From: Spirochaetaceae bacterium
GTDB taxonomy: Bacteria > Spirochaetota > Spirochaetia > Treponematales > Treponemataceae
Reading direction: 5' to 3'
Length of the DNA: 54,445 nucleotides
NCBI GenBank assembly: GCA_017936665.1
Contig: JAGBFB010000012.1
Coordinates: 1 to 54,445 of the forward strand
Each line of letters begins with the position of its first letter. Positions within the stretch are counted from its first letter, which is position 1. The notes under the pieces are model-generated. The model ran no database searches, had not been told where the DNA came from, and saw nothing but the letters and a program-made list of their open reading frames with translations. Positions 1-54,445 of the stretch are shown here, in pieces. A program made the translations under genes and the position numbers.

Positions 1-1
1 T

Positions 2-418
2 AAAAACTTTCCTCTTGAAATATCTGTAAAAGTGATTAATATTAATGTAGATAAAGAAAATCCTGTTTTAAATCGTTGCGAGGCTCTCAAGGAATATTCG
101 GAATTTATGGAGCAAGTGAAATTCAACATCGAAAACAAAATTCCAGAGGCACTTACAGTTGCAATCAAACAATCGATAAAACAAGGCTTTCTATCAGATT
201 ATCTTAGCCGAAAATCCACGGAGGTTGAAAACATGTTATTAACAGAATACGACTATGACACAGATATCGCTGTTCAAAGACAAGAAGCCTACGAAGAAGG
301 TGCTCAACAAAAAGCCATCGAAACTGCTAAGATTTTGTTATTAAAAAATATTTCTGTTGATATAATTTCGGAATGTACTGGTTTGTCGGTTGATGAAATA
401 AAAGAACTTACAAAATAA
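2..418 (+). CDS. Rpn-family PD-(D/E)XK nuclease/putative transposase, C-terminal part (cut by window edge)
   Basis: The frame is open from the first bases of the window, so only the C-terminal ~138 residues are present and the catalytic nuclease domain lies outside. The visible part matches the tail of the Rpn (recombination-promoting nuclease/putative transposase) family: a strand ending in VININV, a helix of the form 'CEALKEYSEFMEQVK', a long helical segment, then 'EEGAQQKAIETAKILLLKN' and a closing 'GLSVDEIKELTK' helix-turn motif typical of these proteins. The GTG at 32 looks like a start codon but has no ribosome binding site and sits inside the family fold, so it is probably not the real start. 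Family assignment is by recognition of the C-terminal pattern; the function of Rpn proteins in spirochaetes is uncertain. Confidence 0.7.
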   Translation, partial: KNFPLEISVKVININVDKENPVLNRCEALKEYSEFMEQVKFNIENKIPEALTVAIKQSIKQGFLSDYLSRKSTEVENMLLTEYDYDTDIAVQRQEAYEEGAQQKAIETAKILLLKNISVDIISECTGLSVDEIKELTK

Positions 419-449
419 TAAAAAAAATTAAATTTTTTTTCAAAACCTG

Positions 450-478
450 TTGACACTTTTTTGCTAATTCTATATAGT
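450..478 (+). promoter_or_regulatory. sigma70 promoter of tRNA-Val
   Basis: TTGACA at 450-455, a 17-base spacer, and TATAGT at 473-478. The tRNA begins 12 bases after the -10 box. This is close to the bacterial housekeeping consensus. Confidence 0.85.
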
Positions 479-489
479 AATAAATGTAA

Positions 490-562
490 GGGCGATTAGC
501 TCAGCTGGGAGAGCGTTTGGTTTACACCCAAAATGTCGGCGGTTCGATCCCGTCATCGCCCA
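490..562 (+). tRNA. tRNA-Val (anticodon TAC)
   Basis: A 73-base cloverleaf. The acceptor stem GGGCGAT/ATCGCCC closes the molecule, the D arm is GCTC..GAGC, and the anticodon stem TTTGG/CCAAA holds the loop TTTACAC with anticodon TAC. The T arm carries GGTTCGATCC. The 3' CCA is not encoded (TCTT follows the discriminator A), so it must be added after processing. Confidence 0.95.
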
Positions 563-568
563 TCTTAC

Positions 569-606
569 AAAAAGACTTGCAAGAAATTGCAAGTCTTTTT
601 TTTTTG
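569..606 (+). terminator. Rho-independent terminator after tRNA-Val, also facing cysK
   Basis: A nine-pair stem, GACTTGCAA (574-582) and TTGCAAGTC (587-595), with loop GAAA, flanked by A-runs on the left and T-runs on the right. The symmetry lets it stop both the tRNA transcript and the convergent cysK transcript, whose stop codon is at 615. Confidence 0.85.
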
Positions 607-614
607 CATAAAAT

Positions 615-1544
615 TTATTCTGAAAAAAGTGCAGTTGACAAATATCTATCTCCAGTGTCTGGTAGAATAACAACAATATTTTTTCCAGCGTTTTCATCTT
701 GGTTTGCAAGTTTTAATGCAGCAGATAAAGCCGCTCCTGAAGAAATACCTATCAAAATACCTTCTGTTTGACCAAGTAATCGACCTGTTTCAAAAGCCTC
801 TTCATCATTGATTGGGATAATTTCATCATAAATTTTTGTGTTCAAAACTTTTGGAATAAAACCAGCTCCAATTCCTTGGATTTTGTGAGAACCAGCGATT
901 CCTTTTGATAAAACAGGGGAATTTGCAGGTTCTACAGCAACAATTTTTATTTTTGGATTTTTACTTTTCAAAAATTCTCCAATACCAGTAATTGTTCCAC
1001 CTGTACCAACTCCTGCTACTAAAATATCAATTTTTCCTTCTGTGTCTTTCCAAATTTCAGGGCCAGTTGTATCTCTGTGGATTGCAGGATTTGCAGGATT
1101 TGTAAATTGCCCCGCAATAAAACTGTTTGGAATTTCTTTTGCAAGTTCTTCGGCTTTTTCTATTGCACCATTCATTCCTTTTGAGCCATCTGTTAAAACA
1201 AGTTCCGCACCGTAGGCTTTAATCAACTGGCGACGTTCTTTTGACATAGTTTCTGGCATAACAATGATTACCTTGTACCCACGGGAAGTTCCTACCGAAG
1301 CCAATCCAATTCCAGTGTTTCCGGAAGTTGGTTCAATGATTACAGAATTTGGTTTTAGTATTCCAGATTTTTCAGCTTCTATAATCATAGATTTTGCAAC
1401 TCTATCTTTTATAGAACCTGTAACATTAAAATATTCTAATTTTGCAAATATTTTTGCTTTTAAATTAAATTTTTTTTCTAAATGAGAAAGTTCCAATAGG
1501 GGCGTGTTTCCTATAAGTTCATCTGCTGATTTATAAAGAGCCAT
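615..1544 (-). CDS. cysK: Cysteine synthase A (O-acetylserine sulfhydrylase)
   Basis: A fold-type II PLP enzyme of 309 residues that makes cysteine from O-acetylserine and sulfide in the cytoplasm. Seen in the sequence: the N-terminal 'LIGNTPLLEL', the PLP-binding lysine in 'TGSIKDRVA' near residue 44, the substrate loop 'EPTSGNTGIGLA', the glycine-rich phosphate loop 'GVGTGGTITG', and the C-terminal 'ILPDTGDRYLST'. Length is normal for CysK. The start at 1544 was chosen because GGAGA lies just upstream; an in-frame start ten codons earlier has no ribosome binding site and a non-homologous extension. The gene stands alone, convergent with tRNA-Val. No serine acetyltransferase gene is nearby. 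Confidence 0.95.
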   Translation of the reverse strand: MALYKSADELIGNTPLLELSHLEKKFNLKAKIFAKLEYFNVTGSIKDRVAKSMIIEAEKSGILKPNSVIIEPTSGNTGIGLASVGTSRGYKVIIVMPETMSKERRQLIKAYGAELVLTDGSKGMNGAIEKAEELAKEIPNSFIAGQFTNPANPAIHRDTTGPEIWKDTEGKIDILVAGVGTGGTITGIGEFLKSKNPKIKIVAVEPANSPVLSKGIAGSHKIQGIGAGFIPKVLNTKIYDEIIPINDEEAFETGRLLGQTEGILIGISSGAALSAALKLANQDENAGKNIVVILPDTGDRYLSTALFSE

Positions 1545-1711
1545 AATTTCTCCTGTAAAAAAGTGTAATATCACTTAAGATTATACTGTTTTTATGTTTA
1601 AAAATCTATTTTAAATGTGAAAATGATAAAAATGATAAAAAATACACTATTTATTTTGAATTAAATATGATAAAATAACTTGAGAAATTCTATCCTTTGA
1701 GGTGGTGTGAT

Positions 1712-3898
1712 ATGTCTAAGAAAGTTTTTAATGTTTTTAGTATTTTATGTTTTGCTCTAGTTCTATGTTTTATGGGATGTACTGAATTAATTAATCCCAA
1801 AACGGAAACTGACATCAATTTGAATATTGATTTATCAAAGATTATAAAATCTACAAGAAATACAGAAGAAATACAAAGTTCAGTATCAATTGGTGAAAAT
1901 CCAACAATAAAAGTTGCAATATATGATGCAAAAAAATACAACGCAACTACAAATTCAACTGATAATTTAGACTTAATCACAGAAGCTCAAGCAAAAATTG
2001 TAAATGATGAAGCAAAAGTTAAACTTAACAACATTCCTGTTGGAATTGACGCCATCGTTTTTGCAGAACTTTCTTTTTCAAATGGAAATTCTACAGAAGT
2101 TATGTACGCAGGAAATAGCGAAGTTTTTAGAGTTAAACCTACTGACAATAAAATAAGTTTAGTGTTGATGAAAGTTGAAGTTGATATTGAAGTTAAACCT
2201 GATGATTCAAAACCAGAAGAAATAATTAACGCAAAAGAACCTAAAATTATTGAACAACCTATGCCTTGTGTTAGAATTAATACTGAATCAGATAATGAGC
2301 CAGCAAAAACATATTTAACTTGTACTGCAAAATCTATCGATGGTGGAAATTTATCTTTTAAGTGGTGGTATAAATCCGAGGATAGTACTAATTTTGAAGA
2401 ATTTAATTCTATTTTAGAACCATCTTTAAATGATGATGGGTCTGTGACAAGTTCTACTATGCAGATTGAAGCTAATAAAAATGATAGCTTCTATTTTTAT
2501 TGTGAGGTTACTAACACAAATGAAAACGCAACAGAAAATAAAGTTGCTTCTGTACGCTCTAATACGGTACAAGTTGCTTGTATTGAAGGAACGGGAAATC
2601 AATTTACTCTTTTTCAAAAAAATTCAGATGGAACAGAACTTTCTAATGTTACAGGAGCAATTATCAGTAGTCTTTCTGAAGGAATCACAAAAGTTATCGT
2701 AACAAATCCACAAAGTTCAGATTCAGTATGGACTTATTTTGTTAAGCCAAATAATAATACTAGATTTACAGAAAGTGCAAATTACAAAGTTTCTGTAGAA
2801 TTAAAAGCAGATAAAACTACTGTTGTTGGAATTGCAGCGGCTAGGGCTGATTATTTTTTTACAGTAAACAGCGATTGGACTCCTTGTGAATTTGAAACTG
2901 GCTATGTAAAAGGCTCTACTGATCATGATTTTACGATTGGACTTGGCTTATCTTCTGAAATTGAAATTAGAAATCTTAAAATTGAAAAATTAGAAACAAC
3001 TGATACAATTGAACCAAGTTTAGTATTTGATATTTCAAAAGATGCAATTAATTCTTATCTAGAAAATAATAATAATAGACCAGGAAAAATTATTGAAGTT
3101 TCAAAAGAAACAAAATTTGAAAATAATTTAGGATATACCATCACAATTAATGCTCCTTTAAGCTATAAGGAAGCAACTGGGGCTACTGTACAAGATGTAA
3201 AACTACATTTACGCAGTTACGGAAAAGAAACAGGTGCAAATAGGGTTTCATTTAGAGTTGATAACCTTGGTGATAATACTTTTTATACTTCAGTAATGGC
3301 AGATACCGCAAATGAAAAATCAACAGCTTGGAATAATGGTACAAATCCAATTGACCCAGGAAAATTTGGTTCATATGAAATCGATTTCCCAAATTATGTA
3401 GCAAATGATGAATTAATTGTTGATGTTATTACAAGTTCAAATGAGGCTATTGCTGGGCCTATACAGTTGCATATTTCAGCATTTGCTGTAACAAAGGATT
3501 TTTCATATGATGACCCTCCATTTGCTAACAAATTTTTTGCAATTCAAATTGATGAGACTTGGGAAAAAATAGAAAACGGTGCTCCTTTCCCAAAAGAAGT
3601 TACAATTAAGGCAACTGATTGTATCAACTTTGATGTGGGACTTTTTAACGGTTTTAGTGATGAGCAGGGGACTCCTTCTGACTTTGTGGATGTTACTAGA
3701 TTTTTGTATACAGGTAATACAAATATTACAGATAAAATTACATATAAAGAAGAATACGATGATTCTGGAAATCCAAAATTTAAAATTACCAACAACTCCA
3801 ATGAAGAAAAAACAGTAAAAATTTCATTAAACGAAAACTATGAAGTGGTAATTGAAGAAAGTACTAGTACTTCAGGGGGGGGGAATTTCTCTAAATGA
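1712..3898 (+). CDS. Modular surface lipoprotein, segment 1 (lipidation signal, Ig-like and jelly-roll domains); broken at a G9 tract
   Basis: Start ATG 1712 follows GAGGTGG at 1699-1705. The N-terminus is a spirochaetal lipoprotein signal with hydrophobic core and lipobox FMGC (Cys23), so the product is exported and lipid-anchored. By eye: a linker domain at about 30-165, an Ig-like domain at about 180-290 with a 'FKWWY'...'FYFYCEV' core, then two beta-sandwich domains (about 300-430 and 430-590) whose pattern resembles carbohydrate-binding CBM4/9-type jelly rolls. The frame ends at TGA 3896-3898, just after nine G at 3875-3883. Without one G it would continue into the beta-helix segment that follows, so this looks like the front of a ~2,000-residue protein rather than a complete one. 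Domain names are inferred from pattern, not from a search. Confidence 0.75.
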   Translation: MSKKVFNVFSILCFALVLCFMGCTELINPKTETDINLNIDLSKIIKSTRNTEEIQSSVSIGENPTIKVAIYDAKKYNATTNSTDNLDLITEAQAKIVNDEAKVKLNNIPVGIDAIVFAELSFSNGNSTEVMYAGNSEVFRVKPTDNKISLVLMKVEVDIEVKPDDSKPEEIINAKEPKIIEQPMPCVRINTESDNEPAKTYLTCTAKSIDGGNLSFKWWYKSEDSTNFEEFNSILEPSLNDDGSVTSSTMQIEANKNDSFYFYCEVTNTNENATENKVASVRSNTVQVACIEGTGNQFTLFQKNSDGTELSNVTGAIISSLSEGITKVIVTNPQSSDSVWTYFVKPNNNTRFTESANYKVSVELKADKTTVVGIAAARADYFFTVNSDWTPCEFETGYVKGSTDHDFTIGLGLSSEIEIRNLKIEKLETTDTIEPSLVFDISKDAINSYLENNNNRPGKIIEVSKETKFENNLGYTITINAPLSYKEATGATVQDVKLHLRSYGKETGANRVSFRVDNLGDNTFYTSVMADTANEKSTAWNNGTNPIDPGKFGSYEIDFPNYVANDELIVDVITSSNEAIAGPIQLHISAFAVTKDFSYDDPPFANKFFAIQIDETWEKIENGAPFPKEVTIKATDCINFDVGLFNGFSDEQGTPSDFVDVTRFLYTGNTNITDKITYKEEYDDSGNPKFKITNNSNEEKTVKISLNENYEVVIEESTSTSGGGNFSK
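3875..3883 (+). repeat. Poly-G tract (G9) at the first module boundary
   Basis: Nine consecutive G lie inside the codons for a Ser-Gly-Gly-Gly linker. With nine G the frame stops 15 bases later. With eight G (or eleven) it reads SGGG-ISLNEISS and stays open for 2.1 kb. Poly-G runs of this length are known slippage sites in treponemes (for example at tpr and other surface genes of T. pallidum). An assembly or sequencing error cannot be excluded from one sequence. Confidence 0.85.
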
Positions 3899-5978
3899 AA
3901 TATCATCCTGGGAAGTATTAGTAACTAAAATTGATAGTCTAAGCGATTATATAACTACAACAGATTTTATAATTATAAATGATTTGACTGCAACTTCTAC
4001 AATTACAGTAAATAAGCCTATTAAGATTATAGCTGAAAGTCCTGTTACAATTACTCGTGGAAACACTACAGGTAATACAAGTTTCACAGATGTATTCTTT
4101 AAAGTAGAGACATCGGGAAGTTTAGAATTAGAAGGAAAAGAAAACAGCACAATCACTCTAGACGGTGGAAATGCAAATGAATCTCCAATTTTAGCAACTG
4201 CTCCGTTAATTACAAGTAGCGGTAATTTAACTCTTACAAATTGTATTTTGCAAAAAAATAAGAATACATCGACTACTCCAGGAGGGGCAATTAACATTTC
4301 TGCGGGAACTTTCACTATGAATGGTGGCGTGATTGGTTCAGAAGTTACAGAAAATAATTCATTAAAAACTTATAGTTGGCAATATGCTGCAACTGATTCT
4401 GACTTCTCAAACTATGCCTCTGCTGGTGGAGGCGGAATCTATGTGGCAAGTGGAGATGTTACAATAAACGGCGGAAAGATTTCATATAACTATACCCGAA
4501 ATCCTGAAAGTGATTGTGGAGGTAACACACCAGAAAATACCGCTCATGGTGGAGGAATATCAATAGTAAAAGGTTCTCTATCTCTTATAAACTCAGAAGT
4601 TTCATATAATAGTGGTTATCAAGGTGGAGGTATTCGCTGTTATAACGATAATACTTATAATGCTGGTACACTGACATTAAATAAAACTCTAATTAAAGGA
4701 AATACTTCAAACCCTTATAGCGGTAGCAGTTTTGGTGGTGGTTTGATGGTTAAAAACTTTAATGTAACATTTGAAGAAACAACTGAATCAACTATTGAAC
4801 AAAACTACAGTGGTGACGGAGGTGCATTATTCTTAGAAAATACTACTTCAACACTAAAAAATATAACTATTCAAAATAACTCTTACAAACCAAATGGATA
4901 TCATTATGGTTCTGAACTGTTGTTGTGGGCTAATGCAAATGTTTCAATAGATGACTCAAATGTAAACATTGCAAGTACAGAAGTTGAAACACGAGGTATT
5001 TTCATTAACAACAATGCTAATACGCTAAAACTATCCGGTGATGCAAAACTTGATGCTCCAATTTACTTAACAAATGGAACAACTGTAACTGTTGCCGGAT
5101 ATCTTTCATCGAATACACCTCCAGTTGCCACAATTACTCCAGAAAAATATGAAGAAAGCACACAAGTTCTAACAGCGGACGATACTACTTTACTTGCACA
5201 GTCTGTTGGTAAGTTTGCTTTATCAGATGAAACATATTCAATCGGCAATGATGGAAAGATTGCATCAAATCAATCAAGTGCAACTAGTTTAACACAAGAT
5301 TATTTGAAAGATAATGTTAAAACAAATACCTCTGGTGATTCCTATTACGAACTTGTAGCAGGAGAATATTGCGTATCTGCAAATCTTAAACTTGAATATC
5401 CAATTCAAATAAATGCAATTGGTGGCGAAGTTAAATTATATTCAAACGCAAATTACACAATATCTTGTGCAGAAAATTTTAATAACTCTGCAAATAGTGC
5501 TATGATTGTACTTCCAATGAGTGCTGGAACATTAACTCTAGGCGGTGGAAACGGAACTCTTACCATAGATGGCACAACCAATTCTACTACAAATTTAGAC
5601 TATCTTGTTATGTCCTCTGGAACTTTTAACTTAAGCGATAAGGTTACTATCACCAACGGAAATGTAAATTTTGGTGCTGTTTACATTGGTGGTGGAACAT
5701 TTAATATGACCGGTGGTGAAATTAAATATAATAAAGCTACTCAATCCAGTTATTCAGGTATCTATGTTCTTGGTAACATAAATATTACAGGTGGCTCTAT
5801 TTGCGATAATTATGTAGAAGAAACTAATAACGGAGCATCAATATATAATAATAAATCAGATGAAATAACTGTTTTAGATCAAAAAATTTCTGCTAATGGA
5901 GGACATTTTACAAAAAACATAATTGATGGAGAAGTTAAAGATGTAACAACTAGTGGTGGTGGAAACGAGTCACTATAG
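3882..5978 (+). CDS. Modular surface lipoprotein, segment 2 (right-handed beta-helix modules)
   Basis: Open for ~700 codons in the frame one base out from segment 1. It has no ribosome binding site, and its only initiator-like codon upstream is a TTG inside segment 1, so it is best read as a continuation. The sequence is rich in short repeats such as 'GGAINISAGTFTMNGG', 'GGGIYVASGDVTINGG' and 'GGGISIVKGSLSLINS', typical of parallel beta-helix rungs in surface proteins. One helix ends near 'IYLTNGTTVTVAGYLSS...KFALSDETYSIG'; a second runs from about 5290. The segment ends with TTSGGG and a TAG at 5976-5978. The usual role of such helices is surface exposure and binding; no specific ligand can be named. 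Confidence 0.7.
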   Translation, partial: GISLNEISSWEVLVTKIDSLSDYITTTDFIIINDLTATSTITVNKPIKIIAESPVTITRGNTTGNTSFTDVFFKVETSGSLELEGKENSTITLDGGNANESPILATAPLITSSGNLTLTNCILQKNKNTSTTPGGAINISAGTFTMNGGVIGSEVTENNSLKTYSWQYAATDSDFSNYASAGGGGIYVASGDVTINGGKISYNYTRNPESDCGGNTPENTAHGGGISIVKGSLSLINSEVSYNSGYQGGGIRCYNDNTYNAGTLTLNKTLIKGNTSNPYSGSSFGGGLMVKNFNVTFEETTESTIEQNYSGDGGALFLENTTSTLKNITIQNNSYKPNGYHYGSELLLWANANVSIDDSNVNIASTEVETRGIFINNNANTLKLSGDAKLDAPIYLTNGTTVTVAGYLSSNTPPVATITPEKYEESTQVLTADDTTLLAQSVGKFALSDETYSIGNDGKIASNQSSATSLTQDYLKDNVKTNTSGDSYYELVAGEYCVSANLKLEYPIQINAIGGEVKLYSNANYTISCAENFNNSANSAMIVLPMSAGTLTLGGGNGTLTIDGTTNSTTNLDYLVMSSGTFNLSDKVTITNGNVNFGAVYIGGGTFNMTGGEIKYNKATQSSYSGIYVLGNINITGGSICDNYVEETNNGASIYNNKSDEITVLDQKISANGGHFTKNIIDGEVKDVTTSGGGNESL
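5954..5966 (+). other. Second frame junction (GGTGGTGGAAAC), no long homopolymer
   Basis: The reading frame must move by -1 (or gain one base) here to join segment 2 to segment 3. The codons are again Ser-Gly-Gly-Gly, but they are written GGT GGT GGA instead of a G-run. Downstream, the alternative frame gives 'VTIEGAYYVSAYGNDSNDGLT', a good beta-helix N-cap. The break could be a fixed one-base deletion, a decayed G-tract, a sequence error, or a -1 frameshift site. Confidence 0.6.
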
Positions 5979-6892
5979 AAGGTGCTTATTATGTTAGTGC
6001 TTATGGTAATGATTCTAATGATGGATTGACAGCAGAAAAACCTTTACTAACACTAAGTAGTGCAATTGAAAAGGCTAATAATAATTCTGATTCAAAAACT
6101 GTTTACGTTATTGGTGAGTTAGTTGGAGATGAGGCATCCTATTCTGGATTCTATATTTCGAAGGATGTAGGAACAAATGATTCTCCAATTAATATTATTG
6201 GTTATCCTGATGAGATAGATGATGTCTTGACAGTTGGTGACAATGCAGGTAGTAGAGTAGTTTTTGTTAATTCTAATTCATATATAACTTTTAAGGATTT
6301 AACTATTACGGGTGGAAATGTAGATCAATCTGGTTCTGCAATGAATTTAAGTTATTGTACAGTAACTTTAGATAATGTAACTATAACTGGTAATTCTTCT
6401 TCTAGTAGTTGTACTTTTGGTTCTAATACTTATTATTCAGATGGCATTGAAGTAGGTTCTAATTGTACATTGAATATAATAAAATCTTCTATTACGAATA
6501 ATATTCGTGTAAGTGGAGCTAGTGATTCACCTGCTAATGTAACAATTGGTACTGAATGTAATGTTAGCAATATTTATTTAGTTTCAGATTCTTCTACATG
6601 TACATTTGATAGTAATATGAAAATAAATGGAAATGTATATATTTGTTCAACATCTGCAAACCCACCTGTTCCTGCAATTTATTTGTCATCTAGTTTGAGT
6701 AATTATTCTAGTGATAATAGAATTATAATTACATATGAAGATTGTTCTGAAGTTGTAAACAAACAACTAATTTCTCTTAAGGATGGTGCAAACTTTAATC
6801 TTGCAGATGAAGTAAAGAAATTTACTCTTTCTGATGCAAACTACACAATCTCTGATGAAGGTATAGTTGTTCAAAATTCGGGGGGGGGATAG
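5954..6892 (+). CDS. Modular surface lipoprotein, segment 3 (beta-helix with DUF1565-like N-cap); broken at a G9 tract
   Basis: The frame is open from 5954 to TAG 6890-6892. It begins with 'YYVSAYGNDSNDGLTAEKPL', the pattern of the DUF1565/right-handed beta-helix start, followed by rungs such as 'YITFKDLTITGG' and 'TVTLDNVTITGN'. The end, 'KKFTLSDANYTISDEG', echoes 'GKFALSDETYSIGNDG' in segment 2, showing that the two are related modules. The only initiator-like codon near the front (TTG 6026) has no ribosome binding site, so separate translation is unlikely. The stop comes directly after the second G9 tract. Confidence 0.65.
   Translation, partial: WWWKRVTIEGAYYVSAYGNDSNDGLTAEKPLLTLSSAIEKANNNSDSKTVYVIGELVGDEASYSGFYISKDVGTNDSPINIIGYPDEIDDVLTVGDNAGSRVVFVNSNSYITFKDLTITGGNVDQSGSAMNLSYCTVTLDNVTITGNSSSSSCTFGSNTYYSDGIEVGSNCTLNIIKSSITNNIRVSGASDSPANVTIGTECNVSNIYLVSDSSTCTFDSNMKINGNVYICSTSANPPVPAIYLSSSLSNYSSDNRIIITYEDCSEVVNKQLISLKDGANFNLADEVKKFTLSDANYTISDEGIVVQNSGGG
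6880..6888 (+). repeat. Poly-G tract (G9) at the third module boundary
   Basis: Nine G follow TC, again in a Ser-Gly-Gly-Gly linker. With nine G the frame stops at once (GGA TAG). With ten G (or seven) it reads SGGG-IANYTDTDG and continues into the FGE-sulfatase domain. The architecture copies that of the tract at 3875. Confidence 0.85.
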
Positions 6893-7815
6893 CCAATTAC
6901 ACTGATACAGATGGAATTTCAATTTCAGATAATCTATATCAAAAAACTTCTCTTGTAACAGTAATTTCACAAGAAACAACTATAGATTGTTCTGACGAAG
7001 TTGAATGTGTTTTTGGTTTGTATCGTGGTGGTTCTGTAACATTAAGTCCTTTTGCAATGGGGCAGTATGAAGTAACTCAAGAATTATACCAAGCAATTAT
7101 GACAGAAAATCCAAGTTATTTTAAAGATACAAATATAACTTCTGGCGAAACTCAAAATTTGCGTCCTGTTGATAGTGTAAATTGGTATCAAGCAGTTGCA
7201 TTTTGTAATGAGCTAACAAAACAAACTTTTGGGGAAACAAACTGTGTTTATTATAGTGATTCATCTTATTCTACTGTATATACCACTGACGATGCATCTA
7301 ATAAAAAACTTCCATACTTTGACCAATTAAAAAAAGGTTATCGCTTACCAACTGAAGCTGAATGGGAATTTGCAGCCCGCGGTGGAGATGAATATGAACC
7401 TGATTGGGATTACGCATACCCTGGAGTTCAGTCTGATTCTTCCTTAGGATTGGAAGTTCTTTGTCCTTATGCCTGGTTTAAATATTTAAATTCTAGTTAT
7501 TCTGAAAATGATAAAACTCATGAAGTAGGGTTAAAATTTCCAAATAGTTTAACTTTGTATGATATGGCTGGTAATGTACAAGAATGGTGTTGGGATTATT
7601 ATGTTAAAACTACAACAGAGACTCTTGATTCAATAGTAAAAAATCCTACAGGTTATGAACCTGATAGTTCTAATTCTAATAGAACTGTTCGCGGTGGTTA
7701 TTGGGAAACAGAGGATTCATACTGCTATTCTACATATCGAGATGGATGTGGACCTGCAACAGAAAATCAATGGACTCTTAATACACTAGGTTTCAGAATC
7801 TGTCGTTCATTGTAA
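6889..7815 (+). CDS. Modular surface lipoprotein, segment 4 (C-terminal FGE-sulfatase/SUMF1-like domain)
   Basis: Open from the G-tract to TAA 7815, about 308 codons. The FGE-sulfatase fold is clear: 'MGQYEVTQELYQAIM', 'PVDSVNWYQAVAFCNELT', 'YRLPTEAEWEFAARGG', 'NVQEWCWDYY', 'RTVRGGYW' and 'LGFRICRSL'. In true formylglycine-generating enzymes two cysteines sit near the C-terminal SYCYRYR motif. Here 'SYCYST' keeps the second cysteine, but the position five residues earlier is not cysteine, so C-alpha-formylglycine activity is doubtful. Such domains are common tails of treponemal surface proteins. There is no plausible independent start: the TTG at 7018 falls at the domain edge without a ribosome binding site. 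Confidence 0.75.
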   Translation: MANYTDTDGISISDNLYQKTSLVTVISQETTIDCSDEVECVFGLYRGGSVTLSPFAMGQYEVTQELYQAIMTENPSYFKDTNITSGETQNLRPVDSVNWYQAVAFCNELTKQTFGETNCVYYSDSSYSTVYTTDDASNKKLPYFDQLKKGYRLPTEAEWEFAARGGDEYEPDWDYAYPGVQSDSSLGLEVLCPYAWFKYLNSSYSENDKTHEVGLKFPNSLTLYDMAGNVQEWCWDYYVKTTTETLDSIVKNPTGYEPDSSNSNRTVRGGYWETEDSYCYSTYRDGCGPATENQWTLNTLGFRICRSL

Positions 7816-7899
7816 AAATTATTATCATGATGAATTTGATAGAGTTCATAAAATATTTGTCATGTTAAACTTGATTCGAGTTGCATAAAACCATCTGTC

Positions 7900-8039
7900 A
7901 TTCCGAACTTGATTCGGAATCTCTTTGAGTAGATGCTGAACCAAGTTCAGCATGACAGAGTTTTCTCTCATTCTATCTCGGAAATTGACACGCCTGCAAG
8001 TTTTGTGAAACAAAACTTGATTGTAAGCCGAAGGCTTAC
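7900..8039. repeat. Cluster of four short perfect hairpins (REP-like)
   Basis: Four perfect inverted repeats lie in a row: 7900-7920 (8-bp arms, loop CTTGA), 7933-7953 (9-bp arms, loop CAA), 7997-8019 (10-bp arms, loop GAA) and 8023-8039 (7-bp arms, loop GAA). The first shares its CTTGATTC core with the tandem repeat at 11481. The cluster fills the gap after the lipoprotein gene and could act as a transcript end or an mRNA-stabilising element. There is no coding potential here. Confidence 0.7.
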
Positions 8040-8046
8040 TAAAAGT

Positions 8047-8234
8047 CTTGCAAGCGAAGCGCAGCACTAACGAGTTGGGGCAATTTTGGGCGAGAGCCTT
8101 TTTTAATGCAAATTGCTAAATAAACAATATTTCTTTCGTTCTTTTTTCCCACAAATATTTAAAAGTTTACAAAATTCATCTGGCTAGGCTTTTTATACAA
8201 ATAAGTTGTAAATATTTTATAGATGTTTTATACT
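8047..8234 (+). repeat. Dispersed 188-bp intergenic repeat, copy A
   Basis: It matches 23617-23804 along its whole length. Shared blocks are CTTGCAAGCG, AGCGCAGCA, GAGAGCCTTTTTT, TTTCTTTCGTTCTTTTTT, TCTGGCT/CCTGGCT followed by a T-rich run, and AAATAAGTTGTAAATATTTT...GATGTTTTATA. Both copies stop at a -10 box just upstream of a housekeeping gene (ruvC here, trpS there). Confidence 0.8.
8206..8234 (+). promoter_or_regulatory. sigma70 promoter of ruvCAB-queA inside the repeat end
   Basis: TTGTAA at 8206-8211, a 17-base spacer, and TATACT at 8229-8234. The expected transcription start is about 8241, the A of the ruvC ATG, so ruvC may be leaderless. Confidence 0.75.
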
Positions 8235-8240
8235 GACCCT

Positions 8241-8744
8241 ATGCTTATTCTCGGTATTGATCCTGGCCTTGCATCAACTGGTTGGGGTGTAATAGATTCA
8301 GACGGAAATAGATTTCGCCTTATATCTTACGGATGTATAGAAACTGACTCAAAACAAAATCATTCCTTACGATTATTAGAAATCTACAATAAAATATTAG
8401 CTGTCATCAATGAATTTAAGCCAGACCAAGCCTCCATGGAAACTTTATATTTTGCAAAAAATGTTACCAGTGCCTTAGGAGTTTCAGAGGCAAGGGGAGT
8501 TGTCAGTTTGTGTCTTGCTCAAAATGCAATTCCTTTAACAGAATATTCTCCAAACACAATAAAGCAATCCGTTTCTGGAACAGCAACTGCCGATAAAGCC
8601 CTTGTGCAAAAATGTGTAAAAATGCTACTTGGTCTACAAGAAATCCCTAAGCCCGACCACGCTGCTGACGCCATTGCTGCTGCCATCACCCATGTAAATT
8701 CAACAGGACTTACAAGATTAAAATCAAATCTTTCATTGAAATAA
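8241..8744 (+). CDS. ruvC: Holliday junction endonuclease RuvC
   Basis: A 167-residue RNase H-fold resolvase that cuts Holliday junctions together with RuvAB during recombinational repair. The acidic catalytic residues are visible: Asp7 in 'LGIDPGLASTGWG', the Glu in 'METLYF', and the Asp pair in 'KPDHAADAIAAAITH'. The start at 8241 gives the standard N-terminus. The upstream in-frame ATG at 8223 lies within the promoter and is rejected. No Shine-Dalgarno sequence precedes 8241, which fits a leaderless transcript. It heads ruvC-ruvA-ruvB-queA, although ruvA has its own 26-base gap. Confidence 0.95.
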   Translation: MLILGIDPGLASTGWGVIDSDGNRFRLISYGCIETDSKQNHSLRLLEIYNKILAVINEFKPDQASMETLYFAKNVTSALGVSEARGVVSLCLAQNAIPLTEYSPNTIKQSVSGTATADKALVQKCVKMLLGLQEIPKPDHAADAIAAAITHVNSTGLTRLKSNLSLK

Positions 8745-8770
8745 GTTTGCGTATATAGTAAAATGTAAGA

Positions 8771-9373
8771 ATGTTTAACAGTATTTTTGGCACAATTACC
8801 GCTAAATTTCCTCAAATTTTGCATTTAGAAACTTCCTCTGGAATTGAATGGAGTTTATCTGTTTCAGACTCCACTCTAAATTCACTTTCTACAGTAGGAA
8901 GTCAGGTAAGAATTTACACTTGGATGTATCACAAAGAAGATGCAATGAAACTTTTTGGCTTTTCTTCAATAGAAGAGCGTTCTGTTTTTTTAGATTTATT
9001 AAAAGTCGATGGAGTTGGGCCTAAAGGTGCATTAAAAATCCTTTCTTCTTTACCTTATACTTTACTTGTAGAAGCCTTAGAACAAGAAGATTTATCAAAA
9101 TTAGAAAAAATTTCTGGTATTGGCAAAAAAACTGCACAAAAAATGCTACTAACTTTAAAAGGAAAACTCACTCTTCTTTCCGAAAATGAAAAATCAACTG
9201 GCAAAGTTTCCGTTTGGAACGATGTAATTATCGCATTAACAAATATGGGCTACGATAAAAAGACCTGCGAAACTGTTGTAGAAAAAATTGCAAAAGACCT
9301 AGATGCGTCTTTAACTCAAAGTGCCAAAGAAGAAATTATCTTTAGAAAGGCAATTGTGGAGCTTTCATTATGA
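8771..9373 (+). CDS. ruvA: Holliday junction branch-migration protein RuvA
   Basis: A 200-residue DNA-binding partner of RuvB that holds the four-way junction as a tetramer. Seen: the N-terminal OB-fold start 'MFNSIFGTI', the helix-hairpin-helix pair '[13 protein letters not shown]' and '[21 protein letters not shown]', and a C-terminal three-helix domain ending '[13 protein letters not shown]'. Length is typical. The stop overlaps the ruvB start by four bases, showing translational coupling. Upstream, TATAGT at 8752-8757 could be a second -10 box, but no clear -35 box accompanies it. Confidence 0.95.
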
Positions 9374-10395
9374 TAAATGATTCAGTTGTACGCTCTGATT
9401 TTCAAGCAGGTGATGAAGAAAACGATTTAAATCTTCGCCCAAAACTACTTGATGAATTTCTTGGTCAAACAAAGGTAAAAGAAAATTTAAGTGTTTTTAT
9501 TCAAGCCGCTCGTTCACGTAAAGAAAGTATGGATCATCTTTTTTTGATTGGACCACCAGGGCTTGGAAAAACAACTCTTGCTCAAATTACTGCCCGAGAA
9601 TTAGGTGTTGATTTTAAAGTTACAAGTGCACCTGCCTTAGATAAACCAAAAGATTTAGCAGGAATTTTATCTACAATTACAGAAGGTTCAGTTTTTTTTA
9701 TTGACGAAATTCACCGATTAAAACCTGCAATCGAAGAAATGCTTTATATCGCCATGGAAGATTATGAACTTGACTGGATAATCGGGCAGGGAGCAGCTGC
9801 TAGAACTGTGCGTATTCCAATTCCAAAGTTTACGCTTGTAGGAGCAACTACAAAAGCAGGAATGGTTTCAAGTCCTTTAATAAGCCGTTTTGGAATTGTT
9901 CAGCGTTTTAGTTTTTATACTGAAGAAGAACTTGCTTCTATCATTAAACGTTCTGCAAAAATTTTAAATGTAAATGTTGATGAAGATGCTGCTCTTTTAA
10001 TGGCAAGTAGTTCTCGTGGAACTCCTCGTGTTGCAAACAGAATTTTACGCCGTATGCGTGATTTTGCACAAGTTTATTCTAATGGTGTAATTACAAAACA
10101 AGTTGTAACTTCAGGTTTAGATAAACTAGAAATTGATACTTTAGGTTTAGAAAGATACGATAGAGAAATTTTGCTTTCGATAATAAATAACTACGGCGGA
10201 GGTCCTGTAGGGGCAGAAACCTTAGCAATCTCCATCGGTGAAAGTGTAGATTCGCTAGAAGATTATTACGAGCCATATTTAATTCAATGTGGATTGATTC
10301 AGCGAACGCCACGAGGAAGAATTGTTACTGATAAAGCAAGAACTCATCTAGGATTAGAAGGAATATACGATGCAAACCAAAGACTTTTATTTTGA
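9370..10395 (+). CDS. ruvB: Holliday junction helicase motor RuvB
   Basis: A 341-residue AAA+ ATPase that drives branch migration on RuvA-bound junctions. Walker A is 'GPPGLGKTT', Walker B is 'FFIDEIH', sensor 1 is 'LVGATTKAG', the arginine finger lies in 'SRFGIVQRF', and the C-terminal winged helix ends '[17 protein letters not shown]'. Length and motif order are those of canonical RuvB. The start ATG overlaps the ruvA stop, and the 3' end overlaps queA by 26 bases. Confidence 0.97.
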
Positions 10396-11476
10396 TTTAC
10401 CAGAAGAACTTATTGCACAAACTCCATCTCAAGTGCGTGGTCAAGATAAACTTTTAGTAATGGATAAACTCACTGGAAAAGTTGAACATCACAAAATGGA
10501 AGATTTAATTGATTTAATTGATGAAGATACTTTGATGGTTTTTAATAATTCTAAGGTAAGACGCTCAAGATGTTTTGCAAAAAAAATTCAATCTGAACAA
10601 GCAAAAAAAATGAATCAACAGGCTCCAGAAAAGTTAGTTGAATTTATGATATTACAAAATGTTCCTTTACAAAGTTTGCCTTCAGTTGCAAATTCAGATT
10701 TTACTTCTGCATGGCGTGCAATGGTAAAAAATGCAAAAAAACAAAAAGTAGGGTGTCAATATCTTTTTCAAGATGGAACAATTGGAACTATCGTAGAAAA
10801 TAAAATTGACGAAGGTACAGAATTTAGAACTGTTGCATTTAAAAAAACTTTAGAAGAAACTTGGTTTGAACAAAACGGACATATTCCTTTACCTCCATAC
10901 ATAAAGCGAGAGGATAATTCAGAAGATTCTAATCGTTATCAAAATGTGTATGCAAAAGAAATTGGTTCTGCCGCTTGTCCAACTGCTGGTTTGCATTTTA
11001 CACAAGACATGTTACACAATTTAGCAATGAAAGGTATTACACAAGAATATGTTACTTTACATGTAGGCTTGGGAACTTTTTTGCCTGTTCGTGTAGATAA
11101 CATAGAAGACCACAAAATGCATAATGAAGTTTTTACAATAACAGAAGAAACTGCAAATGCAATTACAAAAGCAAAAAGAGAAGGAAAAAAAATTCTTGCA
11201 GTTGGAACAACTTCTGTTAGAACTTTGGAATCTGCCTGGGATGAAGAAAATCAATGTTTAAAAGCTGGAACTTATAGCACAAATATTTTTATTTATCCAG
11301 GATATAAGTTTAAAGTAGTAGATAAACTTTTTACAAACTTTCATACTCCAGAGTCAACTTTAATGATGTTAGTAAGTGCCTTTTCTGATAGATGTCATAT
11401 TATGTCAGCTTATAAGGAAGCAATAAAAGAAAACTATAGATTTTTCTCCTATGGAGATGCAATGTTTATTAAATAA
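10370..11476 (+). CDS. queA: S-adenosylmethionine:tRNA ribosyltransferase-isomerase QueA
   Basis: Builds the epoxycyclopentane ring of epoxyqueuosine in tRNA from S-adenosylmethionine, the step after TGT base exchange. Family hallmarks: '[14 protein letters not shown]', '[13 protein letters not shown]', '[11 protein letters not shown]', '[13 protein letters not shown]', '[10 protein letters not shown]' and '[16 protein letters not shown]'. At 368 residues it is slightly longer than average. The start inside the ruvB 3' end is supported by GAAGGA just upstream and by the conserved N-terminus. Pairing of queA with ruvB is common in bacteria. Confidence 0.96.
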
Positions 11477-11480
11477 GACA

Positions 11481-11601
11481 TAATATGACAAAATAAATAG
11501 TGTCATCCTGAACTTGATTCAGGATCTGAGCTATAATATGACAAAATAAATAGTGTCATCCTGAACTTGATTCAGGATCTGAGCTATAATATGACAAAAT
11601 A
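11481..11601. repeat. 53-bp tandem direct repeat, 2.3 copies
   Basis: Exact units at 11481-11533 and 11534-11586, and a 15-base partial third copy at 11587-11601. Each unit carries TAATATGACA and the palindrome CCTGAA-CTTGA-TTCAGG, related to the hairpin at 7900. Confidence 0.92.
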
Positions 11602-11609
11602 TAACATAA

Positions 11610-11650
11610 AATATGACAAATAAATAATTTGTGACAAATTTTGTCATATT
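11610..11650. terminator. Bidirectional hairpin between queA and the convergent operon
   Basis: Perfect 11-bp arms AATATGACAAA (11610-11620) and TTTGTCATATT (11640-11650) around a 19-base loop. Its place between convergent genes suggests a shared transcript end, though it lacks a strong T-run. Confidence 0.5.
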
Positions 11651-11669
11651 ATTACTGTTAAATATGACA

Positions 11670-12512
11670 TTATGTCAACTTTTCTAATGAACTTTTTAGC
11701 AAATTAATGAATTGACTTTTTAACATAGGATGAATTACTTCATTTTGTTCTTCTAAATATGACACTTCTTTGTCATATAAATCAGAGGCAAACTCCAATG
11801 TGTTTTCTATAGCTCTTTTTGAGATTGGTAATCTACTTCCAATTAACTGATTTTCTAATTCTGTAGAGCGTAATTTTATCTTTCCACAAAAGGCAACTCT
11901 TAAATCTGTTAATATATCTTTTTCAGATTGAGCAAGGAATGTATAAGAAGCACTTACATCGATAATTTCATTTACAGGTCCTAAGCGTTCAAATATTTCT
12001 AAGTCCCAATCAATAATTGGTAATCTAATTTTTGATATAACTTGTCCTGGTTTTAATTTTTCTAATTTACTTAATGAAACTAATTTTGTTTCAGAATAAT
12101 CTTTTATTTCTAATTTTGCATCAACTGCTAATAAAGGTGAATAAAGTGTGTTATAAAATTTTTCAGAGCAAATATTTCCTGTAACTGTAGCAAGATTTCT
12201 TACAAGAGGATTAGCAACTGTTTCTATTGCTTTATAAAAATAACTTGGAATTTTATTTATCCCTAAATTTAATATTTTTGTTAATGAAACTCCTGAACCA
12301 AAATCTATATATCTTTCTTTTTTGTCTATGAAACAACATTCAGGACATTGACTTAAAAATAAACTATTGTTTTCAATTTCAACAGTAAATTCTTTATTAG
12401 TCTCATAAAGAGATGTTCCCCCACCATAAATTTTTAAATTATTTACGGTTTTTAAGTAATATAATAAGTCTTGAATATTTGATGCTTTATAAAAACTAAT
12501 TTCATTTTGCAT
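11670..12512 (-). CDS. FAD-binding subunit of a molybdenum-hydroxylase-like complex (CoxM/XdhB family)
   Basis: 280 residues with the fold of the FAD subunit of xanthine dehydrogenase or CO dehydrogenase type enzymes, which passes electrons from the 2Fe-2S subunit to an acceptor. Visible are the flavin loop 'YGGGTSLYE' near the N-terminus, 'NPLVRNLATVTGNICS' (equivalent to the usual R..GTIGGN loop), and the C-terminal domain with 'FLAQSEKDILTDLRVAFCGK'. The aspartate-bearing loop after GNICS is altered ('EKFYNTLYSP'). It is the last gene of a six-gene operon, overlapping the 2Fe-2S gene by 11 bases. Substrate unknown. Confidence 0.75.
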   Translation of the reverse strand: MQNEISFYKASNIQDLLYYLKTVNNLKIYGGGTSLYETNKEFTVEIENNSLFLSQCPECCFIDKKERYIDFGSGVSLTKILNLGINKIPSYFYKAIETVANPLVRNLATVTGNICSEKFYNTLYSPLLAVDAKLEIKDYSETKLVSLSKLEKLKPGQVISKIRLPIIDWDLEIFERLGPVNEIIDVSASYTFLAQSEKDILTDLRVAFCGKIKLRSTELENQLIGSRLPISKRAIENTLEFASDLYDKEVSYLEEQNEVIHPMLKSQFINLLKSSLEKLT

Positions 12513-12990
12513 GTAGTTTATCCTTAATTCTATTTCTTCTTATTGCACAGGCTAAATAAATTCCGTTTGCAAAACTATCTAATTCTACACAATTGCATTT
12601 TAAAAAAGAAACTTCTTTTTTTATTTCTTCTCTAGTGATAAACGGATTATGTTTAATAATTTTATATGTAATAAAAATTTTGCCTGCATTGCAATAGCCA
12701 CAAAAATTTATATTCTTTTGTTTAAATGCTTTTTCTATATCAACATATTCATCTGACTTCATAAATCCTTCTAAGGTTGTAATTTGAGTTTGCTCAATTT
12801 CTGCAAGTGGAATCAAGCAACTTAATACTGGATTATTATTTAGTAAAACTGTACAAGAACCACATTTACCTTGGTTACATCCATTTTTGATAGAAAAATA
12901 ATTATTTTGTTTTAAGTATTCAGATAACTTTTTTTTAGGATTCTCATTAATTTCGATTGGATGTCCGTTTATTTCAAATTTAATTTTCAT
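12502..12990 (-). CDS. 2Fe-2S subunit of a molybdenum-hydroxylase-like complex (CoxS/XdhC family)
   Basis: 162 residues in two domains. The plant-ferredoxin-type half has cysteines 38, 43, 46 and 58 ('CNQGKCGSC' and 'LSC'). The helical half has cysteines 97 and 100 ('CGYC') and 132 and 134 ('CNC'). All eight cluster ligands of the family are therefore kept, so two 2Fe-2S centres should form. The normally conserved CRCTGY around the last pair is changed to 'CNCVELD'. The gene lies between the large and FAD subunits with short overlaps, as in functional enzymes. Confidence 0.85.
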   Translation of the reverse strand: MKIKFEINGHPIEINENPKKKLSEYLKQNNYFSIKNGCNQGKCGSCTVLLNNNPVLSCLIPLAEIEQTQITTLEGFMKSDEYVDIEKAFKQKNINFCGYCNAGKIFITYKIIKHNPFITREEIKKEVSFLKCNCVELDSFANGIYLACAIRRNRIKDKLHAK

Positions 12991-15046
12991 CTGATTTTAT
13001 TTCTCCATCTTTAGATATTTCTTCTTGCTCTTTTTTTTGCATTGCATAATAAATAGCATCTTGTAAAAGAGGTAGTGCTGGAATATCTGTATTAACCGCA
13101 ACTGATAGGGCATTTGTGATTGAAGCAGGAAGTACATTATAAACTAAATCTCCAATTTCTTTTGGTTCATCTTTGTTTTCTATAAAATAAATATGTTTTG
13201 GAATTTCATCATAAGTAATTCCTGGTATTGTTTGTACTAAAGTTTGAAAAATTGCTTTTTTTACTGAAAGTTCTGCTCTTTGTTTATTTAGGATTTCTCC
13301 TCCAGAAATTACTATCCAAATAGACAAAATTTTTGGAATATATGTACATGGATTTACTTCTATTTCTGTAACAGATGCAACCCAAGATGTACTATGAAAT
13401 GGAATTCCTGTAAAATTTGTTGCGTTCCATTTTTTATTTTTGTTAGATGCTACAGATTTTTTTACATTAATTGGTAAAGGATGTCTAAATCTTTGCTTTT
13501 GTAAAGCAGTACAACATTTTTTTAAAAGATTGGTTAAGATACTAATATTGTCTGCTGTGATATTTGGTAAAATCGGTTCAAGATTTTCTGTAGAGTTTTC
13601 ATCCATAAAAATAACATCGCGTTCAACTTTTAAGATTTCACAGATTATATCTTTCCAAATTTCAAAAATTGATTCTGGTGGAGATGGTGATTTTATAACA
13701 ACAGAACCATCTACTTCCATTGTTACTTCCATTATTAAATTATTTTCGTTTACATTTGCTCCGTAAAATCCACTTCCTTCAAAAGCACAGGATAATCCAA
13801 TTCCTTTTAGAGGTAGAATAAAATCATTTATATCGGAATTTAAATTATATACAACATGTTTGCGTATAAAATCACTTTCTTCTACAACTTTATCTAAAAG
13901 TTCGTTTAGAGGTTGAGAATCAAATACAAATGGATAATTTTTTTTATCTTTTGCATTTATATGAATATTCTTTTTACGCAATTCGTTTGGAAAAATATGT
14001 AGTTCACGGCTAATTTCATGAAACAAATTTTCTAAAGAGAAAAATGCTAAAAAATCTGTAAGGTGCAAATCCGCTGAAAGTGGTGGTTTGCTAGTTCTCT
14101 GTGCGTATGCAGTAATTGTAAAGTTTTTGTATCTATAAATTGATGACAAGGCAATAACTAATCTATCAAGAATTTCTTGTGCAAAAGGACAAAATGAACC
14201 ACAGTCAACTTGTATATCAGCGTTCATTGCTTTTATAGTTCCATCATTTTCTAAAGCAACTTTATAACTTGTGTGAACAATAATTGGTGAGTCCACATAT
14301 TCATCTTGTTCTTTTCTTGATAAAACAATTTTTACAGGTCTACCTACAACTTTAGATGCAATAGCTGTTTGACATGCTAAAAGAGATGTTCTCCAAATAC
14401 TATTTGTTGCATTGTTATCAGTTTTTGTTTTTATAATTGTAATATCTGTTTTTGCACATCCCATTACATTACAAACTCCTAATCGTAAATGATGAGGCCA
14501 CTGGGTTGGTGCGTATATCGTAAAATGTTTTTTTGAAAAATTACAAATTGCTCCTAAAGGTTCTTTGTTTTTTGTAAATTGTAATTTAGAAGCGTAACTT
14601 CGCTCAATTTTTATTTCAGAATTTGTGTATAAAAGTTCACTTTCTCCAAATGTTGTAGTTCTTGATGCAATTATATTTGTTTTATTCGCAATTACTTCGG
14701 GATTTTCTTGAGCTTCGGTATATTTAATTTCTAATTCATCAATTAGTTCATAAAGTTTTATTTTATCTTCCCCGACCAAAATTCCTATAGGTTCACCTAC
14801 GTAAGAAACTTTTTCGTATGCTAAAATTGGGGATTCAATATTATTTGTAATAATTTTATTTTCACCAACAATATCTCTTGCTGTAATTATTGTGTAATTC
14901 TCTGGTAAGTTAGGATGAGTAATTGAACGAATCGTACCACTTCCAATTGGACTTCTGATTATTACTCCATGAAAAATATCTGGTAGTGTTACATCTGTAT
15001 AATATTTTTTTTGTACTTTCGTTAGAACCTTAGTTACCTTTGCCAT
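12980..15046 (-). CDS. Large subunit of a molybdenum-hydroxylase-like complex, cofactor motifs degenerate (CoxL/XdhA family)
   Basis: 688 residues, shorter than typical (~750-800). The N-terminal hammerhead domain is clear ('YYTDVTLPDIFHGVIIRSP', 'SYVGEPIGILVGED'), and 'GRPVKIVLSRKEQDEY' marks the start of the molybdopterin-binding half. The usual cofactor motifs are missing: GGGFGGK is replaced by 'TDNNATNSI', the TN.P..GAYRG loop by 'RTSKPPLSADLHLTD', and the C-terminal GVGE glutamate loop by 'NKDEPKEIGDLV'. Either the cofactor is bound in an unusual way or the protein is not a molybdoenzyme. It overlaps the aminotransferase gene upstream by 17 bases and the 2Fe-2S gene downstream by 11. 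T. pallidum has, as I recall, a similar 'quinoline 2-oxidoreductase' gene beside sugar genes (unverified). Confidence 0.75.
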   Translation of the reverse strand: MAKVTKVLTKVQKKYYTDVTLPDIFHGVIIRSPIGSGTIRSITHPNLPENYTIITARDIVGENKIITNNIESPILAYEKVSYVGEPIGILVGEDKIKLYELIDELEIKYTEAQENPEVIANKTNIIASRTTTFGESELLYTNSEIKIERSYASKLQFTKNKEPLGAICNFSKKHFTIYAPTQWPHHLRLGVCNVMGCAKTDITIIKTKTDNNATNSIWRTSLLACQTAIASKVVGRPVKIVLSRKEQDEYVDSPIIVHTSYKVALENDGTIKAMNADIQVDCGSFCPFAQEILDRLVIALSSIYRYKNFTITAYAQRTSKPPLSADLHLTDFLAFFSLENLFHEISRELHIFPNELRKKNIHINAKDKKNYPFVFDSQPLNELLDKVVEESDFIRKHVVYNLNSDINDFILPLKGIGLSCAFEGSGFYGANVNENNLIMEVTMEVDGSVVIKSPSPPESIFEIWKDIICEILKVERDVIFMDENSTENLEPILPNITADNISILTNLLKKCCTALQKQRFRHPLPINVKKSVASNKNKKWNATNFTGIPFHSTSWVASVTEIEVNPCTYIPKILSIWIVISGGEILNKQRAELSVKKAIFQTLVQTIPGITYDEIPKHIYFIENKDEPKEIGDLVYNVLPASITNALSVAVNTDIPALPLLQDAIYYAMQKKEQEEISKDGEIKSDEN

Positions 15047-16199
15047 ATTTTATTCCTAATTCAATTACATTATCGGTTACAATTTTTATCATTTCATCTG
15101 TCATTCCTGGCCATAATGGTAAGGAAATTGTTCTTTGAAAGTGTTCTTCAGTATTTGGAAAATTAATCTCGTTAAAATCAGTTCTGTGTTTGAAAATTGA
15201 AAATTTGTAATGTGGTATAAAGTGCATTGAAATTCCAATTCCTTTATCTTGCAAAAACTGTGCAAATTCGTTTCTTGTTATAGAAATTTTTGAAAGATTT
15301 AATCCAAGTAAATACAAGTGCCAAGCGTTTCCATCTGAATCTGGAGGAAGAATGAAATAGTCGTATTTAGAAAATTCTTTATTATATTTTTCAACTATTT
15401 TTTTTCGTTGTTCTAAAAATATATCAGCTTTCTTTAATTGTTCTATTCCAATCGCTGCTAAAATATCTGGCATATTAAATTTAAAACCTGCATCAATTAC
15501 ATCATATTCCCAACTTGCTTTTTTTGATGTGTATCTATCCCAAACGGGTCTATCAATACCATGTAGTCGCATTGTAGTCATTCTTTTTGCTAATTCATCA
15601 TTGGAAGTTACAACCATTCCACCTTCTGCTGTTGTTATTGTTTTTGTTGCATAAAATGAAAAAACTCCAACGTCACCAAAAGTTCCTGCCCAGCCATCTT
15701 TGGATTTTGCTGGAAATGCGTGGGCTGAATCTTCGATTACATACACTTCATATTTTTTTGCAATAGCACAAATTTTTTCCATATTACAAATGTTTCCTGC
15801 AATGTGAACAGGAATTATTGCTTTAATAGAACTATCATTTTTTAATTTTTCTTCAATTTTTTCTGGACAGATATTATATGAATCTTTTTCTATGTCTGCA
15901 AATTCAACATCTGCACCAAGATGTAAACAAGCTGTTGCTGTTGAAATAAAAGTGTAGGGGGTTGTAAGAACTTTATCCCCAGGGCCGATTTTACAAGCTT
16001 CTAATGCAAGAATTAAGCCACTTGTTGCACTATTTACAGCTAATGCGTAAGGAACATTTAGTTTTTTTGCAAATTCTTTTTCAAATTCAAGAGCAATTTT
16101 TCCAGTTGTAAGCCATCCTGATTTTAATACATTTAATACGGCTTTTTCTTCTTCTTGCCCAATTTGAGGAATTGAAAATGGAATAAAATTTTCTGCCAT
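15030..16199 (-). CDS. DegT/DnrJ/EryC1/StrS-family sugar aminotransferase
   Basis: A 389-residue PLP enzyme that aminates nucleotide-linked 4-keto sugars. Motifs: 'IGQEEEKAVLNVLKSGWLTTG' (first 20 residues of the family start), 'ALAVNSATSGLILAL', 'VIEDSAHAFPA' with the PLP-ring aspartate, and 'FSFYATKTITTAEGGMVV' with the Schiff-base lysine. The order behind a 4,6-dehydratase suggests the pair makes a UDP- or other NDP-4-amino-4,6-dideoxy sugar, as in PseB/PseC or PglF/PglE pathways. It starts two bases after the dehydratase stop and overlaps the large-subunit gene, so it is translated in the same operon. Length is normal. Confidence 0.9.
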   Translation of the reverse strand: MAENFIPFSIPQIGQEEEKAVLNVLKSGWLTTGKIALEFEKEFAKKLNVPYALAVNSATSGLILALEACKIGPGDKVLTTPYTFISTATACLHLGADVEFADIEKDSYNICPEKIEEKLKNDSSIKAIIPVHIAGNICNMEKICAIAKKYEVYVIEDSAHAFPAKSKDGWAGTFGDVGVFSFYATKTITTAEGGMVVTSNDELAKRMTTMRLHGIDRPVWDRYTSKKASWEYDVIDAGFKFNMPDILAAIGIEQLKKADIFLEQRKKIVEKYNKEFSKYDYFILPPDSDGNAWHLYLLGLNLSKISITRNEFAQFLQDKGIGISMHFIPHYKFSIFKHRTDFNEINFPNTEEHFQRTISLPLWPGMTDEMIKIVTDNVIELGIKYGKGN

Positions 16200-16201
16200 A
16201 A

Positions 16202-17689
16202 TTATTTTGCTCCTTGATAAAATGATTTTAATGATGGAACAGAATCTACAAGAATTTCTATAAGTTTATCACGATTTCTATATAAATCTTCATAATCTTT
16301 TGTTTTAAAACAAATTGGATATAATTTGTTTATCAGTGGTTCATAACTTTCTGGAGGATTTTCTTTGTCTGATTTTAATTGCAAAATTTTATTGTATTTT
16401 GTTGGTTGGGGATCTTCTTGTTCTGTCCACAAAGGTTCTTCCATACGTTCACCTTTACGCATTCCAATGAATTGAATATCAATATCTTTGTAAGGTTCAA
16501 ATCCTGAAATTCTAATAATTTGTTCTGCAATATCTAAAATTTTTATCGGTTCTCCCATATCTAATAAATATGATATACCATTTTTTCCAACTCCACCTGT
16601 TTTTAAAACTAAAGAACAAGCTTCTGGGATAGTCATAAAAAATCTTTTAACTTCTGGGTCGGTAACAGTTAATGGACCACCAGTTTTTAGTTGTTGTGTA
16701 AATAATGGAAGAATTGAACCTCTAGAGCCAATTACATTTCCAAATCTTACAAACATATATGATTTATCAGATTTTTGTGCTTTAGCAATTTTTGATGCTT
16801 GTAAAACTAATTTTTCTGATAGCATTTTTGAAACACCGTAAACAGAAACAGGTTCTACTGCTTTATCTGTAGAAATTAAAACAAACTTTTGAACATTGTT
16901 TTCTAAACAGGCATCGAGTAAGTTTTTTGTTCCAAAAACATTATTTTCAATAGAAGCAACTGGATTTTCTTCCATAAGTGGAACATGTTTATATGCGGCA
17001 CAATGAAAAACTACATCGCATTTTAGTTGTTTCATAATGTAAAACATATAATCTCTATCTTTTAATTCTCCAATGATAGGAACAATAATTGCTTTTTCAC
17101 CAATTCCTTCTTGTTGCAAAATGCGAAGTTCTTTGTCAATTTGATAAATTGAGTTCTCTCCATGACCAAAAAGATATAATCGTTGGGCACCACCAGAAAG
17201 AAGTTGGCGTGCAAGTTCGGAACCAATTGAACCTCCAGCACCTGTAATTAAAACTCGTTTACCTCTAAGATATTTTAAACTTTCTTTAAGAGAAATTGTA
17301 ACAGGAGTTCTTCCTAAAATATCTAGTGGATCAATTTCTCTTGTTTGGATAAGGTGAGCATCTTCGTCAATAATTTGTGAAACACTTGGTAAAATTCGTA
17401 TTTTACTAAAATTTGCTTTAGATAAAAATTCATAGATTTTTTTAATTCGTTCTTTTGGAGCAGATGGAATGGCTATTATTGCTTCGTCATTATGAGAATA
17501 ATGTAAAAAAGAAGTAAAATGTTCTATAGGACCTAAAACTGGAATATCATCAATGGATTTACCTATGAGTTTTTTATCGTCATCAAGAAAAGCAATTACT
17601 TTACCAAAAATTTTTTTTTGCTTTATTTCTTTTGCAATCATTTGTCCTGCAAAACCAGCACCTATAATGAAAATTCCTTTCTCATTCAT
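16202..17689 (-). CDS. Soluble CapD/FlaA1-type nucleotide-sugar 4,6-dehydratase
   Basis: 495 residues in two Rossmann parts. Residues ~1-130 form a CoA-binding-like domain ('GIFIIGAGFAGQMIAKEI'). The catalytic SDR domain begins near residue 150 with 'LITGAGGSIGSELARQL' and carries 'STDKAVEPVSVYGVSK' with the Asp-Lys and Tyr-x3-Lys elements of 4,6-dehydratases. Large CapD/PglF/WbpM relatives start with four membrane helices; these are absent, so the enzyme should be cytoplasmic. The likely product is a UDP-4-keto-6-deoxy sugar for the aminotransferase encoded next. It lies two bases downstream of the NusG-like gene. Confidence 0.9.
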   Translation of the reverse strand: MNEKGIFIIGAGFAGQMIAKEIKQKKIFGKVIAFLDDDKKLIGKSIDDIPVLGPIEHFTSFLHYSHNDEAIIAIPSAPKERIKKIYEFLSKANFSKIRILPSVSQIIDEDAHLIQTREIDPLDILGRTPVTISLKESLKYLRGKRVLITGAGGSIGSELARQLLSGGAQRLYLFGHGENSIYQIDKELRILQQEGIGEKAIIVPIIGELKDRDYMFYIMKQLKCDVVFHCAAYKHVPLMEENPVASIENNVFGTKNLLDACLENNVQKFVLISTDKAVEPVSVYGVSKMLSEKLVLQASKIAKAQKSDKSYMFVRFGNVIGSRGSILPLFTQQLKTGGPLTVTDPEVKRFFMTIPEACSLVLKTGGVGKNGISYLLDMGEPIKILDIAEQIIRISGFEPYKDIDIQFIGMRKGERMEEPLWTEQEDPQPTKYNKILQLKSDKENPPESYEPLINKLYPICFKTKDYEDLYRNRDKLIEILVDSVPSLKSFYQGAK

Positions 17690-17691
17690 AA

Positions 17692-18213
17692 TTATTCCAA
17701 TCCTTTTATTAGTTCAAAACCTAAATCAATTAAAATACTATCATTTGCAAAGTCCATCTTTATTTTAGCACGTTTTTTCCGTTTATCAACTTTTATTATC
17801 AAACCTTCTAATCCTTTTAATGGACCTTCCACAACACAAATCCTATCATTTTCATCAAAATAAACTTGAGAAGCAGAAATATTTTGTCCAAATTTTAAGA
17901 AATGTTGTAAGATAGACAAATCTTTGCCCGTTAAAGGTGTAATTTCTTGGTTATTTTTTAGAAATCTATAAAATCCATGGATAGATTTTAATGTGTTATA
18001 AAGTTCAGTATCAATATTTTCTACTTGAATAAAAAAATATCCAGGAAAAATAGGTTTTAGTTCTTGTTTAAACAACCCACTTTTACGAATTTTTAATGAT
18101 TTTTTGGGAAATAAAAAATTTTGTTTATCTAATCTATCTTGGAGAATTTTTTTTGCTTTATCAATTATTTTTTCTTCATTACCAGTTTGTACTTGTACAG
18201 CATAATAATTCAT
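17692..18213 (-). CDS. Specialised NusG-family antiterminator (LoaP/RfaH/UpxY-like)
   Basis: 173 residues. The NGN domain starts 'YYAVQVQTGNEEKIIDKAKK' and includes 'KPIFPGYFFIQVE' and 'FYRFLKNNQEITPLT'. A C-terminal KOW domain contains 'VVEGPLKGLEGLIIKVDKR'. Paralogues of this kind bind RNA polymerase and let it read through terminators inside long polysaccharide or secondary-metabolite operons; the gene being first in such an operon, rather than beside rplK/secE, argues against it being housekeeping NusG. The start at 18213 gives the family N-terminus; codons further upstream overlap the promoter. No Shine-Dalgarno is present. Confidence 0.85.
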   Translation of the reverse strand: MNYYAVQVQTGNEEKIIDKAKKILQDRLDKQNFLFPKKSLKIRKSGLFKQELKPIFPGYFFIQVENIDTELYNTLKSIHGFYRFLKNNQEITPLTGKDLSILQHFLKFGQNISASQVYFDENDRICVVEGPLKGLEGLIIKVDKRKKRAKIKMDFANDSILIDLGFELIKGLE

Positions 18214-18220
18214 GTAAAAA

Positions 18221-18249
18221 ACTATATCATATAGAAATTCTTTCTTCAA
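18221..18249 (-). promoter_or_regulatory. sigma70 promoter of the antiterminator-led operon
   Basis: On the minus strand: TTGAAG (18249-18244), a 17-base spacer, and TATAGT (18226-18221). The expected transcript start is about 18214, one base before the ATG at 18213, which suggests a leaderless mRNA. Confidence 0.65.
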
Positions 18250-18308
18250 TCTTATTTTTTGCTAATATCATAAATAAAAAAGCCGACAATGTTAAAGAAG
18301 AGGTATCT

Positions 18309-18782
18309 ATGAAATTTATACATAAATTTATTTTTATTATTTTACTTTTACTAGTTCCAAACTTTGTTTATGCAAAATCTGTAAATATTTTGATAAATCA
18401 AATTGACGGTATACAAGATAGCGTAAGAAATACTGTTCAACTTTTTGAAGATAGTGTAATGAATTTTCTTTTTGATGCAGGATGTATAGTTTCAAGCGAA
18501 AAAATCTGTTTAGAAAAAGATATTAGTAAAACAGTTCAAGTTGCTTTAGATGCGTCCGTAAATGGTTTTATCGATTATTTAGTTGTAATTAAAGTAAATG
18601 TAAATGCAAAAAGTGATGACTTAATAGATATAAATTGGGAAGTAATAAATGTTTCAAATTCTAAAAAAATTGGTAGTGGAAAAATGAAAGCTCCAAAACC
18701 ATATAGAGAAAAAGAAGTTAGTATCCAGCGTTTTGGAGTTGATGTTGGTTCAGAAATATATTCATGTATTAAAGGTAACTAA
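18309..18782 (+). CDS. Secreted protein of unknown function
   Basis: 157 residues. A signal peptide with basic start and long hydrophobic core ends near 'VPNFVYA-K' (cleavage about residue 22). The mature part alternates strands and helices and has two cysteines ('DAGCIVSSEKICLE') and a late one ('IYSCIKGN'), fitting a small periplasmic alpha/beta protein. Start ATG 18309 has GAAGAGG eight bases upstream. It is 14 bases before the SPOR-domain gene, so the two are probably co-transcribed and may act together in the envelope. I do not recognise the family. Confidence 0.75.
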   Translation: MKFIHKFIFIILLLLVPNFVYAKSVNILINQIDGIQDSVRNTVQLFEDSVMNFLFDAGCIVSSEKICLEKDISKTVQVALDASVNGFIDYLVVIKVNVNAKSDDLIDINWEVINVSNSKKIGSGKMKAPKPYREKEVSIQRFGVDVGSEIYSCIKGN

Positions 18783-18796
18783 TTGGGAGGAAATAT

Positions 18797-20719
18797 ATGA
18801 AAAAATCTTTGTGTTATGTATTAATTGCTTTACTAAGTTGTACAGTTTTTGCTCTTTCTGTTAATCCTTCTATGGATGGTAGAGCAGTTGTGGCAGATAA
18901 TGGTGTATTTCCACCAGGTGGTTATTATGGAAGGGCTCCTGGATATTTACCAGGGGACACTGTAATTGTTACAAATCACACTAATGGATTTTCAATTGAT
19001 GTTTTGATTTTAGGTTCTTATGACGCCTATGAAGGTATTGCAATTTTACTTTCTCCAGAAGCTGCTGAAAAATTACAAATTATAAAAGGAAAAGATGTTT
19101 ATGTAAAAGTACAAAAAAAACAACCTATTCCTTATGAAGAAGCAGTTGCTACAAGTAGAAATAAAAAAATAACTGAAAAACAAGCAATAGATACTGATAA
19201 GGATTCTAGTGTTCTTCCTGGTGAAACTGAAAAATTGATAAATGATGTTGTTTCCTCAAATAAAACAGTTACAGAAACTGAAGATGTAATTCCTTATGAA
19301 GATGTAGAATCTTTAGATGAAAATACAGAAAATCCTGAAATTGCAGAAAATACAGAAGAAGTATTGTCTGAAGTTGAAAATCCAGAAGTTGCAATTCTAG
19401 AAGAACAAGATAATGATGATAAAGATGAATTAATTCCTGAAAGTGAATCAATTATCACAGAGAATCCTGTTGCAGAAGAAATTCCAGAAGAATCTATAGA
19501 ATTGGCAGATATTGAAGAAGAAACAGAACTTTCAGAAAATGATATAATTGTTGTAGAAAATCCTGAAGAAGAAACATTAGAAGAAGTTGCATCAACTGAA
19601 GATGATATGGAAGTTGTATCTTCTGAAGAGGTTGCAAAACTAGAAGAAACTCCAGAAGAAGAAATTGTACTTGCAGAACCAGAAGAGTTTGTTGAATCAG
19701 AATTAATTAATTCTCCTGTATTTGAAGAAGTTGCAGAAGTAGAACCTAAACCAACTGAGGAAATTGTAGAAGTTGTTGAACCTGAATTTAATGAAAACCA
19801 AGTTGTTTTAGATGAACCTCAATATGAAGAATATAATGCAGAAGATGTAATTGAGTTACCTGAAAATACTGAAGTTGCAGAAAATACAGAAATTCCAGAA
19901 GAAATTCCTGTAGAAAATATTGAAGAAATTCCAGAAACAGAAATTGCTTTAGAAGACGTTTACTTAGAAGAAGATTTTTCAGATGAAGAAATTTTAATTC
20001 CGGAAGAAGAACTTGCATTAGAAGATGAAGAACCTGCAACAGAAGAAGAAATTACAGAGCCAGAAATTCTTGATACTGATGTATTAGAAGATGAACCAGA
20101 ACTTGCAATTTTAGATGATTCATTTGGTATTGATGAAGCAGAAAAATCAGTTGCTGAAAGTCCTAAAGATATTTTTAGTATGATTGTTGGCGAAAATCCA
20201 GATGAAGAAATTTTGCAAGATGTTGTTCTAGAAGAAGCTGACCCAAAATTACCTGAAGCTGATGATTTATTTGATTCAATGGATAATATGGTTGCTGATA
20301 TTATAATAGAACTTGAAGATTCAGAAACAACAGAAAATACAAAAGAAGCAGAAGCTGATCCTAATACAGAAATTGCTCAAGTGGCAGTTGCAGAAAAAAA
20401 AGAATCAGTAGTAAATAATAAAACTCCTGTTGAAGCTGATGAGTTTAAAAATACTGTTTCAAATTTTAATGATTTACCAAAGGTTAAACAGGTAAAGAGT
20501 AAAACATATTATGTGCAAATTGCAACAGTATCTAGCAAGGATTATGTAAATAATATTTATGATATACATGGTAAAAAATATCCTGTATATGTAATAAAAA
20601 ATCCATCAAGTTCAATGTATCAAGTTTTAATTGGTCCATTAAATGATGATGAATACGCTCTTGTTCTAGCAAGATTTAAGCAAACTTACAAGGATGCTTT
20701 TTTAAGAGTGTTAAAATAA
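18797..20719 (+). CDS. Secreted SPOR-domain protein with a long acidic low-complexity middle
   Basis: 640 residues in three parts. After a signal peptide (about residues 1-20, ending VFA), residues ~25-115 form a compact domain with 'APGYLPGDTVIVTNHTNGFS' resembling the double-psi barrel of RlpA-like proteins. Residues ~120-530 are almost entirely Glu/Asp/Pro/Val repeats of the kind 'PEEE' and 'EVAENTE'. Residues ~565-640 are a SPOR domain ('TYYVQIATVSSK', 'YPVYVIKNPSSSMYQVLIGP'), which binds denuded peptidoglycan at division sites. The acidic stretch probably spans the periplasm. GGGAGG precedes the start. A septal or envelope role is inferred from SPOR. Confidence 0.85.
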   Translation: MKKSLCYVLIALLSCTVFALSVNPSMDGRAVVADNGVFPPGGYYGRAPGYLPGDTVIVTNHTNGFSIDVLILGSYDAYEGIAILLSPEAAEKLQIIKGKDVYVKVQKKQPIPYEEAVATSRNKKITEKQAIDTDKDSSVLPGETEKLINDVVSSNKTVTETEDVIPYEDVESLDENTENPEIAENTEEVLSEVENPEVAILEEQDNDDKDELIPESESIITENPVAEEIPEESIELADIEEETELSENDIIVVENPEEETLEEVASTEDDMEVVSSEEVAKLEETPEEEIVLAEPEEFVESELINSPVFEEVAEVEPKPTEEIVEVVEPEFNENQVVLDEPQYEEYNAEDVIELPENTEVAENTEIPEEIPVENIEEIPETEIALEDVYLEEDFSDEEILIPEEELALEDEEPATEEEITEPEILDTDVLEDEPELAILDDSFGIDEAEKSVAESPKDIFSMIVGENPDEEILQDVVLEEADPKLPEADDLFDSMDNMVADIIIELEDSETTENTKEAEADPNTEIAQVAVAEKKESVVNNKTPVEADEFKNTVSNFNDLPKVKQVKSKTYYVQIATVSSKDYVNNIYDIHGKKYPVYVIKNPSSSMYQVLIGPLNDDEYALVLARFKQTYKDAFLRVLK

Positions 20720-20726
20720 GACACAT

Positions 20727-20872
20727 AATATGACAGATAAAATATGACAAAGTATTTTGTTAAATTATAACTCTTACTTTGTCATGTTTTTGTCATAATT
20801 AAATTTATAATTTAATTAGTTTGTCATATATTGTCATATTTTATCTCAATTTACTGTCAATTTAATGTCATA
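20727..20872. repeat. Cluster of TATGACA/TGTCATA heptamers
   Basis: At least five copies of the heptamer TATGACA or its complement, plus several one-base variants, lie within about 145 bases between the SPOR-domain gene and flgF. The same heptamer is dense around 11484-11780. Some copies form hairpin arms; others are single. Confidence 0.7.
20744..20785 (+). terminator. Hairpin terminator after the SPOR-domain gene
   Basis: Perfect 11-bp arms ATGACAAAGTA (20744-20754) and TACTTTGTCAT (20775-20785), a 20-base loop, then GTTTTTG. The arms share the ATGACAAA core with the hairpin at 11610. Confidence 0.55.
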
Positions 20873-20910
20873 TTTTTTTTAATTTCCTCATAAAAATAAT
20901 TAATATTCTC

Positions 20911-20937
20911 TTAATATTATTTTTAAACTTCCGATAA
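20911..20937 (+). promoter_or_regulatory. Possible flagellar sigma28 promoter of flgF-flgG-flgJ
   Basis: TCCGATAA at 20930-20937 matches the GCCGATAA -10 element of FliA-type promoters in seven of eight positions. TTAA at 20911-20914 stands 15 bases upstream, where TAAA is expected. It lies 41 bases before the flgF start. Confidence 0.5.
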
Positions 20938-20978
20938 TTTAAATGCTGGTGGGCAAATAAATTTTTTAGGGGGAAAAA

Positions 20979-21776
20979 ATGGTACGAGGTTGGTATATTG
21001 GTGCTAGTGGAATGAATGCACAACAATACCGTTTAGATGCAATTTCAAATAACTTAGCCAATGTTGACACTACTGGTTACAAAAAAGATGTTGCCATAAG
21101 TAAATCATTTCCAGAATTATTACTTAGAAGAATGCGTGATGATGGTGAATATGAAACTCCATTTGGTTCTGCGGATGTTGCACCAATTATCGGAAAAATT
21201 GGTTTAGGTGTAGAAACAAATGAACTATATACAATTTTTGAACAAGGTTCATTTAAAGAAACAGGAAATCAAACTGATTTTGCATTAGGTGGTGAAGGTT
21301 TCTTTGCAGTGATGACTCCACATGGTGAACGCTATACTCGTAACGGAAATTTTATCATCGGTAAAGAAGGATATCTTGAAACAAAAGAAGGATATCAATT
21401 AATGGGTGAACATGGACCTATCCAAATTGGTGATAACAAATTTACAATCAACGAAGATGGTATTCTTTTTACAAGCGAAAATATGCAAGAGATTGATAGA
21501 ATTAAAGTTGTAAGATTTGATAATGAAAGATATATAAACAAGCAAGGTTCAAGTTTATATAGTGCAACTGATATTTCTGGTCCTGCATTTATAGCAGAAG
21601 GCAAACAACGTCCAACAATAATTCAAAACTATGTTGAATCTTCTAATGTAAATGTTGTAAATGAAATGGTTCAAATGATTGAAGTAAATCGTGCATACGA
21701 AGCAAATCAAAAAACTATTCAAACACAAGATACAATGACAAGTACTTTGTGGTCAAAAACTGCAATGTTGAGATAG
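20979..21776 (+). CDS. flgF: Flagellar basal-body rod protein FlgF (FlgF/FlhO type)
   Basis: 265 residues of the FlgE/F/G family, forming part of the proximal rod of the periplasmic flagellum. The N-terminal helix 'ASGMNAQQYRLDAISNNLAN' and the C-terminal 'VNVVNEMVQMIEVNRAYEANQ' are the paired family signatures, and the middle has 'GGEGFFAVMTPHGERYTRNG'. A strong AGGGGG ribosome site precedes the ATG. It is followed 25 bases later by flgG. Calling this one FlgF rather than a second FlgG rests on its position before the better FlgG match. Confidence 0.85.
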   Translation: MVRGWYIGASGMNAQQYRLDAISNNLANVDTTGYKKDVAISKSFPELLLRRMRDDGEYETPFGSADVAPIIGKIGLGVETNELYTIFEQGSFKETGNQTDFALGGEGFFAVMTPHGERYTRNGNFIIGKEGYLETKEGYQLMGEHGPIQIGDNKFTINEDGILFTSENMQEIDRIKVVRFDNERYINKQGSSLYSATDISGPAFIAEGKQRPTIIQNYVESSNVNVVNEMVQMIEVNRAYEANQKTIQTQDTMTSTLWSKTAMLR

Positions 21777-21801
21777 TAGGGTAATCTAAAGGAGTAAATT
21801 T

Positions 21802-22596
21802 ATGGTACGAAGTTTATGGACAGCTGCAACTGGAATGAATGGTCAACAAGCAAATATCGATACAATTTCAAATAACCTTTCAAATGTAAATACAACTGGA
21901 TATAAAAAGCAACGAGTTGAATTTGAAGATTTACTTTACCAAACAATTAAAACAGCAGGAACTCCTGCAACAGAAGATACAGTAACTCCTCTTGGGGTTC
22001 AAATGGGAAGTGGTGTTAAAGTTGCTGCTACTCAAAGAATGTTTGCACAAGGTAATCTACAAAACACAGAAGTTTCTACAGATTTAGCAATTGTTGGTGA
22101 AGGTTTTTTTAGAGTTCAACAGTATGACGGAAGTTATGCTTACACTCGTGATGGTTCTTTTAAAGTAGATTCAAATGGACAACTTGTTAATTCAAATGGA
22201 TTAAGAGTTATGCCTGAAATCATTTTGCCAGAAAATTTTGATATTTCAACTTTGTCTATTAGTGATGATGGTCGTGTTAGTGTAAAAGTTGCAGGTGATG
22301 ATAATCCAATTCAGGTTGGACAAATGGAACTTTATCGCTTTGCAAATCCAGCTGGTCTTGAAGCAAAGGGAGATAATCTTTTTATAACATCAAATGCTTC
22401 TGGAGATGCTATTGCTAGTCGTCCTGGTTTTGATGGAACTGGTATTACAAAACATAAATTTTTGGAAATGTCTAATGTTTCTGTTGTAAATGAAATGGTG
22501 CAAATGATTGTAGCACAAAGAGCTTATGAATTTAGTTCAAAAGCAATCCAAACAAGTGATACAATGCTTTCTGCAGCAGTAAACTTAAAACGATAA
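21802..22596 (+). CDS. flgG: Flagellar distal rod protein FlgG
   Basis: 264 residues. Canonical FlgG features: 'MVRSLWTAATGMNGQQANID' at the start, 'SNNLSNVNTTGYKKQRVEFEDLLYQTI' beginning near residue 29 (cited in part), 'GEGFFRVQ' in the middle, and 'MSNVSVVNEMVQMIVAQRAY' near the end followed by a helix ending in LKR. It builds the distal rod that links basal body to hook. AAGGAG lies upstream. It sits between flgF and the rod-binding protein gene in the usual spirochaetal order. Confidence 0.92.
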   Translation: MVRSLWTAATGMNGQQANIDTISNNLSNVNTTGYKKQRVEFEDLLYQTIKTAGTPATEDTVTPLGVQMGSGVKVAATQRMFAQGNLQNTEVSTDLAIVGEGFFRVQQYDGSYAYTRDGSFKVDSNGQLVNSNGLRVMPEIILPENFDISTLSISDDGRVSVKVAGDDNPIQVGQMELYRFANPAGLEAKGDNLFITSNASGDAIASRPGFDGTGITKHKFLEMSNVSVVNEMVQMIVAQRAYEFSSKAIQTSDTMLSAAVNLKR

Positions 22597-22632
22597 AGTA
22601 GGGTGATAGATTAATTTTTTAGGGGGATTTTT

Positions 22633-23142
22633 ATGACAGGAATTAACGGATTATCAGGTGGATTAAGTTCAATTACAAACGGATATGCAGCAAGTCAATC
22701 TGCAAATCTACAAAATGAAATGAGTAAATTTCAGAATTTGCTTGATACACTTATGACCGAAAATGAAAGTTCTCCTAAAGTAGTTGATTCTGGCAGAGTT
22801 AATGGTGAATATACATCTGGCTTTGCTGGAACATTCAAATCTGATGCAGATAAAAATGCTTTGCCATCAGGTTTTGCAGCAAACTCTGCATCTAATTCTT
22901 CTAAAAAAGTTGAAATCGATAAAACAAGCAAACTTTACGAAAAATCTCTTGAATTAGAATCATATTTTGTAAAGATTATGCTTTCTTCTATGAAAAATAC
23001 AGTTCAAAAATCTGGTCTTATGGGAAACGATAGTCACGCTTCAAAAATGTATGAAGATATGCTTTACGATGAACTTGCTGTTAGTATGACAAAATCAGCA
23101 GGATTTGGTTTGGCAGATCAGATATATATGGAATTAGTATAA
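22633..23142 (+). CDS. flgJ: FlgJ-type rod-binding protein (single domain)
   Basis: 169 residues matching only the N-terminal rod-binding half of enterobacterial FlgJ: 'KLYEKSLELESYFVKIMLSS' followed by 'MKNTVQKSGLMG' and 'YEDMLYDELAVSMTKSAGFG'. The muramidase half found in enterobacteria is absent, as is usual in spirochaetes, so it should cap the rod but need a separate enzyme to open the wall. The first ~95 residues are Ser/Asn-rich and poorly structured. AGGGGG precedes the start. Third gene of the rod operon. Confidence 0.85.
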   Translation: MTGINGLSGGLSSITNGYAASQSANLQNEMSKFQNLLDTLMTENESSPKVVDSGRVNGEYTSGFAGTFKSDADKNALPSGFAANSASNSSKKVEIDKTSKLYEKSLELESYFVKIMLSSMKNTVQKSGLMGNDSHASKMYEDMLYDELAVSMTKSAGFGLADQIYMELV

Positions 23143-23173
23143 CTCTTCATAATTTTGCAAAAATAATTGGCAC

Positions 23174-23347
23174 CAGAACTTGCTATATTGATAAGTTTTT
23201 AAATCAATTTATATAAAAATGCTCTCAACTGAAATTGCCCCAATCACTGCTAGTTCGTCGCTACGCTCCTCAATGCAGTGTTGTGTCAATTTCAGTCTAC
23301 GCATTTTTTACATAATTTACTTTAATAATTATGTATAGCAAGTTCTG
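23174..23347. repeat. 174-bp nested palindrome
   Basis: Four nested perfect arm pairs: 23174-23187 with 23334-23347 (14 bp), 23215-23222 with 23301-23308 (8 bp), 23228-23237 with 23287-23296 (10 bp), and 23245-23250 with 23275-23280 (6 bp). RNA or single-stranded DNA from here would fold into one long interrupted hairpin. The apex carries a GTAGCG-rich piece related to the 5' part of the dispersed repeat. Confidence 0.8.
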
Positions 23348-23467
23348 CAAATAATGTGATTTTTGCAAACTTTTTTCGTTCGGGTAGATAGGGGCTGTGT
23401 TTATTTTGTATTGTTCCCTTGACGACTGAAAGGATGAATCGCAGGTGGCAGTGCCTTTTTACCGTAT
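23348..23467. other. Non-coding spacer
   Basis: About 120 bases between the palindrome and the inverted repeat copy. There is no open frame of note and no recognised RNA. It is G-richer than flanking spacers. Confidence 0.5.
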
Positions 23468-23557
23468 TCTTGGAATAATTTACAACCTACATATCGTAGA
23501 AAATCCCAGCCAGACAATCATGTAAATTTACATATCGTTGCAAAAAAGAACGAAAAC
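23468..23557 (-). repeat. Dispersed repeat, copy C (inverted, partial)
   Basis: On the minus strand it matches the right half of copies A and B: TCGTTCTTTTTTGC, CTGGCTGGGATTTT, GTTGTAAAT and ATTCCAAGA. The -10 box is not conserved, so this copy is probably silent. With copy B it forms a large inverted repeat in front of trpS. Confidence 0.65.
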
Positions 23558-23616
23558 GAATTGTATATTATCGAATTGTAAAAAAAAGGCGTAACCCAAA
23601 ATCGACATCGTGAAGC

Positions 23617-23804
23617 CTTGCAAGCGTAGCGCAGCACCAGCGAACGAGGGCGATTTTTGGGTGAGAGCCTTTTTTTATGCAAATCAGTCAATAAACAACA
23701 TTTCTTTCGTTCTTTTTTTGCCACATATATTTAAAACTTACAATATTTCCTGGCTGGGATTTTTATGCAAATAAGTTGTAAATATTTTCAAGATGTTTTA
23801 TAAT
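23617..23804 (+). repeat. Dispersed 188-bp intergenic repeat, copy B
   Basis: Homologous end to end with copy A (8047-8234). A further inverted pair, GGC..ACCCAAAATCG (23588-23604) and CGATTTTTGGGT..GCC (about 23651-23669), surrounds its 5' part and could form a stem. Confidence 0.8.
23776..23804 (+). promoter_or_regulatory. sigma70 promoter of trpS inside the repeat end
   Basis: TTGTAA at 23776-23781, a 17-base spacer, and TATAAT at 23799-23804. The expected start is near 23811, giving a ~25-base leader with AGAGGTGA before the trpS ATG. Confidence 0.8.
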
Positions 23805-23835
23805 ATACCTATCATTATTCAGAGGTGAATTTTTT

Positions 23836-24897
23836 ATGTCAGATACTTATCAAGCTGCTGTAGAAACTAGCAAAAAAATAGAAGCAGATTTACAAGTAAA
23901 TCCAAAAAAATATAGAGTACTTACTGGGGATAGACCTACAGGTAGATTACATATTGGGCATTATTTTGGTTCTTTGCAAAATCGTGTTCGCTTATCAAAA
24001 ATGGGTGTTCCTACAAGTATTTTGATTGCAGATTATCAAGTTTTAACTGATCATGATGCTTTTTCTGAAATTTCACAAAACACAAAACAACTTGTAATCG
24101 ATTATCTTGCTGCTGGAATTGAACCTAATGATGATGTTATTATTTATCCTCATAGTTATGTTCCAGAAGCAAATCAACTTATGATTCCTTTTTTAACTTT
24201 GGTTTCAAATGCAGAATTAAATCGTAATCCAACTGTAAAAGAAGAAATTCAAGCTGCTGGACTAAAAAGTGTAAATGCAGGAATGTATACTTATCCTGTA
24301 CATCAAGCAGTTGATATTCTTTATTGCAAAGGAAATGTTGTTCCTGTAGGTAAAGATCAACTTCCTCATCTTGAATTAACAAGATTGATTGCTCGTCGTT
24401 TTAACGAAAAATTTTCGCCAGACAATCCAGTTTTTCCGGAACCACAAGCATTATTAAGCAAAACTCCTCATATTATGGGATTAGATGGAACTCAGAAAAT
24501 GAGTAAAAGTCGTGGAAATGCAATTATGCTTTGTGCTACAGAAGATGAGACTGCAAAACTTATAAAAAAGGCAAAAACTGACGGAGAGCGATTTATCACT
24601 TATGATCCAGAAAATCGTCCTGAAGTTGCAAATCTTCTTATGTTGATTTCTCTTTGTACTGATGAAACTCCAGAAGCAATCGCTGCAAAAATTGGTGATG
24701 GTGGCGGCGGAATGTTAAAAAATATGCTTACTGAAAGTTTGAACGAAAAACTTAGACCTTTACGTGAAGAACGCAAACGCTTAGAAGCTGCTCCTGATTA
24801 TATTAGACAAGTTCTATTAAATGGAGCAGAAAAAGCTAGAGAAATGGCTGTAGAAACTTTAAAAGAAGTTCGCCACGTTATGAACATGGAAATTTAA
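23836..24897 (+). CDS. trpS: Tryptophanyl-tRNA synthetase
   Basis: A 353-residue class I aminoacyl-tRNA synthetase that charges tRNA-Trp. The ATP-binding signatures are plain: 'TGRLHIGHYFGSL' (HIGH) near residue 35 and 'GLDGTQKMSKSRGN' (KMSKS) near residue 220. The tryptophan pocket region 'PVHQAVDILYCKGNVVPVGKDQ' lies between them (first 20 residues cited as landmarks only). Length is normal for bacterial TrpS. AGAGGTG is eight bases before ATG. It is a single-gene unit with its own promoter and terminator. Confidence 0.96.
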   Translation: MSDTYQAAVETSKKIEADLQVNPKKYRVLTGDRPTGRLHIGHYFGSLQNRVRLSKMGVPTSILIADYQVLTDHDAFSEISQNTKQLVIDYLAAGIEPNDDVIIYPHSYVPEANQLMIPFLTLVSNAELNRNPTVKEEIQAAGLKSVNAGMYTYPVHQAVDILYCKGNVVPVGKDQLPHLELTRLIARRFNEKFSPDNPVFPEPQALLSKTPHIMGLDGTQKMSKSRGNAIMLCATEDETAKLIKKAKTDGERFITYDPENRPEVANLLMLISLCTDETPEAIAAKIGDGGGGMLKNMLTESLNEKLRPLREERKRLEAAPDYIRQVLLNGAEKAREMAVETLKEVRHVMNMEI

Positions 24898-24918
24898 ATT
24901 TAATTTTTTTTTGATATT

Positions 24919-24963
24919 AAACTGTTTCAAGATTTTGTAAGATTTTTTGGAACAGTTTTTTTT
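24919..24963 (+). terminator. Terminator of trpS
   Basis: AAACTGTTTCAA (24919-24930) pairs with TTGGAACAGTTT (24947-24958) through one G-U pair, followed by a T-run. Confidence 0.8.
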
Positions 24964-25001
24964 AGTTTGTAATCCTTATTTTATCGTATTATTTTTAGAA
25001 T

Positions 25002-26039
25002 ATGATGTTAAAAGGATTCAAAAAAAAATTCTTTTTTTTGTTGCTGATTTTTTATTTAGTTCAAAATGTGTTTGCAGAAAAAAATTCATTTTCAATTTCT
25101 ATAAAAATAAATCCTAAAAAAGATTTTACTTCTCAGTTGTTAACAAATATGAATGATATTTTATTTTGGAATATTTTTTTTCAAGATGAAAGTTTTGGAT
25201 TAAATGAATTTTTAGGAAAGTCATTTTCTTCTGTAATTTTTGGTCAAATGTCAAATCAAGTTATAAATAATTTTGATAAAATTTATTCACTTGATTTTAT
25301 TTTTTCGGTGAATGGTTTATCAAATTTATATTTAAGTAATTCTTTTGATTTTGATTTTTTTTATGGTGATGAATTTAGTGAATCAAAAATTCCATTTTAT
25401 AATTTTAAAATTGATTTTAATTCAATGTTTATGAAAAATAATTTTTTATTTAATTTATTTTCTGATGGTGTTTTATATAGAATAAATAAATTTGAAGAAA
25501 ATAATTCAGAATGTGTTGTTGGAATAAATTTAAATTTTGATTTATTTTTTAATGTGATTTCTGATGATTATTTATTTTTAAATGAATCAAATAATTTAAC
25601 AAATTGCAATATGACATCTATTGGTTTCAATTATAGATACAATTATTTTTCAAAAACTTTTTGGAATTTTTATTTTAATACAAATTTAAATTTTATTATT
25701 TTATCAAGTGTAAATTTTGATTTTGACAATTCTTCAGGATTAGGTTGTGGAGAAGGTGTAAAATTAAATTTTGAAATTTCAAATAATAATTTTGGTTTAC
25801 TTAGATTTAATTTATTTTTTGCAGGCATTCATTCAATAAAAAATTTACAAAATTATAACATATTAAATTTAAATGAACTTCTTTATGAAAAAAAATTAAA
25901 TTCTATTTTATCTGTTGGAGTAAAAAATTCATTATTTTTGCGATACGGTCTTATTTCTAATGTTCAAGAAAATTCCATGTTAGATGTAAAATTAAATACA
26001 TCAATTTATTTACGAGTTAATATTTTTAGCAATTTCTAA
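25002..26039 (+). CDS. Secreted Phe/Asn-rich protein, possible outer-membrane barrel
   Basis: 345 residues. A basic start and a strongly hydrophobic core ending 'VQNVFA-EK' form a signal peptide. The mature protein is dominated by Phe, Asn, Ser and Leu in alternating patterns such as 'FDFDFFYGDEFS' and 'TSIGFNYRYNYFSKTFWNF', and it ends with a strand finishing in Phe ('IYLRVNIFSNF'), all compatible with an outer-membrane beta-barrel. This is inference from composition; I do not recognise the family. The start at 25002 or 25005 cannot be separated (no clear Shine-Dalgarno). The 3' end overlaps cca by 30 bases on the opposite strand. Confidence 0.65.
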   Translation: MMLKGFKKKFFFLLLIFYLVQNVFAEKNSFSISIKINPKKDFTSQLLTNMNDILFWNIFFQDESFGLNEFLGKSFSSVIFGQMSNQVINNFDKIYSLDFIFSVNGLSNLYLSNSFDFDFFYGDEFSESKIPFYNFKIDFNSMFMKNNFLFNLFSDGVLYRINKFEENNSECVVGINLNFDLFFNVISDDYLFLNESNNLTNCNMTSIGFNYRYNYFSKTFWNFYFNTNLNFIILSSVNFDFDNSSGLGCGEGVKLNFEISNNNFGLLRFNLFFAGIHSIKNLQNYNILNLNELLYEKKLNSILSVGVKNSLFLRYGLISNVQENSMLDVKLNTSIYLRVNIFSNF

Positions 26040-27416
26040 TAATTTTTCTTTTGTATTATCAGAAGGACTTTCTAAAACATCTTGTAGTAATTCATTTAAT
26101 GTCCAACCGATTTGTTTTCCTGTTATTCCGATGTTGATTAAATCATTCCCATTGATTGCTAAATCTTTTAACGAAAGAGGAGCATTTTCATTTATACATT
26201 GATTTATTCTATCTTTAAATTCAATTAGGTTTTCAGACCATCTTCCATCTTTTAAAATAGGTGGAGTATTTGTCATTCCAGTTACATCAGCAATTCTTAA
26301 ATCAAATAAATCTTCGATTATTTCTGATGTTGTATATTTTTGTAGACTAATTCTAGTGATAAATCTTCTTATAGCAGCGTCTGTCCAAGATGATTCATAA
26401 AAAAACATGTGTTCTTTAATTAAATGACAAACATAATCAATTTCGTTATTTGAAAATTTTAATCTTGTCATAATTTCTTTACAAATTTCTGCTGATTTTT
26501 TTTCATGTCCAAAAAAAGTGATGATAGGTTTTTCAGTTCCGTCTATTTCTGTGCGAATATCTTCTTTTCTTGTACAAGGTTTTCCTACATCGTGAAAGAG
26601 GGAGGCAATTCTTACAAGTAATTTTTCTTTTGGGGCACCGTCACAAGCGTAAAACAAATGATTTAGTACATCAAATTTATGTATTCCTCTAAAGTCTGAT
26701 TGAGTAACATTTTTACAGTTAATCAATTCTGGAATAAAAAATTCTAAAATTTCAGTTTGTTCTAACAAATTCAAAGCGATTGAAGGTTTATCAGTTGTCA
26801 TCATTTTACAAAATTCATCTCTGAATCGTTCAATGGAAATTGTTTTTGTTTTTTCGATAGTTTGTGGAATTGCGTTTAATGTTTCTTCATCAATTTTGAA
26901 GTGCAATTTTGCAGCAAATCTTATAGCTCTTATTGGTCTTAATCCGTCTTCTGAAAATCTTTCAAACGGAGAACCTACTGTACGGATAATTTTATTTTTT
27001 AAATCTTTTTGTCCGTCAAATGGATCAACTATTTTTCCGTCTTGTAATGAGGCAGCAATTGCGTTAATTGTAAAATCTCTTCTTGATAAATCTTCTGTGA
27101 TGTCGTCTGTAAATGAAATTTTGTCAGGATGTCTTGAATCTGAATAACCTTGTTCAATTCTAAAAGTGGTTACTTCAATTGGAGTTCCCATAAACAAAAC
27201 AGTAACGGTACCATGTTCAATTCCTGTAGGAATTACTTTTTTGAAAATTGACATTACTTGTTCAGGAGTTGCATTAGTTGTTAAGTCAAAATCTGAGACC
27301 TTTTGCCCTAAAAGCATATCTCTAACGGCACCACCAACGAGGTATGCTTTAAATCCTGCCTTTTCAAAATAAGAATTCATTTTTTTTAGTATAGAAGGAA
27401 TGTGTACATGTTTCAT
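26010..27416 (-). CDS. cca: CCA tRNA nucleotidyltransferase with HD domain
   Basis: Adds or repairs the 3' CCA of tRNAs. The nucleotidyltransferase head has 'AYLVGGAVRDMLLG' and 'DFDLTTNA' with the catalytic aspartates, 'DLSRRDFTINAIA', then 'RPIRAIRFAAKLHF'. A middle HD domain carries 'RIASLFHDVGKPC' and 'HEKKSAEI'. About 468 residues with the start at 27416, which fits the family; earlier codons run into the promoter. All tRNA genes in this window lack CCA, so the enzyme is needed. Its -10 box overlaps that of the divergent thiamine pyrophosphokinase gene, and the leader would be almost absent. Confidence 0.92.
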   Translation of the reverse strand: MKHVHIPSILKKMNSYFEKAGFKAYLVGGAVRDMLLGQKVSDFDLTTNATPEQVMSIFKKVIPTGIEHGTVTVLFMGTPIEVTTFRIEQGYSDSRHPDKISFTDDITEDLSRRDFTINAIAASLQDGKIVDPFDGQKDLKNKIIRTVGSPFERFSEDGLRPIRAIRFAAKLHFKIDEETLNAIPQTIEKTKTISIERFRDEFCKMMTTDKPSIALNLLEQTEILEFFIPELINCKNVTQSDFRGIHKFDVLNHLFYACDGAPKEKLLVRIASLFHDVGKPCTRKEDIRTEIDGTEKPIITFFGHEKKSAEICKEIMTRLKFSNNEIDYVCHLIKEHMFFYESSWTDAAIRRFITRISLQKYTTSEIIEDLFDLRIADVTGMTNTPPILKDGRWSENLIEFKDRINQCINENAPLSLKDLAINGNDLINIGITGKQIGWTLNELLQDVLESPSDNTKEKLLEIAKNINS

Positions 27417-27440
27417 ATTTTTATAGTATAATGTAAATAA
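27417..27440. promoter_or_regulatory. Overlapping divergent -10 boxes for cca and the thiamine pyrophosphokinase gene
   Basis: Plus-strand TATAAT is at 27427-27432 with ATG at 27441. Minus-strand TATACT is at 27430-27425 with ATG at 27416. Each box stands eight bases from its start codon, so both mRNAs would begin at or next to the ATG. The -35 boxes are weak. Confidence 0.5.
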
Positions 27441-28169
27441 ATGAGTTGCGTCTATCAAAATAAAAAAAATATTTTAATATTTGCTGGTGGAATTTCTCCT
27501 TCAAAAAAAGATGTTGAATCTTTTATGATAAATCATGATATTGATTTAAATTCCTCTTTTATAATTGCTGTGGATTCTGGAATGGAAACAGTTATTAAAT
27601 TTGAGTTAAAAGCTGATTTATTAATTGGGGATATGGATAGCATTGATAAAGACACTTTGTGTAAATTTGAAAATTCAGTTTGTAAAAAAGTGTTTCCTAA
27701 AGATAAGGATTTTTCGGATACAGAATTGGCATTTATTGAAGCAAAAAAAATTCCACATAAAAATGTAATTTTGATTGGTGCTAGTGGTGGAAGAATTGAA
27801 CATTTTGTGTCATTGCTTTCTTTGTTAAATTTTGAAAAATATAATAAATCTACTATGAGTTTGCCAAATTTTTGGTTAACGGAAGAAAATATAATAGTTT
27901 TTTGTAAAAAAAAAAATCATTTACAGATTAATTCTTTGATAGAAACTGATAATATTTCTGTTTTTTCTTTAGGCAAAAATTTTTTTAATGGTAAAATAGT
28001 TAGCAAGGGATTAAAGTGGAATTTAGATAAACTAAATTGGAAAAAACAAATAAGTTTATCTAATAGAATTGACTCTGGATATAACTCCGTTGAGCTTTCT
28101 ATCAAAAGAGGAAGTTTTATCTTTGTTTTACCATTAAAAAATAATATTAAAATTGAGCTAAAAGATTAA
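27441..28169 (+). CDS. Thiamine pyrophosphokinase
   Basis: 242 residues. It transfers pyrophosphate from ATP to thiamine to give thiamine diphosphate. The family marks are 'LLIGDMDSID', 'FPKDKDFSDTELAF' and 'IGASGGRIEHF', which hold the metal and diphosphate. The C-terminal half ('IVSKGLKWNLDKLNW', 'SNRIDSGYNSVELSIKRG') matches the thiamine-binding beta domain. No other thiamine gene is present, suggesting salvage. The start at 27441 directly follows the predicted transcription start, with no ribosome binding site. Confidence 0.88.
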   Translation: MSCVYQNKKNILIFAGGISPSKKDVESFMINHDIDLNSSFIIAVDSGMETVIKFELKADLLIGDMDSIDKDTLCKFENSVCKKVFPKDKDFSDTELAFIEAKKIPHKNVILIGASGGRIEHFVSLLSLLNFEKYNKSTMSLPNFWLTEENIIVFCKKKNHLQINSLIETDNISVFSLGKNFFNGKIVSKGLKWNLDKLNWKKQISLSNRIDSGYNSVELSIKRGSFIFVLPLKNNIKIELKD

Positions 28170-28171
28170 AT

Positions 28172-29026
28172 TTAATCCTTTTTGCTTCGATTGTTTAAAG
28201 AATCTAATGCACCAATTGCTTTTGAAGCGTCATCTCGTGAAACTGCTAAAAAATCAATTAGGATAGGGTATTCTTGTAAAATTTTTCCCCAACGAGCAAA
28301 TCTTTCAATTTGTAGGTAATCATTTGCTGTAATTGTACTTTGATTTTTAGTTAATTCTGCTAAGGATTGTTTTACTTTTGCTTGAAATTCTGCATAAGAG
28401 GCTTTTGCAATATTGTATAATTCTGTATCTGGCATTTGTGCTGTTTTTACTGTTATGTTAGAAATTTCTAAGTCTTTGAATTTTGAATCAGCATTAATTC
28501 CGGCTTTTAATTCTTCAGTATCTGTTGCAAGTAACATTAAGTTATTTGCGTTATCTAATGATTTTGATAAAATATATTGAATTACTTCTTGTGCAATTAA
28601 ATCTCCTTGTTGATTTAAATATTCTTGTAATTGTTCGTTTTCTTTTGCATCAGTTCTACGAACAAAATTTGGTAAATAATTGCTTTTCATCATTAGTTCT
28701 GTTTGAACTGAAAATTTATATGAAAAATTTGGTGAGCCTTCTAGCATTGGACTATAAATATCTGCTGAAGGAAGTTCTCCTGAAATTGTGGTTGTTCTTG
28801 TTACAGGAATAATTGAAAAAATTCGCATTGATGTATTTGTAGGTAAAAGTCTTTCCCAAAACCAACAAAATTCTCCTGGTACAATTGTTTTTTGACTAAT
28901 TCCGCTTGTTTTGGAAACCATTACTCCATAAGAGCCTGCTGGAACGGCAAATTGTCCCCATCCAATAAAAAATATTGCACCTGCAAAAATTATTAGAATA
29001 AACATTGAAATTAAAAATTTTTTCAT
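28172..29026 (-). CDS. Membrane-anchored SPFH/band-7-like protein
   Basis: 284 residues. One N-terminal membrane helix (about residues 4-24) is followed by 'FAVPAGSYGVMVSKTSGI' and 'PGEFCWFWERLLPTNTSM', which resemble the start of band-7/SPFH domains, and then an alpha-helical region with Glu/Ala/Gln-rich stretches ('YAEFQAKVKQSLAEL'). Such proteins organise membrane microdomains or hold proteases. AGGAATG precedes the ATG. The gene converges with the thiamine pyrophosphokinase gene, leaving two bases between stops. The specific role is unknown. Confidence 0.65.
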   Translation of the reverse strand: MKKFLISMFILIIFAGAIFFIGWGQFAVPAGSYGVMVSKTSGISQKTIVPGEFCWFWERLLPTNTSMRIFSIIPVTRTTTISGELPSADIYSPMLEGSPNFSYKFSVQTELMMKSNYLPNFVRRTDAKENEQLQEYLNQQGDLIAQEVIQYILSKSLDNANNLMLLATDTEELKAGINADSKFKDLEISNITVKTAQMPDTELYNIAKASYAEFQAKVKQSLAELTKNQSTITANDYLQIERFARWGKILQEYPILIDFLAVSRDDASKAIGALDSLNNRSKKD

Positions 29027-29130
29027 AATAAAAACATTCCTATCAAATACTAGACTTCTGATTGTAGTTTACATTATACTAAACTATACAGATAGATATT
29101 ATACAATTTATTTGGAGTAAAGCAATATTT

Positions 29131-29478
29131 ATGAAGCAAAAAATCGAGAAACATTTTTTATTTCGCATAGTTACTAGGTTAGATTTGCTTTTATTTTTGT
29201 ATATTATTGCTCTTACAGTTGTATATATAGTTGGAAATTATAAATTTTATATCGATGAAGTATTATTATTTTTAATTAATTCCATTACTTTTCTAAGTAT
29301 TTTTTTGCTAGTTTTTTCTATTATTTCAATAATTTTCTCAATTTATTTTTTTATAAAGGAGAAAAAAAGGTTATATTTGTATTATATTTTTCTTTTTGTT
29401 TTTTTTATGATTTTTTCTGGTATAAATATTTTTATAACTTCAACCTTTGATTTTATTTTTTCAGGAATGACTTTTTAA
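29131..29478 (+). CDS. Small integral membrane protein, unknown
   Basis: 115 residues with three strongly hydrophobic segments at about 18-38, 46-75 and 82-110, joined by short charged loops ('FIKEKKRLYLY'). There is no signal peptide and no recognisable motif. TTGGAGTAA precedes the ATG, and chorismate mutase starts 16 bases after the stop, so the two are probably co-transcribed. The function cannot be told from sequence. Confidence 0.7.
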   Translation: MKQKIEKHFLFRIVTRLDLLLFLYIIALTVVYIVGNYKFYIDEVLLFLINSITFLSIFLLVFSIISIIFSIYFFIKEKKRLYLYYIFLFVFFMIFSGINIFITSTFDFIFSGMTF

Positions 29479-29494
29479 ATTATATGGAGGTAAT

Positions 29495-29866
29495 ATGAAT
29501 AAGGAAATTCAAAATAGACTTTATGGAATTAGAGGAGCAATTTGTACTCAAGATACTGTAGATGATATAGTTAAGAATACATCATTGTTATATTCTACAA
29601 TACTTGAAAAAAATGATATAAGTGAAACAGATATTGTTTCTATTCAGTTTACAACAACTCCTGATTTAACAAAATTAAATCCTGCTGCAGCACTTAGAAA
29701 ATCAGGTTATGCTTCTGATGTTCCATTATTTTGTTCTTTAGAACCTGTTTTTGAAAATAGTTTGAAAAATGTTATTAGATGTTTGATATTAGCTTATTCT
29801 CAAGAGAAAGGAAAGAGTGTTTATTTAAATGGAGCTGAAGTTCTTAGACCAGATTTAAATAAATAA
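29495..29866 (+). CDS. aroH: AroH-type chorismate mutase
   Basis: 123 residues, the size of the monofunctional AroH class that turns chorismate into prephenate on the way to Phe and Tyr. Features match the Bacillus AroH fold: 'YGIRGAICTQDT' with the active-site Arg, 'IQFTTTPDLTKLNPAAALRKSG', 'PLFCSLEPVFENSLKNVIRC' with Glu and Arg, and 'VYLNGAEVLRPDLN' with the C-terminal Tyr and Arg (longer stretches cited as landmarks). AroH is rarer than AroQ among bacteria. GGAGG lies upstream. No other aromatic gene is nearby. Confidence 0.92.
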   Translation: MNKEIQNRLYGIRGAICTQDTVDDIVKNTSLLYSTILEKNDISETDIVSIQFTTTPDLTKLNPAAALRKSGYASDVPLFCSLEPVFENSLKNVIRCLILAYSQEKGKSVYLNGAEVLRPDLNK

Positions 29867-29900
29867 AAAAAAATTTTTCAAAAAAAATATTCAAAGTATA

Positions 29901-29929
29901 TTGACATTTTTTTTGAAAACATTTATATT
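29901..29929 (+). promoter_or_regulatory. sigma70 promoter of tRNA-Thr/tRNA-Tyr
   Basis: TTGACA at 29901-29906, a 17-base spacer, and TATATT at 29924-29929, 17 bases before the first tRNA. Confidence 0.85.
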
Positions 29930-29945
29930 TCTAATCGTTCGTTAT

Positions 29946-30019
29946 GCCAACTTAGCTCAGCTGGCCAGAGCACGTGATTTGTAATCTCGGGGTCTAGGGT
30001 TCGAATCCCTAAGTTGGCT
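29946..30019 (+). tRNA. tRNA-Thr (anticodon TGT)
   Basis: A 74-base cloverleaf with acceptor GCCAACT/AGTTGGC, D arm GCTC..GAGC, anticodon loop TTTGTAA (anticodon TGT) and T arm GGTTCGAATCC. The anticodon stem has one T-T mismatch. CCA is not encoded. Confidence 0.92.
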
Positions 30020-30048
30020 TTACAAACCTTTTAAGGTTTACGAATATA

Positions 30049-30130
30049 GGGGAGGTTCCCGAGCGGTCAAAGGGGGCAGACTGTAAATCTGTTGGCTCAG
30101 CCTTCGAAGGTCCGAATCCTTCTCTCCCCA
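30049..30130 (+). tRNA. tRNA-Tyr (anticodon GTA)
   Basis: An 82-base class II tRNA with a long variable arm. Acceptor GGGGAGG/TCTCCCC, anticodon stem CAGA/TCTG with loop CTGTAAA (anticodon GTA), and T arm GGTCCGAATCC. CCA is not encoded. It shares a transcript with tRNA-Thr. Confidence 0.93.
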
Positions 30131-30136
30131 AATGGA

Positions 30137-30172
30137 AGGTGTTGAAGTAAGTTTCAACACCTTTTTTTTTCA
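30137..30172 (+). terminator. Terminator of the tRNA-Thr/tRNA-Tyr unit
   Basis: An 11-bp stem AAGGTGTTGAA/TTCAACACCTT with a five-base loop, followed by a run of T. Confidence 0.88.
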
Positions 30173-30203
30173 TAAAAAACTCTTTTTTTTATTGAGGTAA
30201 ACT

Positions 30204-30659
30204 ATGGCTCAACCATTTTATTTAGATGGATTGCATTTTTCTTGTAAACGATGTTCTCGTTGTTGTACAAAAGAAAGTGGTTATGTTTATCTTTCTAAAA
30301 AAGATTTATCAAATATCCTTTCTTGTTTAAATCTAACTAAAGAAGAATTTGTAGACACTTACTGTAGATGGGTACCTTACTATGATGGTAGCGAAGTATT
30401 GTGCTTACTTGAAAAATCAAATTATGATTGTATTTTCTGGGAGGATGGTTGTAAAGTATACAATGGTCGTCCTGTGCAATGTAGAACATATCCTTTTTGG
30501 TCTTTTATATTAAAAGATGAAAAAACTTGGAAAGATGAAAGTATAACTTGTCCTGGAATTGATTCGGGAGAATTTCATGATTTTGCACAAATAAAAAAAG
30601 CAAAAGATGAATATGATTCAAATCTTCCCATTAAAAAAAATGAATTTTATGGAGAGTAG
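30204..30659 (+). CDS. YkgJ-family cysteine cluster protein
   Basis: 151 residues. The pattern is 'FSCKRCSRCCTKESGYVYLS' near the start, 'CIFWEDGCKVYNGRPVQCR' and 'TYPFW' in the middle, and 'CPGID' near the end: the CxxC...C...C arrangement of the UPF0153/YkgJ zinc or iron-sulfur cluster family. The cofactor and reaction are unknown for most members. GAGG precedes the start. It is the first gene of a long plus-strand run; the next gene begins three bases after its stop. Confidence 0.85.
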   Translation: MAQPFYLDGLHFSCKRCSRCCTKESGYVYLSKKDLSNILSCLNLTKEEFVDTYCRWVPYYDGSEVLCLLEKSNYDCIFWEDGCKVYNGRPVQCRTYPFWSFILKDEKTWKDESITCPGIDSGEFHDFAQIKKAKDEYDSNLPIKKNEFYGE

Positions 30660-30662
30660 GTT

Positions 30663-31604
30663 ATGAAATTAAAATTCTGGGGTGTTCGAGGTTCAATTCC
30701 TTCTCCTTTGTCATCTCGAAGGCTTATGTCTAAAATACAAGCTATTGTTCAACAGATTTCAGTTTCTGATTTACAATCTATGGATACACGAGAAAAGTTT
30801 ATTTCTAAATTACCAAAGTGGTTAACTTCTACAGTTGGTGGAAATTCCCCTTGTGTTGAACTTAGTGTTTCTGATAATGAAATTTTTATTTTTGATGCTG
30901 GTTCTGGAATAAGAGAACTAGGAAAAGAATTAATAAATAAAAAAAGTGTAAAAATTCATATATTTTTATCTCATTTTCATTGGGACCACATTCAGGGTTT
31001 GCCTTTTTTTGATCCAATTTATAATCCAAATTTTGAAATTCATTTTTATTCTATAAAGTCTGATATGAAAGAATTATTATCACGACAAATGCAATCTCCA
31101 TTTTTTCCTGTAGATTTTAATGCAATTTCAAAGAATTTTCATTTTCATGTTTTGCAAGAAGGTCAGGAAATTCTTATTTGCAATCATAAGATAAATACCA
31201 AGAAAATGTTTCATCCTGATGAATCTATTGCATATTCTGTTGAGTCGCCAAATGGTAAGAAAATAATTTATGCTACAGATTCTGAGTTAAAATCAAATGA
31301 CTTTCTTGTTACTGAAGAAAATAAAAACTTTTTTAGCGAAGCTGATATATTAATAATTGATGCTCAATATACTGTTGAAGAAGCAGCAGAAAAAGAAAAT
31401 TGGGGGCATTCGACTTTCTGTTACGCAGTTGATTTTGCAACTAATTGGTTAATAAAAAAAATTTATTTATTTCATCATGAACCAAAATATGATGATAAAA
31501 AAATATTTTCAATTCTCGATTCTGCAAGATGGTATGCTCGGTATTCTTTGAAAAAAGAAATTCAAGTTGAATTAGCAATAGAAGGCGTTGAAGAAGAAAT
31601 TTAA
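30663..31604 (+). CDS. Metallo-beta-lactamase-fold hydrolase
   Basis: 313 residues. The metal-binding motif 'LSHFHWDHIQG' (HxHxDH) lies near residue 103, with 'FHPDESIAYSVE', 'YATDSE' and a late histidine in 'LFHHEPKYDDK'. The N-terminus 'MKLKFWGVRGSIPSP' is the start shared by PhnP- or RNase Z-like cytoplasmic phosphodiesterases. The substrate (nucleotide or cyclic phosphate) cannot be told. Only three bases separate it from the YkgJ gene, and GGAGAG gives the ribosome site. Confidence 0.87.
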   Translation: MKLKFWGVRGSIPSPLSSRRLMSKIQAIVQQISVSDLQSMDTREKFISKLPKWLTSTVGGNSPCVELSVSDNEIFIFDAGSGIRELGKELINKKSVKIHIFLSHFHWDHIQGLPFFDPIYNPNFEIHFYSIKSDMKELLSRQMQSPFFPVDFNAISKNFHFHVLQEGQEILICNHKINTKKMFHPDESIAYSVESPNGKKIIYATDSELKSNDFLVTEENKNFFSEADILIIDAQYTVEEAAEKENWGHSTFCYAVDFATNWLIKKIYLFHHEPKYDDKKIFSILDSARWYARYSLKKEIQVELAIEGVEEEI

Positions 31605-31624
31605 TATTTTTTTTAAGAGGTTTT

Positions 31625-31816
31625 ATGTCTGATACTACTCAAGATTCTTTTAATTTTACATTTACTTTTGAACAAGCAAAAGAAATTTGTTATCATTTGC
31701 GAAAAAATAATATAGTTTTTTCTAATAATCTAAATTTTTTTTATACAGAAATACAAAAATTTGTTTATAATTCTATGACAATAGATGAAGTTGAGGAATT
31801 TTTTGATGAAGATTAA
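31625..31816 (+). CDS. Small conserved-looking protein, unknown
   Basis: 63 residues with no signal peptide or membrane segment, acidic overall, ending 'IDEVEEFFDED'. AAGAGG stands eight bases before ATG, and the stop overlaps the mltG start by 11 bases, which argues that it is really translated and coupled to mltG. I do not recognise it. Confidence 0.65.
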   Translation: MSDTTQDSFNFTFTFEQAKEICYHLRKNNIVFSNNLNFFYTEIQKFVYNSMTIDEVEEFFDED

Positions 31817-32852
31817 ATTAAAATCAGTTTTGTTAATTTTATTAATAATAATTATTCTTGCGATAATTTTTGGTTTTTATCTTTTTAATATGTTAATGTC
31901 GCCTGTTGTATCTGATAAATTAAATCCTGAATATAAACAGTTTTCAGTAAAAATTCCACGAGGTTCTGGATTAAAAACTGTTGGTCAGAATTTATATGAA
32001 AATGATATGATAAAATCATCATTAGTATTTTATATTTATTCTCGATTTACAAAACCTCAGATAAAAGCAGGTGTTTATAATATAGACAATGCTTTATCGG
32101 TAAAAGAAATAATTTCTGTTTTTGAAACTGGAAAACAAGCTCAAATAGTTGTATCTATTCCAGAAGGTCTTACAATGCGCAGAATTGGTGAAATTCTAGA
32201 AAGAAATGATGTAGTTACAAAAGATGATTTTTTAGTTTCATGTAGAAATCCTGAGTTGTTAAAAAAATATAATTTAGAAAATATTGAATCCTTTGAAGGT
32301 TTTTTATTTCCAGATACTTATCATTTTACTCCTTCAATGAATTCTGATGAAGTTGTTACTTTTATGGTGGATAATTTTTTCAATAAAATTTCACAAATTA
32401 AAGGCTTTGAAAACTTATCTACTGAGCAAATGTATTATGTTTTACGTTTGGCTTCTATTGTAGAACGAGAATATCGTATCAAAGAGGAAGCTCCTTTGAT
32501 AGCTAGTGTTTTTTCAAATAGACTTCGACGAACCATTGGTTTATATTCTTGTGCAACTGTTGAATACATCATCACAGAAATTGAAGGACGTCCTCATCCT
32601 GATGTTATTACATATAAAGATTTGAAAATTGAAAGTCCATACAATACTTATATTCACGCTGGGTTACCTCCAACTCCGATTTCAAATCCTGGGGTGATAG
32701 CTTTGTCTGCGGCAGTGAATCCACCTAAAACTTCTTATTATTTTTTCAGATTAATAGATGCTGAAAAAGGAAAACATTATTTTTCGTCAGATTTTGATGA
32801 GCATACTGAAGTTGGAAAAACTATTTCTACAAAAAAGGCGGCAGGATATTAA
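31806..32852 (+). CDS. mltG: Endolytic murein transglycosylase MltG
   Basis: 348 residues. One membrane helix (about 7-32) anchors it with the catalytic part outside. A LysM-like domain follows ('FSVKIPRGSGLKTVGQNLYE'), and then the YceG core with the catalytic glutamate in 'LASIVEREYR' (Glu220) and 'TYIHAGLPPTPISNPG'. MltG cleaves nascent glycan strands and sets their length. The start at 31806 places the membrane helix at the N-terminus; a more upstream codon would extend into the small gene. The stop and dnaG start share one base (TAATG). Confidence 0.92.
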   Translation: MKIKLKSVLLILLIIIILAIIFGFYLFNMLMSPVVSDKLNPEYKQFSVKIPRGSGLKTVGQNLYENDMIKSSLVFYIYSRFTKPQIKAGVYNIDNALSVKEIISVFETGKQAQIVVSIPEGLTMRRIGEILERNDVVTKDDFLVSCRNPELLKKYNLENIESFEGFLFPDTYHFTPSMNSDEVVTFMVDNFFNKISQIKGFENLSTEQMYYVLRLASIVEREYRIKEEAPLIASVFSNRLRRTIGLYSCATVEYIITEIEGRPHPDVITYKDLKIESPYNTYIHAGLPPTPISNPGVIALSAAVNPPKTSYYFFRLIDAEKGKHYFSSDFDEHTEVGKTISTKKAAGY

Positions 32853-34663
32853 TGGCAAAAATATCTTCTTCTACAATAGATGAAGTAAATGCTAGAACAG
32901 ATATAATTTCTCTAATTGGTGAATATACACGTCTTGAACGACGTGGAAGTGATTGGTGGGGGTGTTGTCCTTTTCATAATGAAAAAACACCTTCTTTTCA
33001 TGTTGTTCCAGATAAACGAATGTATCACTGTTTTGGTTGTGGTCAAGGTGGAAGTGCCATAAATTTTGTGATGGAAATTGAAAAACTTTCTTTTACAGAG
33101 GCAGTTGTTCAACTTGCAAAAAAAACTGGAATTGAAGTTGTTTATGAAGGTGCAAATTTTGTTCAAGAAAATCCTTTAGAAAAAAGAAAAGATGAAATTT
33201 ATGATTTGTATTCTAGAACTAGTGGTACGTTTCATTTTTTTTTAACTCAATCAGATATGGGAAAATTTGCTTTTGATTATTTAATTTCAAGAGGGGTTTC
33301 AAAAGAAATTATTGAAAAATTTCAGTTGGGTTATTCACCTTCAGATAGAACTTGGTTAAAAAAATTTTTATTATCAAAAAATTATTCTAACGAATTCTTA
33401 AATGAAAGTGGTTTATTTTCTAAAAAATATCCAGATATTGCATTTTTTTCTGATAGATTAATGTTTCCAATTTTCAATAGAAAAAATCAAGTTGTTGCTT
33501 TTGGTGGACGAATTTTGCATGGCGAAGGTCCAAAATATCTTAATAGTGGAGAAATGATTCAGTATAAAAAGGGCGAAACTCTTTATGCTTTTAATTTTGC
33601 TAAAGAAACAATCCGTAAAGAAAAATCTGTAATTTTTTGTGAAGGTTATATGGATGTAATTGCATATCATCAAGCGGGAATAACAAATGCTGTTGCACCT
33701 TTAGGAACCGCTCTTACGGAAGGTCAAGTAAAATTGATTTCTTCTTTTGTAGATACTGTTTATTTATCTTTAGATTCTGATGATGCAGGTCAAAATGCAA
33801 CTTATAAGGCAATTTTACTTTGTAGAAAATTAGACTTACCCGTAAAAGTTATAAAATTAGAAGGTGGAAAAGATCCTTCAGAAATTTTAAATAAATTTGG
33901 TTTACAAGCATTGACAAATGCAATAAACGACGCTATAATCGATTCGGACTTTTTATTATCGGCTCTCTCTGTAAAGTACAATATAGGAACTCCTGACGGA
34001 AAAACTAAGGCTTCATTAGACTTTTTTCCTTATGTAGATGCATTGTCTTCCGATATTCAAAAAGACTCATGTTTGGAAAAATTATGCCAGACATATAATT
34101 TAAAACCTGAAGCCGTAAAAGCTGACTTCAACAATCGAGAAAATGCAAGGAATAGGATACAAACATCATCAATAAATAATAATATTGCAAATAAAACAGA
34201 AGAAATTAAATTAAATGCCGAGTCTAGGGCGATGTTGGCTGTTGTTGCAAATATTGATTATTTTTCACAGATGAGAAATTGTTTGTCAGTAGATGATTTT
34301 GAAGATGCTTTGGCAAGGGATATGTTTATTGCTCTTGAGGAATGTTATAGAGAAGGCTCGATGAACTATGATGCTTTTCTTTCAAAATGTACTGATGAAA
34401 GAGTTCAAAAAATTGTTACAAAATCTGTGATTTCAGGAGAATTTACTTCTTCGCCTGAAACTTCACAGCAGACAATTGAAGATTGTATTTGGGTAATCAA
34501 AAAAAACAGTCTTGAAAGAAAGCGTGATAGATTGGTAAATCAAATACGTCAGTGTCAAGGAAATACTCTTGAAGAGCAACAAAAGTTAGATCTATTACTA
34601 AATGAAAAAATTAGTATAGATTTAGAATTAAATAATAGAAAGAAAAAGGACGCCATTGGATGA
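32852..34663 (+). CDS. dnaG: DNA primase DnaG
   Basis: 603 residues. The N-terminal zinc domain has '[14 protein letters not shown]' and '[10 protein letters not shown]' (CHC2). The catalytic core contains '[16 protein letters not shown]' and the Toprim motifs '[15 protein letters not shown]' and '[12 protein letters not shown]'. The C-terminal ~150 residues are the helicase-binding region. It makes RNA primers for replication. Four bases overlap with rpoD, reproducing the widespread dnaG-rpoD macromolecular synthesis operon, here without rpsU. Confidence 0.96.
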
Positions 34664-36435
34664 CAGATAACGAACTGGATTCTTCTGTTTCAAAACTTGT
34701 CGATTATGCAAAAGACAAGAAACAGATAACTTGGGATGAGTTAAATGAACTTTTATCTCCCGATATCATCAAAGATACAGAAAAAATGTCAAAAATTTAT
34801 AATGCACTTCAGGAACATAGCATTCTTTATGTTGAAGATGATGGACTTGGAGATGCAGAAGATGATGATATGTTGGTAGATGACGATGCAGATGATGATG
34901 CTGTAAAAGAAGTTGAATCTGATCGCAAGCGTTTAGTTTATAATGATAAAAATTCTACTGGTGATGATCCAATAAAATTATACCTCAGAGAAATTGGAAA
35001 AGAGCATCTTTTAACCGCTGAGCAGGAAGTTGAGCTTTCAAAAAAAATGGAAGATGGAGAGAATATCATTAAGGATGTTATTAAACATTCTGGAATGATG
35101 ATTCCTGAATTTTATGCTGTTGCACAAAAAGCTTTTTCTAGAATCGATTTACACGAAGCAGGTAAACCTCGCAAAGAAATTAATGAAGAAATGGCAGAGC
35201 GACGTCGTCTTCGAGCATTTTATAGCGATATTCTAAAACAAGTTTTATCAGATATGAAGCAGTATATGCAATTAAAAAAACAATTGTATGAAACTGATTC
35301 TTCTAGAAATATTTTTGAAGATGAATCTTTGTTGCAATTAAGAAATAAAATTTTACCAGAATTGCAAAAAATCGATATTCAATCAGAAGAAATTGAAAAA
35401 TTTTCTGATAAATTTATTGATGCCACAAAAAAAATTGCTGAATATAAACACAGACAAGAACGAAAAGCAAAAGAACTTAGAATTACTGATTATTCTGATT
35501 TACGAAGTCTTGGTAGAAAAATTGCAATTAAATCTGAATGTGTAAAATTGGAATCTGAATTAGGATTATCAGCAGATGAAATCCGTGATATTTACACACA
35601 AATTCAAAAAATTGATAGAAAATTACGTCGTCTTGAATATGAATTTGAAAATAATGTTCAAGAAATTCTTGATATGGCAAAAGAAATTCAACGTGGACGT
35701 AAAATGATGGAAATTGCAAAAAATCGTCTTATTAATGCAAATTTGCGTCTTGTAGTTTCTATTGCAAAAAAATATACCAATAGAGGATTGCAATTTTTTG
35801 ATTTAGTTCAAGAAGGTAATATTGGTCTTATAAAAGCTGTAGAAAAATTTGAGTATCGTAAAGGATATAAGTTTTCTACTTATGCAACTTGGTGGATTAG
35901 ACAAGCAATTACGCGTTCAATTTCTGATCAAGCAAGAACAATACGTGTTCCTGTTCACATGATTGAACAAATAAACAAAGTTGTAAGGGAATCTCGTCAG
36001 TTAATGCAAAAACTTGGTCGCGAACCAACAGATGATGAGATTGCAGAACAATTAGGATGGCCTGTTTCAAGAGTAAAACAGGTTAAGAATGTTGCACGCG
36101 AACCAATTTCACTTGAAACTCCTATTGGAGAAGAAGAAGATTCTCTTTTAGGAGATTTTATCGAGGATAAAGAAGTTGAAAATCCAGCAAATCTTACTGC
36201 ATATACATTGTTGCAAGAACAAGTTCATTCTGTTTTAGCAACATTACCTGCGAGGGAACAAGAAGTTCTAAAAATGAGATTTGGTTTAGATGATGGATAT
36301 TCATTAACTTTGGAAGAAGTTGGTTTGTATTTTGATGTAACTCGAGAACGTATTAGACAAATTGAAGCAAAGGCTTTAAGAAGGTTAAGACATCCTAGAC
36401 GTTCTAGTGGTTTACGCGATTATATAGACATTTAA
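34660..36435 (+). CDS. rpoD: Primary sigma factor RpoD (sigma70)
   Basis: 591 residues. Region 1.1 lies at the acidic N-terminus, region 1.2 at '[21 protein letters not shown]', region 2 at '[12 protein letters not shown]' and '[17 protein letters not shown]', region 3 at '[18 protein letters not shown]', and region 4 at '[20 protein letters not shown]' (landmarks only). A non-conserved stretch separates regions 1.2 and 2. It directs RNA polymerase to housekeeping promoters, consistent with the TTGACA/TATAAT boxes seen in this window. Confidence 0.97.
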
Positions 36436-36484
36436 TTTACAATAGTATAGAATATATTAGATTTGTGTACGATAAGAGGTTGAT

Positions 36485-37327
36485 ATGTTAGAAGTGTTTG
36501 ACAGATTAAAAACATTGCAAGATGTACTTGCGGAAAAGTATGAATTACAAGCAAAAATTGAAGAAGCTCCAAAAAAGCTATCGACACAAGAAGAGCTTCT
36601 TGCTCGCTTGAAAAAAGAGTATATTGAAAAAAATGCCATTTACGAAGAAGTTCGTAAAAAAGTTGCTCGCTTAAAGACAGAATTAGCTGATGTTAATGCT
36701 GCAATAGAAAAAAGCGAAAAAGGTATGGATTCTATTACTACTCATAGAGAATATGAAGCACTTGATAAAGAAATAAATGACGCTAGAGAGTTAGAACAAA
36801 CTATTCGTAATGATTTAAAGAAAGAAGAAAAATCACTTGCTGAATTAAACGATAATCTTAAAACAGAAGAAGTTTTAATTCAACGTCAAGAAGAAGAATT
36901 AAGTGATGGTAAAAAATCATTACAAGATGAAATCGACCAATATAACGCAAAAATGGATGATTTGAAGAAGCAAGAAGAAGAACTTGTTCCTGGAATTGAT
37001 CCTGAAATAATCTTTAAGTTTCAAAGAATCATTAGAAGTAAACATAGCAAAGGTATTGTAGCTGTAAAGGGAAATGTTTGTGATGGTTGTCATATGATTT
37101 TACCTGCACAATTTGCTAATGACGTACATGTTGGTGATAAAATTGTTTTCTGTCCATATTGTAGCCGTATTCTTTACTATCAAGAAGTTGATGGTGCTGA
37201 TGAAGAATACTTTCAAATGGATGATACAGGTAGTCTTGCTGACCTTGGTGATGAATTTGATGACGAGTATGATGAAGACAGTGAAGACTACGATGATAGT
37301 GATTCTATAAAAGAATTGGACTATTAA
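36485..37327 (+). CDS. Coiled-coil protein with C-terminal zinc ribbon (CT398/DUF164-like)
   Basis: 280 residues. Residues ~5-175 are a long coiled coil, rich in Glu, Lys and Leu. Residues ~185-225 hold a C4 zinc ribbon, 'CDGCHMILP' and 'FCPYCSRILYY'. The end is a very acidic tail of Asp/Glu/Tyr. This is the layout of the C4-zinc-ribbon family (DUF164) linked to RNA polymerase or secretion in other bacteria. It sits between rpoD and rnpB, the same place it has in other treponemes as I recall. AAGAGG precedes the start. Confidence 0.82.
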   Translation: MLEVFDRLKTLQDVLAEKYELQAKIEEAPKKLSTQEELLARLKKEYIEKNAIYEEVRKKVARLKTELADVNAAIEKSEKGMDSITTHREYEALDKEINDARELEQTIRNDLKKEEKSLAELNDNLKTEEVLIQRQEEELSDGKKSLQDEIDQYNAKMDDLKKQEEELVPGIDPEIIFKFQRIIRSKHSKGIVAVKGNVCDGCHMILPAQFANDVHVGDKIVFCPYCSRILYYQEVDGADEEYFQMDDTGSLADLGDEFDDEYDEDSEDYDDSDSIKELDY

Positions 37328-37339
37328 TTAGTAATTTTT

Positions 37340-37700
37340 CAGAAGAGAAATGATCGCTGTTTTGTAGTATTCCTATAAAACAGAGGAAAGTCCGGGCTCC
37401 TTCGGAAAAAATGCCGGTTAATTGCCGGGCAAAATGAACGAAAGTTTATTTTGACAGATAGTGCAACAGAAAATAAACCGCCTTGAAAAAGGTAAGGGTG
37501 AAAAGGCAGGGTAAGAGCCTACCGCACTTTTGGTAACAAAAGTGGCAGTGTAAACCTCATTTGGAGCAAGATCAAGCAGTAATCTAACTCCGATTTATGA
37601 TTACGGGTAGATCGCTACAGATATTCAGTAATGGATATTGCAGATAGATGATCATTATGTAGTTTTTACATAGACAGAACTCGGCTTATTTTCTCTTCTG
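37340..37700 (+). ncRNA. rnpB: RNase P RNA, bacterial class A
   Basis: About 361 bases. The P1 stem is CAGAAGAGAAA (37340-37350) with TTTCTCTTCTG (37690-37700). The invariant GAGGAAAGTCCGGGCTCC near 37382 and ACAGAACTCGGCTTA near 37674 form the P4 core. A T-run follows P1, which can serve as its terminator. This RNA is the catalytic part of RNase P, which trims tRNA 5' ends. Confidence 0.95.
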
Positions 37701-37716
37701 TTTTTTTTGGGTGGGT

Positions 37717-38670
37717 ATGAAAAACGTAAAGTACGGCAATAATGGTATTGTTAGAAAGAAGTCAAAAATTCTCGCAACTGTTTGTGTTGTTCTTGCAGTA
37801 GTTATTTTGGTAACTCTGTTAGTTTACGTTTTTGTAAGAGCTTTTTCTGGAACAAGAAGAGATATTCCTACTACAAATAAATTATATTCTTTATGGAAAG
37901 AAGGTGATTATCAAAATGTTTACGATTCATCTTCTTTAATAATCGAAAATAATCCTTTAAATATCACAGCAAATGTTTTTAAAGGATATAGTTCCTTCTT
38001 TTTGGCCTTATCACAAACAGATATTAGTATTTCTCAAACTTTATTAGACGAAACTGTTAATCATTTACGAATTTCGTTATATTATGCAGATGAAGACACT
38101 TTACCACAAATATATTATATGTTAGGAAAGGCATATTTTCAAAAAAATACAATTTCTTCATATCATTATTACTCAGATTTAGCAGTAAAGTATTTAGAGT
38201 TAGCAAAACAATCAGGATATGTGTCTTCAGATATTCCAGAATATCTTGGTTTATGTTATGCTGATTTAGGATTAACAGAGCAAAGTTTGTCATCTTTTAC
38301 AGAAGCTTTGCTTGTTAGAGAATCAGATGTATTACTTTTAGCTATTGCTCAACAATATTATAAAAATTTACAATATGATATTGCTAAACAATATTTATTT
38401 AGAGTAAATTATGAAAGTGAAGATGATGATTTGGTTCTAAAAAGCAAACTATTGCTTGCAGATATATATTTTGCAGAAAATAATTATGCAGAAGCAAAAA
38501 ATGAATATGAATCAATTTTGTTAAAAGATGATTCAATAGCAGATGCATATTTCGGACTTGGTAATGTTTATGAAAAATTAGGTGATATTGCTAAGGCTCG
38601 ATCAGAATGGCGAAAAACATTAAAAGTTCAGATAAATCATTCTGGTGCAATAAGTAAATTAGGTTTATAA
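37717..38670 (+). CDS. Membrane-anchored TPR protein
   Basis: About 317 residues. One membrane helix at about residues 15-40 ('ILATVCVVLAVVILVTLLVY') is followed by tetratricopeptide repeats, clearest at the C-terminus: 'KSKLLLADIYFAENNYAEAK' and 'ADAYFGLGNVYEKLGDIAKA'. It probably scaffolds an envelope or cell-wall complex, since mreB follows. The ATG at 37717 is preferred over GTG 37711, but neither has a well-spaced ribosome site, and the gene begins just 17 bases after rnpB. Confidence 0.78.
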   Translation: MKNVKYGNNGIVRKKSKILATVCVVLAVVILVTLLVYVFVRAFSGTRRDIPTTNKLYSLWKEGDYQNVYDSSSLIIENNPLNITANVFKGYSSFFLALSQTDISISQTLLDETVNHLRISLYYADEDTLPQIYYMLGKAYFQKNTISSYHYYSDLAVKYLELAKQSGYVSSDIPEYLGLCYADLGLTEQSLSSFTEALLVRESDVLLLAIAQQYYKNLQYDIAKQYLFRVNYESEDDDLVLKSKLLLADIYFAENNYAEAKNEYESILLKDDSIADAYFGLGNVYEKLGDIAKARSEWRKTLKVQINHSGAISKLGL

Positions 38671-38671
38671 A

Positions 38672-38689
38672 TTAATGCGAAAGCGTTAA
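38672..38689 (+). promoter_or_regulatory. GAAA-tetraloop hairpin before mreB
   Basis: A seven-pair stem TTAATGC/GCGTTAA closed by GAAA, between the TPR gene stop and the mreB ribosome site (GGAGG). It could be an attenuator, processing site or mRNA stabiliser. Confidence 0.45.
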
Positions 38690-38710
38690 TACTTCTTTTG
38701 GAGGGCTAAA

Positions 38711-39748
38711 ATGGGTTTTTTTGATAGGTTTTCAACAGATGTTGGAATAGATTTAGGTACTTGTAATACATTGATTTATGTACGAGGAAAGGGAATTGTA
38801 ATCAATGAACCTTCAGTAGTTGCAGTAGAACGAGGAACAAAACGAGTTGTTGCTGTTGGTGCAGAAGCTAAACGTATGTTATATAAAACACCAGGTGATA
38901 TTCAAGCAATTAGACCTTTAGCGGACGGTGTTATTGCAGATATGGATAGCACAGAAAAAATGATTAGATATTTTATTTCTAAAATTGTTCCAAAACACCG
39001 TCTTTTTAGTTCAGTAAGAATGAAGATTGGTATTCCATCATGTATTACTGAAGTTGAAAAACGTGCAGTTCAAGAAGCTGCCTTAAAAGCTGGTGCAAAA
39101 GAAGTTGGTGTTATTGAAGAATCACTAGCTGCAGCAATTGGTGCTCAAATTCCTATCCATGAACCTGCAGGTCATATGGTTTGCGATATTGGTGGTGGTA
39201 CAACAGAAGTATCTGTAATTTCTCTTAACGGTATGGTTGTAACAAATGCAATCAGACTTGGTGGCGATGAATTTGATGAATCTATCATAAAACACGTTAG
39301 AAATGTCCATAATATGATAATTGGTCAACAAACTGCTGAAAAACTCAAAATTGAAATTGGAAATGCAACACCAGATAAAAATATTGAAACAATGGAAATT
39401 AAAGGAACTGATGCTATTACAGGTTTACCTCGTAGACTTGAAATTGATTCAGTTGAAGTTAGAGAAGCATTAAAAGATCCTGTTACTCAAATTGTTGATG
39501 AAATTAAGCATACTTTAGCTCAAACTCCACCAGAATTAGCTGCTGATATTTTTACACACGGTATTGTTATGGCAGGCGGTGGTTCTTTACTAAAAGGTCT
39601 TCCTAAATTAATTTCTAAAGAAACTGGTGTTCCTGTTATTCTTGTAGAATCACCTTTAGAGTGTATTGCTGTAGGTGCAGGACAAGCATTTGAAGTATTT
39701 AGCGATATGACTTCAGATAGAAGTATTTACGACAGTATTAATTCTTAA
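38711..39748 (+). CDS. mreB: Rod-shape actin homologue MreB
   Basis: 345 residues with the actin fold: phosphate-1 loop '[20 protein letters not shown]', '[18 protein letters not shown]', phosphate-2 '[16 protein letters not shown]', the adenosine motif '[16 protein letters not shown]', and the N-terminal amphipathic start 'MGFFDRFS'. It forms membrane-bound filaments that guide wall synthesis. GGAGG lies seven bases before the ATG. It is the first of mreB-mreC-mreD-mrdA-rodA. Confidence 0.97.
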
Positions 39749-39754
39749 TAGATT

Positions 39755-40609
39755 ATGGTAAAAGAAAAATCTACTGTTTCTTTTAAATATTCTCTAATTG
39801 TATTCCTGATATTAGTTATAATTTCGGGAGTTTCTTTGGCGTTATCTTCTGGTGGTTTTATTATTAGTGTTAAAGAAGTAGGTTTTTCTATTTTATCTGC
39901 TGGTCAAAAAGGTGTTAACTCTGTAATTACAGGTGTTGGTAATGGTGTTTCCGCCGTAAAAGAACTTGCAGAATTAAAAGAATCTTATAATAAATTGGTT
40001 CAGCAACTAGAAGATTATGAATATTTGCAACGTAATAATGCAGAAATTCGCAAAGAAAATGAACTTTTGCGTGAACAACTTGGAATTTCAAAATCTATCG
40101 TAAACAAAAATTATGTTGCTCAAATTATAGGTCGTGATCCTGATAGTTTATATTCTGCGATTACTGTAAACAAAGGTAGTCGTAATGGTATAAGAAAAAA
40201 TATGCCAGTTATTGCAGTTCAAAATGGTGATATAGGTCTTGTTGGTAAAGTTGTTACTGTTGGGGCGTTTACAAGTCAGATAATGCCTATTTACGATTTT
40301 CAGTGTAATATTTCAGCACGGATACAACATACACGAGATCTTGGGTTAGTTGTAGGACAAGGTAACGCTGATAGTCCTTTACAGATGCAATACATTAAAA
40401 AACGTGTTTTAAATGAATTGCAATATGGTAATGTGGTTGTAACTTCAGGTGAGAACGAAAACTATCTTAAAGATATTCCAATTGGAAGTATTACTAAAAT
40501 AAAAACAGTAGATTATGATAGTTCTTTAATAATTGAAATAACACCAATTATTGATTTTGCAAGATTGGAAACTGTTATGATTGTTGATGTAAAAACTGAG
40601 CAGGAGTAG
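39755..40609 (+). CDS. mreC: Rod-shape protein MreC
   Basis: 284 residues. A membrane helix (about 12-30) is followed by a coiled coil ('LVQQLEDYEYLQRNNAEIRK') and the MreC beta domains with 'SAITVNKGSRNGIRKNMPVI' and 'GLVGKVV'. MreC bridges MreB-MreD to PBP2 in the periplasm. It starts six bases after the mreB stop without a clear ribosome site, suggesting coupling. Confidence 0.93.
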   Translation: MVKEKSTVSFKYSLIVFLILVIISGVSLALSSGGFIISVKEVGFSILSAGQKGVNSVITGVGNGVSAVKELAELKESYNKLVQQLEDYEYLQRNNAEIRKENELLREQLGISKSIVNKNYVAQIIGRDPDSLYSAITVNKGSRNGIRKNMPVIAVQNGDIGLVGKVVTVGAFTSQIMPIYDFQCNISARIQHTRDLGLVVGQGNADSPLQMQYIKKRVLNELQYGNVVVTSGENENYLKDIPIGSITKIKTVDYDSSLIIEITPIIDFARLETVMIVDVKTEQE

Positions 40610-40612
40610 GGT

Positions 40613-41119
40613 ATGATTAGGTCTTTTTTTTCAACAATTTTAATGATGTTCTGTTTTTTACTTTTTGAAACTGCCGTTGTTTCTAATTTAACTTTTTTAC
40701 CTGCTATTCCCGATTTTCTATTAATGATTACGTTATTTATTGCACTAAATAACGGAGCTTTGCTTGCAGAATCTACAGGATTTGTTTCTGGTTTTTTATT
40801 GGATTTTTTGAGTGCTTCACCTTTTGGATTTAACGCATTGTTAAGAACTGTTATGGGCTTTGTAATGGGACTTTTTCATGGAATTTTAAATTCATCAAGT
40901 ATATTATTACAAATATTATATGGAATAGTTGCAACAATTATTAAAGCTCTTGTTGTTTATTTTATATCATTCTTTTTTGTTAATGTTGTTCCTTATTCTT
41001 TATTTTCCCAATTATTTTTAACAGAATTATTACTAAATGCAATTTTTACACCAATTATGTTTAAGTTTTTGTCTTTGTTTTCTGAATTTTTAATTGTAAA
41101 ACCGGAGTCACGACTTTAA
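40613..41119 (+). CDS. mreD: Rod-shape protein MreD
   Basis: 168 residues, almost wholly hydrophobic, with five to six membrane helices. 'ALNNGALLAESTGFVSGFLL' and 'SPFGFNALLRTVMGFVMG' fit the MreD family. It joins MreC in the elongation complex. It lies three bases after mreC, and its stop shares one base with the mrdA start (TAATG). Confidence 0.9.
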   Translation: MIRSFFSTILMMFCFLLFETAVVSNLTFLPAIPDFLLMITLFIALNNGALLAESTGFVSGFLLDFLSASPFGFNALLRTVMGFVMGLFHGILNSSSILLQILYGIVATIIKALVVYFISFFFVNVVPYSLFSQLFLTELLLNAIFTPIMFKFLSLFSEFLIVKPESRL

Positions 41120-43011
41120 TGTTAACATTACAATCAAACGATTTTAGAAATAAAGAAGGCAGTTCAGAATCAAAAAAACGTAAACTATTTATTTTAACGA
41201 TTATTGTTGTTATTAGTTTTGTTATTTACACAATGAAATTATTTTCGATGCAAGTTATTTCTGGTTCTTCATATCGAAAGCAGTCAAGAGAACTTTCACA
41301 ACGTACAAAAGTTTTACCTGCAAAACGAGGTGAAATTTACGATAGAAACGTTACTTTGCCAATCGTTGTTAATACTGATTCATTTGCTATAGATATTATT
41401 CCAGGTGAAATACCTTCTGGTAAATATGATACGGTTGCATTAAAACTTTCTTCAATGTTAGGAATTGAAAAATCTGTTATTGACAAAAAAGTTCCCTTAT
41501 CTTTAAGAAAATCTTATAGTTCTATAGAAATAAAATCTAATGTTACCTTTGAACAAGTTGCTAATATTGCAGAAAATTTAAATGATTTACCAGGTGTTTC
41601 ATGGCGTATGAAACCAATGCGAAATTATGTAGAAAATATTGGTTCTTTATCACATATAGTAGGTTATGTTGGTGATATTACAAAAGAAGAATTAAAAGTA
41701 TTATATAATCAGGGGTATTCTAATACAAGTATTATCGGAAAAACTGGAATTGAAAAACAATACGATATGATTTTACAAGGCAAATCAGGATTGGAATCTA
41801 GAACTGTTGATGTTAGAGGTAGATATTTATCTGAGGAACCTATAATTCAAACTCCAGAAATGGGAAAAAATTTAGTACTTACCATCGATACTGATATTCA
41901 AACATTAACTGAAAAAGCATTAGGTGAACGTATAGGAGCTGCAATTGTATTAAAGCCTTCTACAGGTGAAATTTTGGCTATGGTTTCATATCCTTATTTT
42001 GATGCTAATATTTTTAATTTAGAAGATGGATCCGCTCTTTATTCTAAATTATTAAATGATCCACAAAAACCTTTGTTAAATAGGGCAGTGAATGCAACAT
42101 ATTCCCCTGCCTCAACATTTAAAGTTGTTATGTCTACTGCTTTACTTGCAGAAGAAGCTTTTTCTCCCTTAAAAACAGTAGATTGTTCAGGTAGAATTGA
42201 ATATGGAGATAGAACTTTTAAATGTCACATTGGTGTCCCTGGCCATGGGTATATGGATTTGAAAAATGGATTAGCTCAATCTTGCAACGTTTATTATTGG
42301 ACAATTGGTAGAGATTATCTTGGTGTTGATAAAATTTCTTCTTATGCAAAAGAATTTGGATATGGTCAACCCTTTGATATAGACCTGCCAGGACAATCTG
42401 AAGGATTTGTTCCTACGTCACAATGGAAAGAACGTCGTTATCATGAAAAATGGCTAGGTGGAGATACAATGAATATGTCTATTGGACAAGGATATACACT
42501 TGTAACACCAATGCAAGTTGCAGATATGATGGCAATGATTGTAAATGAAGGAAAAATTTATAAACCTCATTTTTTAAAGGAAGTTAGAGATCCTGTTACA
42601 AACGAAGTTATAGAATCTACTAAACCAGAAGTTTTATTTTCTAGTAATATTCCTCAGTCAGTTTGGAAGGAAGTAAAACAAGATTTACGATACACTGTTA
42701 CAGATGGTTCTGCACAATTTCCACTAAAAAATAAAATTGTAAAAATTGCAGGAAAAACAGGTACAGCTGAAGTTGCACAATACAAAAATTCTTGGCATTC
42801 ATGGTTTGTATGTTATGCACCTTATGATGCACCTGTAGAAGATACTGTTGTTGTTTGTGTGTTAGTAGAAGCTGCAAATCAGTGGGAGTGGTGGGCTCCT
42901 TATGCTTCAAATATTATTTTACAAGGAATATTTGCAAATCAAACTTATGATGAAGCAATTGATTCCCTTGGATTTAGATATTTATCAAGACCAGTTGGTC
43001 GTCAAGAGTAA
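41119..43011 (+). CDS. mrdA: Penicillin-binding protein 2 (elongation transpeptidase)
   Basis: 630 residues. One N-terminal membrane helix (about 24-45), then the PBP dimerisation domain ('LPAKRGEIYDRNVTLPIVVN'), then the transpeptidase with active-site 'SPASTFKVV' (Ser332, Lys335), 'AQSCNVYYW' (SxN) and 'IAGKTGTAEV' (KTG). It cross-links peptidoglycan during cell elongation and works with RodA, encoded next. There is a weak ribosome site, so translation probably depends on mreD. Confidence 0.95.
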   Translation: MLTLQSNDFRNKEGSSESKKRKLFILTIIVVISFVIYTMKLFSMQVISGSSYRKQSRELSQRTKVLPAKRGEIYDRNVTLPIVVNTDSFAIDIIPGEIPSGKYDTVALKLSSMLGIEKSVIDKKVPLSLRKSYSSIEIKSNVTFEQVANIAENLNDLPGVSWRMKPMRNYVENIGSLSHIVGYVGDITKEELKVLYNQGYSNTSIIGKTGIEKQYDMILQGKSGLESRTVDVRGRYLSEEPIIQTPEMGKNLVLTIDTDIQTLTEKALGERIGAAIVLKPSTGEILAMVSYPYFDANIFNLEDGSALYSKLLNDPQKPLLNRAVNATYSPASTFKVVMSTALLAEEAFSPLKTVDCSGRIEYGDRTFKCHIGVPGHGYMDLKNGLAQSCNVYYWTIGRDYLGVDKISSYAKEFGYGQPFDIDLPGQSEGFVPTSQWKERRYHEKWLGGDTMNMSIGQGYTLVTPMQVADMMAMIVNEGKIYKPHFLKEVRDPVTNEVIESTKPEVLFSSNIPQSVWKEVKQDLRYTVTDGSAQFPLKNKIVKIAGKTGTAEVAQYKNSWHSWFVCYAPYDAPVEDTVVVCVLVEAANQWEWWAPYASNIILQGIFANQTYDEAIDSLGFRYLSRPVGRQE

Positions 43012-43029
43012 TTTTTTTTAGGAGACAAA

Positions 43030-44340
43030 ATGAAAATCAGATTTTTTTCATTATTTGATTATGTTTTATTAATTTGTGTACTACTTTTGACAATCATTGG
43101 TATATTTTTTATTTACTCTTCTGGTGTAAATTCACAAAAAGTACTTGTATCTAATGAATATATTAAACAAATATTTTGGGGTGTTTCTGGAATTGTTCTT
43201 ATTTTTGTTGTATCTTTAATTGACTATAGAAAGTTAAGACGAATTATCCCTTGGTTGTTTGTTGCATTAATATTAGTATTAATTTATACAAAATTATTTG
43301 GTAGATATGTAAACGGAGCAAAAAGCTGGATTGGAATTGGTGGATTTGGAATTCAGCCATCAGAATTTGGTAAAATAATCTTTATTTTATTTTTAGCTTG
43401 GTATTTAGAAAAATCAGAAAATACAGAACCTAAAAAAAGATTTTTAATTTCCCTTTGCATTATGTTGGTTCCAATGGGATTGATTTTATTGCAACCAGAC
43501 TTAGGAACTGCAACCGTTTATATTCCAATATTTTTATTAATGTGTTATTTAGCTGGAATTCCATTAAGATTTTTGATGTTATTCTTTGCTACTGGTATGT
43601 TGACTGTAATTATTACTGTTTTACCGATTTGGGAATCAGAAATTGTTCAAAAAGATGTTACTTTAGTAAACTTAATTACAGAACCTAAGTTAAGATTGTT
43701 TCTTATTGCAGTTTCAAGTGCCATAACAGTTTTAAGTCTTTTTGGTTCAATCTTTTTTAAGAAAAAATATTACTATTGGATTGCATATACTTTTACAATA
43801 ATTACACTTGCTTTGGTTTTATCAATTGGGGCAGGGAAGGTTTTAAAAGATTATCAAATTAAACGTTTGATTGTATTTTTAGACCCACAAACTGATCCTT
43901 TAGGTTCAGGATGGAATATTATTCAATCACAAATTGCTATTGGTTCTGGAAATATTTTTGGTCAAGGTTTTTTACAAGGAACTCAGAGCCATTACCGTTT
44001 TTTACCACAACAAAGTACCGACTTTATTTTTAGTATCTTATCCGAAGAACTTGGCTTTTTTGGTGGTTTATTGGTTTTTGGTTTATATTTAGTTATTATT
44101 TTACGTGGATTTTCTGTAATTAGAACTACAACAGATGTTTTTGGTTGTTATATAGCAAGTGGCGTTTGCGCAATGATTTTTTATCACTTTATCGTAAATG
44201 TTGGAATGGTTATGGGAATTATGCCAATTACAGGTATTCCTTTGTTGTTTTTATCTTACGGTGGTTCTTCATTATGGACAGCCATGATTTCTATAGGTTT
44301 GTTAGAATCTGTAAAATTACGCCGATTAGATTTCCATTAG
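43030..44340 (+). CDS. rodA: SEDS-family glycosyltransferase RodA
   Basis: 436 residues with about 10-12 membrane helices. The family marks are 'NGAKSWIGIGGFGIQPSEFG', 'LILLQPDLGTATVYIPIFLL', 'SHYRFLPQQSTDFIFSILSE' and 'MGIMPITGIPLLFLSYGGSS'. RodA polymerises lipid II for the elongasome with PBP2. It is longer than typical RodA (~370-400); the extra part is a hydrophobic and basic stretch around residues 200-275 that adds membrane segments. TAGGAG precedes the start. Confidence 0.94.
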   Translation: MKIRFFSLFDYVLLICVLLLTIIGIFFIYSSGVNSQKVLVSNEYIKQIFWGVSGIVLIFVVSLIDYRKLRRIIPWLFVALILVLIYTKLFGRYVNGAKSWIGIGGFGIQPSEFGKIIFILFLAWYLEKSENTEPKKRFLISLCIMLVPMGLILLQPDLGTATVYIPIFLLMCYLAGIPLRFLMLFFATGMLTVIITVLPIWESEIVQKDVTLVNLITEPKLRLFLIAVSSAITVLSLFGSIFFKKKYYYWIAYTFTIITLALVLSIGAGKVLKDYQIKRLIVFLDPQTDPLGSGWNIIQSQIAIGSGNIFGQGFLQGTQSHYRFLPQQSTDFIFSILSEELGFFGGLLVFGLYLVIILRGFSVIRTTTDVFGCYIASGVCAMIFYHFIVNVGMVMGIMPITGIPLLFLSYGGSSLWTAMISIGLLESVKLRRLDFH

Positions 44341-44374
44341 GATTTAGTTGAAAAACGATTGTGTGGAGATAAAA

Positions 44375-45478
44375 ATGAAAAAAAAATTTTATCTATGTAT
44401 TTTATTTTTAGTAACTTCGTTATTATATTCATTACCTTATACTCACTATACTTCGGATTATTTGCGAATTAGAAATGACTATAATCTTAATTCCCAAATA
44501 ATTACAGTATTAGAACCAAATATGGGAGTAGAAATCATTGCAAAAGGTAAGAAAGAAACTATTGATGGAATTAAATCTAATTGGGTAAAAGTTATTGCAG
44601 CAAATGGTTATTCTGGATGGTGTTTTGCAGGATATTTAAAACCTATTGAAAAAGATGTTTCTGAAATCCTTGCTAAAGAAGTTGAAAAAGTTAAAGCTGG
44701 GGCTTATTCAAACAATTATTCATTAAGTAATTTAAAAAATATTAGTTCGATTTTGGAATTTCAAGGAAGTGAAGGATATTATATTCAACAGCAGAGTAGA
44801 GGATTTCAAAATTCCGGCCGTGCCCCCGAAATTTTACAACTTGTTATTGATAATGAAAAAGTTTTTGTAAAAGAAATTGATATTGTAAACGGTGAAATTT
44901 TAACATTAAAAGGAAATGAATTTGTTTTTAATGGAAAAACTTTTGCTCATAATAAATCAAATATAAAAATAAATGATAAAAATCAAATTAATATTTTCTA
45001 TCTTGAAAATGTTCCTGAAAATCAATGGTTAGGAACTTATGAATATGATAAACCTTATACAAAAGTACCTAATATCAATTATAATCAGTTGGTAAATCAA
45101 ACAACTGATGTTTTAAAAAATTTTGCTGGTGTGTATAAATTTGATTCATTTAAAATAATCAAAAATGAAAATTATATTTTTCCTAGTTTGAATGTTCAAA
45201 ATTCCAAAATTGATATTACTTATAACGATATAAAAAAATGTTTATCAGTTAAATATAGTAATTTATCTAATATTGTTGTTAAAGAAAATTCTAGAAATTG
45301 GACTTTAGATTTTATTGAAACTTCTTCAAATGAACCTTTTTTCTGGACTTACGGCGAAGGTGTTGGTTTTAAAGAACGAAAATTTTGGTTCTATAAAGGT
45401 GGAATAGCAGTATCATATGAAGAAGAGAAATCTGAAAGTTATGTAAAATGCGTTGTTTTTCTAAAGAAGGTTGAATAG
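44375..45478 (+). CDS. Secreted SH3b-domain protein
   Basis: About 367 residues. A signal peptide ends near 'LLYS-LPYT' (residue ~21). Residues ~25-90 are a bacterial SH3 domain: 'SDYLRIRNDYNLNSQIITVL', 'NWVKVIAANGYSGWCFAGYL'. The rest (~100-365) is beta-rich without a recognised motif and ends in a lysine-rich strand. SH3b domains often bind peptidoglycan peptides. The start at 44375 was chosen for TGTGGAGA upstream and because it puts the signal peptide first. It lies 34 bases after rodA. Confidence 0.78.
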   Translation: MKKKFYLCILFLVTSLLYSLPYTHYTSDYLRIRNDYNLNSQIITVLEPNMGVEIIAKGKKETIDGIKSNWVKVIAANGYSGWCFAGYLKPIEKDVSEILAKEVEKVKAGAYSNNYSLSNLKNISSILEFQGSEGYYIQQQSRGFQNSGRAPEILQLVIDNEKVFVKEIDIVNGEILTLKGNEFVFNGKTFAHNKSNIKINDKNQINIFYLENVPENQWLGTYEYDKPYTKVPNINYNQLVNQTTDVLKNFAGVYKFDSFKIIKNENYIFPSLNVQNSKIDITYNDIKKCLSVKYSNLSNIVVKENSRNWTLDFIETSSNEPFFWTYGEGVGFKERKFWFYKGGIAVSYEEEKSESYVKCVVFLKKVE

Positions 45479-45510
45479 AGTAGTTAAATTTATAAAATTT
45501 AGGAGTAAAA

Positions 45511-46365
45511 ATGAAAAAGAATGTATTTATTTTATTAATTTTATTTATATTTATAAATTGTTTTGCAACTGAAAATGTCCTTGTTTCTACATTCAGTAAG
45601 GGACCAATGGATGGATATTCTTGGCGACAAAGACAAATTAATTATGATATAACTGATACTAATTTATCCAAAGAAAAGTTAATTTCAACAATATGGCGAA
45701 TGAATTTTGAAATAAATCCATATGCTGTTTTAGTTTTTTATACTGATGATGTTTTTAGAATTGGAACAACAACAGCTGGTAAATCAATAGAAGGAAAATA
45801 TAAAATTGAAAATGGAAAATTAATTCTATTTAATTACAATCACGATGATAAAAACGGAGTTGGTTATACACTAACAGGAGATGAGTGCATTTGTACAATT
45901 AATTTTTCATCTGAACATTTTATTTACAAACATGAACTAGAAATTCAAGGTGTAAAATATTTTCCTGATGGAAGTGAAAAAGGATATGGGGAATCGGCGA
46001 AAATAAATGGTATAACTGTAAATACTATTATGAAAAATTATGTTTTTAACGATACTGTAAAATTTAGAAGTGAACCGAATTTATCTTCTGATTTAATTCT
46101 AGTAGGTTTATACAATGAATTAACGAATGGAAAACTTTATAGTTACTCATTTAAGAAAGGAACCGTAGTTCATGTATTAGCAGAATTACCTCAAAAAGAA
46201 ACTATTGCCGGTGATACAGGTTCCTGGTGTTATATAAGAGTAAACGACGGATGCGGCGGAAATCAATTTGGATGGGTTTTCGGAGCTTACTTTGATGAAT
46301 ATGACAATAGTAAACAGAAGGAATATTCATTAGAATTACAAAAAGAATTAAATGCGATAAAATAA
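45511..46365 (+). CDS. Secreted or lipid-anchored SH3b-like protein
   Basis: 284 residues. The N-terminal hydrophobic segment ends 'IFINC-FATE'; Cys16 could be a loose spirochaetal lipobox, or cleavage may follow FA. Residues ~60-135 form a lipocalin-like strand-rich region ('YAVLVFYTDDVFRIGT', 'SIEGKYKIENGKLILFNYN'). Residues ~175-270 are SH3-like ('VKFRSEPNLSSDLILVGLY' and 'CYIRVNDGCGGNQFGWVFGA'). GGAG precedes the start. Probably paired with the preceding SH3b gene. No exact function can be given. Confidence 0.72.
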   Translation: MKKNVFILLILFIFINCFATENVLVSTFSKGPMDGYSWRQRQINYDITDTNLSKEKLISTIWRMNFEINPYAVLVFYTDDVFRIGTTTAGKSIEGKYKIENGKLILFNYNHDDKNGVGYTLTGDECICTINFSSEHFIYKHELEIQGVKYFPDGSEKGYGESAKINGITVNTIMKNYVFNDTVKFRSEPNLSSDLILVGLYNELTNGKLYSYSFKKGTVVHVLAELPQKETIAGDTGSWCYIRVNDGCGGNQFGWVFGAYFDEYDNSKQKEYSLELQKELNAIK

Positions 46366-46519
46366 TAGAACTTTCACTTATGACGCTTATTTTATGAACA
46401 TATTTTGTATTATGGTAGACAGAATATACATTATGGGTAGTAAGGTGTTAAGGTAAATTTATGTTGATGTTGTAATAAAAAAAGGTATTTATAACATTTA
46501 ATTATACACTACCAAAACA

Positions 46520-46548
46520 TTGACTTTTGACAAAAAAAGACTTAAAAT
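46520..46548 (+). promoter_or_regulatory. sigma70-like promoter of the foreign-looking lipoprotein gene
   Basis: TTGACT at 46520-46525, a 17-base spacer, and TAAAAT at 46543-46548. The expected start is near 46555, just before ATG 46556. The ~150 bases upstream hold no gene. Confidence 0.55.
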
Positions 46549-46555
46549 TTTAGTC

Positions 46556-47563
46556 ATGGTAAAATTTAACAAGATGAAAGAAATTTTTAACAAATTGGCA
46601 TTGGTAACAATGCTTGCGGGCAGCGTGTTAAGTTTCAACAGCTGCGGCGGCAACGAAGCTGGACGAATCCACGGCGGCAACCCGGTTGAAGAAATTAAAG
46701 ATCAATGCGTCCATTGTGATGACGAAAAAATTGATAACACCTGTGTTGATGGTTCCGAATGCGGGGGCAAAGAAATCAGCGCATCAGATATCGAAACCAT
46801 TGGCAATTACAAATTCCCTAATTTTCCGGAAGAAACCGGCATAATTGACCAACAAGCTGCAACCATTTTAAACAACGCAAAAAGTTATATGAATGTTATC
46901 TTGGGTGATTTAAATGAATCATTAAAAGGCAATACTGAAGCTCAAGCATACTTCGCTGATTACATTAACAACTTAAAAAGTATTCAATATAAACGAGATA
47001 ATACTACTGGTATTGACCCAGTAATTAACCAACTTAACCGTTTCCACAAAACAATTTTTGTGGAAATTGTTAAAAACATTAATGACCCACTTAACCAAGA
47101 TCGTTTTATTCGATATAATGAGGCATTCGATACTAAAGGTTATAAAGATGGATATGGATCTAATTTTATTAATGATGCTGTTGAAACATACGAAACGCAA
47201 AAATCAGAAGTAATTCGAAAATGGGCAGGTATGCACCGTGTCACTGGAACTACACAACTCTTTGATATTGAAGTAGATATGAATAGTGGTTACGAAGAAA
47301 TTTCGCAATATATGTATCGTTCACTTGAAGAAGCTGCAGCTAATATCGGTCATGGTGTAACCGCAAAACATTTATCTATTATTAAAAGCGGATCAAATAT
47401 CATCAAATACCTAGACGCAAAACACGATCTTCATGCACAAGCTTTACATAGTATGAGTTCTTGCGTATCTCTTGAAAGCCAAGGTACCATTGTTAATGCC
47501 ATGGATGAAGTAAAATCACCGCTAACCCAAACCAATATGATGATGAACGAACGGTCATTATAA
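46556..47563 (+). CDS. Putative lipoprotein of foreign composition, unknown
   Basis: About 335 residues from ATG 46556 (ATG 46574 is the alternative). The signal ends at lipobox 'LSFNSC' with a mature start CGGNEAGR, then a cysteine-rich stretch 'CVHCDDEKIDNTC' and 'GSECGG'. The remaining ~230 residues are helical, without a known motif. Codon use differs from neighbours: the first 300 bases contain many GGC, AAC, ACC and GCG codons and are visibly richer in G+C than any adjacent gene. This suggests recent gain by transfer. No ribosome site precedes either start. It ends before a clean terminator, so it is a single-gene unit. Confidence 0.7.
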   Translation: MVKFNKMKEIFNKLALVTMLAGSVLSFNSCGGNEAGRIHGGNPVEEIKDQCVHCDDEKIDNTCVDGSECGGKEISASDIETIGNYKFPNFPEETGIIDQQAATILNNAKSYMNVILGDLNESLKGNTEAQAYFADYINNLKSIQYKRDNTTGIDPVINQLNRFHKTIFVEIVKNINDPLNQDRFIRYNEAFDTKGYKDGYGSNFINDAVETYETQKSEVIRKWAGMHRVTGTTQLFDIEVDMNSGYEEISQYMYRSLEEAAANIGHGVTAKHLSIIKSGSNIIKYLDAKHDLHAQALHSMSSCVSLESQGTIVNAMDEVKSPLTQTNMMMNERSL

Positions 47564-47577
47564 TTTTATTAGATTAT

Positions 47578-47612
47578 AAAAAAAAGTTAGGTCGTATGCC
47601 TAACTTTTTTTA
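47578..47612 (+). terminator. Terminator after the foreign-looking lipoprotein gene
   Basis: AAAAAAGTTAGG and CCTAACTTTTTT around a seven-base loop TCGTATG, with A- and T-runs on both sides; it can also act on the convergent operon. Confidence 0.88.
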
Positions 47613-47668
47613 TTACTCTTCAAATCCATATGCCCTTGCACGCTTGTGTTTAATTTACATATATTCCA

Positions 47669-48538
47669 CTACTCTACTATCCTATTCACTGTCCATTGGG
47701 AAATTTTAAAAATTAGATTTTCTTGTGTTTTTACGTAATATTCGTTGTTAAAATAATATACAGAAAAACTAGCTGAGGTATTGTTTCCTAGTTCTAGATT
47801 TACTTTTGTTATTGGTTTTTCTTGTGTAAGATTTTCATATAAGTTTAATTGTAAATCTTCGCTACGTAATAACAAAATTTGATTTAGTTTTTTGTAAAAT
47901 GAATCATTGTTGTTAGTTGTTTTTGTGTAAAAATTTGTTTTATTTGTAATAAAGTTTTCTATTTTAATTTCTTGAACTGTATCATAATTATTTGTAATTT
48001 CTCCTGGAAAAAATTCCTTACGGATAAAAAATGTGTAATCCTTATTTAGAAATTCTGTATAAATGTTTTCTGTTTGATAAACTTCATTATTTTTTAGATT
48101 TATAACTTCAATTTTTGTATTTGTAAAATCTGTTAATCCAAAACCAATGGATGAAATTTCTTTATACTGAAAACTTTCTGAAGATGTATAAAAAAGTAGA
48201 CTGTTATTGTACTTTCTATCGATTTTTTTATTTTTACTGTATTCTTTTTTATACAATTTAATAACTTTTGTAAGGTTTGATATTAAATCGTTTATTTTTT
48301 TATTATCTGCTGGGTAATAATTGTTATTTATTTCTACTTTCCATAAGTTTGCTTTTTTTATCAAATTAAAATTATTAAAAGTGATTTTTGAAATTTCTGA
48401 TTTATATTTTGGATTTACCAATGCTGTAGATATATACTTATTTGAACTATTTTTGTATTTTAAATTATTTAACCCTACTACAAAAATAATAACTAAAATT
48501 GTTAAGATTATAGAAAGACATAAATTTTTTTTGTTCAT
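47669..48538 (-). CDS. DUF4340-like membrane-anchored protein of a Gld-type ABC system
   Basis: 289 residues. One N-terminal membrane helix (about 7-25), then an outside domain rich in Lys, Asn and Tyr with paired strands ('KKANLWKVEINNNYYPADNK' and later 'FSVYYFNNEYYVKTQENLIF'). This layout and position, right after a GldFG-like permease, match DUF4340 proteins that accompany such exporters. The pattern 'W.V.....YPAD...I..L...L' is the best clue. Function unknown. Its start overlaps the permease stop by four bases. Confidence 0.65.
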   Translation of the reverse strand: MNKKNLCLSIILTILVIIFVVGLNNLKYKNSSNKYISTALVNPKYKSEISKITFNNFNLIKKANLWKVEINNNYYPADNKKINDLISNLTKVIKLYKKEYSKNKKIDRKYNNSLLFYTSSESFQYKEISSIGFGLTDFTNTKIEVINLKNNEVYQTENIYTEFLNKDYTFFIRKEFFPGEITNNYDTVQEIKIENFITNKTNFYTKTTNNNDSFYKKLNQILLLRSEDLQLNLYENLTQEKPITKVNLELGNNTSASFSVYYFNNEYYVKTQENLIFKISQWTVNRIVE

Positions 48539-50742
48539 ATTTTTTTCTTCCGATTATAGATTTTAGTAATGACAAGTACACAAATAATTATTATTACAGG
48601 AATAAATATTGTTAAAAATATTGTTAAAACGCTTAAATATGCTAATTGTGAAATATTAGAAATTTTTGTAAAAGCGTAATTCTCTGTTGTTTTATTTTTT
48701 AATTCAATCAAAAAATCTTTCTGTGTGAGGTTTAATAATAAATCACTTGTAAAATTTAGATTTTCTATATTGTTTGTGTAATTTATCATTTTTGATGTAA
48801 AATATTGATCGCTAATTAAAATAAATTTGTTTTTTACACTTTTAGAATTGTATTTTCCTGCAAATTCTCCATTAAATTCGCATGCTAAAATATATTCTCC
48901 TTGGCTACTAATTTGAGGTTGAAGATTTTTTTCGTTTAGAGGGCTTGTGTTTATAAAATTTCCATCTGTTGTGTATATATTTTTTAACCAGCTTAATTCA
49001 CTGCTTTTTTGTAAAATTTTTGCACTAAAATCTTTGTTTTGATATGTAATTGGACTTGGCCAATAAAAAATTCCATTTTGTGTTTTTATCCAGAAAGGAT
49101 ATTCTAATGTTTGATAATCATCAGGATAATTTGAATTTTTAAGTGTAATTTCATAACAGGATTTATCTAAAACAAGATTATTTTCGATAAAAATTCCCCA
49201 CTGATTTATCATTTGTATAAAATAATCAGTTTCATTTTCATTATTGATAAACCAATCTGTATTTATATTTATATTATTAGGTGAAGTTGTGGTTAATAAT
49301 TTTCTTCCTCTAAAAAATTCACTTTCAAGTTGGATACAATCTTCTTCTTTTAAATTTGAAGTTCCAAGTAGCAGTACAGGAATTTCAATGTTAGTATTTT
49401 TCAGATCTGCAATTTTAATTTCAGTAAAAACGTTAAATCCTAAAAATTTAAGCCATTCTACAATATCAAAGTAATCATCTTGAATTGATAAATTGTTTCC
49501 TACAAGAACAATTACACTTTGACTCTGATTTGTTTCTAAAGCCAAAATATTTGAAGTTAACATATATTCAAGTTGATTTGTTGAATATGCAAAAGGAATG
49601 ATTTTATAGTTATTTTCAGTTTCTAAAATTATTGAAGAATACACTGATGCAGTTGTTTTATTTAGAGAATTTTCAGTTTCAATTTGTAAAGGAGTAATTT
49701 CAAAATTTTTTAGTTTAGATTTTATTTCGCTATTTTCGGTTACTTTTTCAAAGTACAAATTTATGTTGTTAGATAAATCGCTATATAGTTTTAGAAAGTC
49801 TTGAATTTCGTTTATTTGTGAATTTAAATTTGCTAATTCTGGAGAATATGCGTAAGTAATATTTATTGGAGTAGAAATATTTTTTATAATTTCTTCGGTT
49901 TGGTTTGTTAGAGAATATTTTTTTGATTTTGTAAAATCAATTTTTGTGTAAAATAATGTTGTATCAAAAAATAGAAAAATTAAAATTAATATTATTAAAA
50001 TTGATTGTCTTGAAATTTTTTTATCTTGTTGTTTTTGAAAATTTACTGATGATAAAAATATAAATAAGATGCTTAAAATTATATAAAATGAAAAATCTTT
50101 TGTGTTAAAAATTCCTTTTGATGCTGAATCATAATGCCAAGCAAACGAAATATTTTGTAATAGATTTAATAGAAATCCATCATTAATGTTTATGTATTTT
50201 GGAATTATATGAATACTATTAAAAATGAATAAAATTAATACTGTTAAAATTAAACTTGCAATTTTATTTTTAAATATTGTTTGTACAAATATTGAAAGTG
50301 AAATTACTAATAATCCGTAACTAAGTATAGAAAAATATCCAATAAAAAATTGTGCTAGTTCAATTTGTCCAAATAAATTTATTTGTATTGGGATTATTAT
50401 TGAAACTAAAATTGTAAAACTGTAGATGATAAATAAAGAAAGAAATTTAGCAAAGATTTTTGTTAAATCATTTACTGCAACTGAATTATAAAAGTTTTCA
50501 TTTTTAAATATATTAAAAGATAAACATGGTATTGCAATAATACAGATATAAGGAAAAATCGAAAAAAAGTATTTTAAATCGCAGGTTTGATTTGTAAAAA
50601 ATCCTGTAAAGATAAAAAAATATAAACCACAAATGATTGTTAATAAAATAAAGGAAATATATGTTGTACTTTGTTTTAGTAAAATTGATAATTCTCTTTT
50701 TAATAATGTGTTAAATCTATGTAGTTTTGTGCTATTGTACAT
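48535..50742 (-). CDS. Fused ABC permease/GldG-like auxiliary protein
   Basis: 735 residues in two parts. Residues ~1-250 carry six membrane helices of the ABC-2/GldF permease type ('LLKRELSILLKQSTTYISFI'). Residues ~265-690 match the GldG/ABC-type auxiliary domain outside the membrane: 'KKYSLTNQTEEIIKNISTPI', 'VIVLVGN', 'LLLGTSN'. A last helix sits near 705-730. In Bacteroidetes these are two genes, gldF and gldG; a fused form is typical of other phyla. It works with the ATPase encoded upstream, overlapping by 11 bases. The exported substrate is unknown. Confidence 0.8.
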   Translation of the reverse strand: MYNSTKLHRFNTLLKRELSILLKQSTTYISFILLTIICGLYFFIFTGFFTNQTCDLKYFFSIFPYICIIAIPCLSFNIFKNENFYNSVAVNDLTKIFAKFLSLFIIYSFTILVSIIIPIQINLFGQIELAQFFIGYFSILSYGLLVISLSIFVQTIFKNKIASLILTVLILFIFNSIHIIPKYININDGFLLNLLQNISFAWHYDSASKGIFNTKDFSFYIILSILFIFLSSVNFQKQQDKKISRQSILIILILIFLFFDTTLFYTKIDFTKSKKYSLTNQTEEIIKNISTPINITYAYSPELANLNSQINEIQDFLKLYSDLSNNINLYFEKVTENSEIKSKLKNFEITPLQIETENSLNKTTASVYSSIILETENNYKIIPFAYSTNQLEYMLTSNILALETNQSQSVIVLVGNNLSIQDDYFDIVEWLKFLGFNVFTEIKIADLKNTNIEIPVLLLGTSNLKEEDCIQLESEFFRGRKLLTTTSPNNININTDWFINNENETDYFIQMINQWGIFIENNLVLDKSCYEITLKNSNYPDDYQTLEYPFWIKTQNGIFYWPSPITYQNKDFSAKILQKSSELSWLKNIYTTDGNFINTSPLNEKNLQPQISSQGEYILACEFNGEFAGKYNSKSVKNKFILISDQYFTSKMINYTNNIENLNFTSDLLLNLTQKDFLIELKNKTTENYAFTKISNISQLAYLSVLTIFLTIFIPVIIIICVLVITKIYNRKKKI

Positions 50743-51499
50743 TTTTTTCTCCTGTATTTTTTACAAGTTTTAAAAATGCTTGTTCAATATTTTCTGTAGA
50801 ATTCTTTTTACAAATTTCTTCTTCCGTTCCTTGTACAACAATTTTACCTTTATTTAAAATAATTATTTTATCACAAAGTGCATCAATTTCTTGCATTAAA
50901 TGTGTTGATAAAATTATAGTTTTTTCTTGTTTTAAATTTATGATAAGTTGTCGTATTTCATTTATTTGAATTGGATCTAGTCCAGAAATTGGTTCGTCTA
51001 AAAGTAATATTTCTGGATTATTTGATAATGCTAAGGCAAAAGAAAGTCGTTGTTTATATCCTTTTGAAAGTGTTTTTATTTTTTTATTCAAAACTTCTGT
51101 TAAGTTGCATTGATTTATGATTTTTTCAAAATTATTTTTTGCTTCGATTTTATTTTGATTACAAATGTTTATTGCAAAAAGTAAAATTTCAAAAACAGTT
51201 TCTTCATCATAAAAAAAAGGTTGCTCGTGTACAAATCCAATTTTTTCTTTTAATAAAGTTGTATTATCTTTAAAAGTTGTTTCGTAAAGATTGGTTTTAT
51301 TGATAAAAATATTTCCCTCAGTTGGAGATAAATTTCCTGAAAGCATTTTTAAAAATGTAGACTTTCCTGCTCCGTTTACACCTAGCAATCCTGTTATTTC
51401 TCCAGAATTTATTGTGCAAGAAATATTTTTTATTGCATAAAATTTTTCTTTTGAATTGGGATCGTTGTATATTTTAGAAATATTATCAAACTGTATCAT
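50732..51499 (-). CDS. ABC transporter ATP-binding protein (GldA-like)
   Basis: 255 residues with all ABC motifs: Walker A 'GLLGVNGAGKSTFLKML', Q-loop 'GFVHEQPFF', signature 'LSKGYKQRLSFA', Walker B 'ILLLDEPISGLDP', and switch histidine 'LSTHLMQEI'. It powers the fused permease encoded next. The start lies one base after the rnz stop, so rnz, ATPase, permease and DUF4340-like gene probably form one transcript. Confidence 0.93.
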   Translation of the reverse strand: MIQFDNISKIYNDPNSKEKFYAIKNISCTINSGEITGLLGVNGAGKSTFLKMLSGNLSPTEGNIFINKTNLYETTFKDNTTLLKEKIGFVHEQPFFYDEETVFEILLFAINICNQNKIEAKNNFEKIINQCNLTEVLNKKIKTLSKGYKQRLSFALALSNNPEILLLDEPISGLDPIQINEIRQLIINLKQEKTIILSTHLMQEIDALCDKIIILNKGKIVVQGTEEEICKKNSTENIEQAFLKLVKNTGEKNVQ

Positions 51500-52426
51500 T
51501 TAGTCTTCATTAGGAATTTCAAAAGTCATTCTGTCTTTAGAAAGTATTGTTTCTGGAAAAATACTTTGTGCTTCTGTAAGTAATGGTTTTAAATCATAAT
51601 CATTGTAACGAGGACTGTAATGAATTAAAGCCATTTTTTTTACATTTGCATCTTTTGCAATTTGTGCAGCCTGACTTGAAGTCATGTGTTTTTTTTCTTT
51701 TGCTTGATCTTCAAATTCTTTTGTAAACATTCCTTCACAAAATAATAAATCTGAATTTGCAACTTCTTTTGCAATTGAATCTAAATACAATGTGTCTGTA
51801 ACATAACTTATTTTTCGGCCTTTTCTTTGTGGTCCTAAAACTTGTTCTGGTTTTACGATTGAGCCATCTTCTGCTTCTACTTCACAACCTGCTTGAAGTT
51901 TTGCCCAAAGTGGTCCACAAGGAACTTTGAGTTCTCTTGCCTTTTCTGGATGAAATTCCCCAGGTCGAGGTAATTCTTCTAAAGTATATCCTACGCAAGT
52001 TTTTGTATGTTCTAAAGGAAATGCTCTAATGCAAAATCCATCTCCTTCGTGACAAATACAAGGAGCAGTAATTTCTTTTACAATGATTGGATAATTGATG
52101 TACATATCTAAAACTTTTCGGCTAGATTCAATATATTCAGCAATTTTAGGAGGTCCATAAATGTAAAGTGGTTCATCCCTATCAACTTGAGATGATAACA
52201 TCAAAATTCCAGGAAGTCCTGTTACATGGTCAGCGTGTGTGTGTGAAACAAAAATAGCATTTATCTTTTTCCATTTTAGATTAAGTCTTCTTAATGAAAC
52301 TTGTGTGCCTTCTCCCCCATCAAATAAAAATAAATCTCCTTCTCGTCTAACTAAAACTGATGTTAAATGACGATAAGGCAAAGGCATCATTCCGCCACAA
52401 CCTAAAACAAATGCTTCTAAATTCAT
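51500..52426 (-). CDS. rnz: Ribonuclease Z (tRNA 3' endonuclease)
   Basis: 308 residues. The metal motif 'FVSHTHADHVTGLPGIL' (HxHxDH), 'SYVTDT', 'FCEGMF' and 'ALIHYSPRY' are those of RNase Z/ElaC. It cuts the 3' trailer from tRNA precursors that lack CCA, matching the three CCA-less tRNA genes here. The N-terminus 'MNLEAFVLGCGGMMPLP' is canonical. Divergent from the O-methyltransferase gene. Confidence 0.93.
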   Translation of the reverse strand: MNLEAFVLGCGGMMPLPYRHLTSVLVRREGDLFLFDGGEGTQVSLRRLNLKWKKINAIFVSHTHADHVTGLPGILMLSSQVDRDEPLYIYGPPKIAEYIESSRKVLDMYINYPIIVKEITAPCICHEGDGFCIRAFPLEHTKTCVGYTLEELPRPGEFHPEKARELKVPCGPLWAKLQAGCEVEAEDGSIVKPEQVLGPQRKGRKISYVTDTLYLDSIAKEVANSDLLFCEGMFTKEFEDQAKEKKHMTSSQAAQIAKDANVKKMALIHYSPRYNDYDLKPLLTEAQSIFPETILSKDRMTFEIPNED

Positions 52427-52453
52427 AATGAAAATATAACATAAATATTGATA

Positions 52454-53062
52454 ATGGTAAAGATAAGTAATAAAATATTGATTATGAAGGAATTATCACA
52501 AATAAAAGATTATGCAAGCAAAAATTCAGTTCCTATTATGTTTGATGAAGGCATTGAATTCATTATAGATTATATAAAGAAAAATGATGTAAGTTTTATT
52601 TTAGAAATTGGTACTGCAATTGGATATTCAGCAATAAAATTTGCACAAATAAATCCTAATATTCGTGTTTTTACTATTGAATATGATATAGAACGCTATC
52701 ATGAGGCAGTTAAAAATATTGTAAATTTTAATTTAGATGACCAAATTACTGTTTTTTTAGGAGATGCCCTAAATTTTAATTTTACAGAAAAATTTGATTT
52801 AATCTTTATTGATGGTGCAAAATCTCAATATGTAAATTTTTTTGAAAAATACAAAAATAATTTAAAAAAAGATGGCGTTTTTATAAGTGATAATTTATTT
52901 TTTCATGGAATGGTAGAAAATCCTAAGTTAACACAAAACTATAGTACAATAAAATTGATACGAAAACTAAAACGCTACATAGATTTTCTAAAAGCAAATA
53001 CAGAATTTGAAACAACTTTCTACGAAATTGGAGATGGAGTGGCTGTGTCAAAAAGGAAATGA
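52454..53062 (+). CDS. O-methyltransferase family 3 protein (YrrM/TrmR-like)
   Basis: About 202 residues from ATG 52454. The SAM site is 'ILEIGTAIGYSAIKFA', with 'VFTIEYDIERYHEAVKN' and 'FDLIFIDGAKSQYVNFF' after it, and 'DGVFISDNLFFHGMV' as motif IV. Relatives methylate small catechols or, as TrmR, 5-hydroxyuridine in tRNA; the small size and lack of a plant-type insertion favour the tRNA enzyme, by inference. No ribosome site is visible at 52454 or at the later ATG 52484. Confidence 0.82.
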   Translation: MVKISNKILIMKELSQIKDYASKNSVPIMFDEGIEFIIDYIKKNDVSFILEIGTAIGYSAIKFAQINPNIRVFTIEYDIERYHEAVKNIVNFNLDDQITVFLGDALNFNFTEKFDLIFIDGAKSQYVNFFEKYKNNLKKDGVFISDNLFFHGMVENPKLTQNYSTIKLIRKLKRYIDFLKANTEFETTFYEIGDGVAVSKRK

Positions 53063-53128
53063 ATAATTTATTAAAATTAGAAATTGAAAAAAACAAAGAA
53101 ATTATTTATAATATGTTGTGTATTTATT

Positions 53129-54127
53129 ATGATTAATATTTCTGAGAAAACTTTAAAAGGATATAAATTTATAGATCTCTTTGCTGGTATTGGTGGTTTT
53201 CATCTTGCTCTTTCATCTTTAGGAGCAGAGTGTGTTTATGCTAATGAATGGGATAAATATGCTAAAGATGTTTATAAAAGTAATTTCTCCATTGTACCTG
53301 ATGATGATATTACTAAAGTTGATGAAAATACAATTCCTAGTCATGATATTTTATGTGCAGGTTTCCCTTGTCAAGCTTTTTCTATAAGTGGAAAACAAAG
53401 AGGCTTTGAAGATAGTCGTGGAACATTGTTTTTTGATGTTGCTAGAATTGTAAAAGCAAAAAAACCAAAAGTAGTTTTTATGGAAAATGTAAAAAATTTC
53501 GAAATTCACGATAACGGAAATACACTTTCAGTTGTAAAAAGAACGATGGAAGAATTAGGATATGTTTTTTATTATAAAGTGTTAAATGCAGTCGATTATG
53601 GAATTCCTCAAAAAAGAGAACGAATCTATATGGTTTGTTTTAGAAATGATTTATTTTTTTCATCTTTTTCTTTTCCTAAACCATTTAAATTGTTAAAACA
53701 TGTTGAAGATTTTTTATTAAAAGATGAAAATTTAGTAAAAGATTTATATGTTTATAGAAGTGATGTTTTTTTTAATCAAAGGTTAGATAATGAATATAGT
53801 AATAAATCAATTAGGTTGGGAATAGTAAACAAAGGTGGTCAAGGTGAAAGAATTTATAGTACCAAAGGAATTGCTATTACTCTTTCAGCTTATGGAGGGG
53901 GTGTTTTTTCAAAAACAGGTGGATATTTTATTAATGGTAAAACTAGAAAATTACATCCTCGCGAATGTGCTAGAATAATGGGATATCCAGATGAATATAA
54001 ATTAAGTGATAACAAAAATCAGGCTTACCAACAACTAGGAAATTCTGTGGTTGTTGATGTGTTACAGTATATTGCCATCGAAATTGGAAAGGCTCTATTT
54101 TCAGAGCCTAATATAAAAACAGCTTAG
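53129..54127 (+). CDS. DNA (cytosine-5) methyltransferase
   Basis: 332 residues with the ordered C5-MTase motifs: I 'FIDLFAGIGGFHLAL', II 'YANEWD', IV 'GFPCQAFSISG' with the catalytic Cys81, VI 'FMENVKNF', VIII 'QKRERIYMV', then a short target-recognition domain (~200-260), and IX-X 'LHPRECARIMGYP' and 'QLGNSVVV'. It is probably the modification half of a type II restriction system or an orphan methylase. The recognition sequence cannot be read off. Start ATG 53129 is preferred over upstream codons lacking homology. A convergent gene overlaps its stop. Confidence 0.93.
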   Translation: MINISEKTLKGYKFIDLFAGIGGFHLALSSLGAECVYANEWDKYAKDVYKSNFSIVPDDDITKVDENTIPSHDILCAGFPCQAFSISGKQRGFEDSRGTLFFDVARIVKAKKPKVVFMENVKNFEIHDNGNTLSVVKRTMEELGYVFYYKVLNAVDYGIPQKRERIYMVCFRNDLFFSSFSFPKPFKLLKHVEDFLLKDENLVKDLYVYRSDVFFNQRLDNEYSNKSIRLGIVNKGGQGERIYSTKGIAITLSAYGGGVFSKTGGYFINGKTRKLHPRECARIMGYPDEYKLSDNKNQAYQQLGNSVVVDVLQYIAIEIGKALFSEPNIKTA

Positions 54128-54445
54128 TCTATAAATTCTGATTTAAATTTTTCTAAATCTCTATTATTTTGTTCTCCAATTAGAGTTATTTCAAAAATAA
54201 CATTGGGATTTGAAGTCTTTGATAATTTAGTAATTTTAAATTTATTTTGTTCAGGTTTCAATTGATATCGATTTTTTTCTCCAGTTAATTTATATGTAAT
54301 AGGTTCGGCATCAATTTCTGTAAATACATATTTATCTTCTTGATAAAGTTTATTAAATTTAAAGCCTTCTGTGTTCAAAGCATATTTTATATCATCAAAA
54401 TCTTTAAATGTTGGATTTGATGAACCACTTTTTTTTGTTCTATAA
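54124..54445 (-). CDS. Unknown protein, C-terminal part (runs off the window)
   Basis: At least 106 residues, open to the window edge. The visible end is Lys-, Asn- and Glu-rich with alternating strands ('YKLTGEKNRYQLKPEQNKFK', 'NPNVIFEITLIGEQN'). Its stop overlaps the cytosine methyltransferase stop, so the two converge. A cognate restriction endonuclease is possible by position, but nothing in this fragment shows it. The TTG at 54378 is not a reliable start, because the frame continues upstream. Confidence 0.6.
   Translation of the reverse strand, partial: YRTKKSGSSNPTFKDFDDIKYALNTEGFKFNKLYQEDKYVFTEIDAEPITYKLTGEKNRYQLKPEQNKFKITKLSKTSNPNVIFEITLIGEQNNRDLEKFKSEFID

What the first reader, a model, noticed from the sequence alone, without database searches (positions are those of the whole stretch)
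1712..7815. A ~2,000-residue modular lipoprotein cut into four frames, two cuts exactly on G9 tracts
Four consecutive open segments (1712-3898, 3882-5978, 5954-6892, 6889-7815) belong to one architecture: lipoprotein signal, Ig and jelly-roll domains, two beta-helix modules, FGE-sulfatase domain. Only the first has a start and ribosome site. The first and third cuts are runs of nine G inside a Ser-Gly-Gly-Gly linker, and losing or gaining one G restores the frame (8 G at the first, 10 G at the third). This fits slipped-strand phase variation that would set how many modules the surface protein shows: a length switch rather than a simple on/off switch. Poly-G phase variation is established in treponemes; switching module number at linkers is, as far as I know, not described.
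Basis: partly seen in the sequence, partly recalled or inferred. Interest (0 to 1): 0.85.

Follow-up and report, generated by a model that had tools for sequence, protein, structure and literature searches.

The report
Poly-G switches in treponeme surface lipoproteins
A gut-type treponeme carries a discrete class of 8-10-base G runs, most of them placed to switch surface lipoproteins on and off; in one large modular lipoprotein two of these runs sit between modules, so that slippage could change how long the protein is, but a third, non-repetitive break means the full four-part switch cannot work in the sequenced copy.

Summary
Four open frames (1712-3898, 3882-5978, 5954-6892, 6889-7815) are split by G9 at 3875-3883, a non-tract break inside 5954-5975, and G9 at 6880-6888. 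Paralogues show they are one gene: segment 1's N-domain and segment 4's FGE unit are the two ends of intact lipoproteins elsewhere in the genome, and segment 1 ends where a stand-alone paralogue ends.

The tracts are not chance. Genome-wide, 35 runs of G8-G10 form a separate class (only 3 G6 and 1 G7 in 505 kb). Most mark lipoproteins: 20 promoters of the form TTGAC-G(7-10)-TANNNT, all 20 followed by a lipoprotein, four tracts just after the lipobox, and three deep inside lipoprotein genes, two of them here.

So phase variation is well supported, by inference, for tract 1: a 733-residue three-domain form versus about 1,430 residues with the beta-helix segment. The proposed four-step length switch is only partly supported, because break 2 has no repeat, so segments 3-4 cannot be reached by G-slippage. 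No reads or sister strains were available, so no length change was seen in the window gene. A tandem duplicated promoter pair (G8 versus G9) shows that tracts change length in this genome. The mechanism is known; the promoter array and linker placement are a new variant.

The parts
1712..3898 (+). Segment 1, 728 codons: lipoprotein signal (lipobox FMGC), N-domain (residues 1-161), Ig-like module (about 171-290), jelly-roll module (about 326-717), ending in SGGG and a stop four codons after the tract
   Evidence: N-domain matches L026/L025/L050; jelly roll matches L013 486-aa lipoprotein to its C-terminus
3875..3883 (+). Tract 1, G9 in the SGGG linker; current length puts segment 1 out of frame with segment 2
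3882..5978 (+). Segment 2, 698 codons, probable right-handed beta-helix module(s), no own start, ending in SGGGNESL
   Evidence: strand pattern and weak fold matches to polysaccharide lyases
5954..5975 (+). Break 2: frame change in GGTGGTGGAAACGAGTCACTA, inside a Gly linker, without any homopolymer; not switchable by G slippage
   Evidence: segment 3's frame has a stop at 5951-5953, segment 2's at 5976-5978
5954..6892 (+). Segment 3, 312 codons, probable beta-helix module (starts YYVSAYGNDSNDG), ends NSGGG, no own start
6880..6888 (+). Tract 2, G9 in the NSGGG linker; current length puts segment 3 out of frame with segment 4
6889..7815 (+). Segment 4, 308 codons, FGE-sulfatase/C-type-lectin-like domain with conserved motifs; same C-terminal unit as two paralogues
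   Evidence: PF03781 E 1.2e-33; 41% identity to L026 and L025 C-terminal units

Best explanation
The locus is one modular surface lipoprotein gene of a treponeme, with poly-G slippage tracts at module boundaries. In the sequenced state tract 1 is out of frame, so the cell would make a lipoprotein of about 730 residues with three folded modules. Slipped-strand change of tract 1 during replication (inferred) would extend it by the beta-helix segment to about 1,430 residues. A fixed frame change in the next linker, possibly a former tract broken up by substitutions, currently cuts off segments 3 and 4, so tract 2 is idle. The gene is a member of a genome-wide set of G8-G10 switches that act mainly on lipoproteins, most through the -35/-10 spacer and some by frame. 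Shown: anatomy, paralogy, the discrete tract class, its lipoprotein association and a tract-length difference between duplicated promoters. Inferred: slippage at tract 1, stability and export of the short form, and any function of the length change.
For: Run lengths are bimodal: 51 G5, 3 G6, 1 G7, 12 G8, 20 G9, 3 G10 in 505 kb that includes every G8+ tract of the genome. A mode at 9 is also what phase-variable poly-G shows in Campylobacter (53% 9G; PMC6321876) and T. pallidum tprL (7-11, mostly 9; PMC7864442). 20 of 20 TTGAC-G7..10-TANNNT promoters precede a lipoprotein; the pattern occurs 18 times in this genome and 0 times read backwards. L017 holds a tandem gene copy whose promoter, in the stretch displayed downstream of the -35 region, differs only by G8 versus G9. 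GGG is 4.9% of glycine codons here and break 2 shows the same linker can be written GGT GGT GGA, so GGG GGG GGG is a nucleotide feature. Boundaries: segment 1 ends where a stand-alone paralogue ends; segment 4 begins about 7 residues before the conserved start of the paralogues' last FGE unit. None of the three lesions lies in module-coding sequence, and the window's other genes show no obvious split frames.
Against: No read data, no second strain and no orthologue of segments 1-3 in the genomes searched, so no length change is seen in the window gene itself. Break 2 is not a repeat, which a decaying gene would also show. A/T runs drop sharply above 8 (298 of length 8, 41 of 9, 4 of 10), so technical shortening of homopolymers is not excluded.
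Confidence: 0.6

Rival explanations
1. Plain on/off switch: the short form is degraded or useless, and tract 1 merely turns the protein off, as tracts placed after the lipobox do.
For: In the same genome four tracts lie directly after the lipobox, where the off product is only tens of residues. The mid-gene tracts of C13 (604 aa, then 269 aa in another frame) and of the same-genus genome G002 (about 467 aa, then about 977 aa in another frame) do not clearly fall between modules.
Against: Here the cut is at about residue 722, at a boundary where a natural paralogue ends, so the short product is a complete domain set.
Confidence: 0.35
2. A decaying pseudogene: three frame lesions in one gene, one of them not reversible; the tracts are relics.
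For: Break 2 has no repeat; both tracts are out of frame; no orthologue preserves the architecture.
Against: About 2,040 codons without an internal stop, FGE motifs intact, and all three lesions confined to linkers. Tracts out of frame are expected about two thirds of the time for random tract lengths.
Confidence: 0.22
3. Assembly or base-calling error in homopolymer length, so that the gene is really one intact frame.
For: G9 runs are error-prone on some platforms; A/T runs above 8 are scarce; the sequencing method is unknown.
Against: The other genes of the window show no obvious split frames; three of four post-lipobox tracts are in frame; break 2 is not in a homopolymer, so homopolymer error cannot explain it.
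Confidence: 0.12
4. Translational or transcriptional slippage on G9 yields a fixed mixture of lengths in every cell without DNA change.
For: Long G runs can be slippery (general knowledge); each tract separates two long open frames.
Against: The same tracts sit in untranslated promoter spacers, which slippage in expression would not explain; no slippery heptamer at break 2.
Confidence: 0.05

Closest known systems
T. pallidum poly-G phase variation (tp0126, tprE/G/J, tprL)
   Same: Spirochaete; G tracts of about 7-11 with a mode at 9; for tp0126 the tract lies between -35 and -10 and sets their spacing (PMC7864442)
   Different: Here about 20 lipoproteins share one promoter design, and tracts also sit in inter-module linkers of a large lipoprotein; length variation is not yet observed here
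Campylobacter poly-G phasome
   Same: Poly-G tracts peaked at 9-10, mostly inside reading frames as translational switches (PMC6321876)
   Different: There truncation is described as typically giving a non-functional product; here the cut at tract 1 is between modules
Neisseria meningitidis porA and Mycoplasma hyorhinis Vlp promoters
   Same: Homopolymer in or near the promoter tunes transcription (porA as described in PMC7864442; Vlp, a set of lipoproteins with poly-A, from my own knowledge)
   Different: A single gene (porA) or another repeat base (Vlp); no mid-gene linker tracts
Intragenic poly-G in T. pallidum tp0798
   Same: A poly-G deep inside a reading frame (+826) of a treponeme (Table in PMC7864442)
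   Different: Not described there as lying between modules of a surface protein

Membership tests
Simple-sequence-repeat (poly-G) phase-variable gene | Homopolymeric tract of 8 or more G, beyond chance | tested here: met
   G9 twice; genome-wide bimodal run lengths
Simple-sequence-repeat (poly-G) phase-variable gene | Tract positioned to alter frame or promoter | tested here: met
   Frames change at both tracts; promoter tracts in the -35/-10 spacer
Simple-sequence-repeat (poly-G) phase-variable gene | Tract length varies among cells or strains | tested here: inconclusive
   Not measurable for this gene; a duplicated promoter pair differs G8/G9 (L017)
Simple-sequence-repeat (poly-G) phase-variable gene | Reversible change of expression or product | not testable with these tools
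   Needs reads, colonies and protein
Linker length switch (module number) | Tract lies at an independently defined module boundary | tested here: met
   Tract 1: end of paralogue L013 486 aa; tract 2: start of the paralogues' FGE unit
Linker length switch (module number) | All modules reachable by slippage alone | tested here: not met
   Break at 5954-5975 holds no repeat
FGE-sulfatase domain family (PF03781) | Profile match above the curated cut-off | tested here: met
   117.2 bits against 23.3
FGE-sulfatase domain family (PF03781) | Catalytic formylglycine-generating activity | not tested
   In lipoproteins the fold often serves binding; general knowledge

The most novel reading that the evidence does not exclude
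A surface protein whose number of exposed modules is set by independent poly-G tracts in successive linkers (tract 1, a frozen former tract at break 2, and tract 2), giving a ladder of lengths, inside a treponeme that uses the same tract class to switch some 20 other lipoproteins combinatorially.
Probability: 0.2. Interest if true: 0.75.

Novelty: new variant of a known kind. Interest (0 to 1): 0.56.

Why it matters
If slippage at tract 1 is shown, a bacterium would be changing the reach and binding repertoire of one surface protein rather than only switching it off. The wider array of about 20 lipoprotein promoters with the same G-tract design would make this organism a compact natural system for testing how promoter spacing switches combine, outside T. 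pallidum, whose genetics are difficult.

Tried and rejected
Orthologues with other tract lengths: none found for segments 1-3 in relatives, for segment 1 in genome contigs or for segment 2 in viral contigs. The promoter pattern in viral contigs gave three matches without the lipoprotein promoter context. Single-sequence structure prediction gave low confidence (segment 2 pLDDT 56, segment 1 pLDDT 43), so fold matches are only suggestive. One relatives pattern search was badly designed and counted single tracts several times; only its positions were used. Programmed -1 frameshifting at break 2 was considered and rejected: no slippery heptamer in the zero frame. Restart of translation for segment 3 was considered and rejected: the ATG at about 5992 is out of its frame. 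A diversity-generating retroelement acting on this gene was considered and rejected: the element found targets another lipoprotein.

Full report
WHAT IS THERE. Segment 1 (1712-3898) starts with ATG after a GAGGTGG site and a lipobox. The window has G/C runs up to 5 and then only these two runs of 9. The third cut, between segments 2 and 3, is confined to 5954-5975 because segment 3's frame has a stop at 5951-5953 and segment 2's ends at 5976-5978. That stretch is GGTGGTGGAAACGAG..., a Gly linker without a homopolymer.

IS IT ONE GENE. Yes, by paralogy. Three intact lipoproteins of the same genome (L026 on C41, L025 on C40, L050 on C12) carry the N-domain of segment 1, residues 1-161 (E 1e-22 to 3e-15), and FGE domains like segment 4 (best E 2e-63; 41% identity over about 320 residues for the first two). 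So the two ends of the split series are the two ends of a known local family, with other modules in the middle. The jelly-roll part of segment 1 (338-717) matches a 486-residue lipoprotein on C7 that ends 11 residues after the match; segment 1 ends at the same place. Segment 4 begins a few residues before the conserved start (GISLNGKIYDKTS in the paralogues, DGISISDNLYQKTS here). Thus tract 1 and tract 2 lie at module boundaries defined without reference to the tracts.

THE TRACT CLASS. The genome (2.58 Mb, 43 contigs) has 35 tracts of G8 or more: 12 G8, 20 G9, 3 G10. In 505 kb read, which includes all of them, G6 and G7 occur 3 times and once, so G8-G10 is a class of its own. By position: 19, or 20 with one G7, lie between a TTGAC -35 box and a TANNNT -10 box, mostly 16 bp from the hexamer, and all 20 are followed by an ORF with a lipoprotein signal (lipobox judged by eye on the printed translations). 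Four lie just after a lipobox, three of them in frame. Three lie deep in lipoprotein genes: two in the window and one on C13. One lies upstream of another lipoprotein in a non-canonical setting. The remaining eight are in or near other genes or between genes. By a crude rule only a few of about 49 window ORFs look like lipoproteins, so the association is strong. The TTGAC-G promoter pattern occurs 18 times here, 0 times when read backwards, and only 4 times in 144 other genomes of the family. In L017 two tandem gene copies have the same sequence from the -35 region onward in the displayed stretch, except for G8 versus G9, which is a tract-length change that has happened.

MECHANISM. Slipped-strand change of poly-G is established in treponemes, including a tract between -35 and -10 that sets spacing (tp0126) and lengths of 7-11 with most at 9 (PMC7864442). 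Campylobacter poly-G switches also peak at 9 (PMC6321876). The most likely reading is that tract 1 switches this protein between a three-module form of about 730 residues (sequenced state) and a form of about 1,430 residues. Shown: anatomy, boundaries, tract class, association, one length difference in a duplicated promoter. Inferred: slippage at tract 1, stability of the short form, function. Segments 3 and 4 cannot be reached by G slippage in this copy; tract 2 is idle unless break 2 is absent in other cells. Break 2 has the linker sequence SGGG written GGT GGT GGA and is about as long as a tract, so it may be a former tract interrupted by substitutions, but that is a guess. I did not write out or fold a mended reading frame.

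LIMITS. No reads, no sister strain, unknown sequencing method. A/T runs fall sharply above 8, so technical shortening of homopolymers cannot be excluded, but the window's other genes show no obvious split frames, and break 2 is not in a homopolymer. Domain calls for segments 1-3, apart from paralogue matches, are weak.

BEYOND THE WINDOW. Poly-G tracts occur in most related treponeme genomes (35 of 39), some beside -10-like boxes of lipoproteins. The same-genus genome G002 has a lipoprotein cut by G10 about 467 residues in, with about 977 residues open in another frame. Mid-gene tracts in long lipoproteins are therefore not unique to this gene, although those on C13 and in G002 do not clearly lie between modules.

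VERDICT. Observation confirmed; interpretation partly supported. The mechanism is known. The shared promoter array and the linker placement are a new variant. The full length-dial is possible but contradicted in this copy by break 2.

Noticed in passing
L009, L010, L011, L017 (6898, 7425), L018, L020-L023, L025, L026, L029-L031, L033, L034, L037, L038, L052: Twenty lipoprotein genes share a promoter TTGAC-G7..10-TANNNT with the G tract in the spacer; essentially absent from 144 other genomes of the family.
   Followed up: yes
L017:6898-6905 and L017:7425-7433: Tandem lipoprotein copies with matching promoters differing by G8 versus G9, a natural tract-length change.
   Followed up: yes
L151:7673-13229: A diversity-generating retroelement: reverse transcriptase, template repeat 8885-9006, Avd, and a 1135-aa lipoprotein with two variable repeats; 21 of 22 and 14 of 15 base substitutions are at template adenines.
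   Followed up: partly
L032:5382-5389: A lipoprotein of about 604 aa cut by a G8, with 269 aa open in another frame: another mid-gene tract.
   Followed up: partly
L203 (G002:C9): In a same-genus genome a lipoprotein is cut by G10 after about 467 residues, with about 977 residues open in another frame.
   Followed up: partly
L019:6912-6919 and L019:7093-7101: A small gene with two G tracts (G8 and G9) within about 180 bases, a second double-tract gene.
   Followed up: no
L018:540-549: G10 beside a -10-like box upstream of a short peptide with a double-glycine-type leader.
   Followed up: no
own genome, 505 kb read: A/T homopolymers fall off sharply above length 8 (298, 41, 4, 1 for 8, 9, 10, 11): selection or a technical effect.
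   Followed up: no

Follow-up and report, generated by a model that had tools for sequence, protein, structure and literature searches.

The repeats upstream of ruvC and trpS in the 54,445-nt stretch of Spirochaetaceae DNA analysed here (the window) belong to a dispersed family with a covarying structure that is present in several genera. We think it likely that these are non-autonomous, intergenic palindromic elements, specific to the Treponemataceae and akin in habit to REPs, MITEs and Correia elements, and that the promoters at ruvC and trpS are an occasional by-product of position. These elements give the Treponemataceae a family of intergenic repeats, long and structured, which turned up in neither Rfam nor the literature searched, together with a covariance model that can locate its copies.

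The repeat in the window, the genome and related genera

A first-pass annotation of the window had described a dispersed repeat without coding capacity, two copies of which align end to end and finish in TTGTAA-17-TATA(C/A)T ahead of ruvC and trpS. Both stretches do align throughout (8047–8250 against 23617–23820, 204 bp), they are non-coding, and the hexamers lie where they were placed (Table 1). Similarity extends beyond the reported ends (8234 and 23804) to 8250 and 23820, into the first codons of ruvC, and is best in the blocks 8077–8147 (86%) and 8180–8250 (85%); an alternative ruvC ATG at 8223 falls within the repeat. The trpS-side stretch proved to be the right half of an imperfect palindrome of about 330 bp, with its left arm at 23478–23602 and a right arm ending near 23790–23804. 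On the ruvC side the left arm is gone, or other repeats stand in its stead. The hairpin-pair module found here recurs at the same loop position in loci L003, L004, L005, L008, L009 and L017, the L008 and L009 copies being 100% identical over 44 nt and the others near-identical. A third core copy, absent from the earlier annotation, lies on the opposite strand, with the 3' end of a FlgJ-like gene 74 bp away. Elsewhere in the window (11480–11585), a 53-bp unit holding GTCATCCTGAACTTGATTCAGGATC is present in two perfect tandem copies, and related palindromes of the TTCAGCATGACA type occur at about 7900–7960, beside the ruvC copy, and at several other element loci.

Table 1. Features of the two repeat-bearing regions of the window, with the basis for each assignment.
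Feature	Position	Strand	Basis
Hairpin-pair module GTTTTGTGAAACAAAACTTGATTGTAAGCCGAAGGCTTACTAAA	8000–8043	+	Sequence match to other copies
Structured core, ruvC-side copy	8012–8104	+	cmsearch with model R1, 42.6 bits
Stretch in common with the trpS-side copy (reported as 8047–8234)	8047–8250	+	83% identity, E 5e-51
Promoter-like TTGTAA-17-TATACT	8206–8234	+	Promoter scan; -10 ends 6 nt ahead of ruvC ATG
ruvC	8241–8744	+	NCBIfam RuvC; likely start 8241
Structured core, third copy	23213–23311	-	cmsearch, R1 44.3 bits; R2 67.3 bits
trpS-side element, imperfect palindrome	23478–23804	+	Inverted match 73%; arms I17 83% complementary; fold
Structured core, trpS-side copy	23580–23677	+	cmsearch, R1 101.9 bits (copy included in the R1 seed alignment)
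Promoter-like TTGTAA-17-TATAAT	23776–23804	+	Promoter scan; -35 in terminal arm of palindrome
trpS	23836–24897	+	NCBIfam TIGR00233

What is dispersed is a structured core of about 97 nt with long imperfect palindromic arms. Used as a query, 251 bp from the ruvC copy found some 20 further places in the genome, nearly all of the matches covering only the first 55–100 bases that follow 8044 (the CTTGCAAGCG.AGCGCAGCAC region plus the adjoining arm) or the hairpin module before it. A covariance model of nine clean copies found 41 places with an E value of 0.1 or lower, of which the window accounts for three. The genome-wide search that the first-pass annotation had proposed yields about 40 copies of the core in this gut treponeme, whereas the whole 3' half is common only to the two copies originally reported. 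Within our Treponemataceae sample, homologues with different stem sequences occur in three genera (g1, g4 and g9), and g13 gave a single weak match; the counts in these other genomes are lower bounds, since few candidates per genome were scored. Across the phylum sample, model matches were confined to the Treponemataceae. Eight element loci gave no covariance-model match in Rfam 15 at E ≤ 0.1, and a search of the literature on Treponema palindromic repeats found nothing relevant.

The right end of the element is generally nearer a gene than the left end and points at a start codon in some cases and at a stop codon in others; both orientations relative to neighbouring genes occur, with none fixed. 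Gene ends, as opposed to starts, are what many copies face, and many sit no more than tens of bases from a stop codon. Copies in the other genera also lie near gene ends, those at L200 and L219, upstream of a dnaJ-like gene (named by eye), being examples. At L172 the right end overlaps the last codons and stop of a deoC-like gene (also named by eye), reading ICTK-stop from TTTGCACAAAATAA. An IS-like end (GAACTGCACCCAATTTTTTGGACA) interrupts two element copies, L185 and L003.

Fold and internal loop of the core

The core folds into one long hairpin in which an internal loop separates the outer stem from the inner stem and the apical part is variable; longer imperfect inverted arms flank it. In our first alignment, A3 (nine clean copies, MAFFT), which was made without a model, compensatory changes affect 17 of 31 pairs. 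A second alignment, A6 (48 matches from several genera, 46 distinct rows), was fitted to the covariance model and is hence biased towards its structure; 94.2% of its cells are paired, 28 of the 31 pairs show double-sided changes, and its covariation score is 0.638, against 0.160 for shuffles and no more than 0.098 for slid versions. Apical parts and arms vary greatly between copies, and the outer stems are frequently A-rich/T-rich. The internal loop (GC-GTA / GARA-GC) hardly varies: 42 of 48 rows have GTA facing GAGA or GAAA, and the remainder have GGA/GGGA (three), GGA/GTAA (two) or GCA/GAGA (one). The GTA is often followed by G, and GTAA is also found. Integron attC sites, considered on account of the variable apical part, were set aside, as inspection of the aligned copies showed no conserved RYYYAAC/GTTRRRY boxes.

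Template-switch correction of one arm by the other may likewise produce compensatory changes in palindromes, without any selection for folding. Such correction would leave the near-constancy of the unpaired loop unaccounted for. So constant a loop between stems that covary freely points to the element being recognised specifically, so that a binding partner can be sought. G-U cells outnumber A-C cells (42 against 14, cells that are non-independent and come from the model-fitted alignment), an asymmetry between strands which suggests selection on one folded single strand and would also fit a transcribed RNA. The overall G-U share is 3.3%; we discarded a low share as proof of selection at the DNA level, because the difference from RNase P (six of 90 pairs) is too small to separate RNA from DNA.

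Promoter-like sequences at ruvC and trpS

The first-pass annotation read the repeat as a portable expression module that ends precisely in a promoter. We did find a -35-like hexamer in the right end of the element at both ruvC and trpS, but a promoter is not general cargo of the copies: the whole promoter-bearing 3' half occurs in only two of about 40. Taken purely as promoter matches, the hexamer pairs did not exceed the frequency in shuffled sequence (1 observed, 1.8 expected; 5 observed, 2.9 expected). A 3' end of this type (TGTAAATCTTTTTAAGATGTTTTACAAACC in L184) recurs at three further loci (L183, L184, L009) but has no -10 there, L184 and L009 having separate promoter-like hexamers further on. 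In L187 and L193 a terminal TTGCAA is separated by 17 nt from TATAAT or TAAAAT. Among the other copies that precede genes, most are accompanied by different promoters, often outside the repeat.

The comparison with relatives also went against a mobile promoter, as congeners that lack the repeat have promoters of their own at both genes. Two of them carry TATAAT 7 nt ahead of the ruvC ATG; the gap here is 6 nt, so that the ruvC -10 may be ancestral. Given these same spacings, the ruvC mRNA (window 8223–8260) appears to be leaderless or near-leaderless, here as in the two congeners. The trpS upstream regions of G001, G002 and L044, where the repeat is absent by inspection, have TTTACA-17-TAAAAT, TTGTCT-17-TAGAAT and TTGTAA-17-TATAAT, respectively. 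However, their -10 lies 6–7 nt from the ATG, as opposed to about 31 nt here; the promoter at trpS may hence be a new one and could have come with the element.

Origin, mobilisation and known counterparts

We consider it quite improbable that the repeat end is a complete promoter delivered to new genes. Such delivery would account for the identical -35, 17-nt spacer and position in both window copies, with the -35 inside the terminal arm, for the spacing of the terminal TTGCAA from the -10 in L187 and L193, and for a trpS promoter positioned unlike those of relatives. It fits poorly with the rarity of the full promoter end, the three similar ends that lack a -10, the promoters that most gene-upstream copies have elsewhere, the many copies facing gene ends, and the ancestral-looking -10 spacing at ruvC. 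The many copies close to stop codons would be expected of a transcribed structured RNA, or of a bidirectional terminator that punctuates gene ends and was amplified for its usefulness there, a reading also favoured by the strong covariation, the A-rich/T-rich outer stems and the excess of G-U over A-C cells. We nevertheless regard it as unlikely, because the elements lie in both orientations to genes, their apical parts and arms differ greatly, Rfam has no match, a terminator scan at the ruvC-side and trpS-side sites found none, and the G-U share is not clearly unlike that of RNase P.

For the dispersed intergenic element that we favour, copies would have spread as DNA, mobilised in trans by an enzyme that recognises the folded single strand at its GTA/GARA foot. 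In the ruvC and trpS cases the element's right end abuts the control region of the gene, so its TTGTAA could serve as the -35 for a -10 at or just past the boundary. The resulting junction promoter is probably an occasional by-product of position rather than a function conserved in the repeat, and the case shows how a repeat end may become part of a promoter without any mobile promoter. Element ends are degenerate, and the nearest relatives (about 70% identical in RuvC, with different upstream sequence) are too distant for intergenic DNA to be aligned, so that no empty site or target duplication could be demonstrated.

As to the mobilising enzyme, a RAYT/Y1 transposase was considered and rejected: a PF01797 search gave a single Y1_Tnp gene in this genome (G000), read by eye as IS200-like and sitting on a contig without a listed element, and no match in nine of the 14 genomes searched. 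A narrower version of our favoured explanation, and compatible with it, is that the elements are moved by amplified Rpn-family nucleases or putative transposases, as REPs are by RAYTs. Seven element–Rpn pairs lie within 1 kb in G000 (0.93 expected, P 5e-5), the elements being placed downstream in the same orientation or upstream and divergent; homology among Rpn loci continues through the adjoining element, and one pair was found in another genus (G102). Against this, 33 of 40 copies lie away from Rpn genes, seven other genomes together have only one pair, the element-bearing G104 gave just a single weak Rpn match, and contig breaks at repeats inflate the proximity. We give this version little credence at present, and Rpn is an unproven lead, since contig ends bias the proximity and other genomes do not show the association generally. 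The genome has 31 Rpn-family (TIGR01784) matches, many at contig ends, and the window itself starts (32–418) with a C-terminal fragment of this family at 215–409. More ambitiously, the folded strand with its invariant GTA/GARA loop might be the substrate of an enzyme, possibly an Rpn nuclease, which would make the family a Treponemataceae-wide REP-like mobile repeat outside the RAYT family; this we hold to be rather unlikely.

Among known systems, the Rpn-family (TIGR01784, T_den_put_tspse) loci are similar in that several elements adjoin amplified putative transposase genes here, but most elements are distant from such genes and the association is not general. GTAG-tagged REPs of the REP/RAYT system (PMC3733652) resemble our elements as palindromes scattered between genes that have a GTAG/GGAG-like tag where the hairpin has its foot, compensatory stem changes and variable loops, and our elements have GTA (42 of 48) or GGA (five of 48) in the loop. 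In contrast to REPs of 20–40 bp, however, the core measures about 97 nt and the arms reach up to about 330 bp, the tag lies in an internal loop opposite GARA, and there is no linked RAYT; the same REP survey placed Spirochaetes under CGTC repeats (PMC3733652). Terminal inverted repeats, as in MITEs and Correia elements, are present as inverted arms at trpS and in other copies. To the Correia repeat enclosed elements, or NEMIS, of Neisseria the likeness is one of habit, without known sequence relation, and promoters are no general feature of the Treponemataceae copies. The Neisseria elements too are non-autonomous intergenic palindromes whose ends can create outward promoters, and they offer a precedent for promoters at repeat ends (PMC2649163).

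Follow-up and report, generated by a model that had tools for sequence, protein, structure and literature searches.

The window, i.e. the whole stretch of 54,445 nucleotides analysed, carries on its reverse strand an operon that begins with the gene of the antiterminator LoaP, continues with those of a PglF-like UDP-sugar dehydratase and a DegT aminotransferase, and ends with three genes of the xanthine-oxidase (XO) family, called here L (large subunit), S ([2Fe-2S] subunit) and M (FAD subunit, the last gene). Adjacent operon genes overlap or abut. In the order of transcription, the features are as follows.

17692..18213, reverse strand: LoaP antiterminator, the operon's first gene (ATG at 18213; the open reading frame extends to a TTG at 18249)
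16202..17689, reverse strand: PglF/CapD-like UDP-GlcNAc 4,6-dehydratase, by sequence match to PglF
15030..16199, reverse strand: DegT-family sugar aminotransferase, PseC/ArnB-like, with a PLP lysine aligned with ArnB
12980..15046, reverse strand: L, XO-family large subunit without the molybdenum cofactor motifs, an uninterrupted open reading frame of 688 residues
14396..14422, reverse strand: TDNNATNSI, in the place of GGxFGGK in L (by alignment; coordinates computed from residue numbers)
14054..14086, reverse strand: PPLSADLHLTD, in the place of PPxGAFRGFG in L (same basis)
13142..13171, reverse strand: DEPKEIGDLV, in the place of KGxGE in L, with Asp at the position of the catalytic Glu (same basis)
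12502..12990, reverse strand: S, [2Fe-2S] subunit of 162 residues with eight canonical Cys and one more (Fer2 and Fer2_2 domains; alignment)
11670..12512, reverse strand: M, FAD subunit of 280 residues with the loops GGGTSL and ATVTGN (FAD_binding_5)

L contains the domains of the large-subunit fold of molybdenum hydroxylases, namely Ald_Xan_dh_C (8.9e-11), MoCoBD_1 (3.1e-29) and MoCoBD_2 (1.5e-7). Its matches to solved XO-family enzymes are weak, the best being 3hrd (1.6e-13), and L, S and M all fail every NCBIfam cut-off. Profile-profile alignment of L with six canonical XOs from spirochaetes (set A3) places DNNATNS opposite GGAFGGK, PPLSADLHLTD opposite PPxGAFRGFG, and KEIGD opposite KGxGE. 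None of the cofactor-contact motifs GGxFGGK, FRGxG and GQG is present in the aligned L of the window, and the catalytic Glu of GxGE is missing, since the sequence reads IGD. An earlier note on this DNA had described an intact frame in which the usual cofactor motifs are replaced, and this description was borne out. The note had missed the operon (LoaP, the PglF-like enzyme and DegT) and the fact that the loss of motifs extends across the whole class.

The set of L-type proteins comprises 188 distinct sequences, fragments included. The pattern GG[GAS]FG[GA]K occurs in seven of them, all canonical XOs (L051-L053, L058-L060 and L128), and is absent from the other 181. The remaining motifs were counted in the 174 motif-less sequences longer than 600 residues, 50 from Treponemataceae and 124 from elsewhere. 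The Arg of FRG is retained in none of the 50 and in two of the 124, and the catalytic Glu in 8/50 and 81/124, respectively. The Arg of SR is found in 101 of the 124 and is not a common residue in Treponemataceae. As judged from these alignments, the motif change has two layers. The first is seen in the whole class, which has lost the glycine loop, the FRG Arg and GQG but often retains DGK, GxG, SR and GIGE. The second belongs to the core clade of Treponemataceae: across 33 sequences, entropy percentiles of 0.88-0.97 are reached by the first four columns of what was the glycine loop (GGAF), and 0.76 by that of the catalytic Glu; neighbouring columns (Q-I-G and the N of SN) have become newly fixed there. 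Conserved pterin contacts, in so far as sequence columns can reveal them, were not found, the old pterin-site columns being unconserved. The positions that would contact pterin and molybdenum are rewired throughout the class and released from constraint in the Treponemataceae core clade. Because SR and the catalytic Glu persist in many L proteins from outside Treponemataceae, their pocket probably still binds some ligand.

The loss of motifs has not been accompanied by a loss of constraint. L is under purifying selection: its dN/dS (Nei-Gojobori) ranges from 0.033, for the pair L002/L003 of the window's genus, to 0.312 among the 60 pairs listed of 198 (62-99% identity), a set in which some pairs are one gene present in two overlapping loci and the pair L059/L060 is canonical. 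This range, similar to those of S, M, DegT and CapD, speaks against neutral evolution of L. An AlphaFold2 model of L, built on an alignment of 58 sequences (A1), shows a complete XO large-subunit fold (pLDDT 88.7, pTM 0.90). Aligned with rat XOR by VIA-align, the model gives a Z of 37.1 and an rmsd of 3.6 over 654 residues, and its Foldseek match is 1sij (8.4e-47).

The [2Fe-2S] partner had been credited with all eight cysteines, and both ligand sets are indeed present in the S of the window, which has nine Cys, eight of them canonical. By pattern, both sets occur in 41 of 50 Treponemataceae S proteins and in 106 of 117 others; in the aligned sequences, ligands are absent in 9/50 and 7/117, with the contig-cut L135 uncounted. 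The plant-type cluster has none of its four Cys in L047/L081, is almost gone in L039, L040, L096 and L099, and is absent in a 1.14-Mb genome of T. pallidum size. The other [2Fe-2S] cluster is damaged in L064, L076, L112, L122 and L127. Both clusters have been lost in two lineages, L104 and L108, which still have the full LoaP-CapD-DegT-L-S-M operon around them (L225 and L224, respectively). On a quick unrooted tree, on which these counts depend, at least six changes are needed for the plant-type cluster and at least seven for the other one. As a separate observation, in many treponeme S proteins (L013, L017, L018 and others) CC has replaced CxC at the second cluster, which may alter the cluster geometry.

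M is a complete, XO-type FAD subunit. The T.GG glycines of its FAD loops are retained in 48-51 of 51 and 110-114 of 114 sequences and the Thr of loop 1 in 47/51 and 104/114; the loop columns rank among the most conserved of M, and the loops can be recognised in every lineage that has lost Fe-S ligands. The M of the window has TG in FAD loop 2, where most have GG. Modelled alone, M reaches a pLDDT of 93.8 and a Z of 25.9 to XO-type FAD domains, and among the 50 structural matches listed all are XO-family FAD domains or subunits and none is MurB, which does not in itself argue against a MurB-like fold.

With respect to cofactor supply, no MoaC (PF01967), MoaA or MoeA was found in the window's own genome. 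MoaC is present in 27 of 274 Treponemataceae and 119 of 394 Spirochaetia genomes. Among 40 chosen genomes, all of which carry an L homologue, MoeA_N was detected in four and the C-terminal domain of MoaA in five above the cut-off (seven at E<=0.001); MoaC, MoaA and MoeA are all missing in 33. However, two nearly complete genomes, G306 and G033, in which none of MoaC, the C-terminal domain of MoaA and MoeA_N was detected, contain canonical XO large subunits with GGxFGGK (L128 and L059, respectively), so that missing cofactor genes do not prove a missing cofactor. Diverged cofactor synthesis, salvage or early loss are possibilities for these two canonical XOs.

The genes upstream of L point to amino-sugar synthesis. 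LoaP passes its profile (NF033641, 169 bits against a cut-off of 125). The dehydratase matches the solved PglF 5bjy (3.4e-71; PglF/WlaL-like) and stays below the PseB equivalog cut-off (184 vs 408 bits), as the DegT protein does with that of PseC (367.5 vs 423.5 bits). The PLP lysine of DegT aligns with the Lys of ArnB 1mdo that has this role. The pairing of a 4,6-dehydratase with a PLP aminotransferase is that of the PglF/PglE and PseB/PseC pathways, from which the operon differs in that all equivalog cut-offs are missed and that L, S and M, rather than more sugar genes, come next. In the E1/E3 dideoxysugar system (DdhC/DdhD), a DegT-fold enzyme is encoded together with a FAD/2Fe-2S protein. 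The spirochaete operon likewise couples a DegT-fold enzyme to FAD and 2Fe-2S proteins, but its DegT retains the PLP lysine, unlike the E1-type dehydrase, and in this resembles an aminotransferase. An E1/ColD-like dehydrase, which would explain a neighbouring FAD/2Fe-2S reductase, was ruled out for the same residue.

Of the 79 loci that extend 5 kb or more upstream of L, 52 have exactly DegT-CapD-LoaP there, and one more has them with CapD in two pieces, which makes 53. At least one of LoaP, CapD and DegT is found in 72; none is found in the remaining seven (L150, L151, L178, L189, L191, L192 and L079), where L is mostly accompanied by S-M. L can thus stand locally without the sugar genes, and the link to them is not strict. 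LoaP-controlled operons are known from antibiotic and polysaccharide clusters of Firmicutes. As in these, loaP comes first in the spirochaete operon and genes of polysaccharide-type enzymes follow; unlike them, the spirochaete operon is short and its last part is a pseudo-XO. The leader, in which a UNCG-type hairpin would be expected for LoaP control, is about 0.1 kb long. No Rfam match appeared between 10000 and 21000 and no terminator-like site between 11300 and 18900, so that an RNA leader element is not supported as far as these two scans can reveal one. On LoaP-controlled operons see PMC12691694.

L/S/M shares its subunits, folds and Fe-S and FAD modules with the XO-family molybdenum hydroxylases, such as 4zoh (glyceraldehyde oxidoreductase), 3hrd (nicotinate dehydrogenase), CO dehydrogenase and xanthine dehydrogenase. 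In contrast to them, L is devoid of GGxFGGK, the FRG Arg and GQG, most Treponemataceae have no catalytic Glu, cofactor genes were not detected in the window's own genome, and the operon contains LoaP and sugar enzymes. L/S/M is therefore a relative of the known XO family that lacks the cofactor features by which this family is defined. Mostly narrow, combined queries of the open-access literature returned no description of such a complex.

When searched with L, 269 of 274 genomes of Treponemataceae gave a match, including every one of the 128 with completeness of 90% or more and contamination of 5% or less; in Spirochaetia as a whole, 349 of 394 genomes did so. These counts include some canonical XOs. 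For instance, the best match in G306 is the canonical L128, and a second, motif-less copy (L219) is also present. In the Spirochaetia search, L was not found in families such as f23, which has small genomes. The genome G031, which has a contig of 1,139,633 bp (1.14 Mb, the size of T. pallidum Nichols), retains CapD-DegT-L-S-M with a motif-less L. Of the best 80 of 245 relatives, 78 are titled as spirochaetes, the exceptions being L200 (Candidatus Fibrimonas) and L207 (bacterium), which are possibly misbinned. Outside Spirochaetia, where the phylum-level search mixes canonical and motif-less forms, eight loci were read (L211-L218); seven have GGxFGGK, L216 (891 residues) lacks the pattern, and no LoaP, CapD or DegT lies in the stretches around any of the eight. 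In the quick, unrooted tree, which has long branches, the seven canonical XOs are set apart by a branch with an SH-aLRT of 99, and L103, L112, L119 and L122 group beside them; for this reason the tree does not establish that the motif-less form arose only once. There is strong evidence that Spirochaetia as a rule possess a molybdenum-free, constrained descendant of the XO family.

The explanation that we moderately favour is that L/S/M is a molybdenum-free complex retooled around FAD, which probably serves the amino-sugar pathway of its operon. That it is free of molybdenum and constrained is strongly supported; its role in sugar metabolism is what we infer from LoaP and the amino-sugar enzymes as neighbours and from the persisting FAD site. 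L, S and M would assemble into a complex of three subunits whose ancestors were molybdenum hydroxylases of the XO family and which has given up the metal. The FAD on M would be the working cofactor, the Fe-S clusters acting as accessory carriers where they are retained, and L, no longer catalytic, would scaffold the complex or present a ligand. To judge from the operon, the complex may help to make or modify a 4-amino-6-deoxy sugar linked to UDP, perhaps through a redox step at the flavin or by handling a ligand. A fuller scenario can be offered tentatively: a three-subunit molybdenum hydroxylase might have been converted early in Spirochaetia into a core part of a LoaP-headed amino-sugar operon, in which the FAD subunit would work on an amino sugar linked to UDP, or the complex would serve as a non-redox carrier. 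The former pterin-nucleotide pocket of L would have been given up in treponemes and, in most lineages, reused for another ligand such as a nucleotide sugar.

The main rival to the FAD-centred reading is a wholly non-redox pseudoenzyme, in which L/S/M would be a scaffold or ligand sensor for the dehydratase and the aminotransferase and its Fe-S clusters and FAD would be structural. The repeated loss of Fe-S ligands from proteins that persist in their operon, as in L104/L225 and L108/L224, is what this reading would predict; the almost invariant FAD loops and the retention of both ligand sets in most lineages speak against it, and we hold it to be possible, although unlikely. An electron-transfer complex without molybdenum, as proposed by the earlier note, would have an intact 2Fe-2S to FAD relay as its very purpose. 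The eight canonical Cys and the FAD loops of the window agree with this proposal, as do the two ligand sets of most homologues. However, one cluster or both have been lost from orthologues that lie in the same operon (the plant-type one in L047/L081 and nearly so in L039, L040, L096 and L099, the other one in L064, L076, L122 and L127, with the numerous changes on the tree given above), so what they share in function cannot be a full relay, and selection does not in general preserve the whole chain from Mo through Fe-S to FAD. We consider this reading improbable as a general one, even though its components are all present in the window.

Two further explanations were weighed. L might still use molybdenum, at a site that has diverged strongly, and be supplied with cofactor by an unknown or salvage route; GIGE and SR are retained in most copies from outside Treponemataceae, and the canonical XOs of G306 and G033 exist in genomes with no detected cofactor genes. 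Against it stand the disappearance of GGxFGGK, the FRG Arg and GQG, the freedom of the molybdenum-loop columns to vary in Treponemataceae with the Glu kept in so few of them, and the own genome without MoaC, MoaA and MoeA, which together make it very improbable. The earlier suggestion that the complex might be molybdenum-free is probably right. A decaying XO remnant would account for the lost motifs, but the frames are open, dN/dS lies at 0.03-0.31, the fold is predicted with high confidence and the gene is retained across the class, the 1.14-Mb genome included. Decay was ruled out by selection, fold and distribution, leaving it hardly any probability, and the earlier judgement of retooling rather than decay agrees with this.

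L/S/M is a strong example of enzyme retooling, since the active-site metal is gone while fold, partners and operon are under selection across the class. Intermediate stages are extant, namely the class-wide rewired pocket, the abandoned pocket of treponemes and the loss of single Fe-S clusters, and across spirochaetes an old metal enzyme has, it seems, been put to a new use. Genes of this type in the syphilis spirochaete are probably annotated as molybdopterin or quinoline oxidoreductases. Our reading provides them with a testable function and suggests that they should not be counted as molybdoenzymes.

The genes flanking the operon vary between lineages. Those 3' of M in other lineages were considered as pathway members and rejected, the ones examined being housekeeping or variable (DNA polymerase III alpha, YggT, RecG, DHQ synthase and DUF1848). 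On the other side, the genes divergent from loaP (18312-20719) encode a short protein and a large acidic SPOR-domain protein, and remain by the operon in many lineages. Just 3' of the operon, positions 11480-11585 consist of two identical 53-bp tandem copies with the palindrome ATCCTGAACTTGATTCAGGAT, of which a third, diverged copy lies at 7932-7957.
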